Positions 1 through 38,648 of a DNA stretch of 38,648 nucleotides are shown in pieces. The DNA lies in assembly GCF_002234915.1 (NCBI RefSeq), contig NZ_NEWD01000031.1, forward strand, positions 1 to 38,648, in the 5' to 3' direction. The position numbers and the translations under genes were made by a program. The stretch is from Bifidobacterium vansinderenii. GTDB taxonomy: Bacteria > Actinomycetota > Actinomycetes > Actinomycetales > Bifidobacteriaceae. A model generated the notes under the pieces. The model did not search any database. It was not told the DNA's origin and was given only the letters and a program-made list of their open reading frames with translations. Numbering within the stretch: position 1 is the first letter of the stretch; each line of letters opens with the position of its first letter.

Positions 1-2
1 GG

Positions 3-362
3 TTGGAGAAGCTGTTCCGCGAGGGCAAACTGTTCGCGTTCCTCGAGCCATCGCTGACCGCCGCAGGCCCCGTGGCGCGCACCACGAACCGTCTCGAGGG
101 CGGCGTCAACTCGCCGCTCAAGCACGTGCTCCTCGACCACCACGGACTGCCCGAGGAGCACATGAGACGCGCCTGCGAATGGGTGTGCTACATGAAAAGC
201 GGTTCCCCGGATCCCAAATCGCTGATCAGGCCCGAACACTGGAAACCCCTGCGCCGGGCGGCACGACCGGATGACAGCGGCGACGACGGATCTCCGCAAT
301 ACGGCACAGGCGTCGACTGGAACGAGTTCCACACCCACACCGAATGGAACCAAACCGACTAG
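3..362 (+). CDS. IS256-family (IS1249-like) transposase, C-terminal part, cut by window edge
   Basis: The reading frame is open at the left edge and ends with TAG at 360-362, so only the last ~119 residues are seen. The stretch reading TTNRLEGGVNSPLKHVLLDH, followed by GLPEEHMRRACEWVCYMKS, resembles the C-terminal end of IS1249-type transposases of actinobacteria (IS256 group), where an N-R-I/L-E-G-G-V-N motif precedes an R-RA-x-x-W-x-CYM segment. These enzymes move their own element by DDE chemistry. I cannot tell whether the upstream catalytic part is intact. No terminal inverted repeat was recognised between the stop and the tRNA gene. The tail is acidic and low in complexity. Family assignment is moderately sure; the subfamily is from memory of the motif. 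Confidence 0.65.
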   Translation: MEKLFREGKLFAFLEPSLTAAGPVARTTNRLEGGVNSPLKHVLLDHHGLPEEHMRRACEWVCYMKSGSPDPKSLIRPEHWKPLRRAARPDDSGDDGSPQYGTGVDWNEFHTHTEWNQTD

Positions 363-423
363 AAACCGAAGGCTAAAGCAACACTTTTGTTCCTATAGGC
401 CGATGCGAAGGTGCGCGGAAACG

Positions 424-453
424 AAAAAAGGGATTCCGGTAAACCGGAATCCC
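424..453 (-). terminator. Rho-independent terminator of tRNA-Ser
   Basis: A perfect 11-bp hairpin (430-440 paired with 443-453) is followed on the minus strand by a run of six T (complement of the A-run 424-429). It lies 3 bp beyond the encoded CCA end of the minus-strand tRNA, so it is its terminator. Confidence 0.9.
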
Positions 454-456
454 TGA

Positions 457-545
457 TGGCGGAGAATACGAGATTCGAACTCGTGAGGGCTATTCACCCA
501 ACACGCTTTCCAAGCGTGCGCCATAGACCACTAGGCGAATTCTCC
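457..545 (-). tRNA. tRNA-Ser (anticodon GGA), CCA encoded
   Basis: The minus strand folds as a class II tRNA. The acceptor arm GGAGAAT pairs with ATTCTCC. The anticodon stem CACGC/GCGTG holds the loop TTGGAAA (anticodon GGA). A long variable arm follows, then the T-arm with GTTCGAATC, and an encoded CCA at 459-457. The long variable arm and the GGA anticodon identify serine (UCC/UCU codons). It is monocistronic and directly followed by a strong terminator. A transposase remnant lies just downstream of it; no attachment-site duplication was found. Confidence 0.95.
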
Positions 546-737
546 AGCGTTACCATCCTGAACTCGTGAGATTTGCTCAGTCAGGCAACTTGAAAAGAAT
601 AACATGCTTTCCGGAGAACGCAAAAACGTGGGGTGGATTCGTTGCGATTTCAACGTCCTTTCGGCGTGTCGCGTGAGACGTTTTTGTGCTGTTGCCGTGT
701 TCCGCGACGATCTGCTGATATCACGTTCCGCCGCGTT

Positions 738-766
738 CGGCCCCGTTTCACAATGGAGCGGGGCCG
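738..766. repeat. Weak 8-bp inverted repeat downstream of the kinase gene
   Basis: Arms 738-745 and 759-766 (CGGCCCCG/CGGGGCCG) enclose 13 bases. They sit in a short stretch with two near-copies of a ~20-bp sequence (about 728-747 and 779-798). It lies ~60 bp past the minus-strand kinase stop, but no T-run follows, so a terminator role is weakly supported. The rest of 546-827 shows nothing recognisable. Confidence 0.35.
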
Positions 767-827
767 TTTCGCAATGGTCCGCCGCGTTCGGTCCCGTTCC
801 CGCGACTCTTCGCGTCTCCCAGCTCCG

Positions 828-2036
828 CTACTCCCGCGCCAGCTCCATCTGCTGTGCGATCAGCAGCTTCGCCTCCGACAGCGTCGGGCAGCTCGGCTCG
901 CCGGTGACGGTGTCGGAACGCGACACCGCAATCGACGACGCCGCGTTGGCCACCTCCACCGCCTCCTCGAGATCGACCCCGCGGGCCAGCATCGCACACA
1001 GCACGCCGGTATGGCATCCGCCGGCCGACTGCGTGTGCGTGGCCTTGGTCGCGTATCCGGGCAGGTGCGTGATCGAGCCCTCGGAGCTGCCCGCGTAATC
1101 CGGCTCCCACAGCCACGCGCCGCCCGCGCCGGTGCGGATGATCACCGGGGCCTTGAGCACTTCGCCCAGCCCCTCGATCAGCTCCGGCATGGTCGCCTCG
1201 GTGCTGCCGTTGACCATCACCGGCTCCGGGTCGGTGATCGGAATACCCAGGCGCAGCGCCACCGCTCGCGCCTCACGCTTGTTGCACGTCCAGATCGGCC
1301 GGTCGAGCACCAGCGTCTCGATGAGCTGTTCGTTCACATGCCCGATCACCGCACCCGACGGGTTGATCACGATCGTGTACCTGTGCCCGCGCGGATTGCC
1401 GTGCTCGTCGAATCCGCCGTAATCGCTCCAATGCTCGTCTTCGCGACGCATGAACGCGAACACGGCGCTTGCGGTGCGGTTGGTGAGCGTATTGCCGCTG
1501 ATGTGCAGCACGTCGTTGCTTTCGGGGCTGATCTCGTCGAACGAGTCGAACGTGCCGTGCGCTTCCGCGCCGAACTTGGCGATGAGCGTCTTGCGCGGGC
1601 CGCCGTCGCTGAGCAGCACTCGCAGGCCGGAATCCTCGTCGAGGCGGTCCTGGCCGGTGTGCACGATGCCTTCGTCATCGAATGCCTTGCGGATCATGGC
1701 GGCCCACGGTCCGTTGCCGATGATGCCGGCGTGCTCGGTGCGCACCCCCATGCGCGCGGACGCCTGCAGCGTGGAGAAGCTGCCGCCGATGCCGGTGCCC
1801 GCGTTCTCCGCGTAGGAGAAGCCGCCCGGCTGCGGGATGGTGTTGACGCCCATGATCAGGTTGACCGCCACCTCGCCCAGTGAGATGACCTTGCCGGGGG
1901 TGGTGGATCCGTTGCTTGGCGCACTTTCCTGCGTTGGGGTAGTGGATTCCTTGTTTTCGTTGTCGTGGACGGGGTCGTTGCGGACTGGATCGTTGTGGAC
2001 TGAGTCGTTGTGAACGGAATCATGGTGAGCAGACAT
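828..2036 (-). CDS. PfkB-family carbohydrate kinase with altered active site
   Basis: 402 residues. The ATG at 2036 is chosen over the longer frame (2066) because AAGGAGG lies 7 bp upstream. After a hydrophilic ~55-residue N-terminal tail with a five-residue repeat, the ribokinase fold starts at GKVISLGEVAVNLIMG. The family Gly-Gly substrate motif (GTGIGGSFSTLQASARMG) follows, then the lid region and the NKREA segment. Family members phosphorylate sugars or nucleosides with ATP in the cytoplasm. The C-terminal signature, normally D-T-x-G-A-G-D, reads HTQSAGGCHTG, so the catalytic-base Asp appears to be Gly340 and the first anion-hole Gly is Ser337. It may be inactive, regulatory or mechanistically different. 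The substrate cannot be told; no sugar transporter is adjacent. Confidence 0.8.
   Translation of the reverse strand: MSAHHDSVHNDSVHNDPVRNDPVHDNENKESTTPTQESAPSNGSTTPGKVISLGEVAVNLIMGVNTIPQPGGFSYAENAGTGIGGSFSTLQASARMGVRTEHAGIIGNGPWAAMIRKAFDDEGIVHTGQDRLDEDSGLRVLLSDGGPRKTLIAKFGAEAHGTFDSFDEISPESNDVLHISGNTLTNRTASAVFAFMRREDEHWSDYGGFDEHGNPRGHRYTIVINPSGAVIGHVNEQLIETLVLDRPIWTCNKREARAVALRLGIPITDPEPVMVNGSTEATMPELIEGLGEVLKAPVIIRTGAGGAWLWEPDYAGSSEGSITHLPGYATKATHTQSAGGCHTGVLCAMLARGVDLEEAVEVANAASSIAVSRSDTVTGEPSCPTLSEAKLLIAQQMELARE
1962..2021 (-). repeat. 15-bp tandem repeat (4 units) in the kinase N-terminus
   Basis: Four consecutive 15-nt units encode D-S/P-V-H/R-N/D repeats immediately after MSAHH. Because 15 is divisible by three, changes in copy number keep the frame and would only lengthen or shorten the hydrophilic tail of the kinase. 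Confidence 0.8.
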
Positions 2037-2213
2037 CGGCGAACCTCCTTGCGAATTGGTGCCCATATCCCTTCGTCAGCCTCTTCGCTGATCTTCATTC
2101 ATCTTATCGTCGGGGGCATTGGCGGACAATCAACATTGCGGATGATTGTGGCGTGTTTTGCCGGGAATCGCCACGGTGCGACGACTATCGGAGGAGCACG
2201 TGCGGCGTTGCTT

Positions 2214-2579
2214 GGTTACGTTTTGTTGTGGATATGAAGCGGATCGTACTCGTATGGCATGGTTCGATTACGTTTCGTATCTGGTTTGGTCTGAAACGTG
2301 CCCGTGCGGCGTGGTCCGATTACGTTGCGTTGTGGGTGTGAAATGGATCGTACCTGTGCGGCATGATTCAGTTACGTTTCGTTGCGAGCGTGATGTGGAT
2401 CGTACTCGTGCAATGCGGTTCGGTTACGTTGCGTATCTGGTCTGGTCTGAAACGTACCCGTATGGTGTTGTTCGATTACGTTCCGTTGCGAATGCGAAAC
2501 AAGTCGTGATGGCGCTGTGCGGCCTGATTGCGCCGTGCGACTGCTGCGTCGTGGGTGCGGTAACGCTGTCTTTGTTGGT
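2214..2579. repeat. Degenerate 52-bp tandem repeat with 156-bp higher-order period
   Basis: A G-(A)-TTACGTT start motif recurs with TTACG at 2216, 2268, 2320, 2372, 2424 and 2476, and TTGCG at 2528: exactly 52 bp each time. Units fall into two kinds, one with GGATCGTACTCGT-like cores (units 1, 3, 4, 6) and one with GGTCTGAAACGTGCCCGT-like cores (units 2 and 5). The order therefore repeats every three units (156 bp). A frame stays open across the array (2146-2619), but unit-to-unit changes alter the protein freely, so I do not call it a gene. Function unknown. The flanks (2037-2213 and 2580-2700) show nothing else recognisable. Confidence 0.85.
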
Positions 2580-2722
2580 GTGCTTGAGACGTCGCCTGTG
2601 TGCGCTGAATGCTGACTGATGATCCGGTGACGAAAGGGTGAGTGTGAACACAGGTTCTTCAAATCGTTGCAATATCAAGGAAAGGTGATCGTAGAAAACG
2701 ACACGCCGACAAAACGGTGGAA

Positions 2723-2786
2723 TACCAACCACTTGGTAGGTTTCTTTGCGCCAGCGCTTGCGCAAATTGCGCGGGTGATCTATGGT
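2723..2786 (+). promoter_or_regulatory. Putative promoter and operators of the small-peptide operon
   Basis: A -35-like TTGCGC (2758-2763) and a -10-like TATGGT (2781-2786) are 17 bp apart, upstream of the first small peptide. Overlapping the -35 is a 20-bp near-perfect palindrome, 2746-2765 (TTGCGC-c-AGCGCT-t-GCGCAA, one mismatched pair). A second inverted repeat, TACCAA-CCAC-TTGGTA, lies at 2723-2738. The arrangement suggests a repressor or activator site; the regulator is unknown. Confidence 0.5.
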
Positions 2787-2838
2787 TAATCATGTCAGCC
2801 AAACAAGGCAGGCAACAAACACAGAAAAGGGAACAGCA

Positions 2839-2958
2839 ATGAACATCAAGAACAGCATGATGCGCGGCCTGGCTCTGTACGGAACTTCCGTGATGGCCGG
2901 CTCCTACAGCAAGGATCTGAACCAGACGGTCATCGATCTGGCTCGCGAATCCCGCTGA
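2839..2958 (+). CDS. Small peptide A, 39 aa, paralogue of the next gene; function unknown
   Basis: The ATG is preceded by AAAAGGGA at good spacing, and TGA is at 2956-2958. The protein starts MNIKNSMMRGLALYGTSVMA and ends in DLARESR. It has a basic N-terminus (K4, R9), a short apolar G/A-rich middle and a charged C-terminal helix-like part. There is no cysteine, no double-Gly leader and no full membrane span. It aligns with the next peptide over the first 20 residues. Differences include synonymous third-position changes (GCT/GCC, CTG/CTC, GGA/GGC), which argues that both are translated. Codons are of the frequent type, suggesting high expression. I do not recognise the family. It could be a secreted or membrane-active peptide, a signal or a small regulator; no transporter or immunity gene is adjacent. 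Confidence 0.75.
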   Translation: MNIKNSMMRGLALYGTSVMAGSYSKDLNQTVIDLARESR

Positions 2959-2965
2959 GCGCAAA

Positions 2966-2979
2966 GACCCCGACGGGTC
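2966..2979 (+). other. Short intergenic hairpin between the two peptide genes
   Basis: GACCC (2966-2970) pairs with GGGTC (2975-2979) around a 4-base loop just after the first stop codon. No T-run follows, so it is more likely a processing or stability element than a terminator. The two peptides are probably co-transcribed. Confidence 0.35.
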
Positions 2980-3066
2980 GCGGATAGATAACCGACGACC
3001 GCAGGGCACCCAAGACTTACAACTGAATACAAAACCGATCAATACTTCAACAACAAGGAGAACATC

Positions 3067-3192
3067 ATGAACATCAAGAAGAGCATTCTGCGCGGCATGG
3101 CCCTCTACGGCGCTTCCACCCTGGCTGCCAACCCGGTTGCCGGCAAGGCTATCGCCGACACCCTGGCCGACCTGCAGAACGACGCTCGCTGA
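3067..3192 (+). CDS. Small peptide B, 41 aa, paralogue of the previous gene; function unknown
   Basis: The ATG lies 6-7 bp after AAGGAG; TGA is at 3190-3192. It starts MNIKKSILRGMALYGASTLA and ends in LADLQNDAR. The pattern shared with peptide A is M-N-I-K-x-S-x-x-R-G-x-A-L-Y-G-x-S-x-x-A, followed by a variable middle and a short amphipathic, acid-then-Arg end (DLARESR / DLQNDAR). The spacing to the first gene is 108 bp with its own ribosome site, and two terminators follow. The duplication, strong ribosome sites, optimal codons and tight terminator context favour a real, well-expressed two-peptide operon. The role is unknown. A two-component bacteriocin is possible, but the usual processing and export genes are absent here. 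Confidence 0.78.
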   Translation: MNIKKSILRGMALYGASTLAANPVAGKAIADTLADLQNDAR

Positions 3193-3224
3193 GCTCGATA
3201 ACGCAAGGATCTGACTCAATCTGT

Positions 3225-3240
3225 AAGGCTTCGGCCTTTT
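3225..3240 (+). terminator. Terminator-like hairpin with TTCG loop
   Basis: AAGGC-TTCG-GCCTT (3225-3238) ends in four T, 33 bp after the second peptide stop. The stem is short but the tetraloop is stable. It may attenuate rather than fully end the transcript, since a stronger terminator follows. Confidence 0.6.
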
Positions 3241-3322
3241 GATCAGAGCCGCTGAAACGCTACCGGTCCACAAGACACGGTCGGGCGCACAGTTAGGCGA
3301 GATCGCAAATTCGCCCTTGTAA

Positions 3323-3357
3323 AGGCCTCCCGCGGAAACCCCGCGGGAGGCCTTTTT
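3323..3357 (+). terminator. Strong Rho-independent terminator
   Basis: A 13-bp perfect stem (3323-3335 with 3341-3353), a 5-base loop and then a T-run (3353-3357). It ends the small-peptide transcript. The 80 nt between the two terminators (3241-3322) are unassigned and could be the 3' part of a processed RNA. Confidence 0.92.
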
Positions 3358-3418
3358 CGTAGGTGGCATGGTTGAAGGGATTGGGTGCGCCGTGGTGGCT
3401 TTAATGCAATGTCGTGTT

Positions 3419-3428
3419 AAGGACCTCC
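3419..3428 (+). other. AAGGACCTCC motif in a gene-free stretch
   Basis: A single copy of the decamer that is clustered at 9796-9955. Apart from this, 3358-3680 shows no gene or structure I can support. Confidence 0.4.
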
Positions 3429-3685
3429 GGTTCGGCCCGTGCCTGTTCGAGGGGCGCAATGGGATGCTGTTTTCCCCGGCGGGGCGGGGCAATGGCATTC
3501 CGTGTGTCTGCGTCTATGAGGCTAGGCCCGGAATATAGGCGCTACGTTCGATTCACGGGGCTGAAGTCGGACTTGGCGCAGTGTCTAGGCCGTTACTCGG
3601 CGGTCATGTGCGGTTTTTGATCGGCTTTTGTGTTGTAATGCTCGGGAATGTGCGCTTGCGCTTGAGGTCTCGGGAATAGGCGACG

Positions 3686-3755
3686 CACAAAACGAAGATA
3701 CCCGATATTGAGCGTTGAAATTCCGCAGGTACATTTTGGGTATCTTCGATTTGTG
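3686..3755. repeat. 18-bp inverted repeat with 34-bp spacer
   Basis: 3686-3703 (CACAAAACGAAGATACCC) and the reverse complement of 3738-3755 (CACAAATCGAAGATACCC) match at 17 of 18 positions. The element lies between the peptide operon and the phosphatase 3' end. No T-run follows either side. Its TATCTTCGA core also occurs near 9742 and 29258. It could be a short palindromic mobile unit or a dimer-binding site. Confidence 0.7.
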
Positions 3756-3888
3756 AGCCGCTTTCTCCTCAGACCATCGCATTTACCGGGCATGTCACCA
3801 GAAAAACCGAACATCAACCGATAGCGAACACTGTGAGGGCGGGACCATACGTGCGTGAAACCCCTGCGATGATGGACAATCTGAGGTA

Positions 3889-5178
3889 TTACGCCACGAA
3901 CCGGATATAGGTGCGGTCGTCAAAGGACTCCAAGCTTGGCGTGAAGCCCTTGGTCGTGCGGAATTCGCACACCAGATGCGGGTCCTCGCGCCGCAGTCGT
4001 TCCAGCTCCCGTTCCGACTCGGCCAACGTGGGGCAAAGCTTCGGGTACCCGTCGCTCGCCAACACCACCTCGTCACCCGGGCGTATGGAAATCGTGCGAA
4101 TCGGATACTTCGGGTCGGTGAACCCATCGAAGACGAAGTATCCGTACTCTCCTCGACGATTCGCGAACCGCGACTGCAGCCGCAGGAACGGCATGATCAT
4201 CTCCCGGGCGGGATCCGGGGACACGGCTCCGTCGGCGGGGCTATCAGTGGGGTTGCCGGTAGTGGCGTCAGCAAGGTCGTTGTTAGGCTCCCTGCTGGGA
4301 TTGAGGCTGCGCTCGGTGGCGTCGTCGTTGTTCGCACCGAGACCAATATTGAGGCCGACATGCGTGCTGAACTCGGTCTGCGCGTCGGCGTTCATGCCGG
4401 AGCGTTCTGGTCGTGCGCCTGTTTTTGCTTCGGCACTGATACTGTTATCCTCACCGGCTGCATCAGCCCCGCGCTTTCCCGGCTCGGTCTGTTGCGATCG
4501 CTGCAATTCCAACGCCTGCCAAGCGAAACTCCGCAGTTCGCCCAGCAGTAGATCCACGCGCTTAGTCGTGGGAATCGTGCGCCCATTGACCATCGCCTGG
4601 CAATCCCCGAACAGCCAGATCTCATGCAAGGCCTCCGAGTAGATCACCGCATTGGCCTGCAGGCGGTCGTTGGGGTGATCGCGGAAATATGCGAGCTTGG
4701 CTTCGGAGCTCTGCCCGACTGTGGTGGGCGATTCGACTGCGGCGTTCGAGCGGCCCGTGGCGGTTGAGGTGACTGGGCTGGTGCTCGCGCCCGTTGCCGT
4801 TTCGCCTTGTGCTTCGGTCGTCTCTTCGGCAGGGAAGTCCCGCCCGTCCAAGGTTTCCCGGCACCGGGCGTACTCTGCGCGCAGCGCTTCATCGATCAGC
4901 CTCTGCATGCCGCGCATGTCAGTGTCTCTGGGTGCCGCGCGCAACGCTTCCAGGATCGCGTCCTTCGCCACCACGCCCGGCGACGGATGCCAGATTCCTG
5001 TGGTGCTTTTGCTTGTCACCCCATCCACCACGGCCGCGAATCCATTGTTCCCGGCGCGGATGCCGTCCTTGCCGGTAATGTTTCCGGTTCCCGGCGTTAT
5101 TTCGCCAATATACAAGCCGTCTTCATTGAGCCGAGCGTCCGCCCGCTTGCCCAGCGTCCGCTGTTCCAGAATCCGCAT
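3889..5178 (-). CDS. PP2C-like protein phosphatase domain protein
   Basis: 429 residues from ATG 5178, which starts MRILEQRTLGKRADARLNED. The frame stays open to 5445 but would then overlap the divergent regulator gene. Metal-binding signatures of the PP2C fold can be seen: NED (Asp20), AVVDGVTSKST (Asp52), the central GDCQAMVNG strand, LASDG (Asp376) and DDRTY (about Asp420/421). PP2C enzymes remove phosphate from Ser/Thr using two metal ions. Between about residues 235 and 340 there is a long hydrophilic low-complexity insert rich in N, D, T and P, so the enzyme is longer than the minimal ~250-residue domain. There is no membrane segment, so it is likely cytosolic. The partner kinase is not visible here. 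The intergenic region shared with the LuxR gene (143 bp) may link their control. Confidence 0.7.
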   Translation of the reverse strand: MRILEQRTLGKRADARLNEDGLYIGEITPGTGNITGKDGIRAGNNGFAAVVDGVTSKSTTGIWHPSPGVVAKDAILEALRAAPRDTDMRGMQRLIDEALRAEYARCRETLDGRDFPAEETTEAQGETATGASTSPVTSTATGRSNAAVESPTTVGQSSEAKLAYFRDHPNDRLQANAVIYSEALHEIWLFGDCQAMVNGRTIPTTKRVDLLLGELRSFAWQALELQRSQQTEPGKRGADAAGEDNSISAEAKTGARPERSGMNADAQTEFSTHVGLNIGLGANNDDATERSLNPSREPNNDLADATTGNPTDSPADGAVSPDPAREMIMPFLRLQSRFANRRGEYGYFVFDGFTDPKYPIRTISIRPGDEVVLASDGYPKLCPTLAESERELERLRREDPHLVCEFRTTKGFTPSLESFDDRTYIRFVA

Positions 5179-5321
5179 TTTCCCGGCCCTCCATCCGTCG
5201 CCAGATCCGCTCCCAGTGTAGTTTCGCTTCGCACTCCTTTCCCCATACGTCATTCCCGAATCCCGGAGTCGGTGCGCTATCGTAATGGTCAGAAACTGTC
5301 GAATGGGAGGCTGATTGTCAT

Positions 5322-6287
5322 ATGCAGAAGGATCATCGTGTTGTTCCCAGTGCCGATTCCAGCCAGAGGAATCCATCCCGGACCTCTCGTCCCACGGGTA
5401 TCTCATCTGCTTCTCTTGCGGAACGTTTGGTGGAGGCCAGCACATATCTGCATCATCAGGCCGATGCTCGTGATATTGCCCGATACGTCAGCATTCTTGC
5501 ACATCAGCTGATATCGTCTGCCGATGGCGTAACGATAAGCGTGCGCGTGCATGGCGTGGGTGGGTACGCCGTATTGGGAGTGTACGGGTATCCGCATTTT
5601 CCTGGCACGATGATCATCGACGCCGACAGCGAAATGGCGCAGCGGGTTCAGCAGGAATTCTGGCTGAGAACTCCTGACGAGATTATGCAGCTCTTCACCG
5701 TAGACGATGATGACAACGGCCGACGATTCCTTGCTACGGAATCCATGGGAATCCGTCATAACAGCGTGTTGGGCATGCCTATGCGAGTACGGCGGCAGGA
5801 CGGCGGGGACGACGTCGTAGGCGCTATCTGGTTGGGAAACTGGACCTTACACAATCCGTTTACCGCCAACGATCATACGAGATTGCGACTATTGGCGCAG
5901 ATCGCTGCGCTTTCCTTTGATGACGCCGAGTATGCGACCATCTATCAATCCGATGGGCAGTCGGTTCGTCGGTGGATGCGAGAACTGCCGTATGGCGGCG
6001 AATCAAGGCATGTCAATCATGACGATGAGAACATCGCCAAAAGGATTGATGACGGTTCACAGAGCGGTGACTTGGCCCTTGCCGAAGAAGTGCCCGAATT
6101 TTCGGAACGCGAACTGTCCGTTCTTCGTCTGATCGGTGCTGGCATGACGGCTCGGGAAATTGCCGAACACCTGTATATCAGCGTGAATACGGTGCGCACT
6201 CATCGGACCAATCTGCTGAACAAGCTGGGAGTCCATAGCAGTACGGCCGCAGTGGCACGTGCCCGTGAACTTGGCATTCTTTCCTGA
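5322..6287 (+). CDS. LuxR-family transcriptional regulator with GAF-like sensor domain
   Basis: 321 residues; GGGAGG precedes the ATG by about 11 bp. The N-terminal ~30-200 region (SLAERLVEASTYLHHQADARD onward to the TANDHTRLRLLAQIAALSF helix) has the pattern of a GAF sensor. The C-terminus (about 255-318) is a typical LuxR helix-turn-helix: FSERELSVLRLIGAGMTARE, then IAEHLYISVNTVRTHRTNLL. There is no receiver Asp domain, so it probably senses a small molecule directly rather than being phosphorylated. It is followed on the same strand by the hydrolase and MHS transporter genes, and the intervening 156 bp hold several inverted repeats. It is therefore a good candidate for their activator. Confidence in the HTH is high; the GAF assignment is moderate. 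Confidence 0.88.
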   Translation: MQKDHRVVPSADSSQRNPSRTSRPTGISSASLAERLVEASTYLHHQADARDIARYVSILAHQLISSADGVTISVRVHGVGGYAVLGVYGYPHFPGTMIIDADSEMAQRVQQEFWLRTPDEIMQLFTVDDDDNGRRFLATESMGIRHNSVLGMPMRVRRQDGGDDVVGAIWLGNWTLHNPFTANDHTRLRLLAQIAALSFDDAEYATIYQSDGQSVRRWMRELPYGGESRHVNHDDENIAKRIDDGSQSGDLALAEEVPEFSERELSVLRLIGAGMTAREIAEHLYISVNTVRTHRTNLLNKLGVHSSTAAVARARELGILS

Positions 6288-6305
6288 CCGCAGCAATGGC
6301 TTGCG

Positions 6306-6420
6306 GTACTAGTACATGGTCACGCAAATGCATGAGCGTTCTGATCGTCAATCATGCATGTTCACCCCATTCTGCTACTGCAATCGCCTCGTAGGATGAA
6401 GCCAATCGCAGCGAGGCGAT
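6306..6420 (+). promoter_or_regulatory. Inverted repeats before the hydrolase gene (likely regulator sites)
   Basis: Three symmetric elements lie in the 156-bp gap. One is a perfect 10-bp palindrome GTACTAGTAC (6306-6315). One is ATGCATGA/TCATGCAT (6328-6335 and 6352-6359). One is a 9-bp pair ATCGCCTCG/CGAGGCGAT (6383-6391 and 6412-6420) just before the ribosome site. The upstream two suit dimeric LuxR-type binding. The last could hide or shape the 5' leader. No clear -35/-10 pair was identified. Confidence 0.5.
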
Positions 6421-6443
6421 GAGCATTACAGGAAGGGCTGTGC

Positions 6444-8018
6444 ATGATGCAACAGATTCGACAACATATTCCGCAAGTGCAGGGGCCGTTACCGGTCAAT
6501 GCCGACAGCTATCCGTTCAGCACCATGGTTCATGCGAACGACCCGTTGGATCTCAGCGAGTATGGGTACGTGGAGGAGGAGTACCTTCTCGAAGGCGATG
6601 CCGATACATATTCGGAACGCATAGATGATGGTTCCGCTTCCGAAGTCGGTAATGCGATTCCGGACGGTCAGCCCACGCACTACGTCACTCGTGTGCTGGT
6701 CCGTAGGCCGGCGGAAGAAGCGCCGCAGAACGCATGGTTGAGCATACTCAACGCATCACAGGGATACGACATTGAGGATGACTGGCGACGCGCATGGGAT
6801 TACATCATTGCCCAGCGTGATTGCTACGTGGGCGTGACCAGTAAGCCCATCAACGCGGATGCGCTGCACAACTTTGACGGCAACCGCTATGCTCGGGTGA
6901 CATGGGGCGGAAAACTGCCGGGACTGCATGCCGAACCGGGCTGGAACCCATTCCAGATCATTCCGGACAGTGAGGAAGGCTTGGCCTGGGACATTCTCGC
7001 TCAGGCTGGTGCATGGGTGCGTTCGGGATTGTCATTCCCGGCACCAAACCATGTAGTCATGATGGGGCAGTCGCAGTCGGCCGTATACGCCAACACGTAT
7101 CTGACGTACTTTGACGCACTGCTAACGGGGCCGAGCGGAGAACGGATCTTTGACGGGTATCTTCCCGGTGCCGGATCGGTGCTTTGCCGTGAACTGCGTC
7201 AGATGCAGCTCTCCGACTCGGATCCTGAATCAGCCACTGTGGTGCACTCCGGCGTCAAGGCCACATTCATCCCCCGGCTTCTGCCGCCGGCTCAGATAGA
7301 TGCGCCGGTAATTACCATTACGACCGAAGCAGACACGCATCTGTTCGCCGGGCTCGGTAGCGGAGCCGAGGCGTTCATGCTCGGAGACGGTCCAAAACGT
7401 CGCCACTGGCATGTTGCCGGAGCGCCGCATTCCGATGCGCGCTCGCGGGTGATTCCGTGTGATTCCGAAATCCGTAAGGCCTGTCGACTGCCACGCAATC
7501 GTAACGAGGAATGGCTGCGGTCGTTGATTACGTTGCCGGTGGAACCCGTGATCACGGCGGCCATGAATGCGATTGTTCGTTGGATTGATCAAGGCATTCC
7601 TGCGCCGGACAGTGTGTATTTTGATACGCAGACGTGGCCTGATGGTCGTATTGATGTCCAGAACGATTCTGGTGCCTCCGTCTCCGGCGGTCGCCAGTTC
7701 GTGAACGATGCGCGAGGCAATCGTGCCGGGGGCATTCGACTCGGGATGCTGCAGCATCCCATCGCCGATTTTCATCCGGCGGCTCTCGAGCAGGGGGTTA
7801 GCGGCACCATGACCTTGTGCGATGCCGCGCAGGTTAAGGCACTGTACCCGACCTGCGAGTCATATCAACGTGCCTGCGACGAGGTCGATGATCGGCTGCA
7901 AGCCGCGGGATACCTCGAAGCGCATGGGCGTCGTCTGCTTCACAATGTCGAAGCGGAACTTTGGCGCCGTTGTGCGGAAGGTTCTGCTCCGTTGGAGTAC
8001 ACCCCGCAGGAAGTCTGA
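6444..8018 (+). CDS. Alpha/beta-hydrolase domain protein (Abhydrolase_10-like)
   Basis: 524 residues; GGAAGGG precedes an ATGATG start. It resembles the actinobacterial 'alpha/beta hydrolase domain-containing protein' family. The nucleophile elbow is VVMMGQSQSAVYANTYLTYF, with Ser210 in a G-Q-S-Q-S setting. A candidate acid lies around TEADTH and a candidate His in HWHVAGAPHSDA. There is no signal peptide, so it is cytoplasmic; it would cleave an ester or related bond of an imported compound. The next gene is an MHS-type transporter with only 126 bp between and no terminator, and a LuxR regulator lies upstream. Together these suggest uptake and hydrolysis of one substrate, whose identity cannot be told. 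Confidence 0.75.
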   Translation: MMQQIRQHIPQVQGPLPVNADSYPFSTMVHANDPLDLSEYGYVEEEYLLEGDADTYSERIDDGSASEVGNAIPDGQPTHYVTRVLVRRPAEEAPQNAWLSILNASQGYDIEDDWRRAWDYIIAQRDCYVGVTSKPINADALHNFDGNRYARVTWGGKLPGLHAEPGWNPFQIIPDSEEGLAWDILAQAGAWVRSGLSFPAPNHVVMMGQSQSAVYANTYLTYFDALLTGPSGERIFDGYLPGAGSVLCRELRQMQLSDSDPESATVVHSGVKATFIPRLLPPAQIDAPVITITTEADTHLFAGLGSGAEAFMLGDGPKRRHWHVAGAPHSDARSRVIPCDSEIRKACRLPRNRNEEWLRSLITLPVEPVITAAMNAIVRWIDQGIPAPDSVYFDTQTWPDGRIDVQNDSGASVSGGRQFVNDARGNRAGGIRLGMLQHPIADFHPAALEQGVSGTMTLCDAAQVKALYPTCESYQRACDEVDDRLQAAGYLEAHGRRLLHNVEAELWRRCAEGSAPLEYTPQEV

Positions 8019-8144
8019 ATTCTGATAACTGACGGCTACCAGTATTTCGTCGTTTTCCATTTCTATGTGTGGATGTGCTGCACAGCGGCAGCATCATTCC
8101 GCGTATGCCAAAGTCATCTTGCCAATTCAAGGAGGAATAGGGCA

Positions 8145-9554
8145 ATGTCTCAAATCACACCGTCGCAGAATACGGCGACAACAGTAAGCCTGTCGCAGGC
8201 TCAGGATTCCGAAGCCGCAATGTCGGCTGAAGACCGCAAGAACGCGCGACTTGCGGCAGTCTCCGGCTTCTTCGGCTCCACGATCGAATACTTTGACTTC
8301 GTGTGTTTCGCCACCGCTTCGGCGTTGGTCTTCAACAAGGTGTTCTTCGCTGGATTCGGAGCGGTCGGTGGCACTATCGCATCGTTCGCCACATTCGGCG
8401 TCGCCTATATTGCACGACCGCTCGGCGCGATTATCTTCGGTACATTGGGCGATCGTATTGGTCGCACCCATACACTGATCGTTACGTTGCTGCTTATGGG
8501 AACCGCAACCTTCTTGGTCGGTTGCCTCCCTACCGCGAAGACCATCGGCATTGCCGCGCCGATCTTGCTGGTCGTGCTGCGACTGGCACAGGGACTGTCT
8601 GCTGGTGGTGAGCAGGCGGGTTCGAATTCACTGAGTTCCGAGAATGCTCCGAAAGAGAAGCGTGGAGTGTTCACCGGCTGGACCATGATCGGCGTGGCTG
8701 TGGGCACGATGCTTGGATCCGTGGCATTTGTGCCGATCACTGCTCAGGGTGAGGATTTCCTGCTTGGATTTGGTTGGCGTATCCCGTTCCTGATCGCCGG
8801 TCCGCTCATGCTGTTCACGCTGTGGATTCGTTCTCAGGTAAAGGAGCCGAAGGTCTTCGCCGAGCAGAAGGCTCTGCGTGAAAGCGATACCGTCTCTAAG
8901 GATGGTGCTGGTACCTCGTCGGGCAAGAAGGATGCCGCTCCTTTGGCCGAGGTGCTGCGCTACCACTGGAAGAACCTACTTCGCGTGATCGTCTGTTCTC
9001 TGTATGCGTTGATGGGATCCATGTCCAGCGTGTTTGGACTCACCTATGCCACGCAGTACGCCGGGCTGGAATCGGCGAAATACTTGGGATTTACTTCGAT
9101 TCTCGGTCTTGCCGTCATCCCGATCAGTTTGATGTGGGCGTGGGTGAGCGACAAGGTTGGTCGTCGCCCGGTGTTCATTCTGTCGGTGCTAAGCCTGGCA
9201 GTGCTATTCCCCGTGCTGTTCGCGGTTATGCATACGCATAACTGGGCATTGATCTTGGGTGTTCTGGCGTTGCTGCAGATCCTGGGTTCTGCAGGCAACA
9301 TCGTGCAGGCGCCGATGTACACGGAGATGTTCCCGTCTCGAGTGCGTTATACCGGTTACGCGGTGGGCACCCAGCTGGGCCTGATCGTGGTTGGATTTGC
9401 GCCCACGATCGCCGCCGCACTGGTCAAGCCCGGTCCTATGGGCTGGGTGCCGGTGGGTATCTTTATCGCCGTGTGCATGGTCGCCGCTGCGATCTCCGCC
9501 TTTACCGCTCGTGAGACCCGAGGCCTGAGCCTCGCGGAGCTGGATGAGGACTGA
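8145..9554 (+). CDS. MFS transporter, metabolite:H+ symporter (MHS) family
   Basis: 469 residues from ATG 8145, chosen over the in-frame 8067 start because AAGGAGGA lies 8 bp upstream. Twelve membrane segments can be traced from GFFGSTIEYFDFVCFATASA onward. The family signatures are present: GDRIGRTHTL after the third segment, RLAQGLSAGGEQAGS (MHS-typical), and SDKVGRRPVF in the second half. Relatives include ShiA, ProP and YhjE, which import shikimate, betaine/proline and similar small organic acids or zwitterions with protons. A hydrophilic ~45-residue Ser/Lys-rich central loop is seen around RESDTVSKDGAGTSSGKKD. It is the last gene of the putative regulator-hydrolase-transporter unit and is followed by a hairpin terminator. 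Confidence 0.9.
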   Translation: MSQITPSQNTATTVSLSQAQDSEAAMSAEDRKNARLAAVSGFFGSTIEYFDFVCFATASALVFNKVFFAGFGAVGGTIASFATFGVAYIARPLGAIIFGTLGDRIGRTHTLIVTLLLMGTATFLVGCLPTAKTIGIAAPILLVVLRLAQGLSAGGEQAGSNSLSSENAPKEKRGVFTGWTMIGVAVGTMLGSVAFVPITAQGEDFLLGFGWRIPFLIAGPLMLFTLWIRSQVKEPKVFAEQKALRESDTVSKDGAGTSSGKKDAAPLAEVLRYHWKNLLRVIVCSLYALMGSMSSVFGLTYATQYAGLESAKYLGFTSILGLAVIPISLMWAWVSDKVGRRPVFILSVLSLAVLFPVLFAVMHTHNWALILGVLALLQILGSAGNIVQAPMYTEMFPSRVRYTGYAVGTQLGLIVVGFAPTIAAALVKPGPMGWVPVGIFIAVCMVAAAISAFTARETRGLSLAELDED

Positions 9555-9594
9555 CGAGGAGAACTGGCGGTTATTTGCAGAATTCCTATGATGC

Positions 9595-9626
9595 GGTGCC
9601 TGCACGAGATACCTCGTGCAGGCACC
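9595..9626 (+). terminator. Terminator after the MHS transporter
   Basis: A 14-bp perfect stem (9595-9608 with 9613-9626) around ATAC, followed by a pyrimidine-rich TTCCATTTC rather than a pure T-run. It lies 40 bp after the stop codon. Confidence 0.75.
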
Positions 9627-9730
9627 TTCCATTTCATTCCAATCTCCGGGCAAGGGAGTACGCGACGATTATCTCGGTGTTCCGGAGGTTTGCCGACCTA
9701 TATTCTGCGTGCTCGCGTGGCGGGGCGCTT

Positions 9731-9955
9731 GAGTTGTGGGCTATCTTCGAGTTGTGGGGTTGATCTGAGGGGGTGCGGGGATCTAACCGCCGATATGGAG
9801 GTCCTTGTGCAAGTAGCAGTGTCGGTGTTTGTGTTGGATTTTGCTAGTTTTAGGCTCGAAACTGTCTGGATGGATAGGGCTGGGGCGTGTGTGTACTTTG
9901 GCAAGGACCTCCACAATGGGGGATAGGTCCGGGTGCAATGTTCCAAGGACCTCCA
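9731..9955. repeat. Clustered short motifs upstream of the amidase gene (AAGGACCTCC and TATCTTCGAGTT)
   Basis: CAAGGACCTCCA occurs at 9902-9913 and 9944-9955 on the plus strand. Its TGGAGGTCCTTG complement (11-12 positions) is at 9796-9807. A TATCTTCGAGTT motif lies at 9742-9753, inside a 10-bp direct repeat GAGTTGTGGG (9731-9740 and 9750-9759). The same two motif types recur near 3419, 3741, 29258 and 29456. They lie in the 528-bp gene-free stretch before a secreted-protein gene and may be regulator sites or dispersed repeats. The remainder of 9627-10082 has no recognised promoter. Confidence 0.6.
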
Positions 9956-10082
9956 AAACGATGGTTAGCTTGGATTCTTCCCGAACTGCTGCGCGGCGGC
10001 ATACAGCGTACGTTCAGGAAAACGTGACCCGAGGTGCGGGTAAGTTCGAAATTACGTGTGCCTAGAAGGAAGTGGGTGGAAT

Positions 10083-13000
10083 ATGGGTATGTGGTCCCGG
10101 ATCGTGAAGGCAGTAGTCGGGGGAGTGACCGCGACAGCGATGCTGATGCCGGTGGGCGCGGCCGTGGCTGCGCCGGCCGATGGTTCCACGGTTGCTGGAG
10201 GAGCGGCTTCCGCTGCTTCCACGTCCAATTCGGCGACCGTCGCTTCGACAGCTGCGGCCAATTCCGCGCAGGCTTCCTCGTCCGCGTCGCAGAGTGATTC
10301 CGGCATCGCATCCGCGGTGACCGACACCTCTGTGGACGGTCCGGCGAAGGTCGAGAAGACGCATGCTCCGCAGACCGCGGAAGAGTCGTTCGTAACGGCC
10401 TCAGACGCGTCCACCTACGGGTTGGATGCGCAGAGTGATGAGGGGGATGAATCCGGGGACGCCCAGGCGGACGGCGCTCAGCCCAATGGTTCCAATGGTT
10501 CCGAAGGGGATGGCTCCAAGTCCGACGGGCTTGCCGACGGCACCGAGCCCAACACCCTGATCGCCGCGGCCGACCTCAACGGTCTGGCCACGGTGGGCGT
10601 GACCTGGAAGCAGCAGGACATGACCGACACGTCCAAGGCCCCGAAGCTCGAACTGCGTTACTTCAAGGACAACGCGTGGAGCGAATGGCAGACCCTGCCG
10701 TCGGTCGACGACGATCTGGGCAAGATGGGCTCCAGCCCCGCGTACTACGTGGGTCTGGCCACCGAAGCCGAGGCCCGCCTGACCCCGGTCGCCGGGCAGA
10801 CGATCACCGAGGCGAAGTTCATCACCGTCGATCCCGGCTATTCCGCCGAAGGCACCGCAAAGACCAGTGCCGATACCAGCACGAATGCGAACAAGAGTGT
10901 GAACAACGGGGATAAGTATGCGGATTCCTCCACGACTCACACCTCCGCAACCGCCTCATCCACCACGACAGTGAATAACACGGAAAACTCTGTGGATAGC
11001 GATACCGCAAGCGCCTCGGCGCAATCGCAGCCGCAAGCGACCAGCGCCACCTCCACTGCTTCCGCCACCACAACCTCCACCCCCTCCGTCCGCACCGCCG
11101 CCGACGCCATCACCTCCGCCGGCCGCATCCACACCCGCGAAGAGTGGTGGCAGTCCGGCAACCCGGCCCGCCAGTGGAAGCCCGACAACAGCGGCCACTG
11201 GCAGGGCGCCGTGGTCCACCACACCTACCAGCCCGCCAACAACTACACGCAGGCCGAGGTTCCCGCCCTCATCAACGGCATCTACGTGTACCACAACACG
11301 TCCAACGGCTGGGGCGACATCGGCTACAACCTCCTCGTCGACAAGTACGGCGGCATCTGGGAAGGCCGCGACGAAGGCGTGGACAATCAGGTCGTCCCCG
11401 CCAGCGAGGCGATCGGCGCCCACTCCCGCGGCTTCAACTCGGCCACGTTCGGCGTGGTCGTGCTCGGCGACTTCACCACCCAGGCCCCCTCCGAGGCCGC
11501 CATCAACTCGGTATCCGCCGCCATCGCCTGGGAGTTCAACGCGCTCGGCATCACGAACGCCAAGGACACGTTCGAATACAAGGGCACCCAGCCGCGCATC
11601 ACCGGCCACGGCGACAAGTCCCACCAGTCCGACAGCGCCAACAACACCGCCTGCCCGGGCCAGAAGATGTGGGACCGCATGGACGACATCCGCAGCAAGG
11701 TGCAGAAACTGCTCGTCCCGCAGATCGACACCCTCGCCAAGGTCTCCATCCCCGACGGCGTCTACTACATCAACGCGAAATCGCGTGACTCCGCCAGCCT
11801 CGACGTGCCCGACTACAGCACCTCCGACGGCACACAGCTCCAGCTGTACTCCTACAACAACTCCACCGCCCAGCGTTTCAAGTTCGTCAAGCAGTCCGAC
11901 GGCAGCTACGTGATCACCAACGTCAACTCCGGCAAGGCGCTCGACGTGGCGAACGGCAGCGCGTCCAACGGCACGAAGGTCCAGCAGTTCACGCCCAACG
12001 GCAGCACCGCCCAACGCTGGTTCATCCGCAACTCCGGCACCGGCTACTACCTTCAGTCCGCGTTCGGCAACTGGGTGCTCGACATCGCCGGCGGCAACAC
12101 GAGCGACCACACCAAGATCGACCTCTACACGCCCAACGGCACCGACGCGCAGAAGTTCCTGATCGCGTCCGCCACCAAGACGCTCACAGCCAAGGCAGTG
12201 AAAATCCAGTCCGTGGCCGCCGCGTCCGATAAGTCCGGCAAGAGCAAGGTGATCGACGTGTCCGGCGGCTCCGGCAGCAACGGTGCACGCCTGCAGATTT
12301 ACGACGACAACGGCACCGACGCACAGCTGTTCCGTTTCAAGCAGGTCGGCAACGGCGTGTACACGATCACCAACGTCAACTCCGGTCGAGTCATCGACGT
12401 GGCCAACGGATCCACCGGCAACGGTTCCACCATCCAGCAGTGGGATTCCAACGGTTCCGCAGCCCAGCACTGGCTCGTGCGCACGGCTGAGGGCGCCGAC
12501 GGCACGACCGACGTGGCCGGCAACTCTGCCGCGTTCTCGCTCATCGGATCCGGTTCCAACCGTGCGATCGACCTGCCCGGCGGCGCCACGACCAGCGGCA
12601 CCAGCCTGCAGATCTACGATGGCAACGGCACCACCGCCCAGCAGTGGACCATCGCCGAAGCGCCCACGTCCCGTGACAAGCTGAACACGCTCGCTGCGCA
12701 GCACAAGGACGACATCAAGGACGGCACATACAAGGTGTCGACCAAGCTCAAGGACTCTGCCGTGCTCGACGTGACCGGCGCGTCATTCGACAACGGAGCG
12801 AATGTGCAGCTCTACGGTTCCAACGGCACCGACGCCCAGACGTGGACGGTGTCGCATGACGACAGCGGCTACGTGACGTTCACGAACGCCAACTCCGGCA
12901 AGGTGCTCGACGTGTCGGGCGGCACGGCGAACTCCGGCGTGAACGTGCAGCAGTACGGTTCCAACGGCACGACCGCGCAGAAGTGGGTCGTGATCAAACA

Positions 13001-13637
13001 GTCCGACGGTTCGTACACGATCCGCTCCGCCGCGAACGCCAAGGACGAGATCGTGCTCGACGTGACCGGCGCATCCTCCGCGAACGGCACGAACGTGCAG
13101 GTTTATTCGTCGAACAATTCCAAGGCGCAGCGTTGGACGTTCACCGCGGTGAAGACCGCGCGCACCCAGTTGAACGCGCTCGCGGCCGAGCACAAGTCCG
13201 ATGTGGCGGACGGTACGGTCGAGATCGCGTCGACGGCGAAGAAGTTGATGCGCTTCGACGTGGCCGGCGGCTCGCGCGACAACGGCGCAAATGTGCAGCT
13301 GTATGCGTCGAACGGTACGAATGCGCAGGCGTGGAAGGTGTCGCATGATTCCCTCGGATACGTGACGTTGACGAACGTGAACTCCGGCAGGGTGCTCGAC
13401 ATCTCCGGCGCGTCTACTGCGAACGGCGCGAACGTGCAGCAGTGGGATTCCAACGGCAGCTGGGCGCAGAAGTGGATCGCCGTGAAGAACGGCGACGGTT
13501 CGATCACGCTGCGTTCCGCGCTCAAGGAGAACTTCGTGATCGACGCCGCCGGAGGTGCGACCGGCAACGGCACCAACATCCAGGTGTGGGCGTCCAACGA
13601 TTCCGCCGCCCAGCGCTGGACCTTCAACAGGAAGTAG
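10083..13637 (+). CDS. Secreted PGRP-type N-acetylmuramoyl-L-alanine amidase with four RICIN lectin trefoils
   Basis: 1184 residues. ATG 10083 follows AGAAGGAAG by 9 bp; ATG 10089 is the alternative. A signal peptide (SRIVKAVVGGVTATAMLMPV, cleavage after AVA-A) leads into a Ser/Thr/Asp-rich linker and a small beta domain (about 165-255). The PGRP/amidase_2 domain spans about 345-550. It begins RIHTREEWW and carries the zinc ligands: His in VVHHTY (about 378), His in TGHGDK (about 508) and Cys in ACPGQ (about 523). It would cleave the MurNAc-L-Ala amide of peptidoglycan outside the cell. From about 556 to the end there are 12 repeats of the type VQLY-SNGT-AQ-W, i.e. four ricin-B-like trefoils of three. 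There is no LPXTG or membrane anchor. It shares its C-terminal trefoils with the next two genes and is followed by the same palindromic element. Confidence 0.92.
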   Translation: MGMWSRIVKAVVGGVTATAMLMPVGAAVAAPADGSTVAGGAASAASTSNSATVASTAAANSAQASSSASQSDSGIASAVTDTSVDGPAKVEKTHAPQTAEESFVTASDASTYGLDAQSDEGDESGDAQADGAQPNGSNGSEGDGSKSDGLADGTEPNTLIAAADLNGLATVGVTWKQQDMTDTSKAPKLELRYFKDNAWSEWQTLPSVDDDLGKMGSSPAYYVGLATEAEARLTPVAGQTITEAKFITVDPGYSAEGTAKTSADTSTNANKSVNNGDKYADSSTTHTSATASSTTTVNNTENSVDSDTASASAQSQPQATSATSTASATTTSTPSVRTAADAITSAGRIHTREEWWQSGNPARQWKPDNSGHWQGAVVHHTYQPANNYTQAEVPALINGIYVYHNTSNGWGDIGYNLLVDKYGGIWEGRDEGVDNQVVPASEAIGAHSRGFNSATFGVVVLGDFTTQAPSEAAINSVSAAIAWEFNALGITNAKDTFEYKGTQPRITGHGDKSHQSDSANNTACPGQKMWDRMDDIRSKVQKLLVPQIDTLAKVSIPDGVYYINAKSRDSASLDVPDYSTSDGTQLQLYSYNNSTAQRFKFVKQSDGSYVITNVNSGKALDVANGSASNGTKVQQFTPNGSTAQRWFIRNSGTGYYLQSAFGNWVLDIAGGNTSDHTKIDLYTPNGTDAQKFLIASATKTLTAKAVKIQSVAAASDKSGKSKVIDVSGGSGSNGARLQIYDDNGTDAQLFRFKQVGNGVYTITNVNSGRVIDVANGSTGNGSTIQQWDSNGSAAQHWLVRTAEGADGTTDVAGNSAAFSLIGSGSNRAIDLPGGATTSGTSLQIYDGNGTTAQQWTIAEAPTSRDKLNTLAAQHKDDIKDGTYKVSTKLKDSAVLDVTGASFDNGANVQLYGSNGTDAQTWTVSHDDSGYVTFTNANSGKVLDVSGGTANSGVNVQQYGSNGTTAQKWVVIKQSDGSYTIRSAANAKDEIVLDVTGASSANGTNVQVYSSNNSKAQRWTFTAVKTARTQLNALAAEHKSDVADGTVEIASTAKKLMRFDVAGGSRDNGANVQLYASNGTNAQAWKVSHDSLGYVTLTNVNSGRVLDISGASTANGANVQQWDSNGSWAQKWIAVKNGDGSITLRSALKENFVIDAAGGATGNGTNIQVWASNDSAAQRWTFNRK

Positions 13638-13648
13638 CCCCGCGCAGC

Positions 13649-13831
13649 GGCTTCCCCTTGAGGGGAAGCTGTCACGCGCAGCGTGACTGATGAGGTGGGA
13701 TCCGGCGTAAGCCGGGGAAAAGAAATGCCGTAACTGCAATGCAGTTACGGCATTCTGCGTTGCTGGCCGACTACGTCGGCGTCACCTCATCCGTCAGCCT
13801 TCGGCTGACACCTTCCCCTCAAGGGGAAGGC
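13649..13831. repeat. Palindromic intergenic element, copy 1 (REP-like), with internal terminator-like hairpin
   Basis: The element is bounded by inverted copies of CTTCCCCTTGAGGGGAAG (13651-13668 and about 13812-13829), each itself palindromic. Inside these are the complementary motifs TGATGAGGTG and CACCTCATC. The centre is a 15-bp perfect hairpin (13724-13738 with 13740-13754). Preceded by AAAAGAA, it could terminate minus-strand transcripts, and plus-strand ones weakly. Near-identical copies follow the next two RICIN genes. Similar palindromes are known as dispersed repeats in gut bacteria. Confidence 0.85.
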
Positions 13832-13865
13832 GGATGGGTGTGTGCCTGTCGGCTCGTCCTCGCCT

Positions 13866-13886
13866 GAAAACGTCGCTGGCGTTTTC
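13866..13886. repeat. Short inverted repeat
   Basis: GAAAACG (13866-13872) and CGTTTTC (13880-13886) enclose 7 bases between two palindromic elements. It is probably another decayed palindromic unit. Confidence 0.4.
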
Positions 13887-13962
13887 TGTACGGCTCGGCC
13901 CCTCAAGGTGAAGAAGATGGGGCAAGAACACGGACGGGAAAGGTGGGTTTTGAGGATTCAAG

Positions 13963-14015
13963 CCCTCCCTCTGTCACGACATACGTCGTGACATCTCCCT
14001 CCCCGGGAGGGAGAA
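13963..14015. repeat. Second palindromic element type, copy 1
   Basis: CCCTCCCTCT precedes the hairpin GTCACGAC-ATAC-GTCGTGAC (13973-13992). A CTCCCTCCCCGGGAGGGAG palindrome follows (about 13996-14014). A homologous copy lies at 20005-20056, again shortly after a copy of the first element type. Confidence 0.75.
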
Positions 14016-14114
14016 CAAGCGCATGTACTCTGCCATGTCATTCCCTGCCGGCATCTCCCTCTTTAGACGGGAGGAGAGAAGCGCAATCGTTGGCAAATCG
14101 GGGCGGCTCTTATG

Positions 14115-14130
14115 CTTACCGAATGGTAAG
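14115..14130 (+). promoter_or_regulatory. Operator-like inverted repeat upstream of the GH53 gene
   Basis: CTTACC-GAAT-GGTAAG (14115-14130) has perfect 6-bp arms and lies 121 bp before the GH53 start. A second near-palindrome around ACCGGT follows at about 14142-14154. No convincing -35/-10 pair was found. Confidence 0.4.
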
Positions 14131-14250
14131 ATTCGTGGTGTTCGACCGGTTCGACGTGAAGACAATTGAGGAGTCTTCCGTCGGTCGTGCATGCGGATCC
14201 ATGCGCATGAATCCGCATCAGGAAATAGTAGGAACACACGAAGGAAGAGA

Positions 14251-17200
14251 ATGAGCAGGAAACCCCTGGCTGCGGTATGCGCTGCCGTGGCGGCGCTGTC
14301 GATGCTGGTTCCGGCGTCGATGGCCTCCGCTGCGGACGCATCAGGCACCGCGTCGAATGCCACTGCAAACGTCGGACAGGATTACGCCTCGTCCAGCGCC
14401 GCCAAACGGGCCGAAGCCGCAAAGAACGCGGCGGCCGCGCAGCAGCAGCTTCTTGAGGAGTCGTCCCAGACCCCGGCGTCCGCGTCACCCACCGCGGAGA
14501 ACCCCAACTATCCCAAGGAATGGAACGAAGGCACCGATACCGGCGTGACGAAGCTGCCGGCCAGTGTGACCGGCGTCTCCTCCATGACCGCCGACACCGT
14601 GCGCGGTGTGAACCTCACCTCGTATCAGGCCGAGAAGACCGCGGGCGTGAAGTTCCACGACTTCAACGGCAACGAGATCGACGACGCCGGCCTGATGCAG
14701 CTGCTCAAGTCCAGCGGCGTGAACTATGTGCTGCTCAAGGTGGCCGTGAACCCCGCCGACGCCAAAGGCAACACCTACGGCGGCGGCAACCCCACACTCG
14801 ACAATGCGCTGAAGACCGCCAAGGTGGCGCAGGCCAACGGTCTCAAGGTGAACATCCAGTTCCTCTACTCCGACTTCTACACGTCCAAGACCGTGCAGAA
14901 GCTGCCGAAGGGCTGGCCCACCTCCAAGGACGACCTGAAGACCAAGGTGGCTGACTACACCAAGCAGTCGCTCGCCACGCTCAAATCCGGCGGCGTGACC
15001 CCCGACATGGTCACGATCGGCAGCGAGATCAGCTCCCCGTACTACGACGACAACAAGGCGCTGCAGGGCGGCTTCCTCGGCATGGACAACTGGGAGGCCA
15101 TCGCAGCGCTCATCGAGGAGGCCAGCAAGGCCGTCTCCGCCAACAGCAAGAACACCACGATCGCCGTGGGCGTCTCGTCCGTCACCCCGGTGCTGGTCAC
15201 CACGTACGTGGACATGCTCAAGTACTACGAGGTGGACTACGACGTGCTCGGCACCAAGGTGTACGCCGCGTACGACGATCTCGCCGCCCTCGCGCAGACC
15301 CGCAAGATGGTTTCCGAGGAGTACGGCAAGTCCATGGCCGTGCTCGATACGCTCTACCCGTTCACCCAGTATGATTCCGACGGTCAGTCCAACACCACGG
15401 GCGGCGACGATCTGATCGCCGCCGGCAAGACACTCAGTCCGCAGGCACAGGCCGACTACATGCGCAGCCTGTACAAGTCGATCGTCTCCGCCAAGAATAA
15501 TGCGAACGGCGCGGGCGTGTTCTACGGCGACGCCACGTGGATCGCCGTTAAGGCCGGTCTGTGGCATGCCGACGCCAACTGGAACGCCGCCAACGAGTTC
15601 GGCACCGGCTGGGTGAGCAAGTACGCCGCCGACTACGTGGATTACGCGAACAACGGCGGCGCCTCCCAGCAGGACGACGCCGCGCTGTTCGACGATCTCG
15701 GCCAGCCGCTGCAGTCCCTGAAGATGTTCGCGCAGCTCGCCGCCGCGAACCCGTCCGACGCTGATCTGGTGCCCGCCGCACAGGATCCGTACGCCGACGG
15801 TTCCGACACCGGCGCCTCCAAGGAGACCGCATCCGTGAAATCCATCCCCACGGTGACGAACGACACCATCCGCGGCGCCGACGTCTCCAGCTATCAGACG
15901 CTCTACGCGGCCGGCGTGCGCTTTAAGAACTTCGAAGGCAAGGAAGAGCCGCTGTTCAAGATCCTCAAGGACAACGGCATGAACTGGGTGCGTCTGCGCC
16001 TGTTCAACGATCCGAAGGACTCGCAGAACCGCTACTATGGCGGCGGCAACAACGACCTGAAGAACGTGACCGAAATGGCCAAGGAGGCCACCAAGTACGG
16101 TCTCAAGGTCAACGTCGACATCCACTACAACGACTTCTATTCGTCGTCGTGGCGCACGCCCAAGGCGTGGAAGAACCATGACTACAACCAGCTGAAGACC
16201 GACGTGGCCGACTACACCGCCGAATTCATGAAGGCCATGAAGGACAACAACGTGGACCTCGGCATGGTGCAGATCGGCAACGAAAGCAACTGCGGTCTGC
16301 TCGGCGTCACCGTGTGCAGCAACGGCTACAGCTTCGACAAGGACCCCAACTGGGGCAGGCTCGTCGAACTCATGAACTCCGCCGCCAAGGTGATCCGCAA
16401 GGAATCCCCGAGCACGCAGATCGCCGTGCACATGATGTATTCCGATTCGTGGACCATCAACGTGATCGCCGACAACTTCCAGAAGTACGGACTCGACTAC
16501 GACGTGTTCGGCATGACCTACTACCCGTTCTGGTCCGCCGGCAGCGACAACACCGACTCGCATGACGGCATGGCCGCGCTCATCAAGAGCGAGAAGGTCA
16601 TCACCGAAACGTACAAGAAGAAGTTCGCGGTCATGGAATTCAGCCAGCCGTTCACCACGAGCGACAGCGACGGATTCGCAAACAACCTCACCGACGGTGG
16701 CGTCAGCGACTACGCGGCCAGCGCTCAGGGTCAGGCCGACGTGATCCACGACATCATGAAGACCGTCACCGAAACCGACAACGGCACCGATCTGGGCCTC
16801 GGCGCGTTCTACTGGGAACCCGCGTGGATCGCCGTCGTGCCCGGCACCAACCACTGGCAGATCAACCGCACGTACTCCAACGACTACGGCACCGGCTGGG
16901 CCAGCGAATACTCGAAGGACAACGATCCGAACAACACCGAGTACGACAGCTGGGGTGCGTCCGGCTGGGACAACCAGGCGCTGTTCGACGATCACGGCAA
17001 CGCGCTGCAGTCGCTCAAGGCGTTCACGCAGATCATCGCCGACCGTACCGTCTCCTTCGACACGCAGGGCGGCGACGCCATGCAGTCCGTCACCGTCAAG
17101 GACGGTTCCACGATCAGCAAGCCCGCCGACCCGGTGCGCGCCGGCTACTCGTTCACCGGCTGGACCAGCGACAAGGAAGGCAAGAACGCGGTCGACTTCT

Positions 17201-19788
17201 CCAAGCCCGTGACCGGCGACACGACGCTGTACGCACAGTGGGGCACCAACTCCTACACCGTGCGCTTCCACGCGAACGACGGCTCCAACCCGGAGAAGAC
17301 CAACGACCAGAAGCTCGCCTACGGCAAGGACGCGGAACTGACCAAGAACACGTTCACGCGCGACGGCTGGACCTTCAACGGCTGGAACACCAAGGCTGAC
17401 GGCACCGGCGACTCGTTCGACGACGGCCAGAAGGTGAGCAACCTCACCGACCAGGCCAACGGCGTATTCGACCTGTACGCCAAGTGGACGCCCGGCGTGA
17501 CCGGACTCGCCATCACCGCGAACCCGACCAAGACCAGCTACCACGTGGGCGACACGTTCGACGCCACCGGTCTCGCCGTGGCCGCCAAGCTCGCCGACGG
17601 ATCGCAGCGCGCGCTCGACCCGTCCGAGTACACGGTCTCCAGCCCCGACATGAGCACGGTCGGCACCAAGACCGTGACCGTCACCTATGCGCCCGCCGGC
17701 TCGCAGAACGGCAAGCAGACCGCCACGTTCGACATCACCGTCGAACCCGGCGACCGCAACAGCCTGCAGAACAGCCTCAACGCCGCCGACAAGCTCAACG
17801 AGAACGACTACACCGCCGACTCGTGGAAGGCGCTCGCTGACGCCCGTGAGAACGCGCGCAAGGTGCTGGCCGACCAGAACGCCACGGACAAGCAGATCCA
17901 GGATGCGGCCGCCATGCTTGGCGAGGCCACGTCGAAGCTGGTCCGCGCGTACACCGTGCGATTCGATTCGCGCGGCGGCTCTTCCACCGCCGAGCAGAAG
18001 GTGGCCGAGGGCAAGAAGGCCGAAAAGCCCGCCGATCCGACCCGTTCCGGCTACACGTTCACCGGTTGGACCACGGATGCCGAAGGCCGTGACGCCTACG
18101 ATTTCAACACCGCGGTGACCGCCGACGTGCAGCTGTACGCGCAGTGGAAGAACATCGTGGCCGTTGCCGCCCCGGATGCCGTGAGCACGCCGGCCCGCAA
18201 GGCGCCGACCCTGCCCAAGACCGTTGAGGTCACGTGGTCCGACGGCAAGACCGCCAAGGCCGACGTGAAGTGGGACGCCGTCGCCAAGTCGCAGTACGCG
18301 CAGGTGGGCCCCTTCGACGTGCGTGGCACGATCGACGGTTGGGATCAGGGCGTGACCGTGCACGTGAACGTCACGATCGGCACCGGCACGTACGCCATCG
18401 CCACCGCGCTGAACGGCGGCGAGCGCGTGTTCGACATTCCCGGCGGCTCCACCGCGGCCCGCGCGAACGTGCAGCTGTACGACCGCAACGGCACCGCCGC
18501 GCAGAAGTATCGCGTGACCGCGCTGAAGAACGGCAACTACACGATCGTGAACCAGGGTTCGCGTCTGCCGCTGGCCTACTCGCTGCGTGCCGGCAACGGT
18601 TCGCGCATCCAGCAGCGTGAGGGTTCCGACACGTATGGCACCGAGTGGCGGATCGACCTGACGGACGACGGTTCGTTCACGATCCGTCCGGCCGCCAACG
18701 GTCTGGAGAACATGGCGCTCGACGTGCCCGGCGCGAACAACAGCAACGGCAGTCTGCTGCAGCTGTGGTCGTTCACGCAGGACGGCGTGAACTTGGCCCA
18801 GCGTTGGAAGTTCCTCGACGCCACCAGTCCGCGTGAGAAGCTCGACCGTTTGGCCGACGATCATCGCGACGATCTGAAGAACGGCACGTACACGGTGTCG
18901 TCCGCGCTTAAGGATTCCGCGGTGCTCGACGTCACCGGCGGCTCGACCGGCAACGGTGCGAACGTGCAGCTGTACGGTTCCAACGGTACCGACGCGCAGA
19001 TCTGGAAGGTGACGCACGACGACGATGGTTACGTGACGTTGAAGAACGCCAACTCCGGCAAGGTGCTCGACGTGTCCGGCGGTTCGGCCAACAACGGTGC
19101 GAACGTGCAGCAGTACGACTCCAACGGCACGTACGCCCAGAAGTGGGTGGCCGTGAAGTCCGGCAGCGCGTTCAAGCTGGTCTCCGCGCTGAGCCCGAAT
19201 CTGGTGATCGACGTGTCGGGCGGCTCCTCCGCGAACGGTGCGAACGTGCAGATCTGGGATTCGAACGACACCAAGGCCCAGCGCTGGTCGTTCTCCGCGG
19301 CCAAGACGCTGCGTACGCGCATCGACGAGCTTGCCGCCGAACACAAGTCCGACGTGGCCGAGGGCACGTATGAGATCGCCTCGACGGCCAAGGATTCCAT
19401 GCGCTTCGACGTGGTGGGCGCCTCCCGTGACGACGGTGCGAACGTGCAGCTGTACGGTGCCAACGGCACGAATGCGCAGCGTTGGAAGGTGTCGATCGAC
19501 GCCAAGGGCTATGCGACGCTGACCAACGTGGCCTCGGGCAAGGTGCTGGATATCTCCGGTGCATCCACGGCCGAGGGCGCGAACGTGCAGCAGTACGGTT
19601 CCAACGGATCGTGGGCGCAGAAGTGGATTCTGAAGAAGAACGCCAACGGTTCTATCACGCTGATCTCCGCGCTGCGCGAGAACTTCGTGATCGACGCGGC
19701 CGGCGGTGGCACCACGAACGGCACCAACATCCAGATGTGGAGCTCCAACGGCTCCGCAGCCCAGCGCTGGACCTTCGTGAAGAAGTAG
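14251..19788 (+). CDS. Secreted arabinogalactan endo-beta-1,4-galactanase (GH53) with two GH53 domains, InlB/Big/FIVAR modules and three RICIN trefoils
   Basis: 1845 residues; ATG 14251 follows GAAGGAAGAG. After a signal peptide (ending ASMASAA) come two GH53 barrels. The second (about 540-930) has the expected acid/base Glu678 in VQIGNESN and nucleophile Glu796 in FAVMEFSQPF. The first (about 113-500) keeps Glu259 but in GSE (Asn to Ser), and has Asp366 where the nucleophile Glu should be (AVLDTLYPFT), so it is probably inactive or altered. Then follow two InlB-type repeats (about 932-1080), a Big_3-like domain (1083-1165), a FIVAR helix pair (1168-1231), a third InlB repeat (1233-1300), a Big_4 domain (1301-1377) and nine RICIN repeats (1379-1845). 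It would cut beta-1,4-galactan of type I arabinogalactan outside the cell. There is no sortase motif. Family assignment is firm. Confidence 0.93.
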   Translation: MSRKPLAAVCAAVAALSMLVPASMASAADASGTASNATANVGQDYASSSAAKRAEAAKNAAAAQQQLLEESSQTPASASPTAENPNYPKEWNEGTDTGVTKLPASVTGVSSMTADTVRGVNLTSYQAEKTAGVKFHDFNGNEIDDAGLMQLLKSSGVNYVLLKVAVNPADAKGNTYGGGNPTLDNALKTAKVAQANGLKVNIQFLYSDFYTSKTVQKLPKGWPTSKDDLKTKVADYTKQSLATLKSGGVTPDMVTIGSEISSPYYDDNKALQGGFLGMDNWEAIAALIEEASKAVSANSKNTTIAVGVSSVTPVLVTTYVDMLKYYEVDYDVLGTKVYAAYDDLAALAQTRKMVSEEYGKSMAVLDTLYPFTQYDSDGQSNTTGGDDLIAAGKTLSPQAQADYMRSLYKSIVSAKNNANGAGVFYGDATWIAVKAGLWHADANWNAANEFGTGWVSKYAADYVDYANNGGASQQDDAALFDDLGQPLQSLKMFAQLAAANPSDADLVPAAQDPYADGSDTGASKETASVKSIPTVTNDTIRGADVSSYQTLYAAGVRFKNFEGKEEPLFKILKDNGMNWVRLRLFNDPKDSQNRYYGGGNNDLKNVTEMAKEATKYGLKVNVDIHYNDFYSSSWRTPKAWKNHDYNQLKTDVADYTAEFMKAMKDNNVDLGMVQIGNESNCGLLGVTVCSNGYSFDKDPNWGRLVELMNSAAKVIRKESPSTQIAVHMMYSDSWTINVIADNFQKYGLDYDVFGMTYYPFWSAGSDNTDSHDGMAALIKSEKVITETYKKKFAVMEFSQPFTTSDSDGFANNLTDGGVSDYAASAQGQADVIHDIMKTVTETDNGTDLGLGAFYWEPAWIAVVPGTNHWQINRTYSNDYGTGWASEYSKDNDPNNTEYDSWGASGWDNQALFDDHGNALQSLKAFTQIIADRTVSFDTQGGDAMQSVTVKDGSTISKPADPVRAGYSFTGWTSDKEGKNAVDFSKPVTGDTTLYAQWGTNSYTVRFHANDGSNPEKTNDQKLAYGKDAELTKNTFTRDGWTFNGWNTKADGTGDSFDDGQKVSNLTDQANGVFDLYAKWTPGVTGLAITANPTKTSYHVGDTFDATGLAVAAKLADGSQRALDPSEYTVSSPDMSTVGTKTVTVTYAPAGSQNGKQTATFDITVEPGDRNSLQNSLNAADKLNENDYTADSWKALADARENARKVLADQNATDKQIQDAAAMLGEATSKLVRAYTVRFDSRGGSSTAEQKVAEGKKAEKPADPTRSGYTFTGWTTDAEGRDAYDFNTAVTADVQLYAQWKNIVAVAAPDAVSTPARKAPTLPKTVEVTWSDGKTAKADVKWDAVAKSQYAQVGPFDVRGTIDGWDQGVTVHVNVTIGTGTYAIATALNGGERVFDIPGGSTAARANVQLYDRNGTAAQKYRVTALKNGNYTIVNQGSRLPLAYSLRAGNGSRIQQREGSDTYGTEWRIDLTDDGSFTIRPAANGLENMALDVPGANNSNGSLLQLWSFTQDGVNLAQRWKFLDATSPREKLDRLADDHRDDLKNGTYTVSSALKDSAVLDVTGGSTGNGANVQLYGSNGTDAQIWKVTHDDDGYVTLKNANSGKVLDVSGGSANNGANVQQYDSNGTYAQKWVAVKSGSAFKLVSALSPNLVIDVSGGSSANGANVQIWDSNDTKAQRWSFSAAKTLRTRIDELAAEHKSDVAEGTYEIASTAKDSMRFDVVGASRDDGANVQLYGANGTNAQRWKVSIDAKGYATLTNVASGKVLDISGASTAEGANVQQYGSNGSWAQKWILKKNANGSITLISALRENFVIDAAGGGTTNGTNIQMWSSNGSAAQRWTFVKK

Positions 19789-19805
19789 GTTGGCGCTCGC
19801 GCAGC

Positions 19806-19986
19806 GGCTTCCCCTTGAGGGGAAGCTGTCACGCGCAGCGTGACTGATGAGGTGGGATCCGGCGTAAGCCGGGGAATAGGGATGCCGCAACTGCACTGCA
19901 GTTGCGGCATTCTGTGTTGTTGGCCGACTTCGTCGGCGTCACCTCATCAGTCGGCTGTCGCCGACAGCTTCCCCTCAAGGGGAAGC
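19806..19986. repeat. Palindromic intergenic element, copy 2
   Basis: Same layout as copy 1: flanking inverted CTTCCCCT-AGGGGAAG palindromes, TGATGAGGTG/CACCTCATC, and a central hairpin ATGCCGCAACTGCA (19882-19895) with TGCAGTTGCGGCAT (19897-19910). It starts 18 bp after the GH53 stop. Central-stem differences from copy 1 are compensated on both sides, which argues that the fold matters. Confidence 0.85.
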
Positions 19987-20004
19987 CGGGTTTCGGAGTT
20001 TGAG

Positions 20005-20056
20005 CCCTCCCTCTGTCACGGCGTTGCCGTGACATCTCCCTCCCTTGGAGGGAGAA
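20005..20056. repeat. Second palindromic element type, copy 2
   Basis: CCCTCCCTCT, hairpin GTCACGGC-GTT-GCCGTGAC, then CTCCCTCCCTTGGAGGGAG. Its stem differs from copy 1 by paired changes. Confidence 0.75.
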
Positions 20057-20114
20057 CGAATTCCTTTATGCAACGGCGACAAACGCAACTGTTTTGTGTG
20101 CGATTGGTTGCGTG

Positions 20115-20190
20115 GTGTGATCACACTTTCGGGCAAATTACGGCAAATGTGAGCGCTCACTTTAACCGTAACGCCGACCGATCTTATAAT
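20115..20190 (+). promoter_or_regulatory. TATAAT promoter with two perfect 12-bp palindromic operators
   Basis: The -10 TATAAT (20185-20190) and -35-like TTAACC (20162-20167) are 17 bp apart, 52 bp before the ATG. Upstream are two perfect palindromes, GTGTGATCACAC (20115-20126) and GTGAGCGCTCAC (20149-20160), with centres 34 bp apart. The second directly abuts the -35. The GCGC centre is typical of LacI-family sugar regulators, whose bifidobacterial members control glycan genes. The regulator gene itself is not in the window. Confidence 0.75.
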
Positions 20191-20241
20191 TCGCGTGAAT
20201 TCGCTCGTTGAGGTGCGGGCGGAAGAAGGGAATTATGAGGT

Positions 20242-21867
20242 ATGAGTAAGGTGAAGAACCTGAACGGTGCGGCAAGGGCACCGTTCAAAGTGATCGCCGC
20301 GCTGTGTGCCATATCCATGGGCACGGCGATGGCCGCGGTCACCACGTCGGCGGCCTCGGCGGCGCCAGCAACGGTGCAGACCACCGCGGACGCATCCGTA
20401 CAGACCGCTGCCGACACCACCGACACGTCCAACGAGGAACTGGAGATCGCGAAGTCCGGTCTGCCGTCCAAGACGGCGCCGTTCGATCAGACGGTCGCGT
20501 ACTTCCTCTGGCCGTACCAGTGGGGTACGCAGAACGTGGGCGACACCGCGTCTCCGAAGCAGAGCACGCTGCAGGTGGATCGCGCATCCACCGCGGACGT
20601 GAACCAGACCGAAAGCGCGTCGGGCAACGATGCCGACGCCCCGCAAACCTACAGCCAGGGCGATCTGGCTGCCGGCGAGTACGGATGGAAGGGCCCGGGC
20701 ACGCGCCCGACCGAGCCGAATCTGAAGTCCCTCGACGCGCAGATCAAGCTCGTCAAGGAATCCGGCATGACGTACGTGAAGACGTCGTACCTGATCAGCC
20801 CGCTCAACGCGGCCGACCCGAACTGCGACCAGTCGGTGCCGGGCAACTGCTCGCCGAGCACCGATCTGCCGGATCAGATCATCCAGCACATCCTTGACGC
20901 CGGCCTCAAGCCGGTCATCTACTTCAGCCAGGGCAACCCCGACCCCAAGGCCGTGAGCAACCCCGACCCGAACCAGGTGTACAAGACCGTGCCGTCGTTC
21001 ACCAAGCAGCAGGTGAAGGACACGATCTCCCACGCCATCCAGAAGTTCGCCAACAAGGGCATCATCTGGGAGTCGTTCAACGAGCCGGAGTCCGAGGAGC
21101 ACTGGCCCGGCGGCAACAACAAGGACGAGGCCAAGATCCAGTGGATCGAACTCGACCAGTTCATCGGCAACACCATCCAGCAGTATGATCCGAACGCCGC
21201 CTACGTGTGGGGCAACTTCTCCGGTCCGGGCAAGCTCAGCCAGTACCAGGACGAGATGAAGGCCGCGCACGCCACCGCACTGTCCGGCCATGGCTACTGG
21301 ATCAGCTCCCCGGAAGGCCCGCTCGCATCCAGCCCGGTGTCCGGCTACGACTTCATGGACTCCGAATTCGGCTGCTCCGCCGGCGGCACCGAGACCAGCT
21401 GGTCCTGCGGCTTCGACAAGATTCCGAAGGACTCCCGCCTGCAGGGCATCTGGCTGATTCGCCAGCTGCTCGTCAAGGACATCAAGGGCCTGAACCTCGC
21501 CTCGCCGTACCGCATGGTCGGCTACGATTCGTTCAGCATCAACGATGACAACGATGCGAGCAACCCCGGTGCCGTGAAGACCACCGAGTCGTACGACATC
21601 ATCAAGAACGTGACGCTGGCGCTCAAGGGCTACAGCTACGTGGACGGCACCTTCCAAAACGCCGACGACGTGTACCGCGCGGTCTACAAGAACAAGGCCG
21701 GCAAGCAGAAGCTCGTCTACTGGACGGCCGACAAGCCGACTCTCGACAACGATGAGCAGACCAAGGACGTCACCATCAACTTCGAGAACAACACGTGCAG
21801 CTCACCGCCAAGGCCGAGCCGCAGGTGTACGAGACGCCCGCTGCCCCGCAGGAGGGCACCTACCTGA
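20242..21867 (+). CDS. N-terminal fragment: secreted clan GH-A glycoside hydrolase
   Basis: 541 codons as read, of which about 517 are native; the last ~24 (from CSSPPRPSRR) are out of frame. The signal peptide VIAALCAISMGTAMAAVTTS is followed by a TIM barrel. Retaining catalytic residues of clan GH-A can be picked: acid/base Glu281 in WESFNEPES and nucleophile Glu375 in FMDSEFGCS. The family within the clan (GH39, GH5 or GH30-like) is uncertain. Because it is fused to an exo-beta-1,3-galactanase-like module, a linked arabinogalactan side-chain or backbone linkage is the likely target. The start ATG 20242 is the only one not blocked by a stop: ATG 20235 is in another frame that stops at once. 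AAGGG lies about 11 bp upstream. Confidence 0.72.
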   Translation: MSKVKNLNGAARAPFKVIAALCAISMGTAMAAVTTSAASAAPATVQTTADASVQTAADTTDTSNEELEIAKSGLPSKTAPFDQTVAYFLWPYQWGTQNVGDTASPKQSTLQVDRASTADVNQTESASGNDADAPQTYSQGDLAAGEYGWKGPGTRPTEPNLKSLDAQIKLVKESGMTYVKTSYLISPLNAADPNCDQSVPGNCSPSTDLPDQIIQHILDAGLKPVIYFSQGNPDPKAVSNPDPNQVYKTVPSFTKQQVKDTISHAIQKFANKGIIWESFNEPESEEHWPGGNNKDEAKIQWIELDQFIGNTIQQYDPNAAYVWGNFSGPGKLSQYQDEMKAAHATALSGHGYWISSPEGPLASSPVSGYDFMDSEFGCSAGGTETSWSCGFDKIPKDSRLQGIWLIRQLLVKDIKGLNLASPYRMVGYDSFSINDDNDASNPGAVKTTESYDIIKNVTLALKGYSYVDGTFQNADDVYRAVYKNKAGKQKLVYWTADKPTLDNDEQTKDVTINFENNTCSSPPRPSRRCTRRPLPRRRAPT

Positions 21868-24800
21868 CCAACCTCACCGCGTGGCAGACCACCGACGGTC
21901 AGGTGATTCAGGCCCACGGCGGTTCCGTGCTCAAGGACGGTGACACCTTCTACTGGGTCGGCCAGGGCGCGCCCGACAACGTGCCGACCGACTACAACGG
22001 CGCCGGCGGTGTGTTTGCGAACCAGTGGCTGTACACGACGATCAACATGTACAAGTCCAAGGACCTCGTCAACTGGCAGTTCGACAACGCCGTGACCAGC
22101 ATCGACGACGCGAACGCCGCGGAATACTGCGACGGCAACGTCGACGGACTCACGTCGAAGGTGCTCAACTACAACGAAGGAACTCAGGAAAAAGGTCGTG
22201 ACGAGTACAAGGCGCTGGTTAAGAAGCACCCGCAGTACCTGCAGAACTCTAAGCTCGGCTGCAAGATCGAACGCCCGCACATCCTCAAGAACGCCAAGAC
22301 CGGCAAGTACCTGATCTGGGCGCACTGGGAAGGCACCGTGGGTTACGGCTCCTCGCAGCTCGTGGCGTTCCAGTCCGACACCGTTGACGGCAAGTACCAG
22401 CCGCTCAAGTGGCAGGACGGCCAGGTGCACGCCCAGCCGAAGGTGAACGTGGACGGCAAGCTCACGCCGGTCGCCTCGCGCGATCTGTCCGCATGGGCCG
22501 ACCCCGACACCGGCAAGGCGTACATCGTCTCGTCCACCGAGAAGGTGCGTCTGTTCCGCCTCAACGACACGTACACGGGCGTGGACCCGGACGGCTCCTA
22601 CCAGTTCCCGAACGTGAGCTACCGTGAGGCCCCGAGCTTGTTCAAGGAGAACGGTCGCACGTACATGATCACGTCCGCCCAGGATTACTGGGATCCGACG
22701 CAGACCGAGTACGCGAGCACGTCGAACATCGAGGATCCGAACGGCTGGACCGGTCTCACCGAGCTGCAGAGCCGCGACGAGGCCCGCAAGAACTGGGGCA
22801 ACACCGACTCCAATACCCGCACGTACATCGGACAGCCGACCTACGTGCTGCAGTATCAGGACGCCAACAACAAGCCCGCAGTCATGCTGCTCGCCGACGA
22901 CTGGAACCCGCTGCACAGCAAGACCGCCGACGTGGACACCACCAAGGCCAACTACGTGATGACCCCGGTGAAGCGCCTCGGCGCCAACAAGATCAGCACC
23001 CCGTTCCAGCGCACCGTCGTGCCCATGGCCGCCGGACAGGACCCGTCCAAGATCGTCTCGGTGAAGAACCCCGACCCCGTGACCACCGCGATGGGCGTGG
23101 CTCCGAAGCTGCCCGCTACCGTCAAGGGCGTGTGGGCCGACGGCAGCGAGACCGACGAGGCCGTGACTTGGGATGCGGTTCCTGCCGAGTCCTACGCGAA
23201 GCCCGGTTCGTTTGAGGTCAAGGGCAAGGCCGCCGGTCTTGACGTGACCGTGAAGGTGACGGTGGAGAATGCTCCGGTGAGTGTGGAGAAGCTTGCGGAT
23301 GTGACCACGAACGTGGGTACGGTGGCGCAGCTGCCCAAGACCGCGAAGGTGAAGTGGGCCGATGGTTCCACGACCGAGGAGGCCGTGGACTGGAGTGCCG
23401 TGGATTCGCAGAAGTTCTTCACCATCGGTTCGTTCACCGCAACCGGCAAGGCGAAGGGTCTGGATGTGTCGGTGACCGTGAACGTGACGTTGAAGAACGG
23501 CACGTACGTGATCGCCACTGCCATGGAGGATGGTTCGCGCGTGCTCGACATGCCCGGCGCCTCCAAGACCGCCGGTGCCCGTGTGCAGCTCTACACTGCC
23601 AACGGCACCATGGCCCAGCGCTACAAGTTCAGGCATCTTGACAATGGCAACTACACCATCAAGAACGTGAACTCCGGCCTGTTCCTCACCCATGGAACGA
23701 CCGCCGGCGAGGCCGTGACCCAGCAGAAGAACGAGGGCAAGGACGCGACCCAGTGGACGCTCACCGGCACCGACTCCGCGCTCACCATCGCCGCGGCCGG
23801 AACCCAGAACCTGGTGCTCGACCTTCAGGGCGCGAACAACGCCGACGGCACTCCGGTTCAGGTCTACACCGCCAACGGATCCGTGGCCCAGCAGTGGAAG
23901 ATCAGCGGCGCCGAAACCGCCCGCGATCGTCTCGACAAGTTGGCTGACGAGCATCGCAACGACATCGCCGACGGCACGTACAAGTTCGCCGCGGGCAAGA
24001 AGAACGCGGAAGTGCTCGACGTGGTCGGCGGTTCCCACGACGATGGCGCGAACGTGCAGATCTACTCCGGCAACGGCACCGACGCTCAGGCTTGGACCAT
24101 CAAGCATGACGCCGACGGCTACCTGACCATCACCAACGCCGGCTCCGGCAAGGTGCTCGATGTGGCCGGTGGTTCCACCGATCCGGGCGCGAACGTGCAG
24201 CAGTACTCCGGCAACGGCACCTGGGCACAGAAGTGGATCGCGGTCTCCACCGCGAACGGCTTCAAGATCCAGTCCGCCGCCGCGGAGAACCTGGTGCTCG
24301 ACGTGGTCGGTGGCTCCACCGCCGACGGCGCGAACGTGCAGCTGTACTCCTCGAACGACTCCGCCGCCCAGCGTTGGCGCCTGAAAAAGACCACCACGAG
24401 CCGTCAGCGTCTCGACAAGCTGGCCGCCGACCACCAGGGTGATGTGGCGGATGGCACGTACGAGATCGCCTCCACGGCAGCGAAGAACATGCGCTTCGAC
24501 GTGGTCGGCGGCTCCTCGGACGATGGCGCGAACGTGCAGCTGTATACGTCCAACGGCACCAACGCCCAGGCTTGGAAGGTGTCGCATGACAAGAACGGCT
24601 ACGTGACGCTCACCAACGCCAAGTCCGGCAAGGTGCTCGACATCTCCGGCGCGTCTACCGACGATGGCGCAAATGTGCAGCAGTGGTCGTCCAACGGATC
24701 CCGTGCCCAGAAGTGGGTGCTGGTGAAGGACAAGAACGGTGCGATCACCCTGCACTCCGCCCTGCGCGAGAACTTCGTGATCGACGCCGCGGCCGGTGGC

Positions 24801-24878
24801 ACCACGAATGGAACCAACATCCAGATGTGGACCTCCAACAACTCCGCCGCCCAGCACTGGACCTTCAACAAGAAGTGA
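21795..24878 (+). CDS. C-terminal fragment: GH43_24-like galactan 1,3-beta-galactosidase with Big_4 and RICIN modules
   Basis: 1027 codons with no start signal or signal peptide, so it is not an independent gene. The five-bladed GH43 domain covers about 21850-23030. Signatures of the GH43_24 exo-beta-1,3-galactanase group are QAHGGSVL near the start, IERPHILKNAKTGKYLIWAH, SRDLSAWADPDTGKAYIVS and REAPSLFKENGRTYMIT (the likely general-acid Glu). Next come two Big_4 domains (about 23040-23490; WADGSETDEAVTWDAVPAESY type). Nine RICIN repeats in three trefoils (about 23500-24878) follow, one of them degenerate (VTQQKNEGKDATQW). The expected role is release of galactose from the beta-1,3 backbone of type II arabinogalactan. 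The terminal trefoils are very close to those of the two preceding genes. Confidence 0.8.
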   Translation: MQLTAKAEPQVYETPAAPQEGTYLTNLTAWQTTDGQVIQAHGGSVLKDGDTFYWVGQGAPDNVPTDYNGAGGVFANQWLYTTINMYKSKDLVNWQFDNAVTSIDDANAAEYCDGNVDGLTSKVLNYNEGTQEKGRDEYKALVKKHPQYLQNSKLGCKIERPHILKNAKTGKYLIWAHWEGTVGYGSSQLVAFQSDTVDGKYQPLKWQDGQVHAQPKVNVDGKLTPVASRDLSAWADPDTGKAYIVSSTEKVRLFRLNDTYTGVDPDGSYQFPNVSYREAPSLFKENGRTYMITSAQDYWDPTQTEYASTSNIEDPNGWTGLTELQSRDEARKNWGNTDSNTRTYIGQPTYVLQYQDANNKPAVMLLADDWNPLHSKTADVDTTKANYVMTPVKRLGANKISTPFQRTVVPMAAGQDPSKIVSVKNPDPVTTAMGVAPKLPATVKGVWADGSETDEAVTWDAVPAESYAKPGSFEVKGKAAGLDVTVKVTVENAPVSVEKLADVTTNVGTVAQLPKTAKVKWADGSTTEEAVDWSAVDSQKFFTIGSFTATGKAKGLDVSVTVNVTLKNGTYVIATAMEDGSRVLDMPGASKTAGARVQLYTANGTMAQRYKFRHLDNGNYTIKNVNSGLFLTHGTTAGEAVTQQKNEGKDATQWTLTGTDSALTIAAAGTQNLVLDLQGANNADGTPVQVYTANGSVAQQWKISGAETARDRLDKLADEHRNDIADGTYKFAAGKKNAEVLDVVGGSHDDGANVQIYSGNGTDAQAWTIKHDADGYLTITNAGSGKVLDVAGGSTDPGANVQQYSGNGTWAQKWIAVSTANGFKIQSAAAENLVLDVVGGSTADGANVQLYSSNDSAAQRWRLKKTTTSRQRLDKLAADHQGDVADGTYEIASTAAKNMRFDVVGGSSDDGANVQLYTSNGTNAQAWKVSHDKNGYVTLTNAKSGKVLDISGASTDDGANVQQWSSNGSRAQKWVLVKDKNGAITLHSALRENFVIDAAAGGTTNGTNIQMWTSNNSAAQHWTFNKK

Positions 24879-24908
24879 TCTCGCGCCCGCGCATATCGCT
24901 CGCACGGC

Positions 24909-25091
24909 GGCTTCCCCTTGAGGGGAAGCTGTCGCGCGTAGCGTGACTGATGAGGTGAGACCGGCGTAAGCCGGAAAAGGGAATGCCGCAACTGCTTTCT
25001 GGCAGTTGCGGCATTCTGCATTGTTGGCCGACTGTGTTGGCGTCACCTCATCCGTCAGCCTTCGGCTGACACCTTCCCCTCGAGGGGAAGG
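24909..25091. repeat. Palindromic intergenic element, copy 3
   Basis: Third copy, starting 30 bp after the GH43 stop, with the same borders and a central hairpin (24982-24995 with 25002-25015) around TTTCTG. The longer loop distinguishes it from copies 1 and 2. Confidence 0.85.
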
Positions 25092-25192
25092 TGGGTGACG
25101 TGGACAAGCAAGGATGGTCTCCGACTGTCTTTTGTGTATTTCCGAGGAGGCGTCGCCTCCCGGCAATCACGACGATCTGTCAATCTTATTAA

Positions 25193-25240
25193 CGATAAGA
25201 TAAGATAAGATTTAATAAGATAAGATTAGATATAAGATAT
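25193..25240. repeat. AT-rich GATAA/ATAAG short tandem repeat
   Basis: About nine degenerate copies of GATAA/ATAAG lie in a ~50-bp A/T-rich patch inside GC-rich DNA. It may bend DNA or act as an upstream promoter element for the glycosyltransferase operon. 25092-25192 shows nothing recognisable. Confidence 0.7.
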
Positions 25241-25242
25241 CG

Positions 25243-25264
25243 AGAAACGCAAAGTTGCGTTTCT
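25243..25264 (+). terminator. Hairpin between the galactanase and glycosyltransferase units
   Basis: A 10-bp perfect stem AGAAACGCAA/TTGCGTTTCT with an AG loop, followed by TCCCCTTCG. It could end rightward transcription from the galactanase gene or shape a leader; the T-run is poor. Confidence 0.5.
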
Positions 25265-25308
25265 TCCCCTTCGTAAGATCGCATTGAATGTTTCTTATTT
25301 TTCGCTGT

Positions 25309-25317
25309 CCCCCCCCC
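25309..25317 (+). other. Nine-C homopolymer upstream of GT2 gene
   Basis: A run of nine C in the 5' region of the glycosyltransferase gene, 63 bp before its start. Runs of this length are prone to slippage and can alter promoter spacing or leader structure in phase-variable surface-glycan genes. Confidence 0.6.
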
Positions 25318-25379
25318 GATACGGTTTTTGATGACCCTTCGGAATGGATGAGGGGAGAAAGCGCGAGGCAAATTCAGGC

Positions 25380-26339
25380 ATGAGCAATCAGGCGGGTTCT
25401 GCGGAATCGAGAACCTTGACGGTTCTTATTCCGTGCTACAACGAGCAGGAGTCATTGCCGATCCTGTTCGACCGCATGGATGCGCTGGTCTCGCAGTCCG
25501 AGACTCTGGACTATACGTTGCTGTTCGTTGACGACGGTTCCAAGGACGATACCCGTCCTTTGATCAAGGAATATGCAAGCAAGCACTCGTACGTGGAGTA
25601 CATCTTCCTGTCCCGCAACTTCGGCAAGGAAAAGGCCATGTACGCGGGCATCGAGAACGTGCATACGGATGGTCTGGTGATCATCGACGCTGATCTGCAG
25701 GATCCGCCGGAACTGATTCCTCAGATGGCAGAACTGTGGATGCAGGGGTATGACGACGTGTATGCGCGTCGGCGCTCGCGTGAGGGGGAGAGCTGGCTGA
25801 AGAAGGCTACGAGCCGCTGGTACTACGATCTGCTGCAGAAGGTATCGGGAGTGGCTATCCAGAAAGACACTGGTGACTTCCGTCTGTTGGATCGCAAGTG
25901 CATTGATGCGCTGAAGCGTCTGGACGAGTCGGAGCGCAACTCCAAGGCGTTGTTCAGCTGGATTGGTTTCAAGAAGATCGAGTTCCTGTACGATCGCGAC
26001 AAGCGCGTGGCCGGCAAGACCAAGTGGAACTATCTGAAGCTGTTCCATCTGGCTATGGACGGCATTACCAGTTTCACCACTGCGCCGCTGAAGATCGCAA
26101 CCTGGGTGGGCAGCGTTGTTTCTCTGGCGGCGGTCATCTATGCGATTGTGATTCTGGTCAAGACATTCGTATGGGGGATCGATGTTCCTGGCTACGCATC
26201 GACCATGGTCGTAGTTCTCATCCTTGGTGGTGTCCAGCTGCTTAGTCTCGGCATCATTGGCGAATATCTTGGCCGCATTTTTATGCAGACCAAGAGGCGC
26301 CCGAATTATTTGGTGCAGGAACAGCGTCTGGCGCGGTGA
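25380..26339 (+). CDS. GT2 polyprenyl-phosphate glycosyltransferase (GtrB/DPM1-like)
   Basis: 319 residues from ATG 25380; an in-frame ATG at 25344 is possible, but this start matches the usual family N-terminus. GT-A fold motifs: VLIPCYNEQES, VDDGSKDDT (Asp51/52), IDADLQDPP (about 103), TGDFRLLDRK. Two C-terminal membrane segments follow (about 240-264 and 273-301), ending EYLGRIFMQTKRRPNYLV, as in GtrB. Such enzymes transfer a sugar from a nucleotide sugar to undecaprenyl (or other polyprenyl) phosphate at the inner face of the membrane, giving a donor for GT-C enzymes outside. The next gene, 40 bp downstream, encodes a GT-C-like membrane protein, which fits that pairing. A poly-C run upstream hints at variable expression. 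Confidence 0.9.
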   Translation: MSNQAGSAESRTLTVLIPCYNEQESLPILFDRMDALVSQSETLDYTLLFVDDGSKDDTRPLIKEYASKHSYVEYIFLSRNFGKEKAMYAGIENVHTDGLVIIDADLQDPPELIPQMAELWMQGYDDVYARRRSREGESWLKKATSRWYYDLLQKVSGVAIQKDTGDFRLLDRKCIDALKRLDESERNSKALFSWIGFKKIEFLYDRDKRVAGKTKWNYLKLFHLAMDGITSFTTAPLKIATWVGSVVSLAAVIYAIVILVKTFVWGIDVPGYASTMVVVLILGGVQLLSLGIIGEYLGRIFMQTKRRPNYLVQEQRLAR

Positions 26340-26379
26340 ACATGAATATTAGTGGCTGGAATGATTGATCTGGGAGAAC

Positions 26380-28200
26380 ATGGTGAGTGTTGAACGGAGA
26401 AAAGGCATGGCGGTTGGCGCCATGCTCCTCGTGATTTTCGTGATTGCAAGTATTCCGATGTTCATGACGTATCTGCCGTTCACCCCGGGGCATGATCTGT
26501 TCTTTCACCTGTATCGTATTCAGGGCATAGCGGATGGTCTTCGCACTGGTCAATTCCCGGTTCGGATGCAGACCTCTCAGTTGGAAGGTTATGGATATCC
26601 GGTATCGATCCTGTATGGTGATATTTTCCTATATCCCGCGGCATTGCTGCATTTGCTGGGATTTTCGATCAACACCTCATACAAATTATTTGTGCTCACG
26701 ATCAATGCATTGACGGTAATCACGGCTTACATCCTTGCCCGGCGTATCTTTGGTTCTCGCATCATCGGTATATTGGCCGGGGCTCTGTGGACGTTGGCCC
26801 CCTATCGTTTGGAAGATGTTTATCTTCGTGCATCGGTCGGTGAATACACGGCATTGTTCTTTGTTCCCGTTCTTCTTTACGGCATGTATGCAATCTTCTT
26901 CAGAAGCGGTGAGCGTTTCTCATGGCTTTGGGTTGCTATCGGTTGCTCGGGCATTGTTCTTTCGCATGCAGTCAGTGTATTCCTCGTCGCGATTCCTGCT
27001 TCGTTGCTGCTTGTCGTCGGTCTGATCCGGCATCATGATCTGGCGGTGTGGAAGAATCTGCTGTTGTCATGTGCATCGATCATTGGTCTGAGTCTTTGGT
27101 TTCTGGTTCCTTTCATTGATTATTATCGCAATGTCGATATGAAGGTTAGCGCTTTGGACGCCGTCGGCAAGATGACGTCCGCCGCTGCGAATGCTATTCA
27201 GCCGGCACAGATGTTCATGCTATTTGTTCCGATGAATGGCATGAGCTCGGGTGACCCAAATAGTGTGCAGGAGATGCCGTTTGCTCTTGGGTGGTCTTTA
27301 CTGGCGGGATTTGCGGTGTTCATCGTGGCTGCTTTGCTGGCTGACGTTTCTCGATCGGGTCTGAAACAAATGGTTACGATCGGTGGAACGGTTGGTGTTG
27401 TTGCATTGGTGGTCATGTTCATGTCCACTATGTTGTTTCACTGGAATGTGACACGTTTCGCGTGGTGGAACAAAGCCGTATCCACTCTGGCTACTATCCA
27501 GTTCCCATGGCGCTTTCTCGGTGTGGCCAGTGTGCTGCTGGTATTCGTGGCATGTGCTGGCATGTTTCTGATTCAGTCTGACGGCACATTGAGTCGTTTC
27601 GCCGTTCCGGTGATCAGTGTTCTTCTGATATTGTCCGTGTGCGAAGCCGGCGTTGCAGCGACCACCTGGATGGAGAATGCGGAGTCAAGTGGGCAATTTT
27701 CCATTAGGGAGAAGGATCCGGCTTCAAACTTCGGCGTGATGAATGGTGAGTATCTGCCTGCCGCTACGGATACGGGTAAGTTGCTTGCCGGGGACTCCCG
27801 ACTGGCGAAAACCCGTGGTGCGACGATCTCCGATTATGAGAAACATGGAACGACCATCGATTTCAATATCGAACAGTCATCAAGTGGAGCGAAGGTCGAA
27901 CTGCCGTTGCTGATGTATCCGCATTACGTTATTGATTCGGCGGAATCCACTACGAATTCGGGCCTGACGTTGACGGCTAATGATGATGGGCGCATGGTGT
28001 TGCTCATCGATGAGGCGTATTCGGGCCACGTGACCATTCGGTTTGTTGAACCGGTGTTGTGGAGAATGTCTGAGGCGGTTACCTGTATTACGATCGTGGC
28101 GATCATTGCGGCTTGGGCGACGATGCGGGTCCGAGGAACCGCCGAGAAAACGACGTCATCACATCGCGTATCGCCGCCCAAACACAGGGTCGAAGAATGA
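26380..28200 (+). CDS. Multi-spanning membrane protein, PTPS_related / GT-C-like glycosyltransferase
   Basis: 606 residues. The start ATG 26380 lies close behind GGGAG; GTG 26383 is an alternative. About ten to twelve membrane segments are followed by a ~130-residue extracellular C-terminal part and a last membrane helix near the end. The N-terminal loop PFTPGHDLFFHLYRIQGIAD, followed by GQFPVRMQTSQLEGYGYPVS, is the signature of PTPS_related membrane proteins, thought to be GT-C glycosyltransferases. Asp39 (GHD) would be the catalytic or metal-binding acid. It probably uses the lipid-linked sugar made by the preceding GtrB-like enzyme to modify a surface polymer; acceptor unknown. It is co-directional with 40 bp spacing, and its 3' end is 14 bp from that of the convergent next gene with no terminator between. 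Confidence 0.75.
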   Translation: MVSVERRKGMAVGAMLLVIFVIASIPMFMTYLPFTPGHDLFFHLYRIQGIADGLRTGQFPVRMQTSQLEGYGYPVSILYGDIFLYPAALLHLLGFSINTSYKLFVLTINALTVITAYILARRIFGSRIIGILAGALWTLAPYRLEDVYLRASVGEYTALFFVPVLLYGMYAIFFRSGERFSWLWVAIGCSGIVLSHAVSVFLVAIPASLLLVVGLIRHHDLAVWKNLLLSCASIIGLSLWFLVPFIDYYRNVDMKVSALDAVGKMTSAAANAIQPAQMFMLFVPMNGMSSGDPNSVQEMPFALGWSLLAGFAVFIVAALLADVSRSGLKQMVTIGGTVGVVALVVMFMSTMLFHWNVTRFAWWNKAVSTLATIQFPWRFLGVASVLLVFVACAGMFLIQSDGTLSRFAVPVISVLLILSVCEAGVAATTWMENAESSGQFSIREKDPASNFGVMNGEYLPAATDTGKLLAGDSRLAKTRGATISDYEKHGTTIDFNIEQSSSGAKVELPLLMYPHYVIDSAESTTNSGLTLTANDDGRMVLLIDEAYSGHVTIRFVEPVLWRMSEAVTCITIVAIIAAWATMRVRGTAEKTTSSHRVSPPKHRVEE

Positions 28201-28214
28201 CCGGATCAGTGCTG

Positions 28215-29159
28215 CTAGTGCCTGTGCATGTATGCGAACATGTTCTTGTCCACGAGATACTGCTTGCGGTCCTTCTTGGCCATCACGTCCAGAATGATGC
28301 CGGCGATGATCAGCAGCAGACCGACCATGACGAGCAGCACGGAGCCGATCAGGGTGGGGAAGCGCAGCACCACGCCGGAGTTCCAGAAGTCGATGCACAC
28401 GGAGATGCCGAATCCGAGTCCGATGATGCCGATGATGCCACCGAGGATGGTGAAGAACGGCAGCGGCTTGTACTCGCGGATCAGACGGAAGATGGTGCTC
28501 ATCACCTTGATGCCGTCGCCCACGGTGTTGAGCTTGGAGACGGAGCCTTCCGGGCGGTCGCGGTACTGGATGGGCATCTCGTACCAGCGCACGTTCTTGT
28601 CGAGCGTGTGGATGGTCATCTCGGTCTCCACCTCGAAGCCGCGGGAGAGCACGGGGTAGGTCTTCACGTAGGTGAAGCTGAACGCGCGGTAGCCGGTCAT
28701 GATGTCGCGCACGTTGGAGCCGAACAGGTGGTTGATGGAGCCGCGCACGAGCTTGTTGCCGAAGTTGTGGAACGGACGCTTGTTCTCCTGGAAGTAGGTG
28801 GAGGACAGACGGTCGCCGATGACCATGTCGTAGCCCTCGAGCACCTTCTCCACCATGGCGGGGGCGGCGTCGGCCGGGTAGGTGTCGTCGCCGTCGGACA
28901 TCACATAGACGTCCGCGTCGATCTCTTCGAACATGGCGCGGATTACGTTGCCCTTGCCCTGGCGGGGTTCCCTGCGGACGATCGCGCCTTCGGCGGCGGC
29001 GATCTCGGCGGTCTTGTCGGAAGAGTTGTTGTCGTATACGTAGATGTCGGCCGTGGGCAGTGCCGCGCGGAAATCACGAACCACCTTGCCGATGGTCACT
29101 TCCTCGTTGTAGCAGGGCAGCAGCACCGCAATCGTAGGATTCTCAATCTTTTCAGGCAT
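28215..29159 (-). CDS. GT2 polyprenyl-phosphate glycosyltransferase (DPM1-like), second
   Basis: 314 residues from ATG 29159, which starts MPEKIENPTIAVLLPCYNEE. Motifs are YDNNSSDKT, SDGDDTYP (Asp89/91/92, metal and nucleotide-sugar binding), TGYRAFS, and two C-terminal membrane segments (about 244-268 and 274-300). It differs from the first GT2 in subtype: it resembles YfdH/dolichol-phosphate-mannosyltransferase-like enzymes with a long cytoplasmic domain. It probably makes a second lipid-linked sugar. No ribosome-binding site is seen, but TATAGT (29172-29167) lies 7 bp before the ATG, so the mRNA may be leaderless. It is convergent with the GT-C-like gene. Confidence 0.9.
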   Translation of the reverse strand: MPEKIENPTIAVLLPCYNEEVTIGKVVRDFRAALPTADIYVYDNNSSDKTAEIAAAEGAIVRREPRQGKGNVIRAMFEEIDADVYVMSDGDDTYPADAAPAMVEKVLEGYDMVIGDRLSSTYFQENKRPFHNFGNKLVRGSINHLFGSNVRDIMTGYRAFSFTYVKTYPVLSRGFEVETEMTIHTLDKNVRWYEMPIQYRDRPEGSVSKLNTVGDGIKVMSTIFRLIREYKPLPFFTILGGIIGIIGLGFGISVCIDFWNSGVVLRFPTLIGSVLLVMVGLLLIIAGIILDVMAKKDRKQYLVDKNMFAYMHRH

Positions 29160-29254
29160 AGGCAACACTATAGCCGCCGTGGTGGTCCGGCTCCGGGCTA
29201 TGAATTCCAAGCTCTTGCGAGATCATCGCAAACCATGAAGTCCTCGTTTTCATG

Positions 29255-29439
29255 CCTATCTTCGAGTTCTGTGCGGATTTTCGGGGTGGTCGAGGGCCTA
29301 TCTCCAAGTTCTGTGCGTTCCCGAAAATAGCCGCGCGCTTAGACGAATAGTTTTCGATGAGAAACTGCCCGTATTTATCCTATTTTCGTCTCTTTTGATG
29401 CTTCTCTATTTTTGCCAACGCACAGAACTCAGAGATAGG
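29255..29439. repeat. Three copies of a 20-bp motif, two direct and one inverted, between divergent genes
   Basis: CTATCTTCGAGTTCTGTGCG-type copies lie at 29255-29275 and 29297-29317 (plus) and 29419-29439 (minus). Copies 2 and 3 extend over about 33 bp each to a shared AAAATAG end (29299-29330 against 29407-29439), forming a large imperfect inverted repeat. A second nested pair lies inside (AGACGAATAG / CTATTTTCGTCT). A CAAGAACCTCCA variant of the 9.9-kb motif follows at 29456-29467. This is the 497-bp divergent gap before the pectinesterase; it probably holds both promoters. Confidence 0.7.
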
Positions 29440-29656
29440 TGTTTGCAGGATCGCTCAAGAACCTCCAAATCGGGGGTTTGCTCCGCACGGAGGCCATGTG
29501 CTTTGCCAAAGCGTTCCACAGCTGCGTCGGAGGGGCTGCATAGGGGGCAGGCGCGTCGTATGATGGGCGCAGACGGCCTCGGCCGTTGCAACAGGTGAGA
29601 CGACAAGGCTGTTGTTTGTGTTTTGCCGCCTCGTTGGTTCGAGAGATCAAGGCATC

Positions 29657-32600
29657 ATGATGACGCACGAGAACACCGTATGGAAAACGGCGTTGGGCGT
29701 GATCGCGGCCGGAGCGATGGCGCTTGCCGTCGCAGTGCCGGCCAATGCGGCCACGACCACGTCGGAGCAATCCGATACCGCCACTTCAACAAATCAGACA
29801 TCGCAGTCGGCTTCTCAGAACGCCGCCGACGAAGCAGCAGCGGCCGCCGACGATACGACGGCCGCCGAATTCCCCGGCACCCCCGACGCGACCGAAGCCA
29901 AGGACACCACGATCGACTTCGCATCCACGGACGGGCTTAAGGACGCCTCCGGCAACCCGATCGCCGCGGATGCCACGGGTACCGCGAAGATCGAGCAGGC
30001 ACAGGGCTCGTTCAACGCCGTCAAGGTTGACGCGACTGCGGCCGGCGCCAAGTTCGCCGTCCGCTCCGCCAACAAGGACGCGCAGATTAACGCCGGCACC
30101 GTGTTCTACATCCCCGTCGCGTATGACGCCAAGGGCGTGAGCGTGAAGATCGCCGCCTCGCAGGGCAACACCGCCATTACCGTGGACGGCGCCGACCACA
30201 CCACGAACGAGGCCGTGACCGTCGCTGACACCAACAAGGCCGACTTCCCCAAGTACGTGAAGGTCGAGTTCACCGCGGCCAACTACGCCACCGCGATCGT
30301 GGTCGACTACGCGTCCGACAGCGGCTACGGCACCCCGGACGTACAGGCGAAGGACAAGACCTACACGTTCAACGCGTCGAACGCCAGCCTGCTCAAGGAC
30401 GCCAACGGCAATGCGGTGGACGCCGCGAACCCGACCGTGCAGGACGCCAAGGGCAGCTTCGACGACATCAAGATCGACGCCACCTCCGGCAAGGTGTACC
30501 TGCGCGCGTCCGACACCCAGGTGAACGGCGGCACCACGCTGTATCTGCCGATCGCCGCCGACGCACAGGGCGTGAGCGTTACCGTGCAGGGCAACAACAA
30601 CGCCAATCTCGGCCTCCAGCTCGACGGCTCCGACATCGCCGTGGGCAAGGCGGCCGCCGTCCCCGCATCCGCAGACGGCAGCGCCCGCTACGTGCCGCTG
30701 AGCTTCACCGGCACGGGCAGCTTCTACCTGACCACGATCAGCGTGGACTACGGTTCCGATACGCCGGCCGCCACGACCCGCACGGTCACTGTCGGCAAGG
30801 GAGCGAACTACCAGTACCAGACCATTCAGGACGCGCTCAACGCGAACGACTCCTCGCTCACCGACCGCCTCACGCTGAAGATCGCGCCCGGTGCCTATCA
30901 GGAGCAGGTGACGGTGACCAAGCCCGGCGTGGTGTTCCGCAACGCCGACGAGACCGCCAAGCAGGCCGTGACCATCCACGAGGCGTACTACGCGGCGATG
31001 GGCGACGTGACGCCCGATAAAGACGCAAAGTACGACAAGGCGCACGCGGCCGGCACGAACACGTCTGGCACGGTGCTGGTGAAGGCCGACGGCTTCAGCG
31101 CGTACGGCATCACGTTCCAGAACGACTTCAACATCACCACGCACCCCGAGGAGGGCTCGCAGACTCCGGCCGTGGCGTTCTACTCGTCCGCCGACAAGGT
31201 GAATCTGGTGAACTGCCGCATGATCGGCCGTCAGGACACGGTGTGGTTCAACGGCAACGGCCGCGTGAACGTGGAGAACAGCTACATCGAGGGCACCGTG
31301 GACTTCGTGTTCGGCTCGGCCGACGCGTACATCCACGACACCACGCTGCACATGGCTCACTTCGCAGGCAAGGACAACGGCTACTTCACCGCGCCGAACA
31401 CGAACAAGGACCACGTTGGTCTGGTGTTCGACAAGTGCGTGTTCACCGTTGACGCGGGCAACACGAAGGCGACGCTGGGCCGCCCGTGGCAGACCGAGGT
31501 CAAGCAGGTGACCGACGCCAACGGCACCATCACCGGCTACGACTTCACGCAGCAGGAGGCCGGCAAGTACCCGGCGGGAGCGTCGAGTGCCACCACGCTG
31601 CTGGAGTCCAAGGTGTCGGGCGTAAAGGCCACGGTGACCAGCGGCGACCAGAAGGTCGATACGCGCTGGAGCACCTGGTCTCGCAAGCTCAACGGCAAGA
31701 ACGTGGACGTGAGCTACCATCCCGCCGTACGATTCGTCGAATACAACTCGACCGACGAGAACGGCACGGCCGCACCGACCTACGACTACACGGTGACCGA
31801 CAACACCCAGCGCAAGGAATTCCTGGTGGGCAAGGGCGTGACGCTGGCCGCCAGTCAGCTGACGTCCACGCGCTCCGATCTGCTCACCAAGATGGGCATC
31901 GGCACGGGCGCCGGCAAGTGGGATCCGTCATCTGACAACAGCACCACGCCTCCCGAGCCGCAGAAGACCGCCGTTTCCGTTGCCGCTCCGGCTGGTGTGA
32001 CCACGCAGGCCGGTACGGCTCCGACGCTGCCGGCTGCTGCGAAGGTAACGTGGTCTGATAATTCGGTGACCGATGAGCCCGTGACGTGGGATGCGGTTCC
32101 TGCGGAGTCATATGCGCAGGCCGGCACGTTCACGGTCGCTGGTAAGGCTGCCGGTTTGGATGTGACGGTGAGCGTGACCGTGGAGGCTGCTCCTACGCCT
32201 GAAAAGACCGCGGTTTCGGTTGCCGCTCCGGCTGGCGTGACGACCCGTGAGGGTGTGGCGCCGACTCTGCCGGCGGCCGCGAAGGTGACGTGGTCGGACG
32301 GTTCGGTGACTGACGAAAACGTGTCGTGGGATGCGGTTCCCGCCGAGTCGTATGCGAAGCCTGGTTCGTTCGAGGTCAAGGGTAAGGCGGCAGGTCTTGA
32401 CGTGACCGTGAAGGTGACGGTGGAGGCCTCGCAGCCCGATCCGGAGAAGCCGGATCCGAACACTCCGCACGGCGCGATCGGTGACTACTGGCGCGCGAAC
32501 GGCGGCGCATCCGGCTGGCTCGGCAAGCCGACCGGTGCTGAACTCTCCGTGAAGGGCGGTGCCTCGCAGACATTCCAGAACGGAACCGTGTTCTGGTCGT

Positions 32601-33586
32601 CCAAGACCGGAGCGCATGGCGTCCGCGGCGGCATTCTGGGCGAATACGCCTCGCTGAAGTGGGAGCAGGGCAGGCTCGGCTTCCCGACGTCCGACGAGAA
32701 TTCGCTGCGCGGCGGTGCCTCGCAGGTGTTCCAGAACGGTCAGATCCACTGGACCAGCTCGACCGGCGCTCACGCCACGTGGGGCGCGATCCAGGGCTAT
32801 TGGTCGGACCGTGGTTGGGAGAACGGCTGGCTCGGATACCCGACCGGCGATGAGCTGTCGGTGAAGGGCGGCGTCTCTCAGACGTTCCAGAACGGAACCG
32901 TGTTCTGGTCGTCCAAGACTGGTGCGTATGGCGTGAAGGGAGCCATTCTCGGCAAGTACGGCGACCTCAAGTGGGAGCAGGGCAAACTCGGTTTCCCGAC
33001 GTCCGATGAGCGCTCGCTGAACGGCGGTGCCTCGCAGAGCTTCCAGAACGGTCAAATCCACTGGTCTCCCGCGACGGGTGCCCATGCCACGTTCGGTGCG
33101 GTGCAGGGCTACTGGTCCGGCACCGGCTGGGAGAACGGTTGGCTTGGCTATCCGACCGGCGATGAGCTTGCCGTGAAGGGTGGCGTCTCGCAGACCTTCC
33201 AGAACGGAACCGTGTTCTGGAAGCGTGCGTCCGGCCAGACGCACGGCGTGCGCGGCGGCATCCTGTCCGAGTACGGCAACATCGGCTGGGAGCAGGGCAA
33301 GCTTGGCTTCCCGATCTCGGACGAGAACACCGGTCTGAAGAACGGCGGTGCCTCGCAGGTGTTCGAGAACGGTCAGATCCACTGGTCGCCTTCGACCGGG
33401 GCCCATGCCACGCTCGGCGCGATTCAGGGCTACTGGGAGTCCACCGGCTGGGAGAACGGCTGGCTCGGCTACCCGACTTCGGACGAGATCAACGATCCCG
33501 TGAAGAAGGGCGAGGTCTACCAGAACTTCCAGGGTGGTCAGATTCACTGGCGTAGCAGCAACGGCAGCATCTACACCACACGCTGA
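29657..33586 (+). CDS. Secreted pectin methylesterase (CE8) with two N-terminal beta modules, two Big_4 domains and seven LGFP repeats
   Basis: 1309 residues. Start ATG 29657 (or the adjacent ATG 29660, better spaced from AAGG). The signal peptide is ALGVIAAGAMALAVAVPANA. Two related ~110-residue beta domains (about 90-225 and 230-370) of unknown type follow, probably carbohydrate-binding. The right-handed beta-helix CE8 domain (about 376-760) has GRQDTVW (Gln526, Asp527), GTVDFVFG (Asp549, nucleophile) and GRPW (Arg609, Trp611). The first conserved Gln, usually directly before AVAL, seems shifted (QTPAVAF). Then come two Big_4 domains (about 772-925) and seven LGFP repeats (about 938-1300), alternating WLGYPTGDEL and KLGFPTSDER types. 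It would de-esterify pectin outside the cell. The C-terminal LGFP block replaces the RICIN tail of the left cluster. No sortase motif. Confidence 0.9.
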   Translation: MMTHENTVWKTALGVIAAGAMALAVAVPANAATTTSEQSDTATSTNQTSQSASQNAADEAAAAADDTTAAEFPGTPDATEAKDTTIDFASTDGLKDASGNPIAADATGTAKIEQAQGSFNAVKVDATAAGAKFAVRSANKDAQINAGTVFYIPVAYDAKGVSVKIAASQGNTAITVDGADHTTNEAVTVADTNKADFPKYVKVEFTAANYATAIVVDYASDSGYGTPDVQAKDKTYTFNASNASLLKDANGNAVDAANPTVQDAKGSFDDIKIDATSGKVYLRASDTQVNGGTTLYLPIAADAQGVSVTVQGNNNANLGLQLDGSDIAVGKAAAVPASADGSARYVPLSFTGTGSFYLTTISVDYGSDTPAATTRTVTVGKGANYQYQTIQDALNANDSSLTDRLTLKIAPGAYQEQVTVTKPGVVFRNADETAKQAVTIHEAYYAAMGDVTPDKDAKYDKAHAAGTNTSGTVLVKADGFSAYGITFQNDFNITTHPEEGSQTPAVAFYSSADKVNLVNCRMIGRQDTVWFNGNGRVNVENSYIEGTVDFVFGSADAYIHDTTLHMAHFAGKDNGYFTAPNTNKDHVGLVFDKCVFTVDAGNTKATLGRPWQTEVKQVTDANGTITGYDFTQQEAGKYPAGASSATTLLESKVSGVKATVTSGDQKVDTRWSTWSRKLNGKNVDVSYHPAVRFVEYNSTDENGTAAPTYDYTVTDNTQRKEFLVGKGVTLAASQLTSTRSDLLTKMGIGTGAGKWDPSSDNSTTPPEPQKTAVSVAAPAGVTTQAGTAPTLPAAAKVTWSDNSVTDEPVTWDAVPAESYAQAGTFTVAGKAAGLDVTVSVTVEAAPTPEKTAVSVAAPAGVTTREGVAPTLPAAAKVTWSDGSVTDENVSWDAVPAESYAKPGSFEVKGKAAGLDVTVKVTVEASQPDPEKPDPNTPHGAIGDYWRANGGASGWLGKPTGAELSVKGGASQTFQNGTVFWSSKTGAHGVRGGILGEYASLKWEQGRLGFPTSDENSLRGGASQVFQNGQIHWTSSTGAHATWGAIQGYWSDRGWENGWLGYPTGDELSVKGGVSQTFQNGTVFWSSKTGAYGVKGAILGKYGDLKWEQGKLGFPTSDERSLNGGASQSFQNGQIHWSPATGAHATFGAVQGYWSGTGWENGWLGYPTGDELAVKGGVSQTFQNGTVFWKRASGQTHGVRGGILSEYGNIGWEQGKLGFPISDENTGLKNGGASQVFENGQIHWSPSTGAHATLGAIQGYWESTGWENGWLGYPTSDEINDPVKKGEVYQNFQGGQIHWRSSNGSIYTTR

Positions 33587-33615
33587 CGCGCTCGCTACGC
33601 TAGCTCATCAGTAAC

Positions 33616-33690
33616 GGCGGAGGCTCCTTCCTCTGGCTCCCTTCTTTGAGGGGAGCGTCCGGCCATGCCGGACTGAGGGGAGCCTCCGCC
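33616..33690. terminator. Large branched hairpin between convergent genes (bidirectional terminator)
   Basis: A 12-bp outer stem GGCGGAGGCTCC/GGAGCCTCCGCC (33616-33627 with 33679-33690) encloses further paired parts, including GTCCGGC-CAT-GCCGGAC (33657-33673). TTCTT follows. It lies between the pectinesterase and the BrnA 3' end, and its GGCTCCCTTCTTTGAGGGGAGC part resembles the palindromic elements after the RICIN genes. Confidence 0.7.
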
Positions 33691-33722
33691 TTCTTGTATT
33701 TAACAGCGTCTTCGGCTCCGAG

Positions 33723-34013
33723 CTAGGCCTCTTTAGCGGTCCTCCGCCATTCACTGCGAAGCCGCTCAGCAATCCACGTATTGACTACGGCATTACGGCT
33801 GATGGCCAATTCCCGGGCCTCTGCGTCGAGTCCGTCTACCATCCATGCGGGCATAGTTAGCGTGACGCGCTTTTCCATCGGGGGATGATGCTCAACAATA
33901 GGGTGTTCGAGATCGGCATACTGAAGCACGTCCCCGCCCTCGTCGAATATGCGATCGAACTGCTCGCCGGTGATCGTGCTCGTATCGGGTTCGCTCTTAC
34001 TTGTGCTGCTCAT
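33723..34013 (-). CDS. brnA: BrnA-type antitoxin
   Basis: 96 residues from ATG 34013, with GAGGAGG 7 bp upstream. It overlaps the end of the toxin gene by 17 bp, which indicates translational coupling. The N-terminus is acidic and flexible. The C-terminus, KRVTLTMPAWMVDGLDAEAR then ISRNAVVNTWIAERLRSEWR, is a ribbon-helix-helix DNA-binding segment typical of BrnA-like antitoxins. It would bind and neutralise the toxin and repress the shared promoter. It is the second gene of a toxin-first operon, the usual BrnT-BrnA order. Confidence 0.85.
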   Translation of the reverse strand: MSSTSKSEPDTSTITGEQFDRIFDEGGDVLQYADLEHPIVEHHPPMEKRVTLTMPAWMVDGLDAEARELAISRNAVVNTWIAERLRSEWRRTAKEA

Positions 34014-34269
34014 AAAAAGCCTCCTCGTTCTTACGCGATCTGCGTACGGAAATGATGCGGATCCGACCATTGCGTTTTGTCGTGATCGCCGTCCAGTGTT
34101 TGTCTTCGATCATGCCGAGGACGATGTACCTTTTATCATCGTTGCCGGAGTTGGGCGCCACCAGTGTCACGGTGATTGAATCGCTCCAGAGACGCTGTGC
34201 GTCTTCGAAATCGATGCCATGCTTGGCAAGGTTTCTCATGCTTTTCGCTGGATCGTATTCGAAATCCAT
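33997..34269 (-). CDS. brnT: BrnT-type ribonuclease toxin
   Basis: 90 residues; AAGGGGAC lies 6 bp before ATG 34269. The family pattern is evident: FEYDPAKSMRNLAKHGIDFE at the start, a central LG-MIEDKHWTAITTKRNGRI strand pair, and ISVRRSRKNEEAFYEQ at the end. BrnT is a RelE-fold ribonuclease; here the conserved His/Lys/Arg residues of the family appear present (KHG, RRSRKNE). It would be cytoplasmic and held inactive by the following antitoxin. The A/T-rich stretch just upstream (about 34284-34302) probably contains the autoregulated promoter. The module sits between two LGFP enzyme genes. Confidence 0.88.
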   Translation of the reverse strand: MDFEYDPAKSMRNLAKHGIDFEDAQRLWSDSITVTLVAPNSGNDDKRYIVLGMIEDKHWTAITTKRNGRIRIISVRRSRKNEEAFYEQHK

Positions 34270-34486
34270 AGCGTCCCCTTACGTCAAGTATATATTAAAT
34301 GAACATCTAACAGACATCATGTAGCCATCATATCGATGTCCTCAAAAGCGATGCCCTCGTCTGCCCCCGTATGGCGAGCCGCGACACCACGAAGATGCCA
34401 CAGGGGGTATTCGGGGGAACGCTTCCGAGTAAGATGAGCCCTTACGAGGAAGAAACTACTTTCGATGAGGAAAGTGAGGAAAGAGT

Positions 34487-37400
34487 ATGCATGTAAAGGT
34501 GCGTGCAAAAACGGCCGTCGAATACTGTCAGCGGCTGATTTTCGCGATTCTGGCCACATGTGCCATGGTGCTCGGCGTGACGATCGCCCCGCCGATGGCG
34601 CTCGCGGCGAACGCAACGACCACAACCCCCAAGGGTCCGACGTTCCGTGACGACATCGGCGCGGTATACATTCCGGCCGATCAGGGCGTGCGATACCACA
34701 TCTACCAGTACGAGAAGAATCCGAACGCGGACGGTTCCGAAGGATCCCCCGCACTGAACCGGACCGAGGTCACATGGCCCGACAGTGGATTCGACTACGC
34801 CAAGCCCGGCACATACACGGCGGATCAGGGACTGGCCGCCGACAAGCTCGTCGTGGTGACCGCCGTCTCCGCCGGCAGCGCCACAGTGCTGGACGGCACC
34901 ACGCAGTGGGCGCATCTGCTGCCCGACGCCAGCAAGCAACTGACGTTCAACGACGAATCCACAACGATCACCGTGCCCGACATCACCGGCGTCGACTTCT
35001 ATGTTGGCGGTGCCAAGACCAATCCGGGCGAGGTGGCGGCCCAGTCCAGTGCCAAGACGACGGTCACCGCCGTTACGTCCGCCGATGTGACCGACGCGCC
35101 GAACATCGAAGTGCTCAATCAGGAGCACACGTTCCCGACGGTCGTCACGCCGAAAGGCCCGAAGTTCGACGACAATGCCGGCACCGTGTACATTCCGTCC
35201 GATCAGGGTGTGCGCTACTACATCAACATCGGCGACAAGCTGATCGTCAAGGAAGGCCTGCCGTATTCGAAGCCCGGCACGTACACCACCGCCGACGGCA
35301 TCGAATCCGGCAAGGAGATCGTCGTCACCGCCAAGTCCGCCGGATCCACCACGATCCTCACCGGCACCACTGAATGGAAGCACACGTTCGCGATCGTCGC
35401 GGCCGCTCCCTCATTCGACGACGAGAAAGCGACGGTCACCATCCCCGAAACGCAAGGCGTCTCCTACTACATCGACAATGCGACCGAGCCTGCCACGGCC
35501 GGCGTACACAACGGCAAGGCCGGCGTAAAGATGACCGTCACCGCCAAGTCGGAGGACGGCACGACGCTGAATACGTGGTCTCACACCTTCCCGTCGGTCG
35601 TCACGCCGAAAGGCCCGAAGTTCGACGACAATGCGGGTACCGTGTACATTCCGTCCGATCAGGGCGTGCGCTACTACATCGTGATCGACGGCAAGACGAT
35701 CACCAAGGAGGGGTACGAGTTCTCCAAGCCCGGCACGTACACCACGGCCGACGGCATCGTGGCCGGCAAGGAGATCACGGTGACCGCGAAGTCCGCCGGA
35801 TCCTCCACCGTGCTCACCGGTACCACCGAGTGGAAGCACACGCTGGCCGCGCGCCCGGACTCCAGCATCGCGAACGGCGACGAGTTCAACGACGCGTCCC
35901 CGCTGGTGAACAAGAACTGGAAGATCCTCAACCAGAACGTTCCCACGAACAAGAACACCAACGTGGTCTACCGCACCGACGGTGTGCAGGTGAAGGACGG
36001 CGTGCTCAACATCATCACGGAACGCCACTGCCTCGCCGACGGTGAGACCCCGTCCGCGGCGAACGCCCAGGCCGAACCGTGCGGCAACGGCAAGCGCACC
36101 GTGTACACGTCCGGCCGCATCGAATCCGGATTCGACTACAAGGCGCCGTTCGTGATGGAAGTCCGCGCCAAGATGGCCGACCCGAACAACGGCAACACGT
36201 TTAAGGGCATGCACTTCTCCGCATGGATCCGCAACAACCAGAAGTACTGCGGCAAGGACGTGGCCAGCTCCGACATCGCCGAGCTCGACACCATGGAGGT
36301 GTACAGCGATCAGGCCGCCACCACCAACACGTCGCACGTCTCCTGCGTTGCCGGACCGAACGGTGAGGACTGGACGTCACGCGACACCCACGTGATGGGC
36401 GCCAAGCTCGTAGGCGAGTGGCACACCTACAAGATGGTGTGGGACGGCAAAGCCATCGAATACTTCTTCGACGGCAAGGCCGTGCCGCTGAACGGCACGA
36501 ACGGCGAGACCAAGACCACGGCTGCCACGCTGAACATGAGCGAGGAGAAGTTCCGCCGCGTGCTCAACGACTACCCGTGGCAGATCATCGTCAACAACAA
36601 CGTGTTCGGCAAGTCCGACTGGAAGGCCGGCCCCGACGACAGCAAGCGGTTCGATCCGATCGTGAACCAGGTGGATTACGTGAGGATCAATCCGATCGCC
36701 GACGCCAACCCGAACGCCCCGCGCGGCGCCATCGCCGGATACTGGCAGTCGAACCGCTGGCTCGGCGACCCGACCGGCGCGGAGATCTCCGTGAAGGGCG
36801 GCGCCTCGCAGACATTCCAGAACGGAACCGTGTTCTGGAGCAGCCGCACGGGAGAAACCCATGCGGTGAAGGGCGCGATTCTGAGTGCGTACGGTGCACA
36901 GAAGTGGGAGCAGGGCAGGCTTGGCTTCCCGACGTCCGATGAGCGCTCGCTGAACGGCGGTGCCTCGCAGTCGTTCGAGAACGGTCAGATCCACTGGTCC
37001 GGCGGTACCGGTGCCCACGCCACGTTCGGCGCGATTCAGGGCTACTGGTCCGGTGCCGGCTGGGAGAACGGCTGGCTCGGCTACCCGACCGGCGATGAGC
37101 TTGCCGTGAAGGGTGGTGCGTCGCAGACGTTCCAGGGCGGCACCCTGTTCTGGTCTGGTTCGACGGGTACGCATGCTCTGAAGGGCGCGATTTTGAACGC
37201 TTACGCCGCCCAGCGGTACGAGCAGGGCAAGCTTGGCTTCCCGACGTCCGATGAGCGCTCGCTGAACGGCGGTGCCTCGCAGAGCTTCCAGAACGGTCAG
37301 GTTCACTGGTCCGGTTCGACGGGTGCGCATGCGACGTTTGGTGCGATTCAGGGCTACTGGTCCGATCGTGGCTGGGAGAACGGCTGGCTTGGCTATCCGA

Positions 37401-38023
37401 CCGGCGACGAGCTGTCGGTTCGTGGTGGTGCGTCGCAGAGCTTCCAGGGCGGTACCGTGTTCTGGCAGAACGGTGGTGGCACGCATGGCGTCAAGGGCGC
37501 GATCCGTGACAAGTACTCCGACTTCGGCTGGGAGCAGGGCAAGCTCGGCTTCCCGATCTCCGAGGAGAACACCGGTCTGAAGGACGGTGGCGCTTCGCAG
37601 GTGTTCGAACATGGCCAGATTCATTGGTCCGGTGGTACTGGTGCGCATGCGACGTTTGGTGCGATTCAGGATCACTGGGCGTCCACCGGCTGGGAGAATG
37701 GCTGGCTCGGCTACCCGACTTCGGACGAGATCAACGATTCTGCGAAGGCTGGCGAGGTCTACCAGAACTTCCAAGGCGGCCAGGTTCACTGGGGAAGTTC
37801 CGTCGGGGCTTACACCAGCAGTTGGGGTGGTGGCTCCTCCGGAGGCGGCTCTTCGAATGGGGGCTCAGGCTCTGATACTGGTGGTGTTACCGGCCCGATC
37901 GTACATCGAGGCGCATTCTGCTCACCGGAAGGTGCCCTGGGTATCAGTGATGGCAAAGACCGCAATGTCCTTGTTTGCAAGATCGCTAAGGACAACCGTC
38001 TGCGCTGGCAGAATCTGAAATAA
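34487..38023 (+). CDS. Secreted GH16-family glycosidase with five N-terminal beta repeats and seven LGFP repeats
   Basis: 1178 residues; GAGGAAAGAG precedes ATG 34487. A signal peptide (LIFAILATCAMVLGVTIAPP, cleavage after ALA) is followed by five ~85-residue modules (about 46-462) of the kind PKGPKFDDNAGTVYIPSDQG...KPGTYTTADGI, two of them almost identical in DNA. The catalytic domain (about 463-735) carries the GH16 signature E-L-D-T-M-E at Glu599, Asp601 and Glu604 (nucleophile, aid, acid/base). GH16 enzymes cleave beta-1,3 or beta-1,4 glucans and galactans with retention; specificity cannot be read here. Seven LGFP repeats (about 747-1107), a Gly/Ser linker and a small Cys-containing end domain (FCSPEGALGISDGKDRNVLV then CKIAKDNRLRWQ) complete it. 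No sortase signal. Downstream is a strong terminator. Confidence 0.87.
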   Translation: MHVKVRAKTAVEYCQRLIFAILATCAMVLGVTIAPPMALAANATTTTPKGPTFRDDIGAVYIPADQGVRYHIYQYEKNPNADGSEGSPALNRTEVTWPDSGFDYAKPGTYTADQGLAADKLVVVTAVSAGSATVLDGTTQWAHLLPDASKQLTFNDESTTITVPDITGVDFYVGGAKTNPGEVAAQSSAKTTVTAVTSADVTDAPNIEVLNQEHTFPTVVTPKGPKFDDNAGTVYIPSDQGVRYYINIGDKLIVKEGLPYSKPGTYTTADGIESGKEIVVTAKSAGSTTILTGTTEWKHTFAIVAAAPSFDDEKATVTIPETQGVSYYIDNATEPATAGVHNGKAGVKMTVTAKSEDGTTLNTWSHTFPSVVTPKGPKFDDNAGTVYIPSDQGVRYYIVIDGKTITKEGYEFSKPGTYTTADGIVAGKEITVTAKSAGSSTVLTGTTEWKHTLAARPDSSIANGDEFNDASPLVNKNWKILNQNVPTNKNTNVVYRTDGVQVKDGVLNIITERHCLADGETPSAANAQAEPCGNGKRTVYTSGRIESGFDYKAPFVMEVRAKMADPNNGNTFKGMHFSAWIRNNQKYCGKDVASSDIAELDTMEVYSDQAATTNTSHVSCVAGPNGEDWTSRDTHVMGAKLVGEWHTYKMVWDGKAIEYFFDGKAVPLNGTNGETKTTAATLNMSEEKFRRVLNDYPWQIIVNNNVFGKSDWKAGPDDSKRFDPIVNQVDYVRINPIADANPNAPRGAIAGYWQSNRWLGDPTGAEISVKGGASQTFQNGTVFWSSRTGETHAVKGAILSAYGAQKWEQGRLGFPTSDERSLNGGASQSFENGQIHWSGGTGAHATFGAIQGYWSGAGWENGWLGYPTGDELAVKGGASQTFQGGTLFWSGSTGTHALKGAILNAYAAQRYEQGKLGFPTSDERSLNGGASQSFQNGQVHWSGSTGAHATFGAIQGYWSDRGWENGWLGYPTGDELSVRGGASQSFQGGTVFWQNGGGTHGVKGAIRDKYSDFGWEQGKLGFPISEENTGLKDGGASQVFEHGQIHWSGGTGAHATFGAIQDHWASTGWENGWLGYPTSDEINDSAKAGEVYQNFQGGQVHWGSSVGAYTSSWGGGSSGGGSSNGGSGSDTGGVTGPIVHRGAFCSPEGALGISDGKDRNVLVCKIAKDNRLRWQNLK
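35141..35680 (+). repeat. 84-bp near-identical direct repeat inside the GH16 gene
   Basis: 35141-35224 and 35597-35680 differ at only about three positions, 456 bp (152 codons) apart. They mark recent duplication or conversion of the third and fifth N-terminal modules. Recombination between them would delete two modules in frame. Confidence 0.85.
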
Positions 38024-38033
38024 GTAGCAAAAC

Positions 38034-38079
38034 TGTGTTCTGCAGAAGTCTATTTTGATTTCTGCAGAACACAATTTTA
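38034..38079 (+). terminator. Terminator after the GH16 gene
   Basis: A 14-bp perfect stem (38034-38047 with 38060-38073) and a T-rich ATTTTATTG tail, 11 bp after the stop. Confidence 0.9.
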
Positions 38080-38181
38080 TTGTTTCGCTATTTTTGTGCT
38101 ATGTATCTATGGCAAAAACTATTCATAGCGAATATGACGTCTCCGTGAACTGGTAACGTTGGCTCGGTTGAAAGATGAATC

Positions 38182-38208
38182 ATGATGAGAAGGATTTTTG
38201 CTAGATGA
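38182..38208 (+). other. Possible 8-codon leader ORF overlapping the next start (ATGA)
   Basis: ATGATG opens an 8-codon frame (MMRRIFAR) whose TGA overlaps the ATG of the next gene as ATGA. It could couple translation of the downstream membrane protein. The AGAAGGA inside it also serves as a ribosome site for the main gene. Short and therefore weak. Confidence 0.3.
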
Positions 38209-38648
38209 AAAATGTGAATAGAAGTAATATGCTTCGATGGTTCGCTCTTATCATCCTCATCATGATTGCTGAAACTTTTGTTTTCAATCTTGCTCATTGG
38301 CGAACCGCTTCGCATGACGAAGTCAATGTAGGTAATCAGATCATCGGCTCCGGGTTGAAAAAAGATGGTTCTGATTCGTTCGTGATCACGGATCCAGAGA
38401 ACGCATTCGTGGAAGTGCCGATTGACACGAGTGACGGAGTTCGTCCGAGGCTGGAAGCCGTTCGAATCATGACCGGGGACGTGAATGTTCCTCGTGGTGA
38501 GCAAGTCGTTTACTCAGTTTCATTGGAAAAGAACGGAGAATGGCGCAGCTCGGCGTCCGGAGCTTGGTACGATTCGTCGTCGGAAGTGCTGTCATATACG
38601 GCTAAGCCAATTACTCAGTATGCGATGCTGCCGAGTTCTGATGCTGAT
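38205..38648 (+). CDS. Membrane-anchored protein of unknown function, cut by window edge
   Basis: 148 codons are visible with no stop. ATG 38205 is preceded by AGAAGGA about 11 bp upstream. A short basic N-terminus and one membrane segment (LRWFALIILIMIAETFVFNL, about 10-29) lead into an extracytoplasmic part with a beta-rich look (DSFVITDPENAFVEVPIDTS, then RPRLEAVRIMTGDVNVPRGE). This pattern resembles the first extracellular domain of large multi-spanning membrane proteins from polysaccharide loci, but I do not recognise a family. Base composition is more A/T-rich than in the preceding enzyme genes. It follows a terminator, so it has its own promoter, probably within 38080-38180. Confidence 0.7.
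   Translation, partial: MKNVNRSNMLRWFALIILIMIAETFVFNLAHWRTASHDEVNVGNQIIGSGLKKDGSDSFVITDPENAFVEVPIDTSDGVRPRLEAVRIMTGDVNVPRGEQVVYSVSLEKNGEWRSSASGAWYDSSSEVLSYTAKPITQYAMLPSSDAD

Follow-up and report, generated by a model that had tools for sequence, protein, structure and literature searches.

Two short open reading frames in the window, the 38,648-nucleotide stretch of Bifidobacterium vansinderenii DNA analysed here, belong to a small-protein family that is undescribed as far as our searches reach. The family is real and under purifying selection, as judged from substitution patterns, and its specific promoter operators, taken as exact copies in the genomes searched, are confined to positions before small-protein genes. 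These two results are firmly grounded in sequence, unlike the function. For the latter we favor, with a probability of about two in five, the reading that the small proteins are strongly translated cytoplasmic effectors under carbohydrate-signal control and that the window pair is one unit of a multigene family.

Small protein 1 (ORF1, 39 residues) is encoded at positions 2839-2958 and small protein 2 (ORF2, 41 residues) at 3067-3192, both on the forward strand and both starting with ATG; in the list of open reading frames, ORF1 also carries an earlier in-frame ATG at 2782. The two proteins have 18 identities over 41 positions in a single pairwise comparison (E = 1e-10), and their local alignment scores 83 against a best of 45 among 10,000 shuffles. 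This bears out the tandem of paralogues of about 40 residues claimed in a preliminary description of this DNA, and we regard the pair as genuine paralogous small-protein genes behind one predicted promoter. By eye, good ribosome sites lie 6 nt from the ATG of both genes, GGGA (2829-2832) for ORF1 and AAGGAG (3055-3060) for ORF2, in agreement with the strong sites described before. The neighbourhood looks unremarkable: it includes genes for a tRNA-Ser, a LuxR-type regulator, an alpha/beta hydrolase and a protein that no Pfam model matches, and a PfkB-type kinase gene lies on the opposite strand. Scanning the window with Rfam gave one tRNA. Farther along, positions 10056-38023 hold several very large ORFs (1,000-1,900 residues), next to glycosyltransferases, in which ricin-type or LGFP-like stretches recur and some parts resemble glycosidases; by eye, these are probably cell-surface glycan enzymes.

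The genome contains a second array on contig C66. Its identity to the window copy is 94% in the promoter block, 89% in ORF1 and 94% in ORF2, compared with 67% for the spacer between the ORFs and 36% for the far upstream flank. Most of the differences between the two copies of the genes are at third codon positions (7 of 10 and 5 of 7). The C66 array continues with two more paralogues, and the same contig has two single paralogues. A divergent paralogue is located on contig C21, and a profile search counts nine family matches in this genome.

Codon adaptation was calculated with 12 ribosomal genes of the same genome as reference and ten other genes for comparison. It reaches 0.70 in ORF1 and 0.82 in ORF2, while the ribosomal genes, themselves the reference set, span 0.65-0.83 and the ten other genes 0.27-0.61. 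Among 284 forty-codon stretches of those ten genes, the ORF1 value is reached by 17.6% and the ORF2 value by 3.5%, so that the frequent codons proposed earlier are well supported for ORF2 and only modestly for ORF1. Codon use resembling that of ribosomal genes is shared by protein 2, the C66 array and the C21 member, and less so by protein 1 and the two single C66 paralogues.

Conserved homologues are found in related genomes, so that the lack of homologues named in the preliminary description as a refuting result did not occur. A profile search with alignment A2 detects the family in 32 of 189 Bifidobacteriaceae genomes and in two of 16 genera, namely in all nine genomes of the window's genus and in 23 of a second genus. 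A wider profile gives 34 of 189, and the two additions are weak. Borderline matches in G056 (E = 2.8e-4) and G071 (E = 0.035) were left out of the 32, and neither genome has the LacI regulator described below; the G056 protein resembles a divergent type from a GH28 locus, and the G071 match is probably due to chance. In a class-wide profile search of 394 genomes, a sample drawn evenly from a larger group in which rare relatives outside Bifidobacteriaceae could be missed, only the window's own genome matched. All 30 loci returned from a collection with species names are from Bifidobacterium, including B. callimiconis, tissieri, catulorum, saimiriisciurei, primatium, simiarum, callitrichos, aesculapii, and stellenboschense, most of which we take to come from monkeys.

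The listed family proteins have 37-44 residues and ATG starts. They share the N-terminal segment MxxKxSMxRGLALYGASxM, and the C-terminus is variable save for a final Arg, which is present in 55 of the 55 correctly framed rows of alignment A3; several divergent types end in Lys. No Pfam or NCBIfam model matched the small proteins, which agrees with the earlier statement that no named family fits, and across Pfam, NCBIfam, PHROGs, PADLOC and PDB the matches were weak and limited to one to three members. Alignment A3, which also served as input for AlphaFold2, includes one wrong-strand row (L038:1498-1617), as do the family-database scans. We found no paper naming the family or its setting, in a literature search that covered few subscription journals and thus gives weak evidence for the family being unpublished.

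Pooled pN/pS values of the homologues, obtained from overlapping pairs of very short genes, range from 0.12 to 0.66. The lowest belongs to protein 2, followed by protein 1 (0.33), eight second-genus proteins (0.42), the fourth array gene (0.44) and the third array gene, whose group P3 mixes paralogues. All lie below one, the pattern expected of purifying selection. In one single pair, ORF1 of the window and of G001, there are two nonsynonymous and zero synonymous differences.

A second subfamily, with the motif NYCADNM or AYAADNM, is present in eight of 189 genomes; in five, namely G002, G004, G005, G006, and G007, it lies within or next to the arrays of the main family. Its NYCADNM members at L110 (5224-5337) and L111 (5198-5311) share the LacI-type operator and the promoter signature. 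Divergent members of the main family occur at loci L090 to L094; the L090 locus has GH28, GH88, GDSL lipase and LacI genes and is apparently a pectin-use region. G006 carries two whole-array copies of equal score in opposite orientation (contig C1, 102060-104781 and 227027-229748). This assembly has 9% contamination, and the doubling is either a true duplication or an assembly effect.

Upstream of ORF1, all on the forward strand, the window contains a compact promoter block. A signature search places the element GACACGCCG, which begins the conserved promoter signature, at 2700-2708. It is followed by the imperfect palindrome ACCAACCACTTGGTAGGT at 2724-2741, a possible second operator; the type A operons of relatives carry similar upstream sequences, such as ACCAACCGATCGGTAGGT and ACCAACCAACCGGTAAGT. 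The 20-bp palindrome TTGCGCCAGCGCTTGCGCAA, located by exact-pattern search at 2746-2765, is the putative operator. It contains the likely -35 hexamer TTGCGC (2758-2763), separated by a 17-nt spacer from the likely -10 hexamer TATGGT (2781-2786), which lies 5 nt before the element ATGTCAGCC, as in relatives. The promoter overlapped by a 20-bp palindrome that had been described is recognizable, as read by eye; a consensus promoter scan did not list the promoter at 2758-2786. The order of elements is shared within the window's genus: GACACGCCG, a palindrome such as ACCAACCRMTYGGTAGGT, TTGCGCCAGCGCTTGCGCAA including the -35 hexamer, the 17-nt spacer, the -10 hexamer and ATGTCAGCC.

Exact patterns were used for the operator searches. 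The TTGCGCCAGCGCTTGCGCAA pattern occurs at 11 places in seven of the nine genomes of the window's genus, each of them 69-165 bp upstream of a family gene, and the remaining two genomes have degenerate copies. Among 189 genomes, 10 contain the bipartite signature GACACGCCG-N(68-97)-ATGTCAGCC, with 15 sites in total, and its reversed control gave no match. Each of the 15 sites is followed by a small-protein gene at a distance of at most 200 bp; in two cases, both from the second genus, this gene belongs to the second subfamily. The AGCGCT centre of the window palindrome suggests that its regulator could be a LacI protein.

At the downstream end, a terminator hairpin is predicted at 3321-3355 of the forward strand, with an RNA folding energy of -32.3 kcal/mol (z = -6.9) and a following run of Ts. 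A consensus scan of the window listed no terminator, perhaps because the stem extends into the T tract. Of the two terminators proposed earlier, the other one (3207-3250) is weak (z = -2.4) and has no clean T tail, and the region is better read as having one.

In the second genus, the main putative operator is TTCTGAAACCGGTTTCAGAA or a close variant, placed over the -10 hexamer. Its core TGAAACCGGTTTCA occurs at 16 sites in 14 of the 23 family-bearing second-genus genomes, which were those searched, and all 16 are at most 200 bp upstream of a small-protein gene, two of these being of the second subfamily. By eye, 15 of the 19 loci L071-L089 have a variant site of type AACCGGTT further upstream, towards lacI where this gene is adjacent. 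A palindrome at the promoter and a similar site by a linked lacI are features of LacI-regulated genes, and we classify the second-genus operator as LacI-type, its binding being predicted.

A LacI gene is divergent from the small-protein gene and within 600 bp of it in 19 of the 23 second-genus genomes. The remaining four retain the gene where adjacency is lost, 1.8 kb away in G065, 22 kb away in G038 and on another contig in G080 and G119. With at least 57% identity, the regulator occurs in 31 of the 32 genomes that have the family (23 of the second genus and eight of nine of the window's genus) and in 0 of 157 others, where absences rest on at most 11 candidates scored per genome; since the genomes are related, these are not 31 independent events. 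The next matches, at 48-50% identity, come from four genomes that lack the family. At locus L079, the LacI protein shows the customary helix-turn-helix and periplasmic-binding-type domains and matches solved LacI, PurR and CcpA chains. In the G096 assembly (contig C1, 1094926-1095948), the LacI orthologue has one in-frame TGA.

In the window's genome, the orthologue is encoded on contig C66 at a distance of about 25 kb from the second array. In the window's genus this gene has TGAAACGATTTCA or a near form upstream of itself, unlike the window palindrome. One type of single-copy paralogue carries TGAAAYCGRTTTCA, by eye between -35 and -10, in seven of seven loci read. Given the TGAAACGATTTCA-type site before the LacI gene itself, this paralogue, and not the window pair, is likely the target of the LacI orthologue in the window's genus. 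A different paralogue type carries TTGTGAGCGCTAACAA in each of three loci, a site that agrees at 13 of 14 positions with the AraQ consensus TGTGAGCGCTCACA as given in an excerpt of PMC4746261. Through this one paralogue type, the arrangement resembles the global regulons of the bifidobacterial LacI-type regulators AraQ and MalR1. The window palindrome differs, having only the AGCGCT centre in common with their sites, and its exact form is found only before this small-protein family. A divergent family type lies in the carbohydrate locus with GH28, GH88 and LacI genes mentioned above. The genome G003 retains the type A promoter in a degenerate form, without the LacI orthologue.

Taken as effectors under carbohydrate-signal control, the small proteins would work as follows. 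Repressors of the LacI family, responding to a sugar or to one of its metabolites, would bind the operators, and the proteins would be made in large amounts only with the sugar signal present. The least certain part concerns the products themselves. Each would fold as a short two-helix element, the conserved N-terminal segment may bind and tune a partner common to the paralogues, for instance a transporter or enzyme, and the variable C-terminal helix may give each paralogue its own specificity, as in Escherichia coli SgrT. The pointer to a sugar signal is the regulator family alone, and the partner is a guess by analogy with SgrT. AlphaFold2 predicts helices at residues 2-21 and 23-40 of protein 2 with a mean pLDDT of 78; the pTM of 0.33 means that the model does not give the arrangement of the helices.

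SgrT is a 43-residue protein encoded in single copy within the small RNA SgrS. It is reported to interact, as a small regulatory peptide, with the glucose transporter EIICB-Glc. The likeness to the present family, drawn from description, lies in comparable size and in a carbohydrate-response small protein acting on a larger partner, here proposed; the difference is that the bifidobacterial genes form operon arrays behind LacI-type operators.

The strongest competing explanation is that the arrays encode a multi-peptide leaderless bacteriocin, or a secreted set similar to phenol-soluble modulins, controlled by sugar and acting on the membranes of competitors. Arrays of two to five related leaderless ORFs of 37-44 residues fit this idea, as do the codon use of the arrays, the third gene, which diverges faster between species (pN/pS 0.66 in a group that mixes paralogues), and the confinement of the family to one bacterial family in the searches run. 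Leaderless bacteriocins of two peptides and of three to four peptides are described in the excerpt of PMC6131525, and the tandem of related leaderless short ORFs recalls aureocin A70 and garvicin KS therein. Those listed in that excerpt have net charges of +4 to +7. The small proteins range from -1 to +3 with a mean of +1.5 and contain zero Trp (55 proteins, wrong-strand row excluded), which sets them apart from aureocin A70 and garvicin KS as described there. In the same 55 proteins, the hydrophobic moment compared with shuffled sequences is unremarkable in the N-terminal half (z = 0.12) and weak in the C-terminal half (z = 1.24), so that they do not resemble the clearly cationic, commonly Trp-rich or amphipathic peptides of that class.

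We compared the neighbouring genes of 44 loci that overlap in part. LacI is the only recurrent neighbour common to the two genera, and no exporter or immunity gene recurs across them beside the small-protein genes, a further difference from the multi-peptide systems in that excerpt. An MFS transporter gene, which could be an exporter, adjoins the arrays in four genomes of the window's genus (L007, L060, L065/L066, and L067). MacB/FtsX-type ABC permease genes lie within 10 kb in seven mapped second-genus loci (L075, L077, L078, L081, L082, L085, and L087; Pfam assignment for L078 alone) and in none of the window's genus. Near many arrays of the window's genus there is also an AP-endonuclease-like gene, named by eye (clusters 2 and 29, partly wrong-strand ORF calls). 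The lower charge and the MFS neighbour pull the odds of a bacteriocin in opposite directions, and on balance we consider it unlikely. The membrane-active peptide pair put forward in the preliminary description is likewise weakened by the low charge, the lack of Trp, the absence of a clear amphipathic moment and the lack of a constant ABC exporter or immunity gene, and it keeps the MFS gene beside four arrays in its favor. The low charge, the missing Trp and the weak amphipathicity, together with the codon use and the fact that no signal peptide or leader is evident by eye, argue for cytoplasmic effectors.

We see a smaller chance still that the divergently encoded LacI is bound by the small protein, or by a cleaved fragment of it, and that this relieves or strengthens repression. 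The co-occurrence of the two genes (31 of 32 against 0 of 157 genomes), their divergent arrangement, and the occurrence of exact TGAAACCGGTTTCA only before small-protein genes in 14 genomes, with the AACCGGTT variant towards lacI, would suit such a pair. Against it, the LacI can be aligned from end to end with ordinary members of its family, and the alignment takes in the Arg and Asp-Asp stretches, which we assign to the effector site. The usual ligands of LacI regulators are sugars or nucleotides, and the family is not known to serve as a peptide receptor. Pheromones of the Phr/SHP type have a secretion signal, a cleaved C-terminal signal peptide and a cognate regulator encoded beside them. 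Compared with these, the small proteins have no signal peptide or leader by eye, and their conserved part is N-terminal and the C-terminus variable; one of 56 rows matched the PhrK model, weakly (E = 0.14). In addition, the copies in the window's genus are mostly under other operators.

Very little weight falls on a leader-peptide or RNA-level device, in which a leaderless upstream ORF and the small ORFs would act by being translated and not through their products. The idea draws on the predicted leaderless ORF MSAKQGRQQTQKREQQ (2792-2842, forward strand), which begins with the conserved ATGTCAGCC and whose stop overlaps the start of ORF1 (ATGA). In 13 of 13 examined loci having ATGTCAGCC, a -10-like hexamer (TATGGT, TATCGT, TATAGT or TATCAT) lies exactly 5 nt before it, which places the predicted transcript start on or beside the AUG; in one further locus, GTG replaces the ATG of ATGTCAGCC. 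Length and frame of the ORF vary: the ATGA overlap with the first gene is present in the window, L070 and L110, the ORF is fused in frame to the first gene in L061, L064 and L069, and it has an early stop in others. We conclude from these comparisons that its start is conserved and its product is not. Actinobacterial leaderless transcripts and small proteins are likewise reported from mycobacteria in the excerpt of PMC4633059; relative to what is described there, the start in the window is predicted and precedes a second, Shine-Dalgarno-led ORF. Several observations speak against an RNA device. ATGTCAGCC is absent from G003 and from the main operons of the second genus, the window has no further same-strand gene before the terminator, both ORFs are conserved at the protein level, and the leader folds barely better than shuffles (z = -1.5).

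A type I toxin or other mobile-element toxin, to which the small hydrophobic N-terminal segment and the multiple copies could point, is scarcely credible given the dedicated operators, the lack of any tblastn match of protein 2 to phage and plasmid collections, and database matches limited to one member in PADLOC (E = 0.02) and scattered PHROGs entries of unassigned function (best E = 0.01). Viral contigs contained 25 stretches with the pattern and no confirmed relative, and with the negative tblastn result for protein 2 we reject a phage, plasmid or viral origin.

The reading as cytoplasmic effectors under carbohydrate-signal control is thus supported by the conservation and purifying selection, the exclusive operators, the LacI co-occurrence, the AraQ-like TTGTGAGCGCTAACAA, the carbohydrate locus of one family type, the codon use of ORF2 and the C66 array, and the two-helix model. 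Against it stand the lack of a shared neighbour except LacI, the low pTM, the different TGAAACGATTTCA site, the genome G003 without LacI, the unexceptional codons of ORF1 and the single paralogues, and the tandem, diverging paralogues, which are also bacteriocin-like. Among the options named in the preliminary description, which preferred none of them, the abundant small regulators appear best supported, on account of the LacI-type operators and of the ribosomal-like codon use, the latter in ORF2 and the C66 array; the signalling peptide is a less favored possibility.

A bolder extension, which we think improbable, would be a new bifidobacterial signalling module. In it, a LacI regulator would have as its dedicated, essentially only regulon a set of proteins of about 40 residues that signal through it or act as the output of its sugar sensing, and, while the lineage was moving into its hosts, copies of the module would have been placed under several LacI operators.

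Annotation frequently overlooks proteins of fewer than 50 residues, and a regulator has been defined for few of them. For this bifidobacterial small-protein family, sequence alone yields the family, its putative operators and, in one genus, an accompanying regulator, so that the signal that drives the small proteins in gut bifidobacteria becomes a directly testable question. If our reading is true, LacI regulators in these genomes would also control something besides catabolic genes.
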